DNA from: Candidatus Altimarinota bacterium
GTDB taxonomy: Bacteria > Patescibacteriota > Gracilibacteria > BD1-5 > UBA2023
Direction: 5' to 3'
Assembly: GCA_013268835.1 (NCBI GenBank)
Contig: JABFSX010000004.1
Coordinates: 248,001 to 312,000 of the forward strand
Length of the DNA: 64,000 bases
This document shows, piece after piece, positions 1-64,000 of the stretch. Under the pieces are notes generated by a model. That model worked only from the letters and a program-made list of their open reading frames with translations, did not search any database and was not told where the DNA came from. Position 1 is the first letter of the stretch. Each line of letters begins with the position of its first letter. Made by a program: the position numbers and the translations under genes.

Positions 1-94
1 TATTTCCATCTGCTATTTTTACAGAATCCGCATAACCAGAAAATGGCACTACAAGAATGCAAAAGAAACCAAATATGAAAAAATACTGCTTCAT
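1..94 (-). CDS. N-terminus of an exported protein (partial)
   Basis: Only the first 31 codons are in the window; the gene runs off the left edge. It starts with MKQ followed by a hydrophobic stretch (YFFIFGFFCILVV) and then PFSGYADS, which looks like a Sec signal peptide with a possible signal peptidase I site after YA. No lipobox cysteine follows at the expected place. The rest of the protein is not visible, so no function can be given. It is divergent from the DsbA-like gene at 251. Confidence 0.55.
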   Translation of the reverse strand, partial: MKQYFFIFGFFCILVVPFSGYADSVKIADGN

Positions 95-250
95 ACCAAC
101 TATTGTACTAGAAATTCCCAAAAAATGCAAAAGAAAAACACCCCAAGAAACCCTGAAGGAATAAGCATATATAAAAAGATTTTTTGAGTATTTTTTGCAA
201 AAAAACAACACTTCTCTATACTGAGAATATATATCATATAACTCTATCTT

Positions 251-898
251 ATGCGAATTGCTATTCTTATTGGACTCCTATTTCTCTCAGCTTGTACAGC
301 TACCACTAATACCACCGATACAAATAAAACTCCTACTACAGCTCCTACCACTACAACGCCTACAGTAAAAGAAAATCATACTGTTGCCACTCCAACATTT
401 GGTTCATGAAAAACTCAAGTAGAGATATTTGCAGATTTCCAATGTCCTGCCTGTATCGTATTTTCAGAAAATGTTGGACCAATATTCGAAGAATATGCAG
501 CCTCAGGAAAGCTCACTATTACTTTCAGACAGTATCCACTTGAAATGCATAAAAATGCAAAATCTGATGCCATTGCGGCGCTCTGTAGCGCTGAACAATG
601 AAAGTATATGGACTATAAAAAAGGACTCTATTCTCTTGAAAGAGAAAAAGCTGGAAAGAGCGTTACTGATGCTGAGCGAGTTAGTCTCGCCAAAGAAAAA
701 GGTCTTGATGAAACAAAATTCTCAAGCTGTCTCTCTTCTCGGGCTTATGAGAAACAAGTAGAATCAGATATAGCTCTTGGTGATAGTAAATGAGTAAATG
801 CTACTCCGACGATTTATATCGATGGAATGAAGGTAGATATGTCCCTCTTCCGAGATCTCAACGGATTTAAGACTTTTCTTGAAAATCGAATCAAATAA
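251..898 (+). CDS. DsbA-like thioredoxin-fold lipoprotein
   Basis: A 215-residue lipoprotein: short signal peptide ending in the lipobox LSAC (Cys15), a Thr/Pro-rich linker to about residue 50, then a DsbA/Thioredoxin_4-type domain opening with EIFADFQCPAC. The redox pair is Cys65 and Cys68 (CPAC), and the cis-Pro region is ATPTIYIDG near residue 190. Three in-frame TGA codons (residue 53, before KYMDY, and before VNATP) are read as glycine. The protein should act outside the membrane as a thiol oxidoreductase, probably re-oxidised by the VKOR protein encoded at 57034. The domain assignment is secure; oxidase versus isomerase activity is not. It ends in TAA just before a strong hairpin. Confidence 0.88.
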
Positions 899-911
899 TA
901 ATCTAAGTTAG

Positions 912-953
912 AATATAAAATCCCTCAATCAATTAATTGAGGGATTTTATATT
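912..953. terminator. Bidirectional terminator between convergent genes
   Basis: An 18-bp perfect inverted repeat (912-929 with 936-953) with the core ATCCCTCAAT and a 6-base loop. It is A-rich on the left and T-rich on the right, so it can end transcription from both the DsbA-like gene and the convergent pilB-like gene. Confidence 0.85.
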
Positions 954-956
954 ATT

Positions 957-2315
957 TTATTCAATTACTTTGAATAACTCTTCCAGACTTGTTTTTCATT
1001 GCATAGCCTTGAGTATTCCATCTTCTCGCATCAACATAAGATCTCACTTTCGAGCAGCCGTGATAATCTCACGGGGACTTGATCAGTTTCTGATTAGCAT
1101 ACGAATATCATCAGAAAAATTCATCACTTCATAGATACCAATACGTCCTTTATATCCTGTCATTCCACACTCAGCACAGCCTTTTGATTTCCAGAGCTTA
1201 AATCCATCTTTTTTGGAAGCAAGTGCCTCGATACCAAGATCCTTGAGCATATACTTGATAATATCAATCTGACTTGTATCTGCCTCATATGCTTCAACAC
1301 AGTGAGGGCAGAGTCTACGAACCAGTCGTTGAGCAATAATTACATCAAGTCCAGAAGCAAGGATATAATTTGGAACCCCCATATTCATAAGTCGTTCGAT
1401 CGTCTCACCTGCACTCTTTGTATGAAGAGTTGATAAAACTAGATGCCCCGTCATTGCCGCTTGCATAGAGATCGTCGCTGATTCGAGATCACGAATCTCA
1501 CCAATCATGATAATATCAGGATCTTGACGCATCAGAGCCTTGAGACCTGTGGAATATGTGTAGTTCTTTTTTTCATCTACTTCACTTTGCACAATTCCTG
1601 AAAGCTCATACTCGATCGGATCTTCCAAAGTAATAATTTTTCGGTCTTCTGTATTAAGACTAGTAAGCATCGAATAGAGTGTGGTTGTCTTACCACTTCC
1701 CGTTGGACCCGTCACAAGAATAGTTCCATTTTTTTTCTTGAGACTTCTATCGATCTGTCTTCGGGAAGTCCACATAAAACCAAGCTCTCCTACTTGTGGA
1801 ATTGCCTTAGTGGAATCAAGAATACGACAAACAACATTCTCTCCATAGCGAACTGGGAGTGTTGATACACGAACATCAATCCGTTCACTATCACTCGTAA
1901 TGCGATATTTACCATCTTGTGGAATATCTGTAAGATTAAGTTTGAGATCTGATTTATATTTCAGTCGCTCGAGAAGAAGCTTATATTCTGGACGAGAAAG
2001 ATTTACAACATCTACAAGCTCTCCATCAATACGAAGACGGATACGAATATCCATCTCACCGGTATCATAGTGAATATCAGAAGATCCGAATCCAAGAGCT
2101 CATTTCGTTATAAGAGTCAAGGTTGCATCACTATCTTGCCTTGAAAGAGCACTATGAATCTCTTCTGAAAGTGCAATAAAACGATCAGAGTCTTTTATTT
2201 TCCCTGTTTTTTCTTTTGCTTTTATGATTGCATCTTGAAATTGTTCCTCATCTCTAATAGCAGGAACTCATACTTCTTCAGCAACAACAGCAGGTATGGT
2301 AGTTTCATCATTCAT
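957..2315 (-). CDS. pilB: PilB/GspE-type secretion ATPase
   Basis: A 452-residue hexameric ATPase that would power type IV pilus assembly or type II-like secretion at the inner face of the membrane. Seen in order: ALGFGSSDIHYD (N2 domain, around residue 75), Walker A GPTGSGKTT near residue 203, the Asp box and Walker B region (IGEIRD), a His-box region (TGHLVLSTLHT), and the zinc-binding tetracysteine CPHC and CAEC. The C-terminus continues through two TGA codons to a typical GspE tail (LEELFKVIE). Family members are often 550 residues or more; the N1 domain seems short or missing. In-frame TGA codons at conserved glycines (ITKGALGFG, IRNGSSP) support code 25. The ATG at 2315 was chosen because the frame stays open to it and no better start follows. 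It probably works with the pilin at 12615. Confidence 0.93.
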
Positions 2316-2427
2316 ACGATGAGTATATTCTATTTGAGTTATTTTTGCAAATTTGACCCGAGGAGAATAGTACTTTTCTTGCTTTTTTTAATTTTCAGGT
2401 ACAATTCCAATATATAATATTGAAACT

Positions 2428-3567
2428 ATGATTCGAAAACTCATTCCGCTTATTTTCTCCAGTTCTTTTTTTGAAAAACTTTTTGCATTTGGATTTCTAT
2501 TTTTTATCAGCTATATCCTCACTGATTTTCTCATATTATTCTTTATTACCTTTTTATTTTCATACCTATTTCTTGAAGCAGGATCTTGGCTTACTGGTAC
2601 AATTCACGCTTGGTGACTTCATGGAAAAAGAACCAAAGCATCAGAACTTGCTCTCAGGTATAATAATACAAATATTGTTGTTACAATACTTTATATTCTT
2701 TTTGTAACTATTCTTATACTCCTATTCACCAATATTATTCCTCAGATTATACGTGAAATTGGACAATTTATCACAGGTGCGCCAAGAATTGCATCACAAA
2801 TACAAGGCTTCACTGATGAAATTCAGAAAATACTCAATGTTGATCTTGGTCTTAATCAAATTGTAGGTGACATAGTAAATACTCAAAATCTCGAAACCAT
2901 CTGACAAACCACCCTCGGATATCTCAAAAATACTGGAATTATACTTACAAAATTTCTCATTGGACTCATTCTTTCCTATATATTTGTTATGGAAAGAAAA
3001 ACAATTATTACTTTCCTTTCCAAAATGAAAGGAGGAAATTTTTCATTTATCTATGAAGAGTATGCTATTATTGCTCACAAAATATGATATGGATTTGGCG
3101 CTATTCTTAAGGCTCAATCACTGATAGCCATGACCAATGCTGTCTTGACTTCTATTGGACTTCTTGTGATTAGCTTTGTCCATGGCTGAAACGTATTTCC
3201 ATATATTTTTACACTTTCTCTAATTGTTTTGATATTTGGATTTATTCCTGTTTTTGGAACATTTATCTCTGGAGTTCCTATACTGATAATCGCATATGGA
3301 TATGGATGAGGCGTTTCTCTTCTTCTCTGTATAGCCATGATTGCTATTGTTCATGCTATTGAGGCATACTATCTCAATCCTCGAATTGTATCATCCTATG
3401 TACATATTCCTGTTTTTATTACTTTTTTGATACTTCTTGTTTCTGAACACTTTTTTGGACTTATTGGACTTCTTATCGGAGTTCCACTCTTTGTTATTAC
3501 TCTTAGCTTTATTGACGATATAGATGCACATATTTCATATATAAAACAAAAACTCCATGCAGGATAG
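2428..3567 (+). CDS. AI-2E family transporter (permease)
   Basis: A 379-residue polytopic membrane protein of the AI-2E transporter family (PF01594): two helices at the start, a hydrophilic amphipathic stretch (residues 100-180) and four to five C-terminal helices with the family motif FGFIPVFG and the tail LIGVPLFVI. The family exports varied small molecules or Na+/H+; substrates cannot be told from sequence. Five TGA codons are read as glycine. It ends in TAG and overlaps miaA by 11 bases, so the two are probably co-transcribed. Confidence 0.87.
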
Positions 3568-4462
3568 TATACGTAATTTGCTAGACATATTCCTAAAAAA
3601 AGAAACGGAACTCCCAAAGATTATCGTCATATATGGACCAACGGCCTGTTGAAAGACAGCCCTCTCTATCGAAGTAGCACAATATATTCAGAGTGAAATC
3701 ATATCTACCGATAGTCGTCAGATCTACCGAAATATGAATATCGGAACGGGGAAAATCACCCCAGAAGAGACACAGTGAATCCCTCACCATATGATCGATA
3801 TTATCGATCCGAGTAAGGTTTTTTCTGTTGTGGATTTTACGAAAATGGCACTTCCAATTATCGATCGGATTCAAAAAGATTGAAAAATCCCAATTCTTTG
3901 TGGTGGAACTGGACTCTATATCGATGGGATTCTCTTTGAGATGGCGTATCCAGATACTCCACCAAATTGGGAATATAGAGAAGAACTCGAAACTATCCGA
4001 ATAGAAAAATGAAACCAAGAACTCTGGAATATGCTGGAACGAGTAGATCCCGAATATGCACGTACACTCGAAGTAGATAATTACCGATATATAATGCGAT
4101 GACTCGAAGTAATGAAAGAAACGGGTCGATCTAAAATCGAATCCATATGAAAAAAAATTCCTCGATTTTCACCATTATTTATAACGCCCTATTCAGATAC
4201 AAATAGACAAAAGCTCTATGATACTATCGATCTTCGTGTTTCAGAAATGTTCAATACTTGACTTATATCAGAAATAGAGTATATTATAGAAGTATTTACT
4301 TCAACCTGTCCTGGTCTCACGACGATTGGGTATAGAGAAATAGTTGATGCTCTGGAATGAAAAACCACTCTCGAAGCAGCAAAATCTCTCATCCAACAAC
4401 GATCTCGTAACTATGCCAAGCGACAAATAACCTGGAATAAAAGATATGAACCAACCAACTAA
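3557..4462 (+). CDS. miaA: tRNA dimethylallyltransferase MiaA
   Basis: A 301-residue enzyme that adds a dimethylallyl group to A37 of tRNAs reading UNN codons. The P-loop is IYGPTACGKTALS (residues 24-36, second glycine from TGA), followed by [17 protein letters not shown] and GGTGLYIDG, then TTIGYREI and the C-terminal [14 protein letters not shown]. All are MiaA signatures. The gene overlaps its upstream neighbour by 11 bases and the next by 17. Many TGA codons fall at family glycines. Identification is secure. Confidence 0.95.
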
Positions 4463-4745
4463 TCTTGATGAGGCTCGAAAAGATGCTCTCTCTAATTCAT
4501 TATTTGTACTCGCACAAGAGGTGCAACTTGGACTCAGTGATAATACTATGGTCTATCACAGAATGAGGAAACTTATGACGAATCCTCAATTTACTCGAGA
4601 TTTACTTGTAGTTACTCTTGAGAGAAATGATGATACAATAAATACAACTGTTCGATTCTGACTTATTGATACATATGATCTTATCGTTGTTCAACAAAAT
4701 AAACCAAAAGAAATTCAAACTCTTCTGGAATTAGAAGCACAATAA
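4446..4745 (+). CDS. Small hypothetical protein
   Basis: A 99-residue soluble protein starting inside the end of miaA (17-base overlap), so it is translationally linked to it. It is mostly helical at the N-terminus (LSNSLFVLAQEVQLGL) with a beta-like second half (LLVVTLERNDDTINTTVRFG). One TGA is read as Gly. I do not recognise the family; the tight overlap with miaA suggests shared expression rather than a shared function. Confidence 0.75.
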
Positions 4746-4760
4746 AAACAAACTTAATAA

Positions 4761-4789
4761 AAAAATCCTGATTAATTTCAGGATTTTTT
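4761..4789 (+). terminator. Rho-independent terminator
   Basis: An inverted repeat of AAAAATCCTGA (4761-4771) with its complement (4779-4789), followed by a run of T. It ends the AI-2E/miaA operon and may also serve the convergent tsaC-like gene. Confidence 0.8.
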
Positions 4790-4796
4790 TGTATGA

Positions 4797-5315
4797 TTAC
4801 ATTGAATTTTTTCGAAAATAGAAAACCTCATTGTTATCTCAAAATGTAAAAATATCTGATGGGGGACGATCACAAATTCATCCATTGTACCCTTCCATGT
4901 ACGGAAATGATTCTTTTGCTTCTGCGAAAGTTTTGGATTCTATCTTTCCAGATAGATTTGCTGATGTAAGAAATAGTGGATATTGTATACAATTGCAAAT
5001 ATTCGCAGGAACGCATATTTCCGCAACACGAAAAGATATATTGTTGTATATTTCTGGATCGAGAAACTCTGGAAGATTCCATGTTGATTTTTTCTTCAAT
5101 ACTACACTCCAAGAATGTGGATAATGAACCAGAAAATCTATCTGTTCTTCTGTGATCTCAGCATATTCCCTAAGCGAATCAAAGTCTCGAACCAAAAAAG
5201 CAAGTCGATTCGAAAAATCTCGATCCTTCAAAGCGTAGATCATATGATAATCCTCCGAGGAGAAAAGATCTCCAGCAATCCCATAACACGTATCTGTCGG
5301 AAGTATAAAAAGCAT
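4797..5315 (-). CDS. tsaC: Sua5/YciO/YrdC (TsaC) family protein
   Basis: A 172-residue protein with the YrdC fold: PTDTCYGIAGD near the start, then KDRDFSNRLAFLV in place of the usual K-R-x(3)-K-P segment, and TSANLSG. TsaC/Sua5 makes threonylcarbamoyl-AMP for the t6A37 modification of tRNA. The start at 5315 gives a shorter N-terminus than usual, but PTDTCYG follows at once and there is no upstream in-frame ATG. Two TGA codons are read as glycine at the C-terminal end. The second basic motif is weak, so a YciO-like role is possible. Confidence 0.83.
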
Positions 5316-5326
5316 ATATAGTTGAT

Positions 5327-5935
5327 TTATTCAGCCCATCGTCTAAAACTCGGACAATCTTGTTCTACGTCAATATGAGAAAAACCTTGGTGTTGGATGG
5401 CTTCTTTGATAATCTCTTTGAGTTCTGCAAATTTTTTGGAATGTGCTCGTTTTGAGAACTTGCATCCCGCTTCAGTCGCCAATGCCACTGGATTGATCGG
5501 AGCAGTAATATTCCCGTCTGGAGTAGTTTTTGTTACAGCACCAATCGGAGTAGTTGCTGATGCCTGACCGGTTGTGAGAGCATAGTTCTCATTGTTGAAA
5601 ACAATATACGTCATATTGAGGTCTCGACGACACGCATGGATGAAGTGTCCCATACCAATCCCATATCCATCACCATCACCACCGACAATCACTACCGTCA
5701 GATCTGGATCAGCGAGCTTCACACCCGTTGCAAATGGCACCGCTCGACCATGAAGGGTTTCAGCTGCATATCCATCGATATACTGGCTTGCTTTTCCTGA
5801 ACAACCCACTCAAGAGACAACTACTCGTTTATGAGGAGGGATTCCGAGTTCTTTGAAGGCATTTTTGATTGCCATGATAATAAGAAAATCTCCACAACCA
5901 GGGCACCATTGTATGTTTGTAAGTCAAGAACGCAT
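5327..5935 (-). CDS. korB: 2-oxoacid:ferredoxin oxidoreductase, beta subunit
   Basis: A 202-residue TPP-binding subunit. WCPGCGD is at residues 10-16, and the TPP/Mg site GGDGDGYGIGMGHF is followed by NNENYALTTGQASATTP. It pairs with the alpha/gamma subunit encoded 5 bases upstream to decarboxylate a 2-oxoacid to acyl-CoA while reducing ferredoxin. The protein stops soon after DCPSF; typical KorB proteins carry roughly 80 more residues, so this one is short at the C-terminus although the stop is an ordinary TAA. The substrate (pyruvate or 2-oxoglutarate) cannot be decided. Confidence 0.9.
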
Positions 5936-5940
5936 AGTAT

Positions 5941-7617
5941 TTATTTTGTAAGTGTATTAAAATCTTCCATAAAAAACGGCAAGAGATCATATTTTCTGAG
6001 ATGATCCACTTGGAGTCCAGAAACATATTTCAGACCAAATTCTTTGGTGATATAATCCTCAAGTTGTCACTTGAAATTCGATTCTACGAATACCACTTTT
6101 TCGAGTCATACGATCACATCACGAAGACGAGCATCAAGAGGTTTCAAACAAGTAATCACAATGAGTCCCCATTCGGGATTCTCATCACACCATGCCTCAG
6201 CCGTATAGGCAGTAAACGAAAGTGTTACAATCATTTTTTTCGCTGTTGGATTCACGACCCGATATCCCATAATCCTCTCTTTTTCATAAAAGTTCTCAAG
6301 TTTTCGAGCTCGTTTTTCGGTCATCTTTACCTTGAGTTCCATATCTTCTGTTGTAGCCCCATATTCATCATGTTCATACGAAGTTGCAATGAAATCTCCA
6401 TTTGGAGTTCCTACTCGAACGTATGGAGAAACTCCATCATCGGTAAATTCATATCTCTTATATCCCTCTCATGGATTTTCGATGAGTTTTCCACGATTCA
6501 CTGGAGCGGGGATAAGTTCTGAAACGGTTACTTTTCCTTCTGAGAATTGTTTGTCTGTAAGAATCAATACAGTAGTTTGATATTTTTGTGCGATATTGAG
6601 CGCTTGACCTGCCACATAGTACCCCTCTTCCATCGTCGATGGGCAGAGCACTACATGATCGCATCCACCAAAAGTAGGAATCAGAGAATACGATATCTCA
6701 CTCTGTTCAAAATAGGTTGGAGTCCCGGTACTTGGACCTGCTCGCTGAGAGAGAACCGCAACAATCGGAAACTCTGCCTGAGCTGCGAATGAAAGTCATT
6801 CGGTCATAAGTGCAAATCCTCCCCCGCTTGTCCCTACCATCGATCGAGCACCTGTAAATGATGCTCCGAGAGCTGCATTCATCACGGCAATCTCATCTTC
6901 TGCTTGGAGATATTTTACACGATTGGAACTAATAACCTCAGAGAGGATCGTCGAAGCTGGTGTCATCGGATACGCAGAGAAAAAATCAAGTTCACTCTCG
7001 ATGGCTCCATATACAAGTGCCTTATTTCCATAGGTAAGCGACTTTTTCTCTTGAGTATTAGAAAATTGAGCCTGCATTCATTGATTCTGCTCTTTTCAGA
7101 GTTTAGCATATTCTCTGAGAATTTCGATATTTTTTGCAACCGTTTCGGCTCATTTTTTTGCAAATGCTCGCTCCACGGCAGACTCAAAAACCGAAGCATC
7201 AAGCCCAAGATATCCAGCAAGAATCCCGAGTAAATAGGTATTCTCATACTTTTCTTCGATAAGTGGATCAATCACGATGAATTTTTTACGGATATCGGGC
7301 TGAGTCACCTCGACTTTTGTGATCCATTTTTGGTTGGCAATAAGGAGTCCTCACTCTTTGAGATCCGAGAGATTCGGGTAGATATTTTTCTCGTTGAGTG
7401 AGATCACTACATCGACGCCACGAGTAATATATGGTTTCTCACTACAAATATGGACATCATAGTAATTGAGTCATCATTTGATGATAGATTGATACTCACT
7501 GTCCGTGATGACGTGTTGTCCAAGAGATGCGAAAGCATTCGCAATGATATCCATAATCGAGTGCATCCCAAGGCCTGCAGGACCAGCTATACGTATAGCA
7601 AAATGTGTATTTTTCAT
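5941..7617 (-). CDS. korA: 2-oxoacid:ferredoxin oxidoreductase, fused gamma-alpha subunit
   Basis: A 558-residue KorA-type protein. Residues 1 to about 190 form the gamma domain (IRIAGPAGLGMHS, then TRGVDVVISLN), followed by the pyrimidine-binding alpha domain (FFSAYPMTPAST, QAEDEIAVMNAALGAS, GTSGGGFALMTEG) and a transketolase C-terminal-like part (LSQRAGPSTGTPT). Many TGA codons sit at family glycines (ALMTEG, KGGLNYYD). The start at 7617 was chosen because IRIAGPAG follows directly, as in homologues; the longer upstream frame reads through a terminator. It lies 5 bases before korB in one operon. The enzyme is oxygen-sensitive in known relatives, which fits an anaerobic cell. Confidence 0.93.
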
Positions 7618-7656
7618 AGCGAAAAGTATAGAAAAAATCAAGAAAAAATCAAACAT

Positions 7657-7683
7657 AAAAAAACCCGGACGTTGAACGCCGGG
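7657..7683 (-). terminator. Terminator upstream of korA
   Basis: A GC-rich hairpin (CCCGG, bulge, CGT / ACG, CCGGG) that reads on the minus strand into a run of T. It separates the MFS transporter operon from korAB. The korA promoter must lie very close to or within this 66-base gap. Confidence 0.75.
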
Positions 7684-7840
7684 AAAGAAGGGATGAACCA
7701 AGAGGGAGAGCTTGGCTCGGGAGGATACTCCCTTCTGTTTGGATTCATTGACTATAAAATAATCAAAAATACAAATAGAAGGAATCTCAAAAAATGAGAA
7801 TGAATATATATTAGAAATATAATTACTTTTGTCAATAAAA

Positions 7841-7993
7841 TTACATCAACAATAATCACACCATAATACTTATCACACTAAACCAAAACCAATATCACTT
7901 GGGAGTAATGGTAACAAGATAGTTTGCTCCGAGATGAGAAACAATCAGACTCACAATAGTTGTCCAAAGAAGATGCGTAATACTAAGATCCAT
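7841..7993 (-). CDS. Small hydrophobic protein downstream of MFS gene
   Basis: A 50-codon frame starting 10 bases after the MFS stop codon. The product has two hydrophobic stretches (ITHLLWTTIVSLIVSHL and YWFWFSVISIMVGLLLM) joined by a short turn, with two TGA codons read as glycine, and ends in TAA. It looks like a two-helix membrane peptide. There is no recognisable family; the call rests on frame, spacing and composition only. Confidence 0.45.
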
Positions 7994-8003
7994 GAAAAAA
8001 TAA

Positions 8004-9182
8004 TTATATATTAAGTGCCTTGTTTTTATCAAGAAAAAATAGAGAAACTATAAAAAATAAAGAAAATATAGATCCAGCAAAGAATAGTCCTACCTGAAGT
8101 GAATATACATCACTTATCCATCCTACCAACGGCCCAACAATTACAAAAACAAATCGAAACATAAGTGCCTGAATAGAGAGGACTGTTGCTCGTATCTGAG
8201 AAGGTACCAATATATTTACATAATCGTTTAATAAAACAGAACCAAAACCTCGAGCAAAATAGAAGAAAAAAACGAAAAAGAGTGCCCATATTGCATCAAA
8301 AAATGCAAGGAAAAAGTATCAAAGTACTGGCAAAAATGTTAAAAATAAAAGTGAGTATTTTCTTCCAAGGAATTCTTCTATATTGTGAGCAAAAAAAGAA
8401 AATGGAACGAGTGATAGTACAAATATTGACCATAAAACACCAAAATACATAAGTGGAACTCCAACATGCGTGAAATATTGTTGTAGCAACCAGGTCATCA
8501 CGAGCGTCGAAGCTCAAAATGCTCAAGAAAAAAATATAAGCCACTTTACTTCTTTATGCTCATGGAGTGAATATCGAACGATACTTAGAATACCTTTCCA
8601 GATTCATTCTTTATTATCATGCTTGTGTTGTGTTGGTTCCTGAAGCAAGAAAACTAAAGGAAAGACAAGAAGATATAACCAAAACTGAACATAAAATGGA
8701 AGATAAATACTTATTACCGCGAGAAATCCTCCAAGGAAACTTGCTGAAGCTTCTGCGATACTCGATACCGTCTGAAGATATCATTGGATTTTCTTGTTCT
8801 CCGTAGTCTTCCCTTCATCAAGAAGAGTATCATAGAGCATAGCAGAATCAGTTCCAGATATAAAACTAGAACCCAATCAAAGAATAAGCTCTGCAATCAA
8901 AAATCACCAAAAATCTCTTGTCATCGAATACATACCCAATCCAATGATTCCAAGAATCATACCAAGAATGAGTGATTTTTTTCGACCGAGCACATCCGAA
9001 AAATAACCAGTAGGAATCTCAAAAAGCACTACTGCAATAGCAAAACATGCCTGAATAATAAATATATCCTGATTGGAAAGTCCATGCTCACGATAAAATA
9101 TCGTCACTACAGGCATCATCACAAGAAACCATCGTACAGCACGAAGAGCAAGAAGTATGGTTACATTTCGAGAAAAATACAT
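8004..9182 (-). CDS. MFS transporter
   Basis: A 392-residue major facilitator protein with about 12 hydrophobic segments. The signature between helices 2 and 3 is present (EIPTGYFSDVLGRKKSL), as in multidrug or sugar efflux carriers, and the matching loop in the second half is FAHNIEEFLGRKYSL. At least seven TGA codons are read as glycine, several inside helices. Substrate unknown. The start at 9182 is the ATG nearest the first helix. It lies 10 bases after murC, so it may be in the murC operon. Confidence 0.9.
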
Positions 9183-9192
9183 GAGATATTTT

Positions 9193-10656
9193 TTAAATTA
9201 GTTCATACCGTATTCCATCTATATCTCCAGCACCAAGAATGAGTATTATTGAACTCTCTGGATTTTTTTTATCATATTCTTGAATGAGTTTTACTGTATT
9301 CTCGAGTCCGTTTCCATTCTCTATATTCGGTTGATTCGGGCGAATGGTATCAATGAGTTTTTCGACGGTCATCAATTCCACATCTTCTTTTTTATCCCGA
9401 GAAAAGTAGATATCAGGAATAATGAGACTATCAGCATTCACAAAACTTGTTGCGAATTCTTGCAATAACTCACGAGTTCGTGAATACTGGTGTGGTTGAA
9501 AAACCACAAAGAGTTTTTTATCTTGGTACTTTCCCTTAATTGCCGAGAGTGTTGGCTTGATCTCATTCGGATGATGACCATAATCAGACATCAATATATT
9601 GCCATTTTTTGTCGTTCCTACGATCTCTGATCGTCTCCAAGATCCTGTATAGGATTCGAGTTTGGGAACAATGATATCATCTTTCATCCCAAGAAGTCGT
9701 CCAACGGTATACGCAAGATGGGCATCCTGTAAGAGATGATCCCCAGGAACTTGGAGTTTCATCTCAGGAATTGGCATATCTTTTTCTACATAATAGCATT
9801 TCTTTGCACCACAACACATCTCTTCTACTCGAGGAAAATAGATGATTTTTCCATTCCCTACAATGATTTTTTTGGATTCTGGGATATCGAGTTTCTCCGA
9901 ATTCACATCTCCAGCTGAGATAATCACAAAGTCACTCGTCTGATCTACAATGGACTGAAACGCAGAAAGATAGTCTTCGAGATTCTTGTAATAATCCAGA
10001 TGATCGAGATCAATATTGGTAATCACCGTAATATGTGGACGATACTGAAGAAAAGATCGCTTATATTCACAAGCTTCAATGACAAAGTTCTCGGTAAGTG
10101 GCTCCGTATAGAAATTGGTATTCCCAAACTGCGGAACCTGAGTTCCGATAATTGCCGAACATCCTGGAGATGTCGGAGCATAAAATGCTGTTCCATCAGC
10201 TGGAAGCTCTATCGTTGGATTACTTGAGTAGTCATTGGCCAGCATCAGTGCAGTCATAGCTGTTGTGGTCGACTTCCCATGAGAACCCGTGATGGCAATT
10301 CCCTGTTTTTCATTGAAAACTTTTCCTAGAGCAACTGGATATGAAAAATGTTCAATTCCGAGATCACGAGCTCGGGCAAGCTCAAGATTGCTGTAGATTT
10401 GCTCTTCTGGAGAGAGGTCTGGCTTCGTGATAATTGCCTCAGAATAGATCACAAGTTCTGTATTTTCTGGGAGATTCTCTGCCTCGTGTCCGATAAAGAT
10501 CTCAAATCCCTCTGATCTGAGTCGATCCAAAAATGGAGAATCTGCTCCATCAGAACCAGATACGCTGTATCCTAGACGCTTATAGTACCGAGCTAGAGCT
10601 GAGACTCCGATTCCACCAATACCGATGACATGAAGATGTTTTTTTGTTTGTGACAT
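9193..10656 (-). CDS. murC: UDP-N-acetylmuramate--L-alanine ligase MurC
   Basis: A 487-residue Mur ligase that joins L-alanine to UDP-MurNAc using ATP, the first amino-acid step of peptidoglycan synthesis. Seen: HVIGIGGIGVSALARYY (UDP-binding, residues 9-25), GSDGADSPF, the ATP loop ITGSHGKSTTTAMTALML around residue 120, NIDLDHLDYY, DYGHHPNEI and FQPHQYSRTR. There is no internal TGA in the whole gene, unlike its neighbours, so its glycines are all GGN. Identity is secure. Confidence 0.96.
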   Translation of the reverse strand: MSQTKKHLHVIGIGGIGVSALARYYKRLGYSVSGSDGADSPFLDRLRSEGFEIFIGHEAENLPENTELVIYSEAIITKPDLSPEEQIYSNLELARARDLGIEHFSYPVALGKVFNEKQGIAITGSHGKSTTTAMTALMLANDYSSNPTIELPADGTAFYAPTSPGCSAIIGTQVPQFGNTNFYTEPLTENFVIEACEYKRSFLQYRPHITVITNIDLDHLDYYKNLEDYLSAFQSIVDQTSDFVIISAGDVNSEKLDIPESKKIIVGNGKIIYFPRVEEMCCGAKKCYYVEKDMPIPEMKLQVPGDHLLQDAHLAYTVGRLLGMKDDIIVPKLESYTGSWRRSEIVGTTKNGNILMSDYGHHPNEIKPTLSAIKGKYQDKKLFVVFQPHQYSRTRELLQEFATSFVNADSLIIPDIYFSRDKKEDVELMTVEKLIDTIRPNQPNIENGNGLENTVKLIQEYDKKNPESSIILILGAGDIDGIRYELI

Positions 10657-10742
10657 ACCCCAAGTATATAGAAAAAATGTTTGAATAGAAATTTTTTTGC
10701 TCTAAATTTGGAAAACGGGAAAATATCATATATACTCACACT

Positions 10743-11426
10743 ATGTTACATCATCCACATCATATTCGAGCTTTTACGCTCTTTTGTCTTTTTTGAGCAA
10801 TTCTCTCGGTTATCCGAGTTTGTATCACTGGAACAACAGAATATATGGGATTTGTCTGGAATCTGATCCTGGCACTGCTTCCCTATTTTTTTGCTGGATT
10901 TGCAGTTCAAAAAAACTGAATCCTCCACTATGGAAATGTATTTCTCTGGTTTATATTTTTCCCAAACAGTCTCTATCTCTGGACTGATTTTGTTCATCTT
11001 GGTGAACATCCAGAAATGCTCCATTTTGATATCGTTTATATCTCTGTGATGGCAATTGCTGGAATCATCTGTGGATTTGCTTCTCTCGAAATCCTCCATA
11101 CCTATTGGAATCAGAAATTCCACAAAAAAATCACTTGGACCCTCGTGAGTCTTTCGATGATTTTCTGAATCTATGGAGTCTATATTGGTCGATTTCTCCG
11201 ACTCAATTCTTGGGATCTCATCGATAGTCCACTCCTCGTTCTTCGAGAGATCTGGATGATGACGATCACGAATGGTGGTTCTCTCATCATTACTGAGTCA
11301 CATCGTATCGCCGAAGCCACTCGATATAGTGCTGGGATGACGAGTCTTTCGACTTTTCTCATTCTCTATTTCTCACTCTTTATGATTTTCTATGTAAGCC
11401 TCTATCATATTCGTAGAGCTCGCTAG
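10743..11426 (+). CDS. DUF1361 membrane protein
   Basis: A 227-residue membrane protein of the DUF1361 family (PF07099): about six helices, with the conserved NLILALLPYFFA and the loop FFPNSLYLWTDFVHL. The function is unknown. Three TGA codons encode glycine, two of them inside helices. A TATACT box (10731-10736) lies only 6 bases before the ATG, so the mRNA is probably leaderless. It ends in TAG and is followed 41 bases later by the RNA methyltransferase. Confidence 0.82.
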
Positions 11427-11467
11427 GACAATTTGCTATTTTCACGTTTTCCTATACACTCGTGGCC

Positions 11468-12559
11468 ATGCAAAATATACAAAATACCGAAACACGGAGA
11501 CTCGTTCTCACTTGCCAATCTGGACTCGAATCCCTCGTAAAACGAGAATGTGAACGACTCGGGTGCAAGGAAATACAGGCCCAAGATCGCCTCATATCCT
11601 GTACTGGAACGGATCGAAATATGTACGAACTCCTCATCTGGAGTCGATTTTCGAATCGTGTCTATATCGAACTTTCAAGAGAAAAAACAGAAGATTTTGA
11701 TACACTCTATGATACTCTTGGGAACCTCAACTGGAGTGAATATCTCACCGGAAAAGAGCGAATCATCATCGAAGCTTCTTCGACGAGATCTACTCTTGAG
11801 AGTATTCCAACCCTCCAAAGTGTTGGTCAACGAGCTATATTCTCGACTCTCAATACTCCAAATACCACCAACGGAACCGAAGTTCACATACTGATCCTTA
11901 TTGTTGATAATATTGCTCATATTCTCCTCGATATCACGGGTGATCCACTTCATAAAAGATGATACCGACGAGAAGCTGGAGAAGCACCCATCAAAGAAAA
12001 TCTTGCTGCTGCACTGGTCGCATTCGCAAACTGGAAATACTCCACTCCCCTCATCGATCCACTCTGTGGTTCTGGAACGATTCCGATCGAAGCAGTGATG
12101 ATCGCTCGAAATATTGCCCCTGGACTTTCGAGACATTTTCGTGTGGAAGAACTCCGATTTTTCAATACAGAAATCTTCTTGAATGTACAAGATACCGCAA
12201 GGAGCAAGATCTATCCAAGTGGAAAATATACGATTCTAGCGAGTGACATCGATCCCGAGATGATACAGATAGCGAAGTGAAATGCCAAACGAGCTGGAGT
12301 TCTAGAAGATATCAACTTTTCGACAGAAGATTTTGTAAATCATCCGATTCCAGAAGGAATCATCATATCTAATCCCCCATATGGGAATCGCCTCCAGAAC
12401 AGTCAGATCGATGAAATATATAGAAAACTCATCCGACTCGTCGGAGAAAAATGAGGAGGATTTATCACTTCATTTCCACTTGATACCAAGCACCAACTCG
12501 CTAATAAAAAACTCCTCAATGGAGGTGAGGAATGCAGGTTCTGGTACAAAAAAGTATAA
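11468..12559 (+). CDS. THUMP-domain RNA methyltransferase (RlmL/TrmN-like)
   Basis: A 363-residue class I SAM-dependent methyltransferase. The N-terminal ferredoxin-like/THUMP part ([17 protein letters not shown], to about residue 165) binds RNA; the catalytic part has [16 protein letters not shown] (motif I) and [10 protein letters not shown] (motif IV, NPPY). This points to N2-guanine methylation of rRNA or tRNA, as in RlmL, but the exact target base is unknown. The ATG at 11468 is preferred over a GTG two codons earlier because a TATACACT box lies only 7 bases before it. Three TGA codons are read as glycine. Confidence 0.88.
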
Positions 12560-12573
12560 TCTCAAAAATAAAA

Positions 12574-12601
12574 AAAACTGTATCATAATTGATACAGTTT
12601 T
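12574..12601. terminator. Bidirectional terminator
   Basis: A 12-bp perfect inverted repeat (core ACTGTATCA) with A and T runs outside. It lies between the convergent methyltransferase and pilin genes and can serve both. Confidence 0.82.
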
Positions 12602-12614
12602 TTTATAAAAATAT

Positions 12615-13118
12615 CTACCGATAGAGTATATAATATTTCCCATCTCATCGAGAGAGGTAAAAATTTGGATCAGCGAAATCTTCGGCCGTATAAGCATCAA
12701 TAGTTTGAGCCGAATTTCAACCATTTGGATTTTCCATATTTGCAGAAATAGCATAATGCTGCTGATTATCAGCATCCTGAAAAACTCGATAGGCATACGT
12801 CATACCATTGGTTCCATCACATCCCGTCGAAGATTTTCCTTGGGTAGGATCTGTTGGAATATTTCTTGGAAAATATCGTTTCATCTGAGGTGTCAGGGGA
12901 ATACATCCAGAAGGGTCAACTTCAGGGAATGTTGTATTATCCACATAGTATGTTTCGAGTGCTGTAGAAATCTCTTTGAGATGAGACATACGTGCCGTAT
13001 CACGACCTCTAGCAAGGTAACTAGTGAGTGATGGAAAAAGAGCGGCCGAAAAAATACCAATACCAGCGACAAGAACCAATCATCATTCGATAAAAAGGAA
13101 TCACTTATTATTGAACAT
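12615..13118 (-). CDS. Type IV pilin / pseudopilin-like protein
   Basis: A 167-residue prepilin. The N-terminus is MFNNKG followed by FLFIEGG: the G-F-x(3)-E prepilin peptidase signature, with Gly6 before the cleavage site and Glu at mature position 5, then a hydrophobic helix (LVLVAGIGIFSAALFPSL). The glycine before the cleavage site and both glycines after the glutamate are TGA codons, so without code 25 the whole signal is lost. The soluble part has ALETYYVDNTTFPEV and a Cys pair, as in PulG/PilE-type pilins (DPSGCIP, SSTGCDG). It presumably polymerises through the PilB-like ATPase at 957. It ends in TAG. Confidence 0.9.
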
Positions 13119-13139
13119 AAATAGAAATAACTATAAGAA

Positions 13140-15032
13140 TTAAATATTACTGAAGTCTTGTTCAGCTGAATCTATTCATTCAAAGGAATGTTTTGGTTCT
13201 ACAAGAAAGCCCGAAAATGCTTGAGAAAAAGGAATAAATTCTGTTGGTATCTTTATTTCCGCCTTTTTATCATAACGAATATCTATATGGGAGTCCCATT
13301 CAAAATGAGCCTTTTCTGTCACTCCTGAGCCCATACCAATATCTGTTTGCAATGAAAAATCTTTTCCTTTTCGTTTTGCTCGAATATCAATAGAAGGGAT
13401 ATCTATAGGCGCTTGGGATGATCTCACTTGAAGTGGCCCCATAAGCCATCCATCTACTGTTTTCATATCCAGTGACGCTGAGGCAACAGGAGAAACAAGA
13501 GTAACCAAAAGTGTATCATAGAATTCTTGTGTTGCTTTCCCTTTCCATGTAAGTGTCCCTACAGGAAACCTGATTGATCCATCAAATGTATTATCTTTTT
13601 CTTTTTTATGACTCAGTGTGGTTGTCATTCCACCGACAGCAATATTAATTGCAATATCATCTTTTTTATACCTTCCATCAAGAGTTACTCCCATAGGAAA
13701 TTTTGTTCCATCAATCTTTCCAGAAAGTTTTCCATCTTCATCAAGAGAGTAAGAAAAATTTACTGTATTATCTTTTTCTACCCTAAAAGATCATATAATA
13801 TTTTGAAGTTTATTTTGATTTATTTTTCCATTGATATCAATCCATACGATATCGCTATTAATTTCCTCTACTTTTAGAGAAAAATCCTTCTTCATATCTA
13901 GTGAATAGACTATATGAGTTCCTGATCCTTCAGAAGGAGTTATAGAGATATCGCCAGATTCAGCATTTTTACTATTTTTTACAATATCCATCGTCATAAG
14001 CGTTTTCCCTGATGCTGAAAAAGTTGTATGAGATTTGTCTCAATCTACTTTACTGCGAAATGAAAGAGCTTCTTTTTCTTTTTCCATAAATACCAGATGA
14101 GCCTCATCCTCAATATATGCCATATCAATATCAAGTGCATCTCACATTCCCGATCCAGTCAATTGTCATAAGAAAGAATAATATCCCGTTGTATCTTCAT
14201 CAAGAGCAAGCACTCCTGAGAGAGTAATTTCTGATAATTTTTCCATATATTTTACTCGTTCCTCAGTAGATATACCCGTACCTGAGTATTCCAATACAAT
14301 TGCATCAAGTAATGCAAGAGATCAAGTTTTATCAAGTTCTACTTGGTATCTGTACATATTTCCATCTTTTCCAAGTTCAGCGATAGATCGAATTGGAGAA
14401 TGTTCTGTAAGAATTTTCTGGAGTTTTTTTCATCCAGATAAAATATCCATCTCTATGGCAATTACAATACGAGCCATTAAATTCTCAGTTGATGCAATAT
14501 CTGGATTAATCTTAACCATCTCTACTGTATTTAGGGTCACCCATTTTCCAAGATATGGCTGCATCTTCTGGATAGTTTCATCCCAATTCTTCTGGATACC
14601 GATAAAACTATCTCCTGAACCAGAAATAGTAGCAGTATCAAGACGAAAATAGTAGGAACCAATCTGATACATAATCCCACCTGTCAATTTTTCAAGCCGA
14701 AAAAGCTGATCTGTGGTTTCAAGAAATCCATTGATATCAAATTCAGCAGAAAATGCTTGTTTTAGAGTCTGACGGATTGCATCCGCTTTTATCGTAATTT
14801 CTCATGACCCTACTTTTGGTACCATACCCGAAAAACGAATTGTAGAATTATCATAACCACTTGGATAAAAATCCTCTAATAAACCATAATATGCGTCAAT
14901 ACCATCATTAATACGATCAAATACTGAGGCTATATGACGACTATAATCATTCTCAAAATTATGCTCTACTGTTGCCCATGGAAGTGTACAAGAAGAGAGA
15001 AATAAAATTGGTATAAGGAGTAATTTTTTCAT
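13140..15032 (-). CDS. Large lipoprotein A (630 residues)
   Basis: A 630-residue lipoprotein: signal peptide with lipobox LSSC at Cys15, then a long beta-rich, Thr/Ser/Lys-rich region with no recognised domain. Repeated beta segments around residues 450-530 (GKLSGKIDGTKFPMG, GTLTWKGKA) resemble segments of the lipoprotein at 39731 (GKLSAIVGSLDWSG), so the two look like distant paralogues. Around eight TGA codons are read as glycine. It ends in TAA. It is probably an abundant outer-surface protein; a structural or adhesive role is a guess. Confidence 0.82.
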
Positions 15033-15111
15033 ATGAAAAATTTTTTAATACATAAGTTCCCTTATTCTAGAAGGAATAATAAATATCGCAAATTATTCGT
15101 AATACAAAAAA

Positions 15112-15135
15112 ATAAGAACCGCTAGAAGTTCTTAT
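15112..15135 (-). terminator. Terminator of the 15167 gene
   Basis: The inverted repeat GTTCTTAT / ATAAGAAC (15112-15119 with 15128-15135) reads on the minus strand into a run of seven T. It ends the small gene at 15167-15532. Confidence 0.7.
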
Positions 15136-15166
15136 CTTTTTAGATTTTTAACTATAAAAATAGTTA

Positions 15167-15532
15167 TTATTTCCCGCCAAAAAAACCCTTGATCTTTGCA
15201 AAAAATCCTTGAGCACCCTCCACTACAGTATCTTTTACTTCCTTCACATTTGAATTTTTAAAAGCTTCCTCCACATTCTCCAATGCTTCTGCAACTCCAG
15301 TTTTTCCATCACCATCCGTATCCTTTCCAGCAAGTTCTTGAGCAGCTTCACTAATATTATGAAAATCGATCTGAGGAAGATTCGTCGAATCAATGCCCAC
15401 TTTTTCCGCAGCAAGTTTGAGACCATTGGTAACAAGCTCTGTTTCAAACGTATTCCCAAGGCCTACTTTAAGCTTATTAATAATATCTTCTGAAACTCCT
15501 CCAGCTGTAAGTTTTTTGAGAATCTCATCCAT
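15167..15532 (-). CDS. Small protein with an EF-hand-like loop
   Basis: A 121-residue soluble protein. After a helical N-terminus (MDEILKKLTAGGVSED) it contains DTDGDGKTGVAEAL near residue 75, which matches a calcium-binding EF-hand or dockerin-type loop (D-x-D-x-D-G). The tail is amphipathic and ends GFFGGK. An upstream in-frame ATG at 15604 would add a hydrophobic segment, but the ATG at 15532 gives the more ordinary start. There are no TGA codons. Function unknown. Confidence 0.65.
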   Translation of the reverse strand: MDEILKKLTAGGVSEDIINKLKVGLGNTFETELVTNGLKLAAEKVGIDSTNLPQIDFHNISEAAQELAGKDTDGDGKTGVAEALENVEEAFKNSNVKEVKDTVVEGAQGFFAKIKGFFGGK

Positions 15533-15693
15533 ATAAGGAAAAATTAATATATAAACACCTTTGAATAACACAAAAAAGTATACGATTTTGAAATAGGAAA
15601 GCAAGAGTTTTTTGATATCCCTTTCTTGGTATCTAACCGAATAATAGATTACAATATTTGCATATTTTTGAGCATTAGTGTAGTATTATTACT

Positions 15694-16002
15694 ATGAATT
15701 CTATTTCTCTGGCATCTATCGAAAAAAATCTCTCAAATGGATCTCCAATGGGGGATGATTTTTCATTTCTTCGAAACACATGGGATACACTCTCTCCGGC
15801 AGCTCAATATAGTATTTTTGAACTCTCCGAACTATCCTCAGGGTATATGAATAATGCCATTAATACTGCTAGTAATGGCAATGCTGATTTTCCATCACTT
15901 TGGAAGGATTTTACCTTACAACTCTTAAGAAAACAAATTCAGAATCTTGAGCAAGAGGATAAAAAAAATGAAACACAAACAACACTATCTTCAATGCTAT
16001 AA
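15694..16002 (+). CDS. Small hypothetical protein
   Basis: A 102-residue soluble protein (MNSISLASIEKNLSNG) with no recognised domain; the C-terminal third is a charged helix (LLRKQIQNLEQEDKK). It lies 3 bases before the 1032-residue orphan gene, so the two form an operon and the product may be its partner. Confidence 0.65.
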   Translation: MNSISLASIEKNLSNGSPMGDDFSFLRNTWDTLSPAAQYSIFELSELSSGYMNNAINTASNGNADFPSLWKDFTLQLLRKQIQNLEQEDKKNETQTTLSSML

Positions 16003-16005
16003 AAT

Positions 16006-19000
16006 ATGTCATTTGATACTATTCAACTCGAAACATCTGGAAAATGAGAAAAAATAGAAAAAAATGATGCCCTAGTGCAGCTCGAGGATATCAAAGATGT
16101 AAAAAAATATCTCGAAAAACTCTCTGGAAAAAATAAAGAGAGTCGACTCAAAAATCCTGAAATCCAAAAACAAGTCACTCTATTTCTCGAAACTGCCGCT
16201 AATAATGGGCTCTCAAAAAATCTCGATAAATTCAATGCGAAAAAATTCGATACTGATGGAGAGGCTGGACTCGACCGATTCGAATTTGAACAATTTTCGA
16301 AGTCCATCCAATGAGCTATAGAGCAGATTATTGCACTCGATGGAACGAGAGCATTTGATCGAATTCATAGTGAAACTAAAGAAAAATGAGGATGGACAAG
16401 TCCAGACATTTGGTTTGCAGATAAAAGTTCTGAACTTTCACAGAAAGTATTTGGTGAAAATGGATCAGCATGACTCGCTGAACGAGCCATAAAAAGCGTA
16501 TGAAATTTTTCAGAAGAAGAACTCCATACTATGAGTGAGAAACCATTCTCACTATCAATACAAGGATGAAAAGATCTCTCTATCCTTCTCGCGAAAGAGA
16601 TCGGGGCATGAGTCGAGGATGCTATCAAATTCATTACCAATATCCCTGCTTGACTCATCCTCCTTCCACGATATCTCTCCTATCGGATCGATAGCAACTC
16701 TGATGATCTCCAAAAAAAGACAGAATGAGAGATAAAACTCGCTGAAATGGTTGGAAATAATAGTTCCCTCTCATTGGTTGAACTCCTTGGTGAAAAATGA
16801 GTTCAAATGATACAAGAACTCTGAAAAATGATGAAAAGCGGAAAACAATGAGATATAGTAAAACTCTTGGTAACCATTGCTGGACTCATAACTGGTGGTG
16901 CACTCGCTGCAAAATGACTCGCGAAAATGAGTCGACGAACTGGGGTCGAGATGGCTCGACGATGAATCGGTCGTACAGCAGAATGACGAACACTCAGAAA
17001 TGGACTCAGAGATACTGCAAAAGTAGCTGGAAAAGTCGCAGAAGTAGCTGGAAAAGTAGATAATGTTATCTCTGGAAATGCAGCCCTCTGACAAGTCACA
17101 AAAAAAGTAGCAAGCGGTATCACAAAAGTAGCTCCCGCTATGGGAATAGCAGCAAACGATGCTGGAAATATAAGTGAACTCGATCGTGCACGTGCTAGAA
17201 AGCAATCCGCTCAAGGCGTTGATGCGGTTGGCTCTGTAGAACTCAAATCTACAGGAACAGATGGTCCAATTCATACCATTCGTGCATCGAGTGAGGGTAA
17301 TTTTGCTGGAAGATCAGATGAGAGTCTCAGAACTGAACTTGCCTATTCACGATCATTCAAGGATAGTGATGCTCGCCTCAGTCCACACGAAGGGAAACTC
17401 GCTGGAGAGATTGCTCGAAGAGCCAATCCAGAATGAGCTAGCAAACAGCCAAGCGTAACACAAGTAGAAAGAAAAAAACCAGAACCTGGAGTAGTGATCG
17501 ACTTCGCAGAAAAAAAAGCAAAAGAACTCTGAGTATTTCGAGATAACATTCTCCTTGGTGCAGAAAAGCCACCACTCGTCTATATAGAGAGAAATGGGGG
17601 TATTGAAATTGGTAGATTTCACTCGATGGATCCAAGTGGAAGAGCACTTATCGAAGTAATCAGTAATGAAGGAAAAATCGGGCTCAAGCCTGTTTCACTC
17701 GAAGATCTCGCCAGATTCAATGATCCAGAAAAACGAATCAGTCAACGCATCACTCCAGAGATTCGAGCGAATAAAATAAAAATGGAACAAGCATATGCAA
17801 AATCTGGAGTGAATCCTCTAAAAATACAGCTCACTGCAATGCTAGGTGATACCGAAAGAATAGCAAAAGCCGAAAAGCTCCTCGGACGTAGCTTGGATAC
17901 ATGGGAAAATCTTGCTATATTTCATATTCACGAAAATATATCAAAATGAATCTATAATAATTCCACTGGAAATCTCATGAATATGGCAAAAACATGGGAA
18001 AAAATGACTGGAAATACAATGAAAGATCCTGCAAAATTTGCGGAGTTCCGTACCCTTGTTGAACATGGGATTCTCTGAACGAGTAGTGAGATCCAAGCAG
18101 AAACAAAAAAATTACTTCAAAAAATCAATATCAATGGAATTGACTCCCTTGCTGATGCTATTGAATGAAAAAAAATCACACAACCTCAGCTCAATGCAAT
18201 GGTTTCTGAGTATTCAAAAGAGCATGGATTCGATCCAAAAAAACTCGATGCATTCTTACGAGATACATTTGATATCTCTGGATATGATGGAGATCAAGCA
18301 AGTATGTTAGATCTTGCTATCAGGTATACAAAAGAAGGTCATATTAGATGATTGATTTCTGAAATCAAAGATGTTACATCCAGTACAATGCTCGATCACT
18401 TGAAGTGATGAGGCGAATGGAATGAAGAATTGGTACGAGCTTTTTTGCAAAATGGGAATCCAAGTGCAAAAAAAGAGTTTCTCAAGACACTTGAAACCAA
18501 TGAATCACTCCGAAACAAATTTCTCAGCGGGAATCTTCGATGAAATTTTCTCAAAACACTTGGAGAAAACTATGCTACACAACATAAAATCATCACGGAT
18601 ATGATCGGAGATGAAAAACTCCTCAAGACACTTTCATCTGAAGATCTCAAAGAGTTGGATTCTATCCTCAATAAAATGATAGAATCAAAAATTGTTTCTG
18701 GAGGATTCGCTGAAACTCTCAAAACTAAACTTGCACTCGCTCGCAATGCAAATAGCCCAGCCAATAAAATTGCATATTTTCTCCAAAATGGTGATGAAAA
18801 AATTGCAGAACTCCTTCGAGTAACAAGCCAAGAAAAAACTGCCTGGAATATGCTCTTTGAAAATCTCCGAAGCACTGATAATTGAATTACGCAACAACTC
18901 AATATGATCAAACGATGAGAGCCATCTTTTTTTAATGTGAATGATCTTGGAGACTTTTTCAACGGAAACTTCTGGGATTTAGAAAAATGAGTCCAGAAAG

Positions 19001-19104
19001 AATTTATAAAAACTTATATTACTCCAGCAGATGGAAAATACCATGCTACTCTCGAAGAATTTCCAAATTTTAAAAAGAGATTACAAGATAGTGGATTTAT
19101 ATAA
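16006..19104 (+). CDS. 1032-residue orphan protein, very rich in UGA-glycine
   Basis: A single frame of 1032 residues, interrupted by close to thirty TGA codons and by no TAA or TAG until 19102. The N-terminus has no signal peptide. Residues 85-105 carry an EF-hand-like segment (DTDGEAGLDRFEFEQF). A hydrophobic glycine/alanine-rich stretch near residue 290 (LLVTIAGLITGGALAAKG) could enter a membrane. The rest is mainly helical and charged, with runs such as TAKVAGKVAEVAGKV. No enzyme motif is evident. Because a standard-code reading sees only scattered fragments, this would be missed or called a pseudogene. It is cotranscribed with the small gene 3 bases upstream. Function unknown. Confidence 0.78.
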
Positions 19105-19121
19105 AAAAGGAAATATTTTCT

Positions 19122-20093
19122 TTAAATAGTGGCTCCTGTCTTAAGCGTTGTGGCTATCTCTTGTAAAGCCTTACAAAAAGTCACTTCATGATATTGGATA
19201 TTTTTTTCTTTGCAAAATTCTTGCACTTCTTTTGCTACTGCACGAATATGATATCGAGAAACCTGTGGAAAAAGATGATGTTCTATCTGCTTATTGAGTC
19301 AACCAAATATATGATTCACGATACGTCCTCATACAATATTTCTCGATGTACGAGTCTGAAGATCAAGCCAAGAATATTCTCGAATCGTATTCCCATCAAT
19401 CACCTGCATTCCAATATGATTCACCATAAATACAAAAGCAAGATGAACTCATACCAAGATAGATATTGCTAAAAGAATCCCTATTCCAAGAATAAAACCA
19501 AACTGGATAACTAGTGCATATGGCAAAAGAAGGAAAAATATGAGAGAAAGAATTAATTCACCATATTTTCTGTGAGTAATAATATGCTGGTAGGATAATC
19601 ATACTGATACAAAATATACCAAAATTGAAGACATCCAGAATAGAACTCTTTTATGCTTATGAAAAAAAGGGATTTTTCACTCATTGTGCGTAAATATCTC
19701 ATCATAGTCTCGGATATCGATATCATGTATATCTGAATTTGTATGAGCATGGTGACTCACATTATGCTTCTGGATCCACCATCCGACAGAGAGTCAAACT
19801 AACATATTTGCTGATATATACAAGAAGAAGTTATTCAACTTTCTATTCTGGAAATATTGATTATGCGCCAAATCATGGGACATATATCCCAACTCGATGA
19901 AAAGAATATAAAAATATGGAATAATAAGAAATGGTGACATCTGAGGCACCAAAAAAATACCTATTGCATAGCATCCAAATGCCAAAATAATATGAATTGC
20001 TCCATATATCGGAGTAGAACGATGGAGGTTTTTTGCTGTGACTCTGGCTTTTAATTCATCGAAATAACGTGTATAGAGCTCTTTATCTAACAT
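19122..20093 (-). CDS. Membrane fatty acid desaturase family protein
   Basis: A 323-residue di-iron membrane desaturase. The three histidine boxes are present: HDLAH near residue 74, HNVSHH near residue 117, and NKQIEHHLFP near residue 270, between hydrophobic helix pairs. Such enzymes introduce a double bond into acyl chains using O2 and an electron donor. The cytochrome b5 domain of front-end desaturases is absent. Several TGA codons give glycine. The start at 20093 follows a short spacer. Fatty acid synthesis is usually lost in CPR bacteria, so the substrate is probably host-derived lipid; this is inference. Confidence 0.87.
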
Positions 20094-20190
20094 GAATCTT
20101 GTATTAGGAATAAGATAATCAAAAATATCTTCATAGGAAGTATATGGAATTCAGAGAATACACAAGGAAGTATATCTGAATATATTTTTT

Positions 20191-20232
20191 AAAATAAATA
20201 CCCCCACTCTTTCGAATGGGGGTATTTATTTT
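20191..20232. terminator. Bidirectional terminator, repeat-family hairpin 1
   Basis: A hairpin with the stem ACCCCCA / TGGGGGT around a CTCTTTCGAA loop, flanked by AAATAAAT / ATTTATTT. Near-identical hairpins recur at 21773, 22891 and 23556; together they bound the units of this segment. Confidence 0.8.
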
Positions 20233-20244
20233 ATTTTTCAGGCT

Positions 20245-20295
20245 GGTAGTCCGAGTGAGGAGGAAATTCGAACTTTTATAGAGAGATTACTTTAA
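20245..20295 (+). repeat. Repeat motif copy 1 (reads GSPSEEEIRTFIE)
   Basis: A 42-base motif (20245-20286) followed by a quick in-frame TAA. On the plus strand it reads GSPSEEEIRTFIE then RLL and stop. It is identical over its length to copy 2 at 21828, apart from the last base, and similar to copy 3 at 22940. The frame is open upstream through the hairpin to 20137 but has no ATG. It follows terminator hairpin 1. Confidence 0.7.
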
Positions 20296-20299
20296 ATAT

Positions 20300-21070
20300 T
20301 TAATATATTTTACCCACTATACTATGTTGGTTTAGATAAGGATTCTTATGAATTTCATCACATCATGAATAAAAACAATATCGAGAATCAGAGGAATTTG
20401 CTCGATTATCTCAAATAACAAAATATGAATCAGATGGAATTTTAAACTCTTTGGTTCATGTAGTTCAAGAAATAAATGTCTTAGTTCAATCTGGCAAATA
20501 TGATTCATTAAGAACCATCTTTGATCCAGTACTTGATAGCAAATATATATTACCATCTGAAAATCCTATAGTTTCATCTGGTAATCATACTATTCTACCA
20601 ACTCTTGGCATTAGTACTATTCAATCTATTTTATAATAAACAATATCTCATCTCTTAATTGATGCGTAAGTTCGAATACTAGCGTAGTATCCTCAATCAG
20701 TTAATGTTGGGGACATTGCAGATCAGATGATTTTCATTGGTGATATAAATGAAATCGTAAGAAATCCTCTTGAAACAATAAGAAATAAATAAGCTATTAA
20801 AATAAATATCACATAAATACCTAATCATTTCTTAATGGTAAAATTTTTTCCTAATCTAATATTTTTAAGAAAGTATTTTGGACTGATATAAAGTATTCCA
20901 ATAATTGGGATCAATGTAAGCAATAGTACATTAATTCAAGTTTTATTACTTACATTAACTCTTTCATCTGTTTTCAAAAAAATTCTTTTTATAATTAAAA
21001 AAGAGAGATTTCATGAAAGAAAAAATAAAATAAAGAATAAACAAATAAACACAATAAACATTAGGCTCAT
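20300..21070 (-). CDS. Signal peptidase I (S26) homologue lacking catalytic residues
   Basis: A 256-residue membrane protein. Three N-terminal hydrophobic segments (to about residue 112) precede an S26 domain: KIIGSAMSPTL (residues 113-123), IKRGDIVYY, VGRIVGLPDETI (157-168) and YFVIGDNRANSSDSR (216-230), ending IVGKIY. These match boxes B, C, D and E of type I signal peptidases. The catalytic serine directly before the Met of box B is Ala118 (GCA), and the general-base lysine of box D (K-R-x-x-G-L-P) is Gly158 (GGT). The protein should not cleave by the normal Ser/Lys mechanism. Sixteen or so TGA codons are read as glycine. Codon use (TTA, AGA, ATA) differs from the core genes. The family is clear; activity is doubtful. 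Confidence 0.85.
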
Positions 21071-21209
21071 ACTTTATGAAAAAGAAATATATACATATAT
21101 AATAGGTTGAAAAATTATAATTTCAAACTTTATAATTATTGTAATAATAATTTGTATTATGAATAAGCTATATATAATAAGCTGAAAATTACATTTCTAA
21201 CTATATGAT

Positions 21210-21746
21210 ATGATCACTCAGAAAAAGGCAGATTTTGAAGTCACTTTTGATTTTAAGGAATCTATACTCGTATATAAGTTAAAACATTCTGCAGGAAGTA
21301 GCACCATTAAGGCAGCTTATACAGAAATCAATATTCAAGATGTTGATGAATTAATTGAACAAAATGATTGGCTCAAAAACGTATGAATACTTTGGATTTG
21401 TATATGAATTGGGCTTCATTTTCTAGCCAATGAAAATAGTAGCTGGACAATAATAGGCCTCGTTTGTTTAATCGTTTTTTATGTAAGAAGAATACGATTT
21501 TCAAAATTGAGTAGCAATGAGTGAACTATACTTATTATACAAGACGATAAACATCAGGAAATTTTAGCTAATATACAAAATAGAAAACGAGAGATTTTAC
21601 GTGAAAAATTATTTTTTTATGATCCACATAATGAACAAGAAATTGAATTACAAAAATATGAATTTCTTAGAGAAGAATGAGCTATAAATGAACAAGAATA
21701 CAATGAAATTAATGAGCAATTATTTAAGAAACTTGCTGCATGATAA
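21210..21746 (+). CDS. Membrane protein with SHOCT-like C-terminus
   Basis: A 178-residue protein. Residues 1-55 are soluble and beta-rich; two hydrophobic helices follow (VGILWICIGIGLHFL and WTIIGLVCLIVFYV); the C-terminus (LQKYEFLREEGAINEQEY near residue 150) matches the short C-terminal SHOCT pattern (PF09851). The N-terminal part may be a PH-like domain, as in other SHOCT proteins, but this is uncertain. Five TGA codons are glycine, the last directly before the TAA stop. Codon use is AT-rich, as in the rest of this segment. Confidence 0.7.
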
Positions 21747-21772
21747 TTACAGAAAATATTAAAAACTAAATT

Positions 21773-21799
21773 CCCCAACTCTCTCGAATGGGGGATTTT
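21773..21799 (+). terminator. Repeat-family terminator hairpin 2
   Basis: CCCCA / TGGGG stem with an ACTCTCTCGAA loop followed by a T run. It ends the SHOCT-like gene and is a variant of the hairpins at 20191, 22891 and 23556. Confidence 0.75.
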
Positions 21800-21827
21800 T
21801 TCTATCAAAAAAGCGCCCCAACAGTTT

Positions 21828-21884
21828 GGTAGTCCGAGTGAGGAGGAAATTCGAACTTTTATAGAGAAAGTGGTTGAAAATTAA
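21828..21884 (+). repeat. Repeat motif copy 2 (reads GSPSEEEIRTFIEK)
   Basis: The second copy of the 42-base motif (21828-21869), reading GSPSEEEIRTFIEK then VVEN and TAA. It lies 28 bases after terminator hairpin 2. A perfect inverted repeat (AAGATTATCA / TGATAATCTT, 21911-21934) follows it, before the next gene. Confidence 0.7.
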
Positions 21885-21954
21885 ACATAATCTTGCAACA
21901 TCTATTGCAAAAGATTATCACTTATGATAATCTTAAGATAATTTAAACAAAAAA

Positions 21955-22380
21955 ATGGGACTAAAAATAAATGCATATATATTCTGAATTCTTACTATTT
22001 TATGAATATTTAACTTATTTAGTAAGGAGGAGTCCTTATGGATAATAATCTCAGAATTTTTCTTCCTATTTATCATGATAAATTTCTTAATATTAACTAT
22101 CAAGAAAAGCCGATCAAGTAATCATTTTATTTTATATGGAATATTAGAAATATTTATTTTGTTTATAGCAAATTCATTAATAAGATGGTTCACTACAAGT
22201 TGTATGTGTACAATATATCTCTATAATATTCCAATTGAAAAATTCAATCCGATATTTGGGATTATATTACTAATCATGTATTGATACTATTCATTTAAAG
22301 ATTCATCTAAAAATGAAAAAATAATTAGATGAGTGATACTTTTATCAATTTGAATATATCTACTAAACATCTATATATAA
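21955..22380 (+). CDS. Small four-helix membrane protein
   Basis: A 141-residue integral membrane protein with about four hydrophobic segments (for example FGILTILGIFNLF and WIIISEFFFLFIMINFLIL). Five TGA codons are read as glycine. A C-x-C pair (TTSCMCT) lies between helices 3 and 4. I do not recognise the family. It is 34 bases before the next gene and probably shares its transcript. Confidence 0.65.
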
Positions 22381-22414
22381 TAATATCCTTCTACGCTTAA
22401 TCTGATTAAAAAAA

Positions 22415-22876
22415 ATGGAATCCAACGAATCTAACATAGAAAGAAAAAAACTGCTTGATAATATTTTAGAGAAAAATCAAACAACAATTGTTGGTAATGG
22501 TTATGTTGATATAATTATTCCTAGATCAAATTATATTCAACTCATTAATGAATTAGTTATCAATAATTTCATAATCACATATATAACTTGGTGGGAATAC
22601 TGTACATGAGATAAATTTGAACCCAAATATTGAATGGGGTGACCAAAGAATAAATTTGGTGATGGTTGGTATTCTGAAATATGCATGGATTTTAATGAAA
22701 TAAAAACTACTATCGCTTCTTCAACTAATGAAAAAGAAGAAATTATTGATTATATACTATCTTTCATTGAAAATACAGAATTACATTTTTATAATGAATC
22801 AATTACATTTAAGGATACTAAATCACTAACACCAGCAGTGTGGCTCGATGTACCTGATGATTGGAAAAATATTTAA
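22415..22876 (+). CDS. Hypothetical soluble protein
   Basis: A 153-residue acidic protein without signal or membrane segment. An aromatic, glycine-rich centre (TWWEYCGDKFEPKYG then MGGPKNKFGDGWYSE) is flanked by helices. Three TGA codons fall in this centre. The small acidic alpha/beta layout resembles immunity proteins of polymorphic toxin systems, but I cannot assign it to one and no toxin is visible. Confidence 0.6.
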
Positions 22877-22890
22877 ATCTATAATTAAAC

Positions 22891-22927
22891 TAAATCCCCC
22901 ACTCTTTCGAATGGGGGATTTTTTTTG
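22891..22927 (+). terminator. Repeat-family terminator hairpin 3
   Basis: AATCCCCCA / TGGGGGATT stem with a CTCTTTCGAA loop followed by eight T. Same family as hairpins 1, 2 and 4. Confidence 0.8.
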
Positions 22928-22933
22928 AATTAT

Positions 22934-22999
22934 ATGACTGGTAGTCCAACAGAAGAGAGTATTAGAACTTTTATAGAGAAATTAACTTGAAAAGAATAA
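22934..22999 (+). repeat. Repeat motif copy 3, a possible 21-codon ORF
   Basis: The diverged third copy: GSPTEESIRTFIEK, then LTGKE and TAA. Here an ATG stands two codons before the motif (22934), so a 21-residue peptide could be made. Compared with copies 1 and 2 the eight base changes include several silent ones (CCG/CCA, GAG/GAA, CGA/AGA), the pattern expected of a protein-coding sequence. Confidence 0.6.
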
Positions 23000-23019
23000 A
23001 TTATCATTAATATAAAAAA

Positions 23020-23553
23020 ATGAAACTAACTACTCAATTAAGCTTTAAGGATTATTTTTATTTCTGTAAGTTTGACACTCTTCAAAGAATAAAAAAATAT
23101 ATAATACCAATTTATATATTAATATTAATCCCTAATAGTGATATATTTTATAATCAATCACAATCAACAGATTTAGAAAAATTTTGGATAGTTATCTGAA
23201 TCGTATTTAATACGGTTATTCTAGCATGACTACTGTATATTTTTTTGAAGTTATATATTCATTATATCTATAAGAAAGACAATAAAACAAATCAATTAAT
23301 TTCATGAAAAAAAGAAATTATCTTAAATAATGACTACATAGAAATTCTTTGAGAATTATATGAAACTCAATTAAAATGGAACATTTTTAATAAAATTATA
23401 GAAACGAAGCAACAATTTCTATTATATACATCATTAAAAAGTGCATACATAATTCCAAAACATTCACTAAATAAAATTGAAATTCAAGATCTTCAAAAAA
23501 TTTTAGAAAAAAAATGTATAGATCTTAATTTAAAATTCCAAAAATACACCTAA
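23020..23553 (+). CDS. YcxB-like membrane protein
   Basis: A 177-residue protein with two hydrophobic segments (YIIPIYILILIP and WIVIGIVFNTVILAGLLYIF) and a soluble C-terminal domain. The pattern NDYIEILGELYETQLKWN, then QQFLLYTSLKSAYIIPKHS, matches the YcxB-like family (PF14317), whose role is unknown. Four TGA codons give glycine. It is the last gene of the AT-rich segment and is followed by terminator hairpin 4 and tRNA-Glu. Confidence 0.7.
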
Positions 23554-23555
23554 AT

Positions 23556-23590
23556 TAAAATCCCCCACTCTTTCGAATGGGGGATTTTAA
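23556..23590. terminator. Repeat-family terminator hairpin 4
   Basis: ATCCCCCA / TGGGGGAT stem with a CTCTTTCGAA loop, flanked by A and T runs. It ends the YcxB-like gene on the plus strand and the tRNA-Glu transcript on the minus strand. Confidence 0.8.
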
Positions 23591-23605
23591 TTTATTTTAT
23601 AAGGC

Positions 23606-23680
23606 TGGTAGCGATACGGAGAATCGAACTCCGGTTCCGGGAATGAGAATCCCGTGTCCTAACCACTAGACGATATCGCC
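23606..23680 (-). tRNA. tRNA-Glu (CTC)
   Basis: A 75-base cloverleaf on the minus strand with the CCA end encoded. Acceptor GGCGATA / TATCGCT, anticodon stem CGGGA / TCCCG with loop TTCTCAT (anticodon CTC, reads GAG), and T arm GGAG-TTCGATT-CTCC. It lies downstream of rplK on the same strand. Confidence 0.93.
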
Positions 23681-23684
23681 ATAT

Positions 23685-23710
23685 ATAATTGCTAGAAATC
23701 TAGCAATTAT
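23685..23710 (-). promoter_or_regulatory. Hairpin between rplK and tRNA-Glu
   Basis: An 11-bp perfect inverted repeat (ATAATTGCTAG / CTAGCAATTAT) with a 4-base loop. There is no T run after it on the minus strand, so a processing signal or a weak terminator is likelier than a strong stop. Confidence 0.5.
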
Positions 23711-23715
23711 GATAA

Positions 23716-24150
23716 TTATTTGTTGAGGTCAGTAGTGATACCCATAGAACGAGCTGAACCAGCTACGATAGACATAGCATGATCGAGATCATTGGCATTG
23801 AGATCTGGCATTTTACCTTCTGCAATCGTCTTGAGTTGAGCAAGAGTCATATGACCAACTTTTACCTTGTGAGATTCCTTAGATCCACTCTTGAGTTGGA
23901 GTGCATCCTTGATCCACCAAGTCATAGGAGGTTGCTTAGTATAGAAGTCGAATGAACGATCTTCGTAGATATTGATCACTGTAGGAAGAATCTTCCCCAT
24001 CTGATCTTTAGTTTTGTCGTTGAATTCTTTACAGAATTGAGCAATCTGAATACCGGTAGGCCCGAGAGCCGTACCAACTGGAGGAGCAGGATTTGCCATC
24101 CCCGCCTTGAGTTGGAGTTTTACAACCTTCGTTGGTTTTTTTGGTGCCAT
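23716..24150 (-). CDS. rplK: 50S ribosomal protein L11
   Basis: A 144-residue L11: KLQLKAGMANPAPPVGTALG (residues 11-30) and NEFND-type segment FCKEFNDKT, then SFDFYTKQPP and the C-terminal rRNA-binding domain ending SARSMGIT. L11 binds the GTPase centre of 23S rRNA. No rplA (L1) follows in the usual place: the next gene on this strand is tRNA-Glu. A hairpin (ATATCTCA / TGAGATAT, 24167-24189) lies in its leader. There are no TGA codons. Confidence 0.97.
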   Translation of the reverse strand: MAPKKPTKVVKLQLKAGMANPAPPVGTALGPTGIQIAQFCKEFNDKTKDQMGKILPTVINIYEDRSFDFYTKQPPMTWWIKDALQLKSGSKESHKVKVGHMTLAQLKTIAEGKMPDLNANDLDHAMSIVAGSARSMGITTDLNK

Positions 24151-24331
24151 AATAATTGGTAATTACATATCTCAGCGTAATTGAGATATAGTCCGATAAC
24201 CTGATCATGATCGGGAAATACATGAAAAGGAAAACGAGATATAAACGTTTGAAGCTCACGCATTATAAAGAAAATGAGAAAAATGCAAGTGAATATATGA
24301 CAAAAATATTATTTTAGGATACAATATTCAT

Positions 24332-25015
24332 ATGACTGAAAAACTCCCTTCAAATTATGATATCTATACGCCTGAAGAAGATCTCAAAAAACTAAAAATT
24401 GAGATCAATAAAGGTAATATTATACATTTGCCATGAAATCCAAAAGTAGGGACTATCATATTTATCAAACAAATTCATCTTACTCCTCATGTAACTCCAG
24501 AAAATCCCCTATACAAGCAAATATTACTCAATCAGAAGAAGATATATAATTCATTGCAAGAAATGCAACCCAAAGATATATTTATCGAGTGAGTTACTGA
24601 TGAATATATTCTCCCAAATGGAGACTCGAGTCCCCTCAGAAAAATGTTTGATGATATCATAAGATCCTCGGATAATTGGCGAGAGATTGTATTGCAGAAA
24701 TGAGGATGAGCATTTTTATATATTCTAGAAAATCCTGATGTAAAAATACATATCACAGAATCATCTGATATCAGAGATGAGATTAGTATTAATTATCCAA
24801 ACAATGTTCCACCAGAAATGGATGAAAAAAGAGAACAATTTACCATAGAAGCTGTGAAAGAATTTCTAGATAGGAATCCATGAAAAAAAGCTGTGGTAGT
24901 ATATGGCTTCCTTCATAATTTCGAAGATAATATCAGATCTCTCTATCCGAGTAATCCGCCAGCAAGAGCAATAATGAATTTTCATACTTTGACTCTACCG
25001 AGAAAGAAAAAATAA
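24332..25015 (+). CDS. Hypothetical protein, possibly TraB/ChaN-like
   Basis: A 227-residue soluble protein with no signal peptide. Segments such as GTIIFIKQIHLTPHV, DIFIEGVTDEY and KAVVVYGFLHNFED have the layout of TraB/ChaN-type hydrolases (an E near EGVT, an H in HNF), but the similarity is weak. Five TGA codons are glycine. A TACAAT box lies 6 bases before the ATG. It converges with tilS, leaving 2 bases between the two stop codons. Confidence 0.6.
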
Positions 25016-25017
25016 TA

Positions 25018-25971
25018 CTACAAAATAAAAATCCTCTCTCCCCTTCGCTCTAAGTGGAGATTTTTTATCTCCTTTTTACCATATGATCCTGGATCTGAGA
25101 TAAAGCGAATAAGCTCATCAATGAGTCCACGAGAGAGTCATTGCGTCGAACCATCTTGTGCCCGAGCATAGAGGTATGATATGATTTCACCCTGAAAAAA
25201 TGGAGCAAGAGCTACAAATGTAGTAACCAAAAACGTATTCGGTTTTCCAGATTCTCACTCAGCCATCTGAAACCAAGACTCGACTTGTCCAGTAAGATAT
25301 ATGGAAACATCCTGCATATATTCAGCAAGTTCTCAGAACGTATTATGAATACTCGGGTTGAGGGATTCAAAAACGGGGATAATATCCTGACGAATCCGAT
25401 TCCGATCATAGGTTATATCACTATTGGAACTATCTTCACGATATTCGATATTCTGTTCTTTTGCATAATTTCGGATTTCTTGTTTTGATACGGCGAGAAG
25501 TGGTCGAAATATATTTCCAGAAATACACATCATCCCAGAGAGTCAACGCACCTTCGCTCACTTGATCATATTTCCGATAATAGTCTCTGTCTGATCAATC
25601 GCGTGATGAGCTGTGAGGATATATTTGACACTATATTGACTTCGAATTTTTTCGAGAAATGCGTATCGTTCACGTCTTGCGAGCGACTCCAGATTCATTT
25701 TTTCATCTTTTGCCATCGATCCAATATCCATTTTTTTTACTTCAAATGTGATATTTTTACTTTTACAAATATTTGCAACAAGCTCCATATCACCATCTGA
25801 TTCAGTGCCACGAAGTGAGTGATCGAAATGTACTACAACTATATTTTCCTGAGGATGAACTCAAGTGACCAAATCAAAGAGTACCATACTATCCACTCAT
25901 CCACTGATAGCAAGAACAATGATATCTTCTGGTTTGATATAATTTTGAAATGTAGAAAAAAAAGATTGCAT
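25018..25971 (-). CDS. tilS: tRNA(Ile)-lysidine synthase TilS
   Basis: A 317-residue PP-loop ATPase that makes lysidine at C34 of the tRNA-Ile reading AUA. Seen: LAISGGVDSM (residues 20-29, second Gly is TGA), VVHFDHSLRG, YILTAHHAIDQTETI and DSSNSDITYDRNRIRQ. The C-terminal tRNA-binding domains are short. It ends in TAG and the frame runs through a hairpin-like sequence at 25026-25070, so its own terminator overlaps the coding end. Seven or so TGA codons are read as glycine. Confidence 0.93.
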
Positions 25972-26021
25972 TGCTCAAAGCATACCAATTCATTAAAAAA
26001 TAACAAGAATATCTCTAGAAA

Positions 26022-26456
26022 TTACTTTTTCTTCGAATACTGCGTTGCATATGCCAGAGCAAGTGCCTCTATACGAAGATACTTTCCGAAAAAAGTAAGA
26101 GATATATCTGCCCTTATATTATTATTTATAATACTTATTAGTTCATTCAATTTTTCTGAAGATACTCATGAATTTTTCATACTCAATTCCATCTGAGCAA
26201 TTATATCATTACTACGATGAATCCAGAAATCAGCATTCAGATCTGGCACCAATTTTCCATTTTCATATTTTCCATAACTTTTTCCATCTGGCATAGAATG
26301 CGTTGATTCTGCTGAGAATCTCTCATTCCATATTTTTGTTGATGCAGAAAGATTTTCCAAATATCGAGTCTGAACCTGTGGATGAACTGGAAGTATATCA
26401 GTATTACTTGGTTTTCTTAAAGGCATTTCTGATAAAGAAGAGATTTTTTCAGTCAT
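26022..26456 (-). CDS. Hypothetical protein
   Basis: A 144-residue soluble protein with no signal and no recognised motif. One TGA is read as glycine (KNSG). The middle part (SYGKYENGKLVPDLNADFW) is polar and the C-terminal half is helical. The gap to tilS is 50 bases and both are on the minus strand, so co-transcription is likely. Confidence 0.65.
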
Positions 26457-26500
26457 AAAAAAGTAATTTAAATTATTTATAATATAACATAAAAAAATAT

Positions 26501-26815
26501 TTATACAATTTTTTGATTCAATCTTCTTACAAATCCAATAAAATTATCATCAGGGGCTACGATATTGAGCATCTCTTTTTGACACTTGGTGCACTTATGT
26601 CGGATCATATCTCACTTATTCTTCTTGTAATCGATTCCGATCGGAGCCATGAGTCCATGACAAGTTGCCAGACGATCTCCAGGACTTGTATCATCTACAT
26701 GCTTGGAATAGAGACAAGCTGGACAATGATTGCGTGCTGAACCAGTGGGATGGAGAGTTACCCCTGCCCCACAATGTTCACACGTGAATGTCTCATTTCG
26801 CATAATGAAGGACAT
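26501..26815 (-). CDS. RNHCP domain protein
   Basis: A 104-residue zinc-ribbon-like protein of the RNHCP family (PF12647): FTCEHCGAGV, the name-giving ARNHCPACLYSKHVD (residues 27-41), CHGLMAPIGI and the last pair HKCTKCQKE. Four CxxC or related pairs suggest two bound zinc ions. The function is unknown. One TGA is glycine (KNKGDMIRHKC). The ATG at 26815 is used; an ATG four codons later is equally possible. Confidence 0.9.
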
Positions 26816-27168
26816 AGGAAAAATTTAGATTTTAGGTTTTTTGAAATTTTATTTTCATTGCTTCTTCCTTATGTGAATTTTGTATGTCTGTCGACAATAC
26901 TTTTCATAAAAACATCTAATAAATATTTGTTGAAAAAAGCGAATTTATTGGGGTTTGGGGAGAGAAACTGTTTGAGTCAGATGAAAAGAAAAAAGCAGGT
27001 AAGCAAAGCGAACGAGTTTTTCTCTCCCCAATAGTTTTGGTACTTTTTCTACAAAAAGTACAGAAGAAATTGTGTCAGAAATCTGGATTGCTTCGCACCC
27101 CAGGGTGACTTCTCTCCTCGTTTCGCTCAGATTCACCTTTTACCTCGCAAGTGACGACAACAAGATTT
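26816..27168. other. Intergenic region with paired inverted repeats
   Basis: About 350 bases without a credible gene. It holds a long-range inverted repeat, TTGGGGAGAGAAA (26955-26967) with TTTCTCTCCCCAA (27019-27031), enclosing about 50 bases, and a second tight hairpin GTACTTTTT / AAAAAGTAC (27040-27061). From 27085 the sequence (GATTGCTTCGCACCCCAGGG and on to 27157) resembles the scattered intergenic repeats with GAGCGAAGC-type cores seen in many bacteria. A structured RNA is possible but not shown. Confidence 0.5.
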
Positions 27169-27972
27169 TTATATATCCAAATCTATCATCATCGGGCAAT
27201 GATCTGACCCCATCTGATTCTGCAAATACTCGATATTGCGAGTTTTCGCAAAAATAGAGTCGTCTCACCAAAGTGCATCAATTCGCCACCCGACATTTCT
27301 ATCGCGAGAACGAGTAACAACATCCCACCAAGAATATACCTCTAGCATATTTGGATTTTTTTCTCGCCAGATATCGTGCCAAGCCTCGTCTATACAAGAA
27401 TCGAGCCAAGCCCTCTCCATTGGATGGAATCCGATTTTTCCATCATTGGCTTCTGGACGAGCCAGATCGATTGCATGATGAGCACAATTGATATCTCCAC
27501 CCCAGAGAACACTATGTCACTTCTCACGAAGAGAATGCATATATGCAGAAAATTCTCGATAAAAAACAAGTTTTCCAGCCCATGCCTCTTCAGATTTTCA
27601 TCCATTGGGAAAATAGATTCCAAATATATCAAAAACCTTCCCTGTGATTTTATTCGTAAGAATTGTGTGAGCTACTCGACCTTCATTGGCTGTCGGATCT
27701 CACGGAAAACTTGAAAGAAACGAAACATCAAAAGAATCCAATATTCGGTTATGAATCCACACTCCCGTTCCTGCATATCCTGCTTTTTCAGCAGGATTAT
27801 AGTATGCTTTATACGGATCTGGAGTATTGAGATACGATGAAAACTTATCAGGAGTTCCTTTGATTTCCTGCATAAATACAATATCTGCATCATAGGCTTG
27901 AATGAGATTTTGAATCTCAGATTTTTTCTCAACGGCACGGAGACCATTTACATTCCAAGTGATAATACGCAT
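27169..27972 (-). CDS. xth: Exodeoxyribonuclease III / AP endonuclease
   Basis: A 267-residue EEP-family nuclease for base excision repair. Motifs: ITWNVNGLRAV (Asn7), DIVFMQEIKG (catalytic Glu), GIYFPNG, WGGDINCAHHAIDL (Asp/Asn pair), WRIDALW and GSDHCPMMIDL (Asp-His). Four TGA codons encode glycine. It follows the DUF2806 gene by 11 bases and so belongs to the glmS transcription unit. Confidence 0.95.
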
Positions 27973-27983
27973 AAATAATATTG

Positions 27984-28862
27984 TTATAGAATTTCAGTAA
28001 ATCATTGTCTAAGAAATTCTTCTTTTGAAAGCATTAGAAAGACAGGATTAGTAACTGGTGTTATCAATGAATAGAGTTCTTCTCCAGCTCTTGTTAAAAA
28101 TGTTGGTCATGTTAATGAAATTTTATTTTCATTTTTAAGCCTAATCGCTCCATTGCCTACTATTAGGGTAGATTTACCTGCTCAAAGATCAAATCCAGAT
28201 TCAATAGATGAAATTAATCATAATTCTCTTAAATGGAGATAATCATTATATGTAAATCATTGAGACTTAATCTTAAGTCTAGTGTCTCTTCATAATGAAA
28301 ATAATGTACCAAATATAAATCCCACATTATTTTTACTATTAAGTTTTGATCTAGTTATGAAATGAATAATTAATCAGGAGGCTTTTGTAAATAGATCTAA
28401 ATCACTTTTAGTAAGATTTTTTACTACAGCCATTGTTTGTAGTGAATATTTACCTGGATTATTATATTCTCACGCTATTATTTTAGCAACTATCTCTTGT
28501 AAATCATCACTTTCAAATTCCTTAGATAAATCCTTTAATCTTTTTAATTTATCTGGATCTATTGGCATATCATCTCCAGTATAACTAATTTTAGGTATTG
28601 CCTTAGTTAGAACGTTATATAGATTTCTATACTCATTATACCTATCTGCCTGCCCTAGGGCATCTAATAAGCTTATTTGTTCGCGAATTACCCTTTCTTC
28701 TATTTCTCAGGCAATTTTTATTTTATTTGCCTCATTGTCAGCCATAGCATCAGCCATTTTTTTTGATTTTTGGTACTCCAAATATCCAGCTCTGAGTCAG
28801 AACCATCAAAAAAGTATATTCTGTAGATATTTATTATCTTTCTGTAGTATTACATCTGACAT
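27984..28862 (-). CDS. DUF2806-like protein
   Basis: A 292-residue soluble protein invisible in the standard code: 14 or so TGA codons break it up. A hydrophobic start (YLQNILFGWFGLRAGY) is followed by a charged coiled region and then IVAKIIAGEYNNPGKYSLQ near residue 135, the pattern of DUF2806 proteins (an L-A-x-x-L-A-G-E segment then a proline and S-L-R/Q-T). The C-terminal half ends TRAGEELYSLI. It is two bases after glmS. Function unknown. Codon use (TTA, AGA, ATA) is more AT-rich than in glmS. Confidence 0.72.
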
Positions 28863-28864
28863 AA

Positions 28865-30688
28865 TTATTCTACAGTTACAGATTTAGCAAGATTACGAGG
28901 CTTATCCACATCTCGACCCAAGAAGTTTGCAATATGATAAGCAAAGAGCTGGAGGATGACTACCTCAAGGAATGGATTGAGTTCAGATATGAGTGGATCA
29001 AATTCGATCACATCAGCGTATACTTGTTTATTTGGATCATCTTTTGCGATAATACCAATCACTGGACCTCCACGAGCTCGGATCTCTTCCGCTGAAGATG
29101 CATTTTTTGGGGAGAGAATCCCACCACCATTGATCATCAAAGATGGAAAATCAGAATCAATCAAGGCAATCGATCCATGTTTGAGTTCTCCTGATGAATA
29201 TGCTTCTGAGTGGATATAGGCAAGCTCCTTGAGCTTGAGTGATCCTTCCATAGCAATCACGAGTTCATGGGCACGACCGAGATAGAAAAAATTAGTAGAA
29301 TTCGCATACTTTTCTGCCACTTTTCGAATCGCTTCATTCGAAAGAAGAATCGATGAGATCGCCTCAGGGAGTTTTGCAATCGAATCAATGATCTCTCGAT
29401 ATTTTCGATAATCGAGTCCGTTTTTTTGTCCGAGATAGAGTGAAAGGAATAGAAAACAAGCCACTTGAGTTACAAATGCCTTCGTCGAAGCGACACCAAC
29501 CTCAGTTCCTGCTCGAGTGAAGAGACCTTGTCCAGCTGCTCTTGCAATCGCAGAACCTGGAACATTCACAATTCCGAATACGTGTCCTCATTGTTCTTTT
29601 ACAATTTTGAGTGAATCGAGCGTATCGATCGTCTCACCCGATTGAGAGACAAATATGTAGAGCTCATCTGATGAAACAAATTTTTTCTTGTACTTGAATT
29701 CTGTAGAAACTACCACATCTACAGGAATATTTGAGAGCTCTTCAAGATAATATTTCCCGAGGAGTCCTGCATGATAACTCGTTCCTGATGCCACTATGGT
29801 AACTTTTTTGATACCAAGCATTGCTATATGTTCGAGTGTATCTGAGTGAAGTGAATTCGAAGAAAAATCAATCCGTCCACGAAATACATCTTCGAGAACT
29901 CGTGGCTGTTCAAATACTTCCTTCAGCATAAAATTCGGAAAATCCCCAAGCTCTACTACTTTCTCATCTTCACCAACTATCTGACGAGTACGATCAGCAT
30001 CTTGTCATCCAGATAGGATGGTATAATTGTCAAGAGTTACCAAGAAAATATCCCCATCTTCAAGAATAATATAATCATCAATGAGTCCAATCAGTGATCG
30101 ATAATCTGAAGAGATGTATCGTTCTGTTTTTCCAAAACCGAGGACCATCGGACTTCCCTTTTTTGTTCCAAAAATCTGGTTTCCATTATCACGATCAAGA
30201 AATACAAGACCATATGCCCCATGCATCTTTGCGACCAGCTTGGTCATAGTAGAAAGATAGTCTCCATCAAATATATCTTCAAAAAGATGAACCGTTACCT
30301 CCGTATCTGTCTCAGAATGAAATACATATCCCTTAGCAATGAGCTCATCTCGAAGTTCTGCATAGTTCTCGATGATTCCATTATGGATAACAACAAATCG
30401 TCCTGACTGCGAAAGGTGCGGATGACAATTCGCTTCTGTCACGCCACCATGTGTTGCCCAACGAGTATGCCCGATACCGGCATGATATGTTGAAAAATCA
30501 ATGCTATCTGTTTTCACTTTCAGATTATTTACTTTTCCAACTGCTTTGATAACTTCTAGGTTTTTATCTGGATTTATCACACAGATTCCAGCACTATCAT
30601 AACCACGATACTCGAGTCGTTGTAATCCTGCGAGTACCTCACGAGCCGCTTTTCCAGGTGCACCGATGTAGCCAAAAACTCAACACAT
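28865..30688 (-). CDS. glmS: Glucosamine-6-phosphate synthase (isomerizing)
   Basis: A 607-residue GlmS, which makes glucosamine-6-phosphate from fructose-6-phosphate and glutamine. The N-terminal nucleophile is Cys2 in MCGVFGYIG, with Gly3 encoded by TGA; RLEYRGYDSAG and GHTRWATHG follow. The two SIS domains show TIVASGTSYHAG, SQSGETIDTL and GRAHELVIAMEGSLKLKE, ending NLAKSVTVE. The C-terminus is complete. It heads an operon with the DUF2806 gene and xth. No glmS ribozyme is evident in the 155-base leader. Confidence 0.97.
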
Positions 30689-30843
30689 AAATTCTAAAAT
30701 TAGAAATTCTAAACACATCACAAAGTATAAAAAATAACTCCTAAAAAGCAATATTATAGAATAGAGATAATTAATATTAATATTAGTTAATCTTTGCAAA
30801 GTAATGTAATTTATATACACTTCTAGATATAGTCTATGCAATT

Positions 30844-31008
30844 ATGAATACTTGGCTTATTTTAAAAATAATTTTTACACTTCTTGTTCTTTGAGGTATT
30901 TGATTATGAGTATTCCTCTATTTTTTAACGCAAAATTCTCCAAGTATTATTGGAAATGATTACGATAAAAAAATGAAAAAAGAATCAGAGAAAAATAATT
31001 CCCAGTAG
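30844..31008 (+). CDS. Small single-helix membrane protein
   Basis: A 54-residue product: one hydrophobic helix (WLILKIIFTLLVLGGIGLGVFLYFL, positions 4-28, three glycines from TGA), then a short charged tail ending SEKNNSQ and TAG. A TATAGT box at 30828-30833 lies 10 bases before the ATG. No family recognised. A terminator follows at 31099. Confidence 0.55.
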
Positions 31009-31098
31009 TAAAATGAAGGGAAAAAAGAGTAATCGTCTTCCTTTGAAAAACTAATTGATACCTGAATAAAATACTAGATTTATATAAAATCCATACAA

Positions 31099-31132
31099 AA
31101 GAACTCTCTAAATAAGAAAGGGTTCTTTTTTT
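31099..31132 (+). terminator. Rho-independent terminator
   Basis: AAAGAAC / GTTCTTT stem around a longer interrupted loop, followed by a T run. It ends the small gene at 30844. Confidence 0.65.
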
Positions 31133-31163
31133 AATTCAACTGTTTCTTTAGTATATAATATAT

Positions 31164-31229
31164 ACACCTCTTTGAGGTGTAGTTGAAAATCTCTCAAAAT
31201 GTCAGTTAATTTATTTAATTGGCATTTTG
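31164..31229 (+). promoter_or_regulatory. Two hairpins in the leader of the PiT transporter
   Basis: A small hairpin ACACCTC / GAGGTGT (31164-31180) is followed by a 15-bp stem-loop (CAAAATGTCAGTTAA 31195-31209 with its complement 31215-31229, including two G-U pairs). Both lie upstream of the phosphate transporter. The G-U pairs suggest selection for RNA structure. A regulatory role is inferred. Confidence 0.5.
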
Positions 31230-31312
31230 TAAAGATATGGGGGTTTTCTATTGATTTCTTGCTTTTTTTTATAGATTGTGACAGGATAGAGTATATCTAA
31301 TAACCATCTATT

Positions 31313-32728
31313 ATGGATTTCACATATATTATCCTCTGAATTTGTCTCCTCATTGTTCTTGCATTCGAGTTTGTTAATGGAATGAATGATACAGCCAATG
31401 CTGTTGCACCTGTTATCTATAGTCATTCTCTTGAGCCAAAGAAATCTGTTCTGATTGCTGCATTCCTCAACTTTCTCTGAGTACTATTTGGAGGAATTGC
31501 TGTTGCTATGAGTATCATTCATCTTCTTCCTCTCTCAACGATTGTAAGTCAACCAACAAATTTTGGAATTATTCTTGTAATATCAATCCTTGTTTCTGCT
31601 ATTATCTGGGATCTTGGCGCATGGTATCTTGCTCTTCCTGTATCAAGTTCTCATGCTCTTATTGGTTCTATTCTTGGAATCAGTATCACTCTTATGTTTA
31701 TACCCGTTGGTGCTGATACCATTCCTCATTGGGGAAAAGCTCAAGAGGTTATTGTAGGGCTTCTTATCTCTCCTCTTATCGGTTTTGGTTTTGCATTCCT
31801 TCTTATATATATTGCACATATTGTGCTTCGTAGAAAATCTTACTTTAAGGCACCAAAAACAGAAGAAGATCATCCTACATTTGCTATGAGAAGTGTTCTT
31901 ATTGGAGCATCTGCACTTGTGAGTTTTATGCATGGAAAAAATGATGGACAAAAAGGAGTAGGTATAGCTACGCTCATTCTCATTACTCTCCTTCCAGCAA
32001 ACTTCGCTATTAACCCAAATATGGATATCAAGGGTCTTAATAATGATATTCAAGTTATCGAAAAAACTCTCACACAAGTAAATGTTGAAAGTCTATCAAG
32101 TTCTGAAAAAACTCAATTTATCCAAACACAATCCAAACTTACAGAACTTAAAACACTAACAGAAAAATCCGATCTTTCCACAGGTGAAAAAGTAACACTA
32201 CGAAGTAATATACTTCATATTCAAGATAATTATAAATCTTTCAATACTTCTAAAAAAATTACATTTATTGAAAGTGCTTATGCTGGAGGATCCGAAACTA
32301 TGAGCCTGAATTCTATAGAAAAAAATATAAATAATCTTAGTCAGGCAACTGACTATGTACCTTGGTGGATTATCCTTATGGTTTCTATTGCTATTGGTTC
32401 AGGAACTATGATTTGATGGAAACGGATAGTAAAAACTATCTGAGAAAAAATCGGAAAACATAAAATGAACTATTCTCAAGCAGCATCAAGTGCACTTATC
32501 ACCGCTGGAACTATAGGAATCGCATCAAGTTTTGGTCTTCCTGTATCAACAACTCATGTGATGTCATCAAGTGTAGCAGGAACGATGGTAGAAGAACATG
32601 GTTGGAAAGGTGGAGTTGATCCACATATGATCAAACATATTCTCCTTGCTTGGATACTCACCATGCCTATAACAATAATTCTTGCTGGTACTATTTTCTA
32701 TGTGCTTCAACTCATCTTTTTACGATAA
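31313..32728 (+). CDS. pit: PiT-family inorganic phosphate transporter (long form)
   Basis: A 471-residue phosphate:cation symporter. The two PiT signature repeats are present: EFVNGMNDTANAV near residue 20 and FMHGKNDGQKGVG near residue 210, each with downstream LALPVSSSHALIG or FGLPVSTTHVM. Between them, residues 225-345 form a soluble insertion of about 120 residues (helical, Lys/Glu/Ser-rich, ending QATDYVPWW) on one membrane face. Four TGA codons are glycine. The 85-base hairpin-containing leader is described separately. A second, shorter PiT gene is at 49530. Confidence 0.93.
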
Positions 32729-32790
32729 ATTTGACTTCTTTTCAATTTTCTCTATACTCCGCTCGACCAATGCCGTTCAATCATTCGTCT

Positions 32791-32816
32791 GAAATCCCAG
32801 AGCAATCTGGGATTTC
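32791..32816 (+). terminator. Rho-independent terminator after the PiT gene
   Basis: GAAATCCCAGA / TCTGGGATTTC perfect stem with a GCAA loop, followed by TTTTT. Confidence 0.85.
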
Positions 32817-32867
32817 TTTTTGTGATTTAAAAAATCTGAATTCTTAATTATTAATTAATTTTTTCAT

Positions 32868-32894
32868 TTGACATATAGAGATTTTGCCTAAGAT
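32868..32894 (+). promoter_or_regulatory. Promoter for the candidate RNA
   Basis: TTGACA (32868-32873), a 15-base spacer and TAAGAT (32889-32894). The spacing is a little short, but it is among the best -35/-10 pairs I saw in the window and precedes the structured region directly. Confidence 0.5.
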
Positions 32895-32899
32895 AAAAC

Positions 32900-33268
32900 A
32901 ATCTACTCAATTCATCAATCAATATTCACTTCTTGCTGGTAGATCAAGATGTGAATAAGGAGATTTTCGTGAGCATTAAAGGAGGTAATGACTGCACACT
33001 CTTCGAGAGAAGAGAAAAAACAAGTCTGCGATATATGTTGGACAATGTCCAACAGAAAATCAAGAATTGGCTCCAAATAGCCGTACTTCTTGCCAAAACA
33101 GAGCAGATTTCCTTCCTGGATTTCAGGAAAATCTTGTCCAGAATTTTCCGGAAAAACGGTATCCCGTTGACTGGGTATCGGAAAGATCTCAAGTGTGCAT
33201 GGCACTGTGAATGTTGCTAATTCCGCACAAGAGGCAGTTAGGTCCACCTTCGGGTGGCCTTTATTTTT
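32900..33268 (+). ncRNA. Candidate structured RNA of about 365 nt
   Basis: A region with its own promoter and terminator and unusually many hairpins: a 13-bp stem with one mismatch (32923-32935 with 32945-32957), CTCTTC-GAGA-GAAGAG with a GNRA loop (32999-33014), TGTTGGAC-AAT-GTCCAACA (33036-33054), nested CAAGAA/TTCTTG and GGCT/AGCC (33060-33092), and TTCCTG/CAGGAA (33112-33128). It ends in GGTCCACC-TTCG-GGTGGCC followed by T (33241-33268). The sequence is richer in G and C than the flanking intergenic DNA. I could not match it to RNase P RNA (no GGAAAGTCC or GGCTTAT pairing), tmRNA (no CCA end) or 6S RNA. Open frames on both strands exist but lack TGA-glycine. Confidence 0.55.
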
Positions 33269-33301
33269 GACTTTTTTATAACTTCCTATACACTCATCTC
33301 T

Positions 33302-33355
33302 ATGAATCACTTCAGCACTATCATCACGATTAAGATTATCTCTCCGCTCGGATAG
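33302..33355 (+). CDS. Attenuator leader peptide 1 (Thr/Ile-rich)
   Basis: A 17-residue peptide, MNHFSTIITIKIISPLG, then TAG. Seven of its 17 residues are Thr or Ile, like the thr operon leader peptide of enterobacteria. A TATACACT box lies 7 bases before the ATG. It is followed by a terminator hairpin at 33390, upstream of aspartate kinase. Ribosome stalling at Thr or Ile codons would control terminator formation. The peptide is read from sequence; the mechanism is inferred. Confidence 0.65.
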   Translation: MNHFSTIITIKIISPLG

Positions 33356-33389
33356 GTTCTTTGTCGTGAAATCAAACAAACACTACAAG

Positions 33390-33419
33390 CCTCTCCGAAC
33401 ATTCGGGGAGGTTTTTTTT
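33390..33419 (+). terminator. Attenuator terminator 1
   Basis: CCTCTCCGAA / TTCGGGGAGG stem (one G-U) with a 2-base loop, followed by eight T. It lies 35 bases after leader peptide 1. An upstream segment (CTCCGCTCGGATAGG, 33341-33355) could pair with the left arm and form an antiterminator. Confidence 0.7.
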
Positions 33420-33432
33420 ATAACACAATACT

Positions 33433-33621
33433 ATGTACTCAATCACTATTATTATCACCAAGAAGATTCTTCTCTACGAGCAGGTTCTTTTCTGATGATA
33501 TCAACTTCACAAGAAAACAATCCGCTCAAAAATGAGTGGATTTTTTTTAATGAAAATATTCGGAACCGCATTTCAGATGATTATCTTTAATAAAAAAACT
33601 AGCCCTATTCTTTATCTTTAA
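33433..33621 (+). CDS. Attenuator leader peptide 2 (Thr/Ile-rich), stop possibly lost
   Basis: A second leader starting MYSITIIITKKILL, again dominated by Ile and Thr. Its downstream sequence GCAGGTTCTTTTCTGATGA parallels leader 1, where GATAG then GTTCTTT follows; here CAG stands where leader 1 has its TAG stop. Since TGA is glycine here, the frame continues 62 codons through terminator 2 to a TAA at 33619. It may be translated only in its first part, or translation through the terminator may itself be the control. Confidence 0.5.
33519..33549 (+). terminator. Attenuator terminator 2
   Basis: AATCCGCTCA / TGAGTGGATT stem (one G-U), AAAA loop, followed by eight T. It lies 84 bases before the aspartate kinase start and inside the extended frame of leader 2. 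Confidence 0.75.
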
Positions 33622-33632
33622 TTAATTTTCTT

Positions 33633-35012
33633 ATGAATACTCATGTTATCAAGGTTGGTGGTGAAAACGCTTCAGATCTACGAACCGCAGAGTGGCTCGC
33701 AACACAATCTCAAAATGGTGAAAAAATCGCAGTCGCCATATCAGCACTTCGAACCAAATCACTCAAAACAACCGACGAGCTCCTCCGAGCACAGGAGGCT
33801 TTCTCAAAAACTGGAATACAATCTGCTCGAACGATACTAGAAAATCTATTTCAGGTTCATATCGAAACACTGAAAGAAGCTGGAATGTTCGATGATGAAC
33901 TCTATGGAAAACTCAGAGAACTATTTGAGTGATATTTCCCCGTGGATCTTGAACTAGGAAATGATATCCAAAAAGAACAACAATTTATCGGGTATGGAGA
34001 AGTGATGTCAGCACATGTTTTATCTCATATTCTCGCCACACGTTTTCAGATCAAAAATTCACTCGTAACACATGCATTTACTCAAAATGTAAATAGCACC
34101 TCTTCCCTCTCTGAGATTCTCAAAAATTCTGTCGGAAAACAAGTAGATCTCCTCTTGCCAGAATGAATAGTCATTGTGCCTTGATATGTCTCTGTCGATG
34201 ATAAAAGTATCTTAGAATATGGACGCTGATATACTGATAAAATGGCTGAAAGAATTGCGGTTTGACTCAGTGATCTAGGACATTCCCCAATTTTACATAT
34301 CCAAAAACAAGTTCCACTCCTCTCTTCTCATCCTGGAAACACCACAGGAACGCGAGTCATCTCAGATATGTCACACTGGACCGCAGCAGAAATAACTGGA
34401 GCAAGATGAGCCAATGCTCAAGTTCTCAATGAACATACTATTTCGAGTGATCTTGCAAAAAGAAATATTCCAGTATGGGTCTACAATCCTTTTGATACAA
34501 CAAGTGGAAAAAGCATTATTTCTGAAAATGGAAATCCAAATTCATGAATACTCTTTATAGATGGAAGAGATCATGTGAGCACCATAACGGTCTCTGGATT
34601 TGCGATGTCATGAGCATGACTTTTATCAAAACTCACCACTGTTTTTCTAGAACAAAAAATCTCCATAGATAGTATTTCATCATCTGAAACCGAGGTAACA
34701 TTTACAGCATATGGAGAACTTAGTCAAGAAAATAAAATGCTACTCTCTCGGAAAATCGAAGAAGTTCTCGGAGAGCAGTATACTATCGAAGTAAAAAATA
34801 ATCTCTGATTGATCTATTGTATCGGAGATAATCTCATATGAAATCCATGATTATTATCAAAAATAACTACTATTTTGGCTGAACAGGGCATAGATATCGA
34901 ATGTATTTCACAATCTCGAGGACAACGAGCTGTAACAATAGGAGTACATTCAGATAATCTGAGAAAGTGAGTACAAATTCTTCACGAGAATCTCATTGCA
35001 TTAAAATACTAA
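33633..35012 (+). CDS. lysC: Aspartate kinase
   Basis: A 459-residue aspartokinase, first enzyme of the aspartate pathway to Lys, Thr and Met. It opens HVIKVGGENASD (K-x-G-G), has YGRGYTDKMAERIAVG near residue 205 (the G-R-G-G-S-D motif in altered form), AAEITGARGANAQVLNEHTI and two C-terminal ACT domains (VSGFAMSGAGLLSKLT and GDNLIGNPGLLSKIT). Many TGA codons fall at conserved glycines, for example in GRG and in both ACT loops. It is preceded by a double Thr/Ile-rich attenuator. No other aspartate-pathway gene is in the window. Confidence 0.92.
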
Positions 35013-35071
35013 TTTTTTGCCTTTTCCCCTCTTTTTTGTATATTAGACAGGATTTTTTATACTTTTTTACT

Positions 35072-36676
35072 ATGTCTTCTCCGAACTATTCAACCGAATC
35101 ACTGGATCGAATTAATAAACTCGAACGAATTAAGACACTATGAGTAGATCCTTTTGCTACTCGGTTCGATACAACTCATCTTATCAAGGAAATCAATGAA
35201 ACCTATTCAGCAAAAATCAATACTGAAAATGGGGATGTAAGCCCTTTTCCAACTGTGGAAGAGGTTATTGCGAATCCTAAAGAAACATATTCTATCGCTG
35301 GACGAATTGTCTTACATCGAAGTTTTTGAAAGATTTGTTTCGCCTCTCTTTCTGATGGAATACAAAGAATCCAGATTCTCTTCTCAAGAGATAATTGTAG
35401 CATACGTGTAAACGATGAACTAAAATCTGAACTTATTGGATCGAATGAAACTATCACGGCTTACAAATTCGCTGAAAAACTCATCGATCTTGGGGATTTT
35501 ATCGGAGTTACGGGGGAACTTTTCTATACTCACAAGTGAGAACTCACACTATTTGTGAAAGAATTTACATTTCTCACGAAGGCTATCCGTCCACTCCCTG
35601 AAAAATTCCATGGACTCAATGATCAAGAGGTTCTCTATAGAGAGAGAAATCTCGATCTTGTTTCAAATGATGAAACATTCAAGAGATTTAAGCTTCGATC
35701 ACATATCATTCGAGAGATGAGAAGGTTCTTTGAATCAAAATGATTTGATGAAGTAGAAACAGCTATTCTCCAGGCACAAGCAGGAGGTGCTATGGCTCGT
35801 ACATTTTCGACCCATCACAATGATCTCGATCATGATTTTGTACTTCGTATTTCACTCGAACTAGATCTCAAAAGAACTATTGGCGGTGGATTTTCACGTG
35901 TTTTTGAGATTGGGAAAAATTTCCGAAATGAAGGAACTGATCCATCACATCTTCAAGAATTCACTATGTGTGAATGGTATGCTGCATATGCTGATCTCGA
36001 TACCAATAAAAAATGGACTGAAGAAATGTTCCATCATATTGCATCAATATGTCTTCCATCTCCAATAGTTCAAGTAATGAATAAAAATGGAGACCTTATT
36101 GATGTTGATCTCTCAGCCAAATTTGATGAAAAAAGATTCCCAGAACTTCTGAGTGAATATGCTGGAGTTGATATGTTCAATGATTCTATGGAACAACTTC
36201 AGAAAATCGCTAAAGAAGTAGGAGTAGAGAAAATAACTTGAGTAGGAAGAGCAAATCTCCTTGATGATATCTATAAAAAAACGGCTCGAGCGAAGCTCAT
36301 ACAGCCTACATTTGTTTTTGATTATCCGGAAGATCTCAAGCCACTAGCACGACCCAATGGAGATGGAACCGCTTGTTGTTATCAACTGGTTATCAATGGT
36401 TGGGAGGTAGTAAATTCTTATGGAGAATTGATTAATCCTATCGTTCAAAGATCACTATTTGAGGTACAATCTCTTGCAAAAGCCTGAGGAGATGAGGAAG
36501 CTATGGAAGTTGATGAGGTATTTCTCAAAGCTATGGAACATGGATTTCCTCCGATGACCGGTTCTGGATTTGGTATCGATCGTCTTATTACTCTTTTTAC
36601 AGGACAATGAAATCTTCGTGACGTTGTACTATTTCCCACCATGCGACCTATCTCTATAGAAAATTCTTCTAAATAA
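35072..36676 (+). CDS. lysS: Lysyl-tRNA synthetase (class II)
   Basis: A 534-residue LysRS. An OB-fold anticodon domain ([13 protein letters not shown]) is followed by the catalytic domain: motif 1 region ([12 protein letters not shown]), motif 2 ([19 protein letters not shown]), EWYAAYADL, and motif 3 ([15 protein letters not shown]). GSGFGIDRL is diagnostic of class II. Seven TGA codons are read as glycine. A TATACT box (35058-35063) lies 8 bases before the ATG. It starts 60 bases after lysC. Confidence 0.96.
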
Positions 36677-36681
36677 TACTT

Positions 36682-37704
36682 ATGCATTCGCCAAAAAATC
36701 ATACATGATGACTGTATATTATATTTATTCTCTGATTAATTATTGGATCTTTTCTTACCTTTTACTGGATATGAAATACTTCAAATAATCAAGTACAAAA
36801 AAATATTACCAATTATAGCGTTCGCCAATCCTGACTCAATTTTATCAATCCTCTTCTTGAATGTGAACTTCAAGATGATGGAGAAAGACAAAAATATATT
36901 CCATTCGAAAAAGTTACTATAAAGAGAATTAAAGATGAGGTACTTAGTCTTCATCCTGAAATAAATGTTGGAATCTATGTAAGAAATTTGAATAATGGAC
37001 CATGGTTTGGAATCAATGAAAATGAGGCCTACTCACCAGCGAGTCTTATGAAAATACCTGTTCTAATGACTTATCTTAAGTGGATAGAACTAGATCCAAC
37101 AATCCTAAGTAAAAAAATATTTCTTGATGAAATTGAGCAAAGCACAGAGCTTCATTTTCCACCATCCAAAAGTCTTGAGAATAAAAAAGAATATCTAATA
37201 AAAGAACTTCTTGAAGAGATGATTATCTATTCAGATAATAAATCACAACAAGTTCTCGTAAAAAATATTCCTATCGACCTATATATTAAAATAAATAAAG
37301 ACTTAGGTATTTTTATACCTGATGAAAATACTCCCGAAAATTTTCTTTCTGTGAAAGATGTAGCAACATTCTTTAGGATACTTTACAACGCATCCTATCT
37401 TGATAGGGAAAGTTCCGAATACGCCCTCTGACTCCTCTCAAAGGTAAATTTTGATAAATGACTTCGGGTCTGAGTTCCAAATAATATTACTATCTCTCAT
37501 AAATTTGGTGAAAGAGGATATTATGATGAGAACTGAAAATATATTCGTCAACTTCATGATTGTTGAATCATCTATTATGAAAAATATCCATACCTCGCAT
37601 GCATAGTAACAAAATGAGATAATTTTGATACTAATGCAAAAATAATACAAGATACATCAAGAATTATTTTTGAAGAAATATCCAAAGCATTTCCTGAACA
37701 TTAA
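36682..37704 (+). CDS. Membrane-anchored class A beta-lactamase-like serine hydrolase
   Basis: A 340-residue protein with an N-terminal membrane anchor (LYIIFILGLIIGSFLTFYW) and a beta-lactamase2-type domain (PF13354). The SxxK motif is SLMK near residues 121-124 (in PASLMKIPV), SDN is in IIYSDNKSQQ, and the third motif is HKFGERG in place of K-T-G. These are the three active-site boxes. It could hydrolyse a beta-lactam or process a peptide. Nine or so TGA codons give glycine. It starts 5 bases after lysS. Confidence 0.85.
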
Positions 37705-37735
37705 AATAAAATCCCCAAATGGGGATTTTATTTTA
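37705..37735. terminator. Bidirectional terminator
   Basis: AAATAAAATCCCC / GGGGATTTTATTT with an AAAT loop, between the convergent beta-lactamase-like and MBL-fold genes. Its right edge overlaps the MBL stop codon. Confidence 0.85.
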
Positions 37736-39247
37736 ATGTTCACTCAGTCAATGAAGAATACTTCCTACCCAATCTTCAGGTTTTACTCATTGTTTTGCTT
37801 GTTTGAAATGAAAATGATACTTTGCAAGTACGAGATCATTATTACAAAAATTTGCACCAAGACATGTCCAAAGTCGATAAATTTTCTTAGGATCGAGTAT
37901 ATGCCAAAAATTGGAATAGAGCTCCTGTTTCCCATCCAAAAAATCTAAAACATCGGAAAGCCAATAATCTTCATCAATATGAATCTTCGGAATATAGGAA
38001 ACTTCAGAAAACAATGAAGAAGCAAAGGAATATTCGAAAACAACTGATTCAGTATTTTCTAGCCTAAAAAGGATTCGATATGCTCCGTCTGGATTTTTTA
38101 TCAAAGCCGACCTGAATGAAGCCATCGATGATGCTGACCAATATGGAAGAAATCGATGATTGAGAATATCTAAAATTTGTTTTTTTGCATTATTAAGATT
38201 CTCTTCACTAGATTCACGAGGAATAAGTGGAAATGAAGCATAAATACGTTTTTCTTCTGGATTTTGCAGAGTGGATTCACTCGTCTGAATGATTTCTCCA
38301 ATAGGACATTCTTTTCTCCCTGTTTCGATGCTAGCATTCTCCACTTTATATTGTCGACCTGGAAGAAGGGCTTTTTGAGCAAAATCATATCCAAATCCTC
38401 GAGCAATATCAGCCTCCATTGAAACTATTTCATCAAGTGGGAATATAGATACTTCAGAAAGTGGCTGAGAAAGTAATACTGGATACTTGAGTCATTGCCC
38501 AATAAATCATCTCACAAAACCTGGAAGCGTATAGATATTTGGGAGATCTATATATTCTTCATACTCGAATTTCTCATACCCCGCCCGTATCTCTTCTTTT
38601 CTGTTCGCAATATATTCTGATCGATATGATTTTCGTTTTTGAGATTCAAAATCATAGATACGAAGCTGCCCATCGAGCTCATTACGACTCGCAAGATAAC
38701 ACCGTGTCTCATACTCTCGACGATCAAAAATCTGAAAAAGCTCAGCCTGTACCTCTTCATCGTATTCATCTGGAACCGTATCTATCTCAGCAAATAGTAG
38801 CTCTGTCTCATTCGAAATACCAAGCATCATCACATCATCCTCATTGGTAATATTTTCCTGAGAAAACATATATCCAGTAATCTCAATTCACTTGAGATGA
38901 AATATTTTTTTTGGAACAAGATATTCTATATGAATATCTTGTATATATTCACGAAACACTGGTTCAAGATAACGAAGTGTACAAGGAAGTATCAGAATCG
39001 GATTTGCATATGTATATATCTCTATAAGAATATATGGATCGATATGATCCGTATGAGAATGGGAAAGATAGATTGCATCTATCGTTTTCAGTTTTTCATG
39101 ATCCAAACGGAACTTTGTGGATCGCTCCATAAGATCCCCGATTACAAAATCGGAAAACCAAGAATCAACAAGAATTCGTACATTTTCATCTGTCTTATTT
39201 TTGATATCTACAAGGAATTCTGTGTGTCCAAGAGGGGTGATAATCAT
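37733..39247 (-). CDS. MBL-fold metallohydrolase with extended C-terminal domain
   Basis: A 504-residue protein. Residues 1-120 form the start of a metallo-beta-lactamase fold with the zinc motif SHSHTDHID (H-x-H-x-D-H) near residue 60, preceded by ITPLGHTEFLV. A TGA after residue 119 joins this part to a long second region of about 380 residues without recognised motif (YDEEVQAELFQIF, FLPYWSASSMASFRS, LDPKKIYRLW), rich in acidic and aromatic residues. The C-terminus ends ILHGLSEH. The family resembles UlaG-type or cell-surface MBL proteins; the substrate is unknown. Confidence 0.8.
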
Positions 39248-39290
39248 ATGAATTTAGAGTAAAAATTCCCCTAAAATTAGGGGAATATAG

Positions 39291-39578
39291 TTATTGTATT
39301 TCTGCACCTCAGGGAAGTATATTCTTGAGAGAATTAATCAGTTCTGACTTTTGATTTTCAATCATACCACTTGCTGTGGAAAGGATAATCGGCTTCATTA
39401 TTTCTGTGATTTTTCACACAATAAACTCTGGATTCGTAACTACGATAACTACGAGCAAGATAATTATTATCCATTTGAACACTCGAAGTCGTAGCCTTGA
39501 TATTCGCCTACTTTCTTCTGCAAGTAATAAGATATATACCTCATTAAGTTTTTCTGCTGGAGTCAGATTGTTACCCAT
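39291..39578 (-). CDS. Small single-helix membrane protein
   Basis: A 95-residue protein: a charged start (TPAEKLNEVYILLLAEESRR), one hydrophobic helix (WIIIILLVVIVVTNPEFIV, residues 36-54) and a polar tail. Two TGA codons are glycine. No recognised family. It is followed on the same strand (upstream) by an even smaller membrane peptide and a large lipoprotein, which may form one surface-protein operon. Confidence 0.6.
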
Positions 39579-39590
39579 AATATGATTGGA

Positions 39591-39713
39591 TTATTCGCCA
39601 GAAACAGTAACCGTATCTGTAGGAGTATTTGGCACTAAAAATATCGTAAGTGCTGGTACAACGATAGAGAGAATAAGCGCACACACGGTTATTATAATAA
39701 TAGTTTTACGCAT
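39591..39713 (-). CDS. Small 40-residue membrane peptide
   Basis: A 40-codon frame: MRKT then a hydrophobic helix (IIIITVCALILSIVVPALTI) and a polar tail ending TVSGE and TAA. It sits 12 bases from the next gene and 17 bases from the lipoprotein before it, so it is likely translated in the same operon. No family is recognised. Confidence 0.5.
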   Translation of the reverse strand: MRKTIIIITVCALILSIVVPALTIFLVPNTPTDTVTVSGE

Positions 39714-39730
39714 AAAAAAGTGATAATAAA

Positions 39731-41296
39731 TTATTGTGGGAGTCCAACATTTCCAATTGGATCACCTGACATTTCTGGTAGCTCAGTAGTATCTACCTCA
39801 GAAAATTCTGGAACAGCTGGAGTAAGTGCTTCAATTTCTTTAATAAGATCTTGAAGAGATTTAATATTTGATGGTGCTACAATTTTTTTATCTGAAGAGC
39901 TAGCTTTAGCTGTGATATCTAAATCAATATGAGCTGGAGTCATATCTGAAATCACATCAAGCATCATGGCAAATTTCTCAGGAGCAATCTCAAGTCCAAA
40001 ATTAGCTGAAAAAAGCGTTTCCTCTCCAGCCTTAAGTAATATTGGCCCTCGAATCATTCCATCAGTTTCATTTGGAACAAGATTTACAGAAAGTGAACCA
40101 AATGGTGCAGTTCCATCCATTTTAAGACTTTTAAGTTTACCATTTTCAGCATCTCCAGACCAATCAAGTGATCCAACTATTGCGGAAAGTTTACCAATAA
40201 ATTTACCTCCTTCTAACGTATGCTTAAGTGAAACTGTCATTCCTTGAGCAGAGGCCTCAAGAGAAAGCTCTCGAAATTTTCCATCAACTTTTTCGATATA
40301 TGCATTTACTCTTCCCATTTCAAGCTCACTTTGTTTTACAGAGATATCAAAAGAATATTTTGATTCTTTTTTACCATATACAATAGATACATCTGTTTTT
40401 TCTGTAGGATTAGAAAGTTTGATTATTCCACCATTTTCATCTTTAGAAACAACAACATTTGCTATGAGTTTTCCTGATGCAGAAAGTGCCCCCTCAAGAA
40501 GAGAAATTTTTGGATTTGATGGTTCGAAACCAAGTTTTCCTGAGAATGAAAGAAGTCCAAGAGATTTTTCCATATCTGCAATATTCTCATTAGTCATTCC
40601 AGAACCCGAAAGATCGAGTGTTAATTTTTTCAGAAGTGAGACAATATTTTCACGATGAATTTCTACTGCCCAATAATGCACTGAACCGCTCATACCAAGA
40701 TCAGCAGTATCTTTCCATACTGGATATTCAGTAATATATTTTTCGATATCATCGAGTGATTTTGTTACAAGATTTTTACCAATATTATATCCCATGAGCT
40801 CTTCACTAGACATATCCTCCTGAGATTTTGACATGATATTCATCCAAGTACCTTCGTATTTTTTCAATACCTGTTTAATATCATCACTCATCACTCCAAC
40901 ATCTGTAAGATTCTTATAGGAAATATAGCTTTCACCTCCGTGAGACATTACTCCAAACTCATCAGCTGAGAGAGAACCTGAGCTTACAAGAGAGGTAAAA
41001 AAGAGTTGAACATTTTTAAATATTGATTCCGAATTACGTCCATCAATAAGTCCAACATACTCACTAGAAAGACTTCCACTCAAAATACCAGGAACACTTA
41101 CATTTGAATGGATAGCTCCATTGATGCTCTCATGACGGTTTATACCAAGAGAAGAAGATAGCTCATCAAAAGCCATAATACTCGAGTGAGTACTTGCAGT
41201 ATATAGATCTGAAAAGGAACTATCCTTATTATTTCCACCAAGTGTACAAGATGAAATTGTAAAAAGTAGAACAGGAACAATGAATATTTTTTTCAT
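39731..41296 (-). CDS. Large lipoprotein B (521 residues)
   Basis: A 521-residue lipoprotein: MKKIFIVPVLLFTISSC gives a signal peptide with the lipobox at Cys17. The start at 41296 was chosen because the signal peptide begins there; an upstream in-frame ATG exists. The body is beta-rich with repeated segments (GGIIKLSNPTEKTD, GKLSAIVGSLDWSG) that resemble those in the lipoprotein at 13140. It contains no TGA at all, in contrast to that paralogue. The C-terminus is Pro-rich (EVDTTELPEMSG). Probably a surface protein of unknown role. Confidence 0.85.
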   Translation of the reverse strand: MKKIFIVPVLLFTISSCTLGGNNKDSSFSDLYTASTHSSIMAFDELSSSLGINRHESINGAIHSNVSVPGILSGSLSSEYVGLIDGRNSESIFKNVQLFFTSLVSSGSLSADEFGVMSHGGESYISYKNLTDVGVMSDDIKQVLKKYEGTWMNIMSKSQEDMSSEELMGYNIGKNLVTKSLDDIEKYITEYPVWKDTADLGMSGSVHYWAVEIHRENIVSLLKKLTLDLSGSGMTNENIADMEKSLGLLSFSGKLGFEPSNPKISLLEGALSASGKLIANVVVSKDENGGIIKLSNPTEKTDVSIVYGKKESKYSFDISVKQSELEMGRVNAYIEKVDGKFRELSLEASAQGMTVSLKHTLEGGKFIGKLSAIVGSLDWSGDAENGKLKSLKMDGTAPFGSLSVNLVPNETDGMIRGPILLKAGEETLFSANFGLEIAPEKFAMMLDVISDMTPAHIDLDITAKASSSDKKIVAPSNIKSLQDLIKEIEALTPAVPEFSEVDTTELPEMSGDPIGNVGLPQ

Positions 41297-41368
41297 GAGA
41301 AAAGTTATAGATAATAGTATATAGGAATATAAGAAAAAATGGAAAAATCGCAAATTTTAGATTAAAAA

Positions 41369-42487
41369 CTAGATGTTTTTAAGATTTGTTTTCAGTGTCT
41401 CAGCAATATGATTGTGTCGAATTTTCATATGCAATTTCTCTTGTTCATAATTTGTAGTTAGTGCATTCCAGTTTGCATCAAACATATCCATGCTAAATTC
41501 TCTTGCCTGAATACCAAGATGTTGCACCTCAAGTAATTCCATAAGATCATTTGTTTTTGGACCATATGATATCGGGAGAAACGGTATATCATGAGTACAA
41601 GCAAGTATTCCTGCATGAAGCCGCATTCCGATAACCGAATGAAGTCGTGGAAATATATCAAGTGTCTGAGAAATGCTCTTGGTTACATTGTAAGTCTTCC
41701 CTATCATCACTTTACGAATAAAAATGGTATCGTTTTGAGACTCCTCTCCTTCTGTTGAAAACACAAGAAATATCGGATTATAACCAAGTTCAATAAGTCT
41801 ATCATACATAAGAGGAATTGCGGATTCATTTTCCCCCAAGAAACCCCCTCGAACAGAAATTCATACAAGCTTATCATCAGTATTTTCTTCGATATTTGCA
41901 GGTGGGGTATGGAGAAATACAATATCTTGAACCTGTACAGATGGGAGTTCAAGAGCATCAAGAAGTCATTTGCTCTGAGCATCACGAACAAGGATGAAAT
42001 CTCCTGGCTTAAAAAGCTTTCTGAGCTTCATTTTATTTTTTACTTCCTTAATCTCGAGTCCAATTCCCCAAAATAAGATAATCGTATGAAACATGCGAGC
42101 AATCTTCACTCGGAAAGACCATTCCATAAAAAGTGACCAAAATTCTACCCCAGGTTCATTATCAAATAAAATTCCTCCTCATCCGATAATAAGTACATCT
42201 GCTTTAGCGATAAGCAGAATATTTTTGAAAAAATATCCAACATTTTTTAGTGGTTCGCCACCAAAATTATTTGGAAAGTATGATACATACTTAATTTTGT
42301 CATCATTAATGATACTTCCAGTGATATCATAGGTAAAAACTGTAATATCTATATTTTTACCATAGTGCTCTTGGATATATTCAATCTCTCATTTAAGAAT
42401 CAACTCATCTCATAAATTATGAGCTCAAGCAGCCGTCATAAAAAGAATTTTTTTTGGCTGTGGCTTTTTAGGTTTACGACTAAACAT
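41369..42487 (-). CDS. Polysaccharide pyruvyl transferase (CsaB-like) family protein
   Basis: A 372-residue protein of the PS_pyruv_trans family: FMTAAGAHNLGDELIL near the start, IIGGGGILFDNEPG near residue 100 and MRLHAGILACTHDIPFLPI in the second half. Relatives add pyruvyl ketals to cell-wall polysaccharide, which anchors SLH-domain surface proteins, or act in exopolysaccharide synthesis. Six TGA codons are read as glycine, two of them in the conserved AAGAHNLGDE segment. It ends in TAG. The frame is divergent from the SIMPL gene. Confidence 0.87.
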
Positions 42488-42616
42488 ATAATTTTTAATT
42501 AAGTACTGCAATAATATGAAAGATCTATAAAAATGCAAAAATTTGATTTCAAAATCCTTATGCTTATACTCTTTCTACAAGAAAATTCTTGTTTTTTACT
42601 CTTGATTTTTATTTTT

Positions 42617-43348
42617 ATGAACAATGCTCTCTCCGCTCTCATCGTTGGAATAGCTATAGTACTCGCCTCATGGGTCATCGGTCAAAATATCAATCATACC
42701 GCCAATATAACCAATGGAAATCAGAATAGCATATCAGTAAATGGTGATGGAAAAGTTTTTGCAAAACCAGACACATTCCTCCTTACCGTTGTGGCCCAAG
42801 AGAAATCCAAAACCACCAAAGAAGGATTTGCTCAGGTAGCCGCGAAAATCGGTGAAGTGCAAAAACTCCTGAAAGATAATGGAATCGAAGAAAAAGATAT
42901 TCAAAGTGTCAATATTAGCATCAATCCAAACTATAATTATGATAATGGAAAATCTACGATTGATGGATTTATGGCGACTCATGGACTCCAAGTAAAAATC
43001 CGTAACCTTGAATCTATCGATACAATTCTTGCTGGAGTAAGTACGATTGCAAATGTACAAATACAGAATACTGCATATGACATCGATGATAAAACAAAGC
43101 TCTACACAGAAGCTCGTAATCTCGCCATAGCAAAAGCAAAACAAAAAGCAGAAGATATGGCAAAAGCCAGTGGTATCAATCTCTGAAAGGTAGTCACCAT
43201 CAGCGAGAGTCAATGATATGTTCAGCCGATGTATGCCAATCAATATGCAAAATCCGAAATGGCAAATGATGCTATGTGAGGTGGGACGGTTTCTGTGGGG
43301 CAACTCGAAATCTCTACCAACGTGTCAATCAGTTATGAAATCCGATAA
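42617..43348 (+). CDS. SIMPL-domain (DUF541) protein
   Basis: A 243-residue exported protein with a single N-terminal helix (LSALIVGIAIVLASWVIG), then the DUF541 fold: ISVNGDGKVFAKPDTFLL, KEKDIQSVNISINPNYNY and ARNLAIAKAKQKAEDMAKASG. The last part has three TGA codons, so the C-terminus is lost in a standard reading. The start at 42617 was chosen over an in-frame ATG 84 bases upstream because it places the helix at the N-terminus. Family function unknown; such proteins are often periplasmic or surface-exposed. Confidence 0.88.
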
Positions 43349-43358
43349 TCGTATCATC

Positions 43359-43390
43359 AATCAACCCCAAGTATCATCTTGGGGTTGATT
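43359..43390 (+). terminator. Rho-independent terminator after the SIMPL gene
   Basis: A 13-bp stem AATCAACCCCAAG / CTTGGGGTTGATT with a TATCAT loop, followed by T. Confidence 0.9.
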
Positions 43391-43442
43391 TTTTTGATGG
43401 TTTCTATAGACTCACTCTCACAATTTTCTAATCAATTCTCAT

Positions 43443-44027
43443 ATGGCCAATATCGACCACGCACCAAGCAAACAGATGCTCAATCTCCTTCATATCCTTC
43501 CTGCTTTTGCTGACGAATGAAAACTTCGAATCAATACCCTTGTAGAACTCAATTCGATGACGATCAACAAGTATGAGATCATCACGGAATCAGGACAACT
43601 CAAGCTCGATCGTGTTGGATTCTCATCACTTGCCTATCCATTTGCTTATGGAGCAATTCCTTGTACTTGGGATGAAGATGGAGATCCACTCGATGTTGAG
43701 ATTGTCGGAGTGACGGAGCCTCTCGCTCCTGGTTGTCTCGCAGAAGTTCGCATTATCGGAATTATGAAGTTCGATGATGGAGGTGAAGTAGATGACAAGG
43801 TGATCGGAGTCCTTGCTGACGATAAGCGTATGGATCATATCACAAGTTATACGGATCTCGGAGCACATTGGGAAAAAGAAACGAGCTACTACTGGGAACA
43901 CTACAAAGATCTCAAAAAACCAGGAACTTGTAAAGTAAATGGATTCTTTGATACTACTGAAGCAGTAAAGATCATAAAAGAATGTGAGGCACGCTACCAG
44001 ACGGACTACGCTCCAAAATTTCAATAA
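43443..44027 (+). CDS. ppa: Inorganic pyrophosphatase (family I)
   Basis: A 194-residue soluble pyrophosphatase that hydrolyses PPi to drive biosynthesis. Motifs: LVELNSMTINKYEI, YPFAYGAIPCTW, DEDGDPLDVEIVG (the family signature D-G-D-P-L-D) and DDKVIGVLADD. One TGA before KLRIN is read as glycine. It is followed 6 bases later by a small gene in the same operon. Confidence 0.95.
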
Positions 44028-44033
44028 TACTAT

Positions 44034-44237
44034 ATGAAATACTGAGAGTACATTTTCTGATTTCCTGATGGAAAACCTGATTTTATCAGGGCAATAGAAA
44101 AAGAAAATGAACGATTTGAAGTATTTCTCTCTCGACTTCTCAAACCCAGAGGGATGAAGAGAAGAGAACAAATACGAAGTATGGAAAGAGCCATAAAAAT
44201 CGTCGTCGATGAAATATTCGAAAAAGCAAAACTATAA
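44034..44237 (+). CDS. Small hypothetical protein
   Basis: A 67-residue basic, helical protein (PRGMKRREQIRSMERAIK) beginning MKYGEYIFGFPDG, with two glycines from TGA. It lies 6 bases after ppa. No family is recognised. It ends in TAA inside a terminator stem. Confidence 0.6.
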
Positions 44238-44261
44238 ATCCCCTATCACAGGGGATTTATT
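44234..44261 (+). terminator. Terminator overlapping the stop codon
   Basis: ATAAATCCCCT / AGGGGATTTAT around ATCACA, followed by TTATTT. The stop codon of the 44034 gene is in the left arm. Confidence 0.75.
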
Positions 44262-44342
44262 TATTTAATAAACAGTTAATATAACTGGTCAATTATTTTT
44301 GCATATTTTCTCTTTTTTAATACAATCCACTCGGAAATATTT

Positions 44343-44416
44343 CTCCTCGTAGTTTAGTGGAAGAACAAGGCACTCCTAAGGCTTAGACACAAGTTCGATT
44401 CTTGTCGAGGGGACCA
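44343..44416 (+). tRNA. tRNA-Arg (CCT)
   Basis: A 74-base cloverleaf with the CCA encoded: acceptor CTCCTCG / CGAGGGG (one G-U), T arm ACAAG-TTCGATT-CTTGT, anticodon loop CTCCTAA (anticodon CCT, reads AGG). The anticodon stem contains a mismatch at the pair closing the loop. A terminator follows at 44449. Confidence 0.88.
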
Positions 44417-44448
44417 TTCAATAAAACCTGGTTATTTAATCCATCAAG

Positions 44449-44466
44449 GAGCTTTATTTTAAGCTC
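44449..44466 (+). terminator. Terminator after tRNA-Arg
   Basis: GAGCTT / AAGCTC stem with a TATTTT loop, followed by six T. Confidence 0.8.
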
Positions 44467-44591
44467 TTTTTTGGTTTATATTGAGTTCATATGTGATGTA
44501 TTTATAGTGAATGTTGCAAAATACTAAATGAGCTATATGTTGACGAAATTAGAGAAATACTGTACCATTATGTAGTAATATAATTCTAATT

Positions 44592-45425
44592 ATGAATAAA
44601 GATACTTTAGAATCAGAATCAGTAGAAAATAATCTGATATCAGAAGAAACAAATTTAAAGAAAGAAAAACCATGAATGAAAAAATGGAAGAAAATACTAA
44701 TGATTCTAATTTTACTTGGTCTAGTAAATTGATGAATTAAGATTTATAATCAAAAACAAATAGTATACAATGATACAAAAGAAATTATTAATTTAGTCTC
44801 TAGTGGCTGATGACTAGAGTATATTGATAATGATTGAAATTTTAATACCTGAGTATATAAAAAATTAAATAGTATTGAAACAAGTTCAATTCAAGCAATG
44901 CGACTTAAAGATTTTACTATTAAAGTTACACAAAACGAGGAAGATCTTTCTAAAAAAATGAATGCTCTAGGTGATATTTCACTAGACATTAGTGATTATG
45001 GTAATTCTAAAAAAGTAAAAGAAATTATAGATAAAACAAAAAATGCTAAGACTTACTTTATTGATCACAACAATAAATTTCGTTCCTTGTATAAGAAATA
45101 TACCTGAATTGAGCCAAATCTAATTAATCCACGTCCTTATTCTGCTGATGAAAAAATTAAAAAAGTAGAGGAATTAATCATAGTTAATATAGAACTATAT
45201 GATATATCTATTGAATTCTATAATTATATACTTCAAGTTAATGATAAATTTGAATATGATGAAGAATGAGATCTGATTATTAGTGATGATTCTATTCGTG
45301 AAAAAATAAATAGCTATATAGACCTCCAAGAGAAATTAGATTCAAAAATCAATGATTGATATGATTCATTAGTTAGATATCAAAAAGAATATGTAAATTA
45401 TAATTATAAACTTTATAATAAATAA
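44592..45425 (+). CDS. Hypothetical single-pass membrane protein
   Basis: A 277-residue protein with a charged N-terminus, one membrane helix (ILMILILLGLVNGGI, residues 36-50) and a mostly helical extracytoplasmic region (IKVTQNEEDLSKKMNALG, INSYIDLQEKLDSKIN) that may form a coiled coil. About ten TGA codons are glycine. Codon use is strongly AT-rich (TTA, AGA, ATA) compared with the neighbouring ppa and pnp. No family is recognised; recent acquisition is possible. Confidence 0.65.
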
Positions 45426-45694
45426 TTATTCCAGATACAGAAAAAATTTCACGTAAAAAATAATTTTCTCAAAAAGAGATTGCTGATTTTTAATATTTAT
45501 ATATCAATAACTATTTTTAGTAGGATTTTCCTCTACAGAGAAATTATATAGTTTTGATTTTTATGAACATATTTATATAATCTAGCCGATATATCGCCTC
45601 TCGCCCTTCCGAAGAAGATTGTTTTGAGATAAAATTATTTTCTTTGGATAGACGAGTGATATATTTCCCGCTTCTATTTTTTTTCTTTCTCATT
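45426..45694 (+). other. Leader region of pnp
   Basis: About 270 bases upstream of pnp with no credible gene. The frame of pnp is open upstream of the chosen start, but it lacks a family-like N-terminus there. No strong hairpin or terminator was seen. pnp leaders in other bacteria fold and are cleaved by RNase III for autoregulation; here no clear stem is visible. Confidence 0.4.
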
Positions 45695-47860
45695 ATGCTC
45701 GTCTGACTCAAGGACAAAAACGCTCTCGATAGAGCCATTGTTACCAAAACCTATACCATAGGAAACAAAAATATCACTCTCGAATCAGGGCGACTGGCTC
45801 TCTTTGCAACCGGATCAGTAACAATCCAAGACGAAGCTGGGAACTTCCTCCTCACGACTTGTGGAATCGGTAATCCAAAAGATGGAGACTTCTTCCCTCT
45901 TACGGTAGAATTCCAAGAAAAATACTATGCATCAGGAAAAATCGGAGGAAATCGTTTTATGAAACGAGAAGGTCGTCCAAGTGAGGCTTCAATACTCAAT
46001 AGTCGAATGATCGATCGTCCAATTCGTCCGATGTTCCCAAAAGCAACTCGTACTGATACGCAGATTATCTCAACGATTATGAGTTCCTCTGGGCTCTCAG
46101 ATTTTGGTTGGTATGGTATCACAGGGGCCAGTCTCTCTGTTATGCTTGCTGGTGTAAAAGAATTCGAAGGACCAGTAGCTGGAGTTCGTATTGTGAGTGA
46201 TGAAGCGGGGAATTTTATATTTGATCCAACTTTTGAACAGATTGCCACCGCTCACCTCGACCTCACCGTTGCAGGAACACTCGATGCTATCACCATGGTA
46301 GAATCTCAAGGATCAGAAGTAAACAACGATCTCATGGTTCGAGCTTTTGAATACGCTCACGGTATTGTGAAAACACTCTGCAATATGCAACTTGATTTTC
46401 TTGCTCTCTATACTCCTGTTCATGCTCTTCCAGAAACAACCCTTACGGTTGGAGTCAAAGATCCTGAAACAGTTCAAAAAGTTCAAGATATTGTCACAGA
46501 AGATGAAATCAAATCTCTCTATGGACTCGGTAAACTCGAATTCCATGATGCTCTCCATGATCTCGTAGAAGAAGTTGCTGTAAAACTCGAATACAACAAA
46601 GAAACCAATACTCCAAAGATGGGAGATATTGCTGATAGTGTAAAATGAATGGTACAGGATCACATGAGAAAAACGATTCTCGAAACGCAGACTCGTCTCG
46701 ATGGACGACGATGTGACGAGGTTCGTCCGGTTCGTGCTACTGCACCTATTTTACCAAAAACTCATGGTTCTACCCTCTTCGAACGAGGAGTAACACAAGT
46801 TCTCTCGATCACCACTCTCGGTGGCCCTGGAGATATCCAACTCATCGATGATATGTTCGAAGAGGATACCAAGCGATATATCCACCACTACAACTTCCCT
46901 CCATTCTCAGTTGGTGAAGTGAAGCCACTCCGTGGGGTAGGTCGTCGTGAAGTAGGTCACGGTCGTCTCGCTGAGAAGGCTCTTGAACCTGTGCTTCCAA
47001 AGCAGGTAGATTTTCCTTATATGATCCGTGTTGTATCTGAAACCACTACTTGTAATGGTTCATCATCTATGGCATCAGTTTGTGGATCTACTATGTCTCT
47101 GATGGATGCTGGTGTTCCGATCACGGCGATGGTAGCGGGTGTTGCTATGGGAATGATCTATGATGAAGAAACTGGAAAATATGAGATTCTTGCTGATATC
47201 CAAGCTCAAGAGGACTTCCTCGGAGATATGGACTTCAAGGTAGCTCGAACCGATAAGGGTATCACGGCACTTCAGATGGACTGCAAGATTGCAGGACTCT
47301 CTATGGATGTGATCAAAAAAGTATTCGACAAGTCTATTGATGCGACAGGATATATCATGGGTGAGATGAGAAAATGTCTCTCTGAGCCTCGCAAAGAACT
47401 CTCTCCATATGCTCCATTCCTCCTCTCAGTATTTGTTCCAGAAGAGAAGATGCGAGAAGTCATAGGTAAGGGTGGTGAGACGATCCAAGGTATTGAGAAA
47501 GAATTCGGAGTAGAGGTAAATCTCGAAGATAGTGGAACTTGTACTATTACAGCTAAGGATCAAGTGAGTGGTAAGGCGGCTCTCGATTTTATCAAAAATA
47601 TCCTCAAAGATATCGAAGTAGGTGATATCTACGAATGAAAAATTGTGAAAATCCTCGATACCGTTGGTGCCATCGTCGAGATTGCTCGTGGAAAAGAAGG
47701 TATGGTTCATATCTCAAAATTCGGAGTAAAGGAACGAATCGATAATGTAAACAATGTAGCAAAAGTCGGAGAGATCATCAAGGTAAAAGTCTACTCTGTA
47801 GATAAAGAAAAAGGACGAATTGGACTTGAGAAGATCGTTGAAGTTGTAGCTGTTATTTAA
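45695..47860 (+). CDS. pnp: Polyribonucleotide nucleotidyltransferase (PNPase)
   Basis: A 721-residue phosphorolytic 3' exonuclease. Both RNase PH-like domains are present (GGNRFMKREGRPSEASIL then RPMFPKATR; and ILPKTHGSTLFERGVTQVL, VVSETTTCNGSSSMASVCG), followed by the KH domain (IGKGGETIQGI) and S1 domain (IVEIARGKEGMVHISKFG). Three TGA codons interrupt the gene, at residues 4, 318 and near 648 (IYEGKIVKILD). The start at 45695 gives a typical short N-terminus. Typical PNPases have 700-720 residues, so it is full-length. Confidence 0.97.
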
Positions 47861-47884
47861 GTTATTTATTCTTAATAGTAATAT

Positions 47885-48445
47885 ATGCATAAGAATCAAG
47901 ATCAAATCGAATCAGCTCCAGAAAGTGAAATTAAACGAATAGTATTCGCACATGAGGGTATATCGTATGATCCAGTAAAAAATGAGATTACAATTTCTGA
48001 TGAAGCAAAATGAGAACTCCAAAAACTCATAGAGACCATTCAAGCAGAATTTCCTGTGGAAGAGAAGGATCCTGAATCAATAACTGAATCAGTAAATATA
48101 AAAGAAATCAATGAGACGACAATTGCAAATGTTGCTGATGCAATGTTTGTTGCAGGAAAATGAAGAAAAGCAATAAAGAAATTCCTAGCAAGAATAGATA
48201 TCCTTCTCCAATGAAAAAAGAAATGATGAAAACTTAAAGAAACAGAAAAGAAAGTAGAAAAGAAAGTAGAAAAATACAAAAATAATCCATTTGCACATAT
48301 ATTGCTCCAATATCCTGATTGAGGAGAGATAAAAACTCTTCAAGAGGCTCCAATTATTGTACGTCCTTGAGAAAAACTCTCTATCATAATTCATTCTCTC
48401 CAAATACGACTCAGATTTACTCATAATCAAATCAAAATAAAATAA
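47885..48445 (+). CDS. Hypothetical charged protein
   Basis: A 186-residue soluble protein without signal. The centre is a Lys/Glu-rich segment (KKKGGKLKETEKKVEKK) and the C-terminus (GEIKTLQEAPIIVRPGEKL) is beta-like. Seven or so TGA codons encode glycine. It starts 24 bases after pnp. No domain is recognised. Confidence 0.65.
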
Positions 48446-48463
48446 TCCTATTATTCAGCTATT

Positions 48464-48766
48464 ATGTTATCCCAAAATAATTCCCCCTCAAATATTGAAG
48501 CGTCTACCATTAGTATTCTAGTGCGAGGATCTGGTACAAGTCCTATTTCTCTGGAAAATCTCGAAAAACACTTCCGAGTAGTTGATCCTACTTCATGGAA
48601 GATTATATCACACCGATTTGCTCAATCAAGTCGTGAAAAAATAGCAAAAATCCTATTACAAGTAACACAAACACCTGGTATACAATATTCAACTCAATCT
48701 CTTATACGAATGCTTCTAACTCTTCCAAATGAAGAAAAAATAGAAGATAAATTGTCTATCAATTAA
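48464..48766 (+). CDS. Small hypothetical protein
   Basis: A 100-residue soluble protein (ISLENLEKHFRVVDP, IAKILLQVTQTPGIQYS) without TGA codons. It lies 18 bases after the previous gene in the same operon and before a terminator. No family is recognised. Confidence 0.6.
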   Translation: MLSQNNSPSNIEASTISILVRGSGTSPISLENLEKHFRVVDPTSWKIISHRFAQSSREKIAKILLQVTQTPGIQYSTQSLIRMLLTLPNEEKIEDKLSIN

Positions 48767-48804
48767 TTTTAGATGTAAAAACATAAATTAAAAAATGTCC
48801 ATAA

Positions 48805-48831
48805 AAAAAAGCATATTCGATATGCTTTTTT
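48805..48831 (+). terminator. Rho-independent terminator
   Basis: AAAAAGCATATTCGATATGC hairpin (stem GCATAT / ATATGC with a TCG loop) followed by eight T. Confidence 0.85.
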
Positions 48832-48874
48832 TTACTTATGGCTATACTTTAATGGCTTTTTAACCTTCTTTTTT

Positions 48875-49504
48875 ATGAGCATTCTATTTCCAGAGAACAA
48901 CAAGTTCGATAATCTTTTTCTTGATCTTGCTGAGAGTACCAAGGATATGGTCAAACTTTTTAGTGAATTTTCAAAAGAATTCAAAGACTTTGAAAAATAT
49001 GCTGGAAAGGCAAAAATCATAGAACAACAAGCTGATAGTGTGACTCATAAAATACTCAATGAACTCCAAGAGGCATTTATTACTCCATATGACCGTGAAG
49101 ATCTCCATGCGCTAGTAATACAGATGGATGATGTAGTTGATGATCTTGAGAATGTATTACAGTGATTTTATATATATAATATTTCAGAAAAAAGAGTTTG
49201 TGTTGATGAATTTGCAGAGCTCTATATAGAAACAGTTGAGAATCTTATTCTTCTTATCAAAGCTTGTTTTGGAAAGAAGAAAAATAATGCCATAAATCTT
49301 TCAAAGATTATTATTGCTATTCATACTCTTGAAACACGAGGTGATACCCTCTATCTCAACAATATTCGAGATATTTTTACCAAAGAAAAAGATCCTATCG
49401 AGCTCATAAAATGGAAAGTAACTATCGAAAATATGGAAAATGCGATGGATCGATTCGAACGAATTGCTAATACTGTTGAGAGTATCAAGCTCAAGGCAAA
49501 TTAG
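48875..49504 (+). CDS. DUF47/PhoU-like phosphate transport regulator
   Basis: A 209-residue all-helical protein of the DUF47 family: KIIEQQADSVTHKILNEL, FITPYDREDLHALVIQMDD (residues 65-83) and the C-terminal WKVTIENMENAMDRFERIAN. It starts 25 bases before a PiT gene, the usual pairing for low-affinity phosphate uptake, and presumably regulates the carrier. One TGA is glycine (NVLQGFY). It ends in TAG. Confidence 0.92.
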
Positions 49505-49529
49505 TACTATCCTCTAAACATTATACCAT

Positions 49530-50561
49530 ATGGAATTCATTTCACACATTATCGATCTGATGGTGCAGTATCCATTTGTCACTTTTATTATTCTCATTGC
49601 GTTTGTTTTTGATTATACCAATGGAATGCATGATAGTGCCAACTCTATTGCCACCGTTGTAGCCACAAGAGTTTTATCTCCAAAATATGCCGTTATTTGG
49701 GCAGCATTTTTTAACTTTGTTGCTATATTTATCGTTGGAACCGCTGTTGCAAAAACAATCGGAAAATGAATGATAGATATCTCTTTTGTTACTCCGCTTG
49801 TGATATTTTGTGCATTATTTTGAGCTATAAGTTGGAACATTCTCACTTGGTGGCTTGCGCTTCCTACTAGTTCATCACACGCACTCCTTGGAGGATATCT
49901 TGGAGCCGCTGTTGCCAATGGTGGACTCCAAGTAGTGATACTCTCTGGATGGACGAAGACACTTATATTTATCTTTCTTGCTCCGCTTATGGGAGCAGCT
50001 CTTGGTTTTACACTTCTTATACTCGCTACCTGGATAGGAAAAAATTTCTCTCTCACAACGATGAATCGGGCCTCTCGAATCTTACAACTCCTCTCTTCTG
50101 CGCTCTATTCAATCGGGCATGGGGCAAATGACGCACAAAAAACTATGGGTATCATTGTGAGCCTTCTCCTCTCTGTAGGACTTGTGACAAGTGCTGAGCC
50201 TCCAATTTGGGTTATCATTGGTGCCTATACTGCTATTGCTGCGGGAACCCTCACTGGTTGATGGAGAATCGTAAAAACAATGGGATCAAAGATCGTAAAA
50301 CTCCGTCCGATTGATGGATTTGCTGCTGAGACTGCAAGTGCCATAAGTCTCTTTACAGCATCTTCTCTTGGAGTTCCTGTTAGTACTACACATACTATCA
50401 CTGGGGCCATATCAGGAGTATGAGCAGCAAAGAATGCTCGAGCTGTAAAATGGGGAATGACTTTCCGAATTGTTTGGGCTTGGATTTTTACAATTCCAGG
50501 ATCATGTGCAATAGCATATGGTGTATTTAGTATTATGTCAGTCTACGCTAATCAATTATAA
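49530..50561 (+). CDS. pit: PiT-family inorganic phosphate transporter (short form)
   Basis: A 343-residue symporter with the two signature repeats FDYTNGMHDSANSIA (residues 27-41) and SIGHGANDAQKTMG in the second half, and LPTSSSHALLGG / GVPVSTTHTITG. It lacks the 120-residue loop of the paralogue at 31313. Four TGA codons give glycine. Gene order DUF47-pit indicates a co-regulated pair. Phosphate is the expected substrate. Confidence 0.94.
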
Positions 50562-50564
50562 CAT

Positions 50565-51800
50565 ATGAAAAATGCCTTTTTAGGAATTGTAATCCATGGG
50601 AAAAAACTCGGACGCACCATCGGTTTTCCAACTGCGAATGTTGCACTTGGAAAATGACTTATCGAAGACGGAGTATACTCATTGAAAATTACATTTGATA
50701 ACTCAGAATATCTATGAGTATGAACTTATAGAGAGTCTATAGAGCTCTTTGAGGCTCATATATTCGAATTTGATCGTGATATCTACGATAAAAATATCGA
50801 AATACACATTATTAAAAAAATTCGCAATAATAAGAAATTTGAATCTATTACTGATCTGAAAAACCAAATAGAACAAGATTCTCAGGAGGCAAGAAAAATA
50901 ATCCTTCTACCAACACTTGATGAGATTGTTCTACGAACCCTCAATCTCTATACATCAAAAAAGGATATTCAACCTATTAATCTTCAAAAGTTCCAAACTC
51001 CAATAGTGGTAGGAAGTGGAAATGGATACTATACGGGTCGGATTCTTTTTCGAAATCTCGGTGCTTTTTTTGCTACTGAATCCGAGATTGAACAAAAGCT
51101 CTCAAATATTCCATCTATCACAGATGTTGTAGTCATATCTGCCTCAGGAGAGAAACATGCTCCAATTATTCTTGATACTGCAAAAAAATATCAGAAAAAT
51201 ACTTTTTTAATCTCATCAAGTGAACAAAGTTCTGGTAGAACCAAAGCAGATGATTCTCTCGTGATGCCAAAAATAGAAGAACCCTATACCTATAATACTT
51301 CTACCTATTTTGGCTATATATTTGCTGAGAATCCAACCCTTGATCTTGCGGCACTGAAAACATTTATCACCAAAACACTTGAAGAAACTCTATCAACTAT
51401 TGATTTTATACAATATAAGAGTTTTTTTATTGTACTTCCTGATGAATTTGTACTCCTTCGAGAGATGCTCGAAATCAAGTTTATTGAACTCTTTGGTCGC
51501 AAGATTGCTCGAGATGTATTTACTTATGAACAGATGAAGCACGCTACAACGGTTGTAACTGATGATAATGAGTTATTTCTCTGTTTTGGGAATACGACTG
51601 GAATCCAGTATGGAAAAAATCAGGTAGATCTTCCTATATTTGACCGAACAAGTTATGCAGCGATGATGATGGCGGGATATTATCTAGTTTGAAAAATCCA
51701 AATAGCATTTCCTCCATACTTTATGGAATCAATACAAGAATATTGTACCAAGGCCAAGACCCAAAGTGGATTCACCATTTCAGCAATAGTGAAGGTATAA
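50565..51800 (+). CDS. Riboflavin kinase domain fused to a SIS-like domain
   Basis: A 411-residue fusion. Residues 1-120 match the riboflavin kinase domain: FLGIVIHGKKLGRTIGFPTA (residues 5-24), the diagnostic GRTIGFPTAN, then EDGVYSLKI and LGVGTYRESIELFEAHIFEFDRD. The FMN adenylyltransferase domain of RibF is absent. From residue 147, VVGSGNGYYTGRILFRNLG and DVVVISASGEKHAPIILDTA look like a SIS (sugar isomerase) fold: a glycine-rich start and an S-A-S-G loop. Six TGA codons are glycine. It starts 3 bases after pit. I know no such fusion; how the second domain relates to flavin is unknown. Confidence 0.8.
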
Positions 51801-51812
51801 CTTTAAAAATAC

Positions 51813-51840
51813 TTGACAAAGTTTGTTTTTTATATACATT
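51813..51840 (+). promoter_or_regulatory. Promoter of the 51873 gene
   Basis: TTGACA (51813-51818) and TACATT (51835-51840), 16 bases apart, upstream of the small membrane protein gene. It separates that gene from the fusion gene before it. Confidence 0.55.
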
Positions 51841-51872
51841 AAGCATATCTATACTATTGGAGTAAAAAAACC

Positions 51873-52151
51873 ATGAAACACTGGCACTTCTCACGAAGAG
51901 GTATCTTCGGTCTTCTTTTGTGCTTTTTTGTAGGCCTTATGCACATGATTTTTGAAGCCGCCGCAATGGCTAACACCGAGAAGAATAGATGGACCTTACT
52001 GGGATTCGATATTGATTCCCCAGGATGGTTCTTGGTTCCTTGGTTCGTCATAGGGATACTCTTCTTCTTTTGGGCTGGCTGGTTTTTCCCAGCACAAGAA
52101 AGAAAAAGAGCACTAGAATACCAGAGTGCCTTTTCCCAACCGGGTGAATAG
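51873..52151 (+). CDS. Small two-helix membrane protein
   Basis: A 92-residue protein: a positive start (MKHWHFSRRG), helix 1 (IFGLLLCFFVGLMHMIFEAA), a loop (LGFDIDSPG), helix 2 (WFLVPWFVIGILFFFWAGWFF) and a charged tail. No TGA codons. It has its own promoter and terminator, so it is a free-standing gene. Not recognised as a family. Confidence 0.7.
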   Translation: MKHWHFSRRGIFGLLLCFFVGLMHMIFEAAAMANTEKNRWTLLGFDIDSPGWFLVPWFVIGILFFFWAGWFFPAQERKRALEYQSAFSQPGE

Positions 52152-52166
52152 CACTCTGATTCAATC

Positions 52167-52195
52167 AAAAAAAGCCCTCCTCGGAGGGCTTTTTA
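52167..52195 (+). terminator. Rho-independent terminator
   Basis: AAAGCCCTCC / GGAGGGCTTT stem with a TC loop, followed by a T run. Confidence 0.88.
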
Positions 52196-52266
52196 CTACA
52201 AAAAAATACACTCCAAAAGGAGGTTTTCTTTTGTTATTTTTCATTTTTTATCTATACTCCAGAGCT

Positions 52267-53556
52267 ATGAATACAAAAAATCTCTTCGCCTTCACTCTCG
52301 GTCGAGAATGGAAGGTTTCACTCGCTGAACTCATGGCCATATTTGGCACTGAGAGTTACCAATCTCACACTGAGACGATTGCAATATTCCAAATTCTTGG
52401 ATATTCAGCAGAACAACTTCGGAGAAAATTCCTCAATATTGGAGGTTCTATCCGAATCATCGAGATACTTGGAGAGAGCTCTGTATCAACATTTCCAACG
52501 GATGTTATCGAATTTTTACGGAGTTCAAAAACTCCTGGAAAGATTGACTTTGCTCTTGGAGTCTATGGGACTGAATTTCGACTCTCTGATATTGGACTCC
52601 GAATCAAGAAAACACTTCAGGATTCAGGATCAAGTATCCGTCTTGCAAATGTGAAAAATGAGAATATCAATGCTGCGAGCTTCAAAAAAGAGAAGCTCTC
52701 AAAAACAGGATATGAATATAATCTCATCCTTATAGAAAATATAGGTTATATCGGACGGACTCTTGCCTGTCAAGACATCGATGCCTATGCGAAACGTGAT
52801 ACTGCAAAATCTCGTGATATGATCATCGGGATGATGCCACCAAAACTTGTACAGATGATGATCAATATCGCTCTTGGGTGAGAAAATATCCAAAATTCAA
52901 CTAACCCAGTCTCCATATATGATCCATTTTGTGGACTTGGAACCACTCTTATTGAAGCAGCCAATATGGGAATATCTCGAGTCTATGGGAGTGATCTCTC
53001 GCCTGAGATGACCAGATCAAGTATATCAAGCTTAGAAGAGTATATAGCAGAAGAAAAAGTCTGGCAAGAACGAATTCTCAAAGTTGGAGGAACTCCAAAC
53101 AAGGATTTCTCAAAATTCCAAAGTAATATCATACAGCTCGATGCTCGAGATGTGGTAACAGCAAAAACAAAACTCGCAATTCCTGGAATCCCATTCTCCG
53201 ATCTTATCATTGTATCTGAAGGATATCTTGGTGAGATTATGCGACCTCACGAGATCACTCTCGATAAAGCAAAAGAAGAACGTCGAAAACTCGAACGAAT
53301 GTACAGTGAATTCTTTGCTGGACTCTCTAAGGCAAAATTTTGCAAGAGTATCGTTATGACCTTCCCTTTCTGGAATCTTAATGGTACATATTCATACTTT
53401 ATCGAGATATACGACATTATCGAAAAAAATGGATTTGAAGTGGTTTCACTCCTTCCATGGGAGATGAAACTCAATACGATGAAATGATCTCTTCTCTATC
53501 GTCGTGAAAATCAAACGGTTGGACGTGAAATCATAAAAATAATCCCAAGAAAATAA
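52267..53556 (+). CDS. Trm11-like RNA methyltransferase with altered motif IV
   Basis: A 429-residue protein: an N-terminal RNA-binding part (LFAFTLGREWKVSLAELMAI) and a Rossmann methyltransferase with SIYDPFCGLGTTLIEAANMG (motif I, near residue 220) and the following GSDLSPEMTR. The layout matches the THUMP/Trm11-type tRNA guanine-N2 methyltransferases. Motif IV, normally D/N-P-P-Y, here reads IIVSEGYLGEIM. Two TGA codons are glycine. A TATACT box (52253-52258) lies 8 bases before the ATG, so the start at 52267 is preferred over an in-frame one 141 bases upstream. Confidence 0.82.
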
Positions 53557-53557
53557 T

Positions 53558-53866
53558 ATGTCATCCTTCACTCTCCTCAATCTTGCCTCTCGTGAAAAAA
53601 ATCCTGACTATCACGATAAAACTCGAGATATGGAGACGGCACTTGCTTGGAATGCAGTACAAAAAACCCTCCTGAATATGGATCGATGAGATCTCTCAAA
53701 ATATATCAAAAGTGTGAAGTTATCTGATAAAACTATTGTAATAAGTACAACAAAGCCGATAGTGAATGCCGAACTCAAGATATACCAAGAACAAATTCTC
53801 AGAACTGCCAATGAGAGCTTCAGACAGATAAAAACTCTCGAAAGAGAAAAAATAATCCTTAAATAA
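53558..53866 (+). CDS. Small DUF721/DciA-like protein
   Basis: A 102-residue soluble protein with WNAVQKTLLNM, YIKSVKLSDKTIVIST and NAELKIYQEQILRTANES, the pattern of DUF721 (DciA, a helicase-loader family). One TGA is glycine (DRGDL). The start is one base after the previous stop. The stop codon is in a terminator loop. The assignment to DUF721 is moderate. Confidence 0.6.
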
Positions 53867-53875
53867 GGATTATTT
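53850..53875. terminator. Bidirectional terminator overlapping two stop codons
   Basis: AATAATCCTTA / TAAGGATTATT with an AAA-type loop. The stop codons of the DUF721-like gene (53864) and the convergent HD gene (53870) are within it. Confidence 0.8.
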
Positions 53876-54802
53876 TTTTCGGGAAATTTTGTGAGAAACT
53901 TCATCATCCGTATACATACGGTATCCGGTTCATTGAAATGCGTATTCTAATTGCGTATATTCACTTAACATTCCAAAGTTCTTAAGCTTTACTCCAAGTA
54001 TATATGCCTTGATACGTCGTCTTTCTATATATCCCGGCTTTATGCTTTCCATACTTTTCATATCTGACATATTATCCAGCATATCCTGAAGTTTTCTACG
54101 AGCATCATTTGGACGAAAGTAGAGATAATTTCCAAGTGAAATATATTCATCATAAGCTTCTTTTTGATTTTTATCTTTGTCAATAATCTCCATCTTATAG
54201 ATAAGGAGTGCATTTCTAAAACGGATTGAATTTTCACCAAGAATATCTTCAGTATATTTAGAAAAATTCTGGAATTTTTTTATTGGATCAAGAGGACTGA
54301 GTATTTGTAGAAGAATAGTTAGATCTGGATTATCTGGATTTGTATTATGAACAAACCATTCCAATATTTCCTTTCTTATAGCCTCAGAAATCTTTGAAAG
54401 GAGAAGTACATCAGTGAAGATTTTTAAACCAAATTTACTCAATATCTCCCACCAACATTCGGGATGATCTTCTATAGTATCATGAAGTATTAATACAATA
54501 CTATCATCTGGATCAGCAACATCGGGATATTTTTCAATAACAGATTGAACCAATCGAATTGGATGAAGTATGTAAGGACTTCCATCCTTTCGTTGATCTT
54601 TCTTATGGATATGTTCAGCAACTCGAAATGATTGAAAAATAACAGTAAATACTTCTATTGAAATTTCAGAAAAATATGGATGTTTACAAATCCATTCATG
54701 GAGAGCATCTACATCAGTATGTAGCAAAGAAGATGTGGAAAGAGTGGTAGTATTTTTCAAATGAAAATCCAAAATTGGAATGTATATTACATATAAATAC
54801 AA
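53870..54802 (-). CDS. HD-domain (RelA/SpoT-type) phosphohydrolase-like protein
   Basis: A 310-residue protein with an HD_4-type domain: GSPYILHPIRLVQSVIEKY, then IVLILHDTIEDH near residue 110 (H-D metal ligands). In RelA/SpoT this domain hydrolyses (p)ppGpp. There is no synthetase or TGS domain. The N-terminus starts with a hydrophobic stretch (MYLYVIYIPILDF), so the start could be further in. One TGA near the end joins the C-terminal RKK tail. A small-alarmone hydrolase role is plausible but unproven. Confidence 0.78.
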
Positions 54803-54889
54803 TCACGTCAATATTTAATTTGACTTTTTTATATTTTTATTCTTATTTTTAATTTTGCTTGGATGCTATTTTATATATAATCAACGTAT

Positions 54890-55903
54890 ATGTCTATACA
54901 ATCATCCAAAAACCCCGATATCACTCGAGTTGTAAAACCAGAAATACGAGAAGAAGATATCATCTCTGAGGTATCACTTCGTCCGCGAAAACTCGATGAA
55001 TATGTAGGACAAGAACAGATGAAACTCCATCTCAAAGTAGCGATCGAATCTGCAAAGATAAGAAAAAATCCCCTTGAACATATTCTTTTTTACTGACCTC
55101 CTGGACTTGGTAAAACTACGATATCAACTATCATTGCTCATGAGATGGGCTCAGCAATAAAGTCTACCAGTGGTCCAGCAATCGAAAAACAATCCGATAT
55201 TGTCTCACTCCTCACGAGTCTCACAGAATGAGAGATTCTTTTTATCGATGAGATCCATCGACTTCGACCTCAGATAGAAGAGATTCTCTATTCTGCAATG
55301 GAAGACTACAATATCGATATTATGATTGGTTCTGGAACTGGATCCACCAGCGTAAAAATGGATATTCCAAAATTCACTCTTGTTGGAGCTACAACAAAAC
55401 TCTCAAGTCTTTCCAATCCCCTACGTGATCGATTCGGAAATGTGATGAAGCTCGACTTCTATGAGCCAGCTGATCTTGCGAAGATTATTAAGCGTTCATT
55501 TCAGATTCTTGGATTTACCAATATCAGTTCTGAGGCAATTATGGCAATTGCACTCAGATCAAGAGGAACTCCTCGTATTGCCAATCGCTATACCAAGATT
55601 CTCCGTGATTATGCCATCATCGGTCGATCGATCGAAACACAATCTGAATGTGAAGCAATATTTACAAAATTTGGAGTAGACATACATGGACTCGATATTC
55701 TGGATAGAAAACTCCTCTCTTGTCTGATGGAATCATTCCATGGTCGTCCAGTTTGACTCTCTACTCTTGCCTCTATAGTGGGTGAAGAAGTAGCGACCAT
55801 CGAGGATGTTGTAGAGCCGTATCTCTTACAGATTGGTTTTATTGAGAGAACTCCTCGATGAAGACAGATTACTCTCAAGGGAGAAGAATACCTCAGAAAA
55901 TAA
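54890..55903 (+). CDS. ruvB: Holliday junction helicase RuvB
   Basis: A 337-residue AAA+ motor of branch migration. Seen: [15 protein letters not shown], Walker [10 protein letters not shown] (residues 69-77, first Gly encoded by TGA), Walker [10 protein letters not shown], sensor 1 ([12 protein letters not shown]) and the winged-helix end ([16 protein letters not shown]). Four TGA codons all encode glycine at positions conserved in RuvB. The N-terminus is intact. RuvA and RuvC are not in the window. Confidence 0.97.
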
Positions 55904-55904
55904 A

Positions 55905-56771
55905 CTAAGCTACCTTATTTTCTGAAGAATTAGATGCTACTATTGTTTTTTCCCAAGCTTTTACTCCTGATGCAAAATTTCTACTTTCAGGAGTTTTTCC
56001 AGTTCCTCCATTGTATACTTGGAGTCATTTTTCTTCTCAAAAATTCTTCAAAAGATAGGAGAGATATATTGTTCCAACGATAATATTTTTTCAAAGTGGC
56101 CCGCTCGAACTAATAAGATTCTTCATATCGATTCCTTGGGACTTTGCAGTTTCGCGAACTTGTGCATAGTATTTTTCTTCTGGTCAAGCATTTACTGTTT
56201 TTCAGTTTATTAAAAGCTTACTAACTCAAGAGAGAGTTTGTGGCATAATTTGCATCAATCCTCTTGCTCCAACCTGGGACTTTGCTCAGATATCAAATCG
56301 GCTTTCTTGTGCACATACAGCAAGTATTTTCTCTGGATTCATATCAACAATTGGAGCTATTTTTGTGATAACTGGCCAAATATTGGCTTTGTGTTTTTCA
56401 TAATTTCAACGAGCGAGCATCACTTCACCTAGAGGAATGCTTCATCACCCATGAAAATTAACCTGGGGATGTTGCTGAACTCAAGGAGAGATATTTGTAG
56501 CCTTATATGAATTCGAGATAATATTAGAAACCTGGATACCTACTATTTTCTTGAGGGCGAGTACCTCAGACATTCAAAAAAGACCCTCATGAGATTGAAT
56601 TCATAAAACCTTTCGGAGTCCTGCCAGAGTCTCTTTTGTATAGACAAGCATACCATTTTTATGAGCCTCATAGGTATTCAAAATAGTTTTTGCCACGTCA
56701 GAATTGATAGATCATTCTTGAATAACTTTTTTCATGACTCATTCGAGATGGTTTGATATCTGTTCAGACAT
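55905..56771 (-). CDS. SLT-type lytic transglycosylase
   Basis: A 288-residue protein unseen in the standard code because of 18 or so TGA codons. Residues 155-185 hold the SLT signature: ILAVCAQESRFDIGAKSQVG with the catalytic Glu, then ARGLMQIMPQT. Further on are GTIYLSYLLKNFG and YNGGTGK. It cleaves peptidoglycan glycan strands. I see no clear signal peptide, so export is uncertain. It ends in TAG, converging with ruvB by 1 base. Confidence 0.87.
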
Positions 56772-57033
56772 ATAATATATCCTATCATAATCATATGAAT
56801 TCCACAAATATCATCCCAAAAAATACTCAAAACAAAAAACTTGATTCATATATTGAAATCAATATACTCATGTATATCAATCACCAACCGTCAAAATGGT
56901 CGCAAAACTTGGAACGAGCACATGACTTTCTCTCACTTATAATAAAGTGTAGGTTTTTGTTGTATTGATTTCATCATTTCATCAAGCTCCTGCAACAATT
57001 GTGGGAGTTTTTATTTTTTAATTTACTATTCTT
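56772..57033. other. Intergenic region with a terminator
   Basis: About 260 bases between the lytic transglycosylase and VKOR. A plus-strand frame from 56795 exists but has no stop before the terminator when TGA is glycine, so it is not called. A hairpin CTCCTGCAA / TTGTGGGAG (56987-57007, two G-U pairs) with a T run ends here. Confidence 0.55.
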
Positions 57034-57495
57034 ATGCGTAAATACCTGATTATTGCTGTATTGGCTCTTATTGGAATCTTCAATGCCATCTACCTCTCGA
57101 TTCCTGCTTATGAATACTGGAATGGAGCTGATAAATTTGCTCTCCAGATGATGCCTTGTGATCTTTCTGATACCCTCTCTTGTAGTGGAATATTACAAAA
57201 TCCTCGAGCCATTATCTTTTCTGTCGGAGAATTCAAAGTAGCATTTCCGATGGTAGCTGCTATTGTATATCCAATTCTTTTTATCCTTGCACTCCTTGGT
57301 TGGTTTACCCGATCTCATACCCCTGCAAAGGTACTAACGGGAATGGCTCTTGGCGGAATTTGTTTCAACTCGTATGTGATCTATCAAGAATTTATTGTTG
57401 GCGTATTTTGTCCACTTTGTGCGATGTGTACCGTGATTATTATAGCAATATTCTTCCTCTCTATTTGTACCTGGTATAAAAAGAAAAATAAATAG
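57034..57495 (+). CDS. VKOR family thiol oxidoreductase
   Basis: A 153-residue membrane protein with four helices. The redox centre is Cys126-Pro-Leu-Cys129 (FCPLCAMC), and the outer loop has Cys42 and Cys50 (PCDLSDTLSC). Bacterial VKOR re-oxidises DsbA by passing electrons to quinone. The partner is probably the DsbA-like lipoprotein at 251. No TGA codons. This pair is the only visible disulfide system. Confidence 0.94.
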   Translation: MRKYLIIAVLALIGIFNAIYLSIPAYEYWNGADKFALQMMPCDLSDTLSCSGILQNPRAIIFSVGEFKVAFPMVAAIVYPILFILALLGWFTRSHTPAKVLTGMALGGICFNSYVIYQEFIVGVFCPLCAMCTVIIIAIFFLSICTWYKKKNK

Positions 57496-57576
57496 TCAAT
57501 TAGTGGTAATTTTAAAATAAATATGGTATAGTAAAAAAGTAGAATAATATTTTTATCTCTTCAACTTATATTATAT

Positions 57577-58068
57577 ATGAAACTCACAGCACTCCTCCTC
57601 GTCTCACTTATTTTTCTCTCATCCTGTACCATTGATTGGGATGATCAAAAAGCAGCAAGAATCGCAACTCTTGAAGGTCAAATCAAAAAATTTCAAGATG
57701 ACAAAAAAGATATGCTCTTCGCAAAAAAAGAAGCTTGTACAAAAAAATACTATGAAACTTGGGATATCTGAAATCAAAAAAACTATACTAATCTCTCTGT
57801 TGATGTATTCTATTCTCAAGTAGAAAATACTTGTATGATTGCACTCGACGGATGGAATAAAAAAGATAATGCCCGAGTATTCCTTATCGCTGATCTCTTT
57901 AGCCTCAATGTACTCATATCATTCTCTGTAGATGGAGACTGGAATATTATGACAAAAGATGATGTCGATTGAGGGACTCTTAAGGAACTTAAGTGTAGTT
58001 TTAATCAAAAACTTAGTAAACTCAAATCAATGGACGTACTCTACTTCAATGTAGATTGTGTCAAATAA
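57577..58068 (+). CDS. Small lipoprotein 1 (CTIDW type)
   Basis: A 163-residue lipoprotein: signal peptide ending LSSC (Cys17), mature start CTIDWDDQ, then a charged helix (RIATLEGQIKKFQDDKKD) and a beta part. The mature start CTIDW and following coiled helix are shared with the lipoprotein at 59736, so they are paralogues. Two TGA codons are glycine. It opens a run of five lipoprotein genes. Confidence 0.8.
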
Positions 58069-58150
58069 ATACATCTTCTTTGAAGATAAAGATTCCAAAT
58101 ACATACATACATATATAAATACTACTTGGCAATCTTTTAGTCTATTTTCA

Positions 58151-58900
58151 ATGAAAGTCACTTCTATTTTTTTTATATTTCTCTTGCTCCTTTCTTCTTG
58201 TTCGAAAGAATACAAGAATGAGCGAGATCCTGTTTCATATAACAATAAATGAATTGTCCTCAGTGGAAAATGAAATTATAAATGAGCTATAGAGATGTAC
58301 GATCAAGCCTTAGTGTTTGATGCAAATTTTATTGATGCTTACTCACGAAAATGAAATGCGTTAGAGAAGCTCTGAAGATACGAAGAAGCTCTGATAATCT
58401 ACTCTCAAGGAATGGAAATAAATTCCAAAAATATAAATATTCTCAATGGAAAATGATCTGCACTCAATAATCTCTGAAGATATGACGAATCCATAGACGC
58501 TTATGAAGAAGCCATAGAGATCGACCCAGAAGATAGTATTGCATATAATGGAAAATGAGTAGCCCTATTCAAGTCTTGAAAATATGCTGATGCAATCAGA
58601 ATGTATAATAAAGCCATAGAGATCGACCCACTTTTTATTGATGCCTATATCGGGAAATGAGAGATACTTAAGCGTACCATCCAATATGAGGAAGCTATCG
58701 CTATGTATGATGGAGTACTTGTTCAAGAGCCTGAAAATACACTCATACTCAATGCCAAATGAGATATTCTTATGGCAACAGAAAAGTATGAAGAAGCAAT
58801 AAAAATCTACGATACCGTAATAGGACTCGATCGAAAAAATACTACCGCAAAAGAATGAAAGATTCTTGCAGAAAGCAAACTTATAAAAACAGATAACTAA
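58151..58900 (+). CDS. TPR lipoprotein
   Basis: A 249-residue lipoprotein: signal peptide with lipobox LSSC (Cys17), then about six tetratricopeptide repeats (for example NYKGAIEMYDQALVFD, RYEEALIIYSQG, RYDESIDAYEEAIEID). Eleven or twelve TGA codons occur, mostly at the consensus glycine of the TPR (G8: NKG, GKG) and in LGRY, so the repeats appear only under code 25. TPR proteins scaffold complexes; here on the cell surface. Confidence 0.88.
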
Positions 58901-58911
58901 AAAACTATTAT

Positions 58912-59382
58912 ATGAAAATATTTTTTCTCCTCATTCCCATATTATTGATATCATCGTGTACTAATTCTGGTAACAATGAAACAACTACAAAAATCCAATC
59001 CCTAGAGACAAAAATTATAACCCTTGAAACAGAGAATAAGAACCTAAAAGTAGAGAATGCTAATCTCAAAGAAGAAAACAATCTCCTAAAAGCTGGATGA
59101 CTCCCTCCAGATGGAAATCAGCCAACTGCTCTACCACCATGAGTTAGTAGCATGACTGATGGCTCTATGCTTCCTGATTGAACCACATTTGAGGAAACAA
59201 ATACTACAGAATGTCTCCAAAAAATACATGAAACCTATCTTGCAGAATGAATCAAAAAATGTAAAGAACTCGGGTATAAGGATGCTGAAATCCAGGCAAA
59301 CAAGTGCCAACTCGATACCTCATTCATCAATGAACTCAACAAGAAGAGAAAAGATGCAGAAGCACAATGTGGACCAATGTAA
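58912..59382 (+). CDS. Coiled-coil lipoprotein
   Basis: A 156-residue lipoprotein: MKIFFLLIPILLISSC (Cys16), then a leucine/asparagine coiled coil (LETENKNLKVENANLKEENN) and a C-terminal part with four cysteines (TECLQKIHE, KKCKELGY, KCQLDT, AQCGPM). Four TGA codons encode glycine. No recognised family. Confidence 0.78.
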
Positions 59383-59400
59383 TAACTTTTAATATAAAAT

Positions 59401-59718
59401 ATGAAGCTCGCTCCCATCCTCCTCATTCCTCTACTTTTCATCACAGCTTGTACAAACACTTCTAATGTCAATCAATCAGAATCCATAAAACCAAATCCTA
59501 TTCAGGATGAATACTATACAAATCTAAAAAAAGAATGTGCACAACTCCCAAGTTATGAGAAATCATTCTGTGATAAGAGCATCGTCATAATGAAACAGGG
59601 ATGATATAAAAAAGCTCTGAATAATGCCTCTGGAAGTCTCTCTTGTCCAGAATGAATGACAATTGATGGAATAAAAGCAATTGGCGCAATCATGTACTGT
59701 AAGTCACTCTCAAAATAA
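59401..59718 (+). CDS. Small cysteine-containing lipoprotein
   Basis: A 105-residue lipoprotein: signal peptide ending ITAC (Cys17), mature part with ECAQLPSYEKSFCDKSI and SCPEG. Two TGA codons are glycine. It lies 18 bases after the previous gene. Function unknown. Confidence 0.75.
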
Positions 59719-59735
59719 TCCATAAAATATCACCT

Positions 59736-60179
59736 ATGAAACTCACCCTCATTCTCATTCCCCTCCTCTTCCTCTCGTCGTGTACGATCGATTGGAATGA
59801 TGAAAAGGATAAGAAAATAACGGAACTCGAAAAGCAAATTCAAGATGATACTTTTAAGAAAAAACAGGAATGTACTAAATACATTCCAACTCTCGAAAAT
59901 AAAATTAAAGAGAAAGAGAAAAATTTAAATGTAGATGGCGATTTTTATCATGAAACTATTGATGAAATCTTTTATAGCCCAGCAAAACAAACATGTATCA
60001 GATTATGAACTTCACTATGGATTATTCAAAATAGGAATACTCAGGAATGATGAGTTACAAGAGATGAACACAAGCGTATTCTAGATATTTTATCTAATGA
60101 TGAAACTATTTATGATTTAAAAGATAATGATTTAATGGTTTTATATTCTAATAAACTCAAAGAAATTAAATGAGAATAA
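59736..60179 (+). CDS. Small lipoprotein 2 (CTIDW type)
   Basis: A 147-residue lipoprotein (LSSC, then CTIDWNDEKDKKITELE), paralogous to the one at 57577. A helix with Glu/Lys repeats follows; a Cys pair sits at EC and TC. Four TGA codons are glycine. It is 17 bases after the previous gene. Confidence 0.78.
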
Positions 60180-60186
60180 TTATTTC

Positions 60187-60210
60187 CGTCATCCTGAACT
60201 TGATTCAGGA
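60187..60210 (+). repeat. Dispersed CCTGAA/TTCAGG hairpin, copy 1
   Basis: ATCCTGAACTTGATTCAGGAT is a near-palindromic hairpin. A second copy lies at 60530-60554 (GATCCTGAAATAAATTCAGGATGACAG). They flank the GIY-YIG gene. Confidence 0.55.
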
Positions 60211-60230
60211 TCTTCCACTTCTTTCCGAAT

Positions 60231-60524
60231 ATGAATCCTTGATGCATCTACATTACCACGAACCAGAAAGATTGAGTACTCTATATCTGAGTCACTTCTG
60301 ATTTGATACGAAGAATCTCAGAACACAAACAAATGATCGATGAAAAATGCTTCACAGCAAAATATAACTGTAAAAAACTCGTATATTATGAAAACTGTGA
60401 TGATATCGAAACGGCAATAAAAAGAGAAAAACAACTCAAAAATTGGCACCGTGAATGGAAAATAAAACTTATCGAAACAATGAATCCAAATTGGGATGAT
60501 CTCTATGAAAAAATAATACAATAA
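60231..60524 (+). CDS. GIY-YIG endonuclease-superfamily protein
   Basis: A 97-residue protein of the small UPF0213-type GIY-YIG class: GCIYITTN (GIY position), DGVLYIGVTSDLIRRISEHK (YIG and Arg), then CKKLVYYENCDD and LKNWHREWK. The family Tyr, Arg and Glu-type residues are visible. Several in-frame TGA codons hide the first 24 residues. Such genes are commonly flanked by repeats and dispersed across genomes; here both flanks carry a matching hairpin repeat. Confidence 0.85.
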
Positions 60525-60529
60525 AATGA

Positions 60530-60554
60530 AGATCCTGAAATAAATTCAGGATGA
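60530..60554 (+). repeat. Dispersed CCTGAA/TTCAGG hairpin, copy 2
   Basis: The second copy of the hairpin found at 60187, directly after the GIY-YIG gene. It includes GATGACAG at its right edge. Confidence 0.55.
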
Positions 60555-60602
60555 CAGAAACCAAAAATACCAAAACCCTTACTCCTTTTAACTTTCCCCC
60601 TT

Positions 60603-62426
60603 ATGTCTCTCCCAATTTCTACAAAACGCCACTCTCTCTCCCACATCATGGCCCAAGCCACTCGCATGGTTATGGGGGCTGATGCCAAACTCGCCATCGG
60701 TCCAGATATCGATACCGGTTGGTACTATGATATCGACTTCGGTGATAAGACTCTTGAGGAATCAAAACTCAAGGAAATCGAAAAAAAGATGAAATCAATC
60801 GTTCGTGAAGGACAAGAATTCAAGCCTTTCACACTCTCCGTTGCTGATGCTCGTGATTTTCTCACGACACTCGGTGAAGTTTACAAGGTCGAGATGGTAA
60901 ACGATCTCGAAGCAAAGTGAGAAGTTGTCATTGGATTCTATGCCAATATCGGAAAATTCCAGAATCCAGTGTACAAGGATTTTGCATATCTCGGTGAATT
61001 CTCGACTTCAACTTTTATCGATATGTGTCAGGGGCCTCATGTGAATAATACCAATGAAATCCCAGAAGATAGCTTCAAGATCGACAAACTCGCAGGAGCC
61101 TACTGGAGAGGAGATGCGAAGAACAAGCAACTCACTCGTATCTATGGACTTGCTTTTGAGAATGCGGAAGAACTCGCCGCCTATACAAACATGATGGAAG
61201 AAGCCAAGAAACGAGATCATCGTATCCTCGGAAAGAAACTCAAGCTCTTCACGGTTTCAGATATGGTAGGTTCTGGACTTCCCCTCATCCAACCAAACGG
61301 GATGATTATCCGTGAAGCGATCAAGGACTATCTGTGGGATCTTCACAAGGGTAAGTGATATGATCGTGTTTGTACTCCTCATCTTGCGAAGGAAGAACTC
61401 TATCAGACCTCAGGACACGCTGGAAAATATCTCGAAGATATGTTCTCAGTATATGGCGGAACGAGTAAAGAAAACTTCTTCTTGAAGCCGATGAACTGTC
61501 CACATCATATGCAGATTTTTGCTGATAATCAGTTCTCCTATCGAGATATGCCGGTTCGTTATTTTGAACCTGCAACCGTATATCGTGATGAGAAAACAGG
61601 ACAACTCTCAGGACTCACTCGTGTTCGTTCAATCACTCAAGATGATGGACATCTCTTCTGTCGTATCTCTCAGATCAAGGATGAGGTTTCTACCATCGTA
61701 GATATTATCAAAGAATTCTATACAACATTCGGGCTGATGGACGGATATTGGGTATCTCTCTCGATCCGAGATCCACTCACTCCAGAGAAATATCTTGGAG
61801 GAGATGATGTATGGAAGATTGCTGAATCTGCTCTTGAGGAAGCCGCTATTGCGAATGGCCTCAATTACAAGCCAATGCCAGGAGAAGCGGCATTTTATGG
61901 ACCAAAACTTGATTTTATGTTCAAGGATGCGATCGGTCGAGAGTGGCAACTTGCTACAATCCAGTGTGATTTCAATCAACCAAATCGATTCAAGCTCTCA
62001 TTCCGCAATGAACAGAATGAAGAGGAACAACCAGTCGTAATCCATCGAGCTATCTCTGGATCTCTTGAGCGTTTTATGGGAATCATCATCGAACACTTCT
62101 CAGGAACATTCCCTCTTTGGCTCGCTCCAGAACAAGTTCGAATCATTCCGATTGGCGAGACATTCTTCCCATATGCAGAAGAGGTATTCTCAGAACTCAA
62201 AAAATCAGGACTCCGAGTGAAGTTTGATGATTCTACAGATTCTCTCGGAAAGAAGATCCGAAACGCTGAAACCGAACATGCCAACTATATCCTCGTAGTA
62301 GGTGCAGAGGAGATGGCGAATCGTACCGTTGCCGTGAGAAACTTCAAGACCAAGTGACAATCAACAGAAGGTATTGCAGAATTCGTAGCAAGAATCCAAG
62401 AAGAGATACAGAGTAAGGCACTCTAA
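60603..62426 (+). CDS. thrS: Threonyl-tRNA synthetase lacking the TGS domain
   Basis: A 607-residue ThrRS. It starts at the HSLSHIMA motif of the N2 (editing) domain, so the usual N-terminal TGS domain of about 60 residues is absent. The catalytic core has MNCPHHMQIF (zinc site Cys and His), VYRDEKTGQLSGLTRVRSITQDDGH, and the motif 3 region IHRAISGSLERFMGIIIEH; the anticodon domain follows (VRIIPIGETFFPYA). Four TGA codons are glycine. It is likely fully functional, because the TGS domain is not needed for charging. Confidence 0.95.
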
Positions 62427-62428
62427 AA

Positions 62429-62460
62429 AATAATCCCCTGAAAATTCAGGGGATTATTTA
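62429..62460. terminator. Bidirectional terminator after thrS
   Basis: AAATAATCCCCTGAA / TTCAGGGGATTATTT with an AA loop. The stop codon of the convergent gene at 62458 lies at its right edge. Confidence 0.88.
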
Positions 62461-62940
62461 TGCAAAGAGATCATTATTTGTTTTTACCTCATCATATGAG
62501 AGCATAATCTCATATGCCTGATAGAGTAGCTTTACATGAATGCGAGGAAGCTTGTGCAAACTAGATTTCTCATAAAATATTTCTTTTAGCTTCTGATCCA
62601 ATTCGGGATTTTCACTTGCAAATTTTTTATAAAAAGATTGCGACCTATAAATCTCTCCTATGTAATTGTTATAAAAGAAACAATGGATATTATTTCTTAC
62701 TCAAGAGAATTTATAAAAATCACCAAATGAAAGTACTGATTTTGACTTCCATATCGACTCCTTAAGTATATATTCATACGTATTTATTCAATAACTTTTC
62801 ACTATCTCTTGTCTGAGTGAGACAATATAGTAGTATGAAAGATCAAGAATCTTGACAACTTCCCCAGAGGTAGCTCCAGGAAATATTTTTGTCTTTGCAA
62901 AAATAAGAGGATAATATTTATATTCTAGATCTTCTGTCAT
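62458..62940 (-). CDS. Hypothetical helical protein
   Basis: A 160-residue soluble protein rich in aromatic residues (YYYIVSLRQEI, KFSGVRNNIHCFFYNNYIG), with no signal. Two TGA codons are glycine. No family is recognised; it converges with thrS. Confidence 0.65.
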
Positions 62941-62999
62941 TTATTTTTTTAAATATAATTATATTATATCATAATAAACATAAAAGACAATACTTCTTC

Positions 63000-63461
63000 T
63001 TAGTGCATACTTACAGCTAATCCTGAATCAGACGATTGTACTGAAAAACTTCGTTGAGATTGCATCAATGCTCCAATCATATCTTCTGGCTGAATCAACT
63101 TATGTACTTTTTCTTGTGTTATAGAACGAATTTCAGATAAATCCAATATCAATATCTGATCATCTAGTCAACAAATAACTCCTATTTTTCATTTTTTTCA
63201 TCAGATATTTTTTTCTACATCTCATCTATTAAATATTTGAATCTCCCCATCTCATAGAGTAATTCACTGTATGGCTGTTTTTATAGGAAATTGATCTAGA
63301 GAATTCAATTGTATTGATTCCAGATGAAGCATAGGATCAGCATAGTTGCCGTCGATAATATTACGGATAATATCTGAAAGAGTAAAAAAAGAGTCCCCTT
63401 TCGTAAGATCCCATTGTTTGGAATCTGCGATATAGACTCATGCCGAGAGAATATGTGACAT
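63000..63461 (-). CDS. Hypothetical protein
   Basis: A 153-residue protein. A beta-rich middle (GITLGDGEIQIFNRGD, KGKIGVICGLDDQILILDL) and a helical C-terminus (VHKLIQPEDMIGALM). Eight or so TGA codons encode glycine, three of them close together around residue 90. No signal, no recognised family. Confidence 0.65.
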
Positions 63462-63569
63462 ATAAAAATATAAGAAGTGAGCATTCTATATTCTTTTATA
63501 GGTTATGCAAGAATATATTTGCAAATTTTCAATTTCAGGATACAAACAAATTCAATTACTATAATCTCT

Positions 63570-64000
63570 ATGTCACAAAATTCTGAAAATTATCCTGAAG
63601 AATACAAGAACTGATCTCTTCAATTTTTTGGTCGAAAATTTGTAGTAACCCCTAACGTGCTCATACCACGTCTTGAAACAGAGTGCCTTATTAAACGAGC
63701 AAGAACTTTTATTCAAAAAGAACAAATCAAAACAGTCATTGATATTGGTTCTGGCTCATGAATCATTGGAACTTGTATCGCTGATATAGTTGACGAAGTA
63801 ATATTTATTGATATCTCTTCTGAAGCTCTACTGATTACAGAAAAAAATTTCACTGAAAATTTCCCAGAAAAAAAGAGTCGATATATACAATCTGATTTAC
63901 TATCTCAACTTTCACCAGCTGATTTTTCATCACTTAGGGGACCAATTCTCTTTCTTACCAATCTTCCTTATATTCGAGATGAAGACTGGAAAAATATGAG
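63570..64000 (+). CDS. prmC: PrmC-like protein methyltransferase (partial)
   Basis: The first 143 residues of a class I methyltransferase: VLIPRLETECLI (PrmC/HemK signature P-R-x-E-T-E), VIDIGSGSGIIGTCI (SAM loop, one Gly from TGA) and LTNLPYIRDEDW. PrmC methylates the GGQ glutamine of release factors. The expected N-P-P-Y motif is N-L-P-Y here. The gene continues past the window's end. Two TGA codons are read as glycine. Confidence 0.85.

Follow-up and report, generated by a model that had tools for sequence, protein, structure and literature searches.

How might an aspartokinase-like gene be controlled in a reduced gracilibacterial genome in which the rest of the biosynthetic pathway is not found? 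At the locus considered here, two small open reading frames (ORFs), each followed by a terminator, precede such a gene, and the initial annotation interpreted them as tandem Thr/Ile-rich attenuators of lysC. All coordinates refer to the window, i.e. the whole stretch of 64,000 nucleotides that was analyzed; G000 denotes the genome to which the window belongs and all other G numbers denote relatives. Based on the features computed here, namely leader conservation, terminators, antiterminator complementarity, codon placement and the agreement between leader codons and operon products in relatives, we suggest that the locus very probably holds two serial copies of a trp/thr-type attenuator of transcription, mediated by the ribosome, that would control the aspartokinase-like gene. 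The signals would be Lys and Thr and, perhaps, Ile.

Two leader units before an aspartokinase-like gene

As initially annotated, two modules of a leader ORF and a terminator are present at 33302-33550 upstream of the aspartokinase-like gene, all on the forward strand. In unit 1, the promoter (33267-33294; TTGACT and TACACT separated by 16 nt, a 9/12 match) ends 7 nt before the ATG of leader 1, and the mRNA of leader 1 is probably leaderless. Leader 1 (33302-33355) encodes MNHFSTIITIKIISPLG and stops with TAG. The control-codon hairpin of this unit (33323-33370) pairs 33323-33341 with 33353-33370, the latter strand holding the motif GTTCTTT, and is more stable than shuffled sequences (-13.5 kcal/mol, z -3.5, p 0.005). 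Antiterminator segment 2 (33347-33359; CTCGGATAGGTTC) pairs with 33387-33399 (-13.7 kcal/mol, z -2.4, p 0.02), while terminator 1 (33387-33419) consists of a 12-bp hairpin at 33387-33414 followed by a T tract. The codons upstream of segment 2 are Lys (16 nt), Ile (19 nt) and Thr (22 nt). Unit 1 has the complete set of elements of an attenuator, i.e. a leader that starts and stops ahead of the terminator, control codons, an intrinsic terminator, an antiterminator, a control hairpin and the fitting codon placement. In the region as a whole, five terminator-like sites are seen vs 1.7 expected from shuffles.

Unit 2 has the same elements except for the stop. Leader 2 (33433-33492 up to the first TGA) encodes MYSITIIITKKILLYEQVLF, and its codons upstream of segment 2 are Lys (15 nt), Lys (18 nt) and Thr (21 nt). 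Control-codon hairpin 2 (33449-33501) pairs 33449-33471 with 33482-33501 (-12.1 kcal/mol, z -2.1, p 0.045). Segment 2 of this unit (33477-33487; CGAGCAGGTTC) pairs with 33518-33528, a pairing that on its own is suggestive only (z -1.6, p 0.09), and terminator 2 (33519-33548) has a 10-bp hairpin at 33519-33542 and a T tract. Within segment 2, a CAG (33481-33483) occupies the position of the TAG of leader 1, and the TGA TGA at 33493-33498, a well-placed stop under the standard code, is read as Gly Gly in code 25. Because of these two features, leader 2 has no stop codon between its start at 33433 and terminator 2 in code 25, and its frame crosses the terminator to a TAA at 33619-33621 that lies 11 nt upstream of the ATG of the aspartokinase-like gene (33633). 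The leaders of relatives stop before their terminators. Unit 2 is, therefore, probably weakened, or it couples translation of the leader to that of the downstream gene; alteration or decay of this unit is probable.

The doubling and its proposed origin by duplication are supported by comparison of the two leader modules, which align with a score of 40 while the best of 2000 shuffles reaches 34, and which have AGGTTCTTT in common. Leader 2 scores higher against the leader of G017 (55) than against leader 1 and, therefore, the duplication is not necessarily recent. The motif GTTCTTT, initially taken as a trace of the duplication, is indeed shared by the related leaders; however, it also forms the 3' strand of the control-codon hairpin opposite AAG-containing codons, and there is therefore a structural reason for its presence in both units besides common descent. 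The tandem arrangement is found only in G000, and relatives have single copies. When a second tandem was searched for among the relatives, only G352 had two candidate ORFs, the first of which is not followed by a convincing terminator.

Leaders, pairings and codon placement in relatives

We searched 353 genomes of the class Gracilibacteria for aspartokinase and read the upstream regions in the 108 with a match. Using as a criterion a nine-residue window with at least six Lys or Thr residues in an ORF of leader size, Lys/Thr-rich leaders were found in 23 of the 108 regions; shuffles gave 0.1 and the reverse strand gave none, and no comparable excess was seen with control residue pairs in the same regions. 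In total, the approximately 108 aspartokinase loci of the class yielded 35 leader/terminator modules beyond the two in the window. Among the f1 genomes listed, the aspartokinase-like gene is present in three of 27 (G000, G007 and G017), a patchy distribution within the family, and both G007 (MTHRNTIITKKIFSPLG) and G017 (MTHRNTIITKKISSPIG) have a single leader with promoter and terminator. In the next family of the order, leaders followed by a terminator are present in G033 (MNTKIITKQTKPVGFSPLVFVL, read from an internal ATG), G121 (beginning MFNMIITSIITKTFGESL) and G040 (MERIISTIITIKKLFRVSL, identified by eye). Outside the class, aspartokinase is rare, and G641 has MNNFGKTTKKTAKTLF followed by a terminator. 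Thus, leader peptide and hairpins are conserved upstream of the same gene in relatives, in single copies, and the proposed attenuation logic is well supported.

The gene and its leader do not always change together. The aspartokinase-like protein of G000 is about 61-62% identical to its G007 counterpart over the full length, while that of G017 is only 23% identical to the protein encoded in the window. G017 (L011/L049) and G007 (L002), which belong to one genus, have near-identical leaders and the same lysS neighbor, yet there is only distant similarity between their aspartokinase-like proteins; it seems that the leader persists where the gene is replaced or changes very fast. In G040 (L035), the aspartokinase-like gene is broken by an in-frame TAA and is either a pseudogene or an assembly error, while leader and terminator are intact.

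The position of the promoter is a recurrent feature. For 15 of 36 leaders, a promoter matching at no fewer than nine of 12 positions has a -10 element whose end lies 5-10 nt upstream of the leader ATG, while 0.98 are expected and 100 shuffles gave at most three. A second group of promoters lies near 19-24 nt before the ATG. Shine-Dalgarno sequences are not enriched before the leader ATGs of the set.

Alternative pairing was assessed in 37 modules (the 35 of relatives and the two of the window) by comparing the 3' end of the leader with the 5' arm of the terminator against shuffles. Antiterminator complementarity was significant at p<0.05 in 28 of the 37 (mean z -2.9), and the control-codon hairpin in 11. 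The paired strands vary by family (CGGATAGG/CCTCTCCG, GGGAAGGACGGCTGC/GCAGCCCCTTCCC and CTAGCGGAG/ATCCGCTAA) and, therefore, the pairing is kept while its sequence changes.

Because the leaders were selected on their Lys/Thr/Ile content, their composition is no independent evidence; the position of the codons, however, is. When the first paired base of segment 2 is used to align the leaders, 68% have Lys and 22% have Thr as the codon 15-17 nt upstream, and 89% have one of the two. Lys and Thr together fill a fraction of 0.71 of the positions 12-26 nt upstream of segment 2 vs 0.17 elsewhere. A peak as sharp as this was never reached in 5000 trials in which the segment-2 offsets were permuted among leaders, and the peak is less sharp if stop, start or terminator serves as the anchor. 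Because a stalled ribosome shields about 12-15 nt on the 3' side of the codon in its A-site, stalling on the codons of this peak would leave segment 2 free. As for the leaders having been described as Thr/Ile-rich, Thr and Ile codons are present, but Lys is also conserved and is the best-placed control codon. A plain Thr/Ile reading is incomplete, as the codon 15-17 nt upstream of segment 2 is mostly Lys.

Leader codons also follow the product of the downstream operon. Among standard-code relatives, 13 Lys-rich leaders (62 Lys and 13 Thr) stand before a lysC that has dap or lysA genes downstream, while five Thr-rich leaders (35 Thr and 4 Lys) precede genes for aspartokinase-homoserine dehydrogenase, with thrB or thrC nearby in several cases. 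G258 (L089, L128) and G236 (L068, L078) each have one leader of either type, the Lys leader before the lysC operon and the Thr leader before the aspartokinase-homoserine dehydrogenase gene, and these two genomes offer a ready-made internal control for attenuator specificity. A mixed leader in G319 (MKFVTMITTMTKITK), located before aspartokinase, asd and dapB, was left out of both groups. In the operons tested, Pfam confirms asd, dapB, dapA, a lysA-type decarboxylase, homoserine dehydrogenase and threonine synthase; the remaining assignments, including thrB, were made by eye from translated ORFs. This match covers 18 operons of relatives, G000 itself being without a pathway to compare. Judged from sequence, the agreement between leader and product is the strongest sign that the leaders may act as sensors.

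An orphan target gene and competing explanations

The gene that would be regulated (33633-35012) encodes a protein with AA_kinase and ACT domains. Its product scores 114 bits with TIGR00657 vs a cut-off of 208.7, and aspartokinases in the PDB match it at E 2e-12. The protein keeps the Lys of the K-GG motif as well as the GE and GRG-xTD motifs around the amino-acid site, and has QKQVP where TDVDG is expected. By its sequence, the gene initially labeled lysC appears to be a divergent aspartokinase-like gene that lies below the curated aspartokinase cut-off. It contains 13 in-frame TGAs, five of which coincide with Gly columns that do not vary among six relatives, those of GRG and PGY among them; TGA is thus read as Gly in G000. 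The same reading has been reported for bacteria of the BD1-5 group (PMC4032931).

The next gene is lysS (35072-36676, forward strand) for lysyl-tRNA synthetase. It has a promoter-like site of its own (35017-35044; TTGCCT-16-TATATT) and, therefore, at most part of lysS expression would be under attenuator control. The same site is present in G007 and, as TTGCGT-16-TATATT, in G017. lysS is also found 3' of the aspartokinase-like gene in G007, G017 and G058, and a gene resembling diaminopimelate (DAP) decarboxylase takes this position in G033 (L005), G036 (L117) and G229 (L095); either downstream gene points to lysine. In G033 and G036, asd, hom or dapA were not found, and the pairing of the aspartokinase-like with the DAP-decarboxylase-like gene possibly reflects an unusual lysine-related function. 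On the 5' side, a phosphate-permease-like gene (31313-32728) and a further hairpin (33244-33257) lie upstream. The phosphate-permease-like gene sits between glmS and the leader in G000, and in G007 and G017 glmS is directly 5' of the leader.

The families of homoserine dehydrogenase, aspartate-semialdehyde dehydrogenase and DHDPS, as well as the Orn/DAP/Arg decarboxylase and PALP families, are absent from G000, G007 and G017, while control genomes were positive. As asd, hom, dapA, lysA and PALP genes were not found in G000, its aspartokinase-like gene is an orphan. Because this genome is 94% complete, chance absence of all five families is unlikely, though not impossible. Feedback by the end product of the gene, therefore, makes no sense in G000, and the surprise initially expressed at attenuation in so poor a biosynthesizer was justified.

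In the mechanism that we infer, including the leaderless start, the stalling, the regulatory response and the behavior of unit 2, RNA polymerase would begin the transcript at the ATG of leader 1 or close to it, and this leaderless or nearly leaderless start would be loaded by a ribosome. If charged tRNA-Lys, tRNA-Thr or tRNA-Ile were scarce, the ribosome would stall on the Thr-Ile-Lys codons, approximately 15-25 nt before segment 2, and open the control-codon hairpin; segment 2 and the 5' terminator arm would then pair, and transcription would go on. With ample amino acids, the ribosome would reach the TAG and cover segment 2, the terminator would form and transcription would end. A polymerase that passes unit 1 would then encounter a second unit of like design where, in code 25, a running ribosome would enter the hairpin and continue translation until 11 nt before the aspartokinase-like gene. 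In equilibrium folding, stalling of a ribosome on the control codon does not keep the terminator from prevailing; therefore, the switch, if real, needs kinetic, co-transcriptional folding, which is a general need of such attenuators.

Other explanations of these features differ widely in plausibility. That the terminators simply belong to upstream genes and the small ORFs arose by chance would fit with the phosphate permease gene ending at 32728 and with the extra hairpin at 33244-33257, but promoter, leader and terminator recur in this order across families, 23 Lys/Thr-rich leaders vs 0.1 expected were found, and a complementary antiterminator of its own lies before each terminator. We consider chance extremely improbable; in aggregate, shuffles, reverse strand, control residue pairs, pairing and codon placement rule it out. 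Strong hairpins 5' of a lysine-family gene could also form a metabolite riboswitch (L-box, T-box or other) or a protein-binding leader in which the ORFs are incidental. At gathering score, however, Rfam finds only two tRNAs in the whole window, so that no family, L-box and T-box included, matches the locus, searches of the locus at E<=10 give weak sub-threshold hits only (E>0.07), and a riboswitch leaves codon content, codon placement and the codon-product match unexplained, making this alternative very improbable.

It is less easy to dismiss, if still unlikely, that attenuators and aspartokinase-like gene alike have been left over from an aspartate-family pathway since lost, and that the switch regulates nothing useful. 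The missing pathway genes, the lost stop of leader 2, the interrupted gene in G040 and the retention of the gene in only three of the 27 f1 genomes listed fit with such decay. By contrast, leader 1 retains start, stop, control codons, both alternative pairings and promoter, the G000 protein is full-length with ACT domains and approximately 61% identical to its G007 counterpart throughout, and G007 and G017 keep leader, terminator and the adjoining lysS. For unit 2, it is conceivable but rather improbable that ribosomes cross terminator 2 and couple translation to the aspartokinase-like gene so that there is no second attenuator: the frame 33433-33621 is open in code 25 and its TAA closely precedes the ATG at 33633, but the composition of leader 2 is unremarkable past residue 20, no relative has a read-through leader, and the CAG is possibly an assembly or sequencing error.

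We further speculate that in an auxotrophic, host-dependent cell the attenuator has ceased to control biosynthesis and instead senses Lys/Thr/Ile starvation to switch on an aspartokinase-like ACT-domain protein with a new function, and that TGA recoding turned the second copy into a read-through coupling leader; as a combined proposal, this is doubtful. The locus raises the questions of why a starvation switch on an aspartokinase-like protein persists without detectable asd, hom or dapA, and what effect a lost leader stop has where TGA no longer terminates translation. An attenuator would imply coupling of transcription and translation in Gracilibacteria cells and provide a readout of the amino acids sensed. 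With 35 modules in relatives, the codon-product match and the spacing to the edge of the ribosome, the mechanism is testable in E. coli.

Comparison with known attenuators

For attenuation in bacteria of the Candidate Phyla Radiation (CPR) or Patescibacteria, nothing relevant was found in the literature searched, and ribosome-mediated attenuation is apparently new to CPR bacteria as far as this literature shows. If the mechanism holds, it would be the first amino-acid attenuator described in this radiation and, within the same literature, the leaders would be the first set of leader-peptide attenuators for lysine genes. On the basis of the genomic data, the occurrence in this bacterial group, leaders that sense Lys, a tandem arrangement in a genome with recoded TGA and a target gene that is an orphan would all be new.

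In other bacteria, lysine genes are under RNA control by the L-box lysine riboswitch (PMC1262725). The locus resembles this system in its proposed RNA-level control 5' of a lysine-family gene and differs in lacking an Rfam match and in that sensing would apparently occur via ribosome and tRNA rather than via a lysine aptamer. Leaderless leader peptides are known from Streptomyces (leuL, trpL and ilvL; PMC8079986) and from mycobacteria (Cys uORFs; PMC4633059). As described in the available text of these two reports, the actinobacterial attenuators are likewise translated from the very 5' end and have codons that match the operon; they belong to another phylum and respond to other amino acids, and no Lys-rich leader is described in that text. 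Some actinobacterial attenuators have no terminator or antiterminator (PMC1262725).

A further close parallel is the enterobacterial thr attenuator (thrL; Rfam RF00506 Thr_leader), like which the locus would work although it does not belong to that Rfam family. The locus differs from it in having Lys codons in the key place, a tandem arrangement, a promoter abutting the leader ATG, a genetic code in which TGA is not a stop and a genome in which no homoserine dehydrogenase was found; moreover, RF00506 scores 17 bits at best vs a gathering score of 55, so that no RNA homology is detectable. Both have a short leader containing Thr and Ile codons, a control hairpin, an antiterminator and a terminator, and in both an aspartokinase gene lies downstream. 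The resemblance extends to standard-code relatives, in which the leaders of G148 (MSTIQSTTTIITTTTTGSLMR) and G258:C2 (MNAAKIIITTTTTTTIM), both located before aspartokinase-homoserine dehydrogenase genes, are strikingly similar to thrL.
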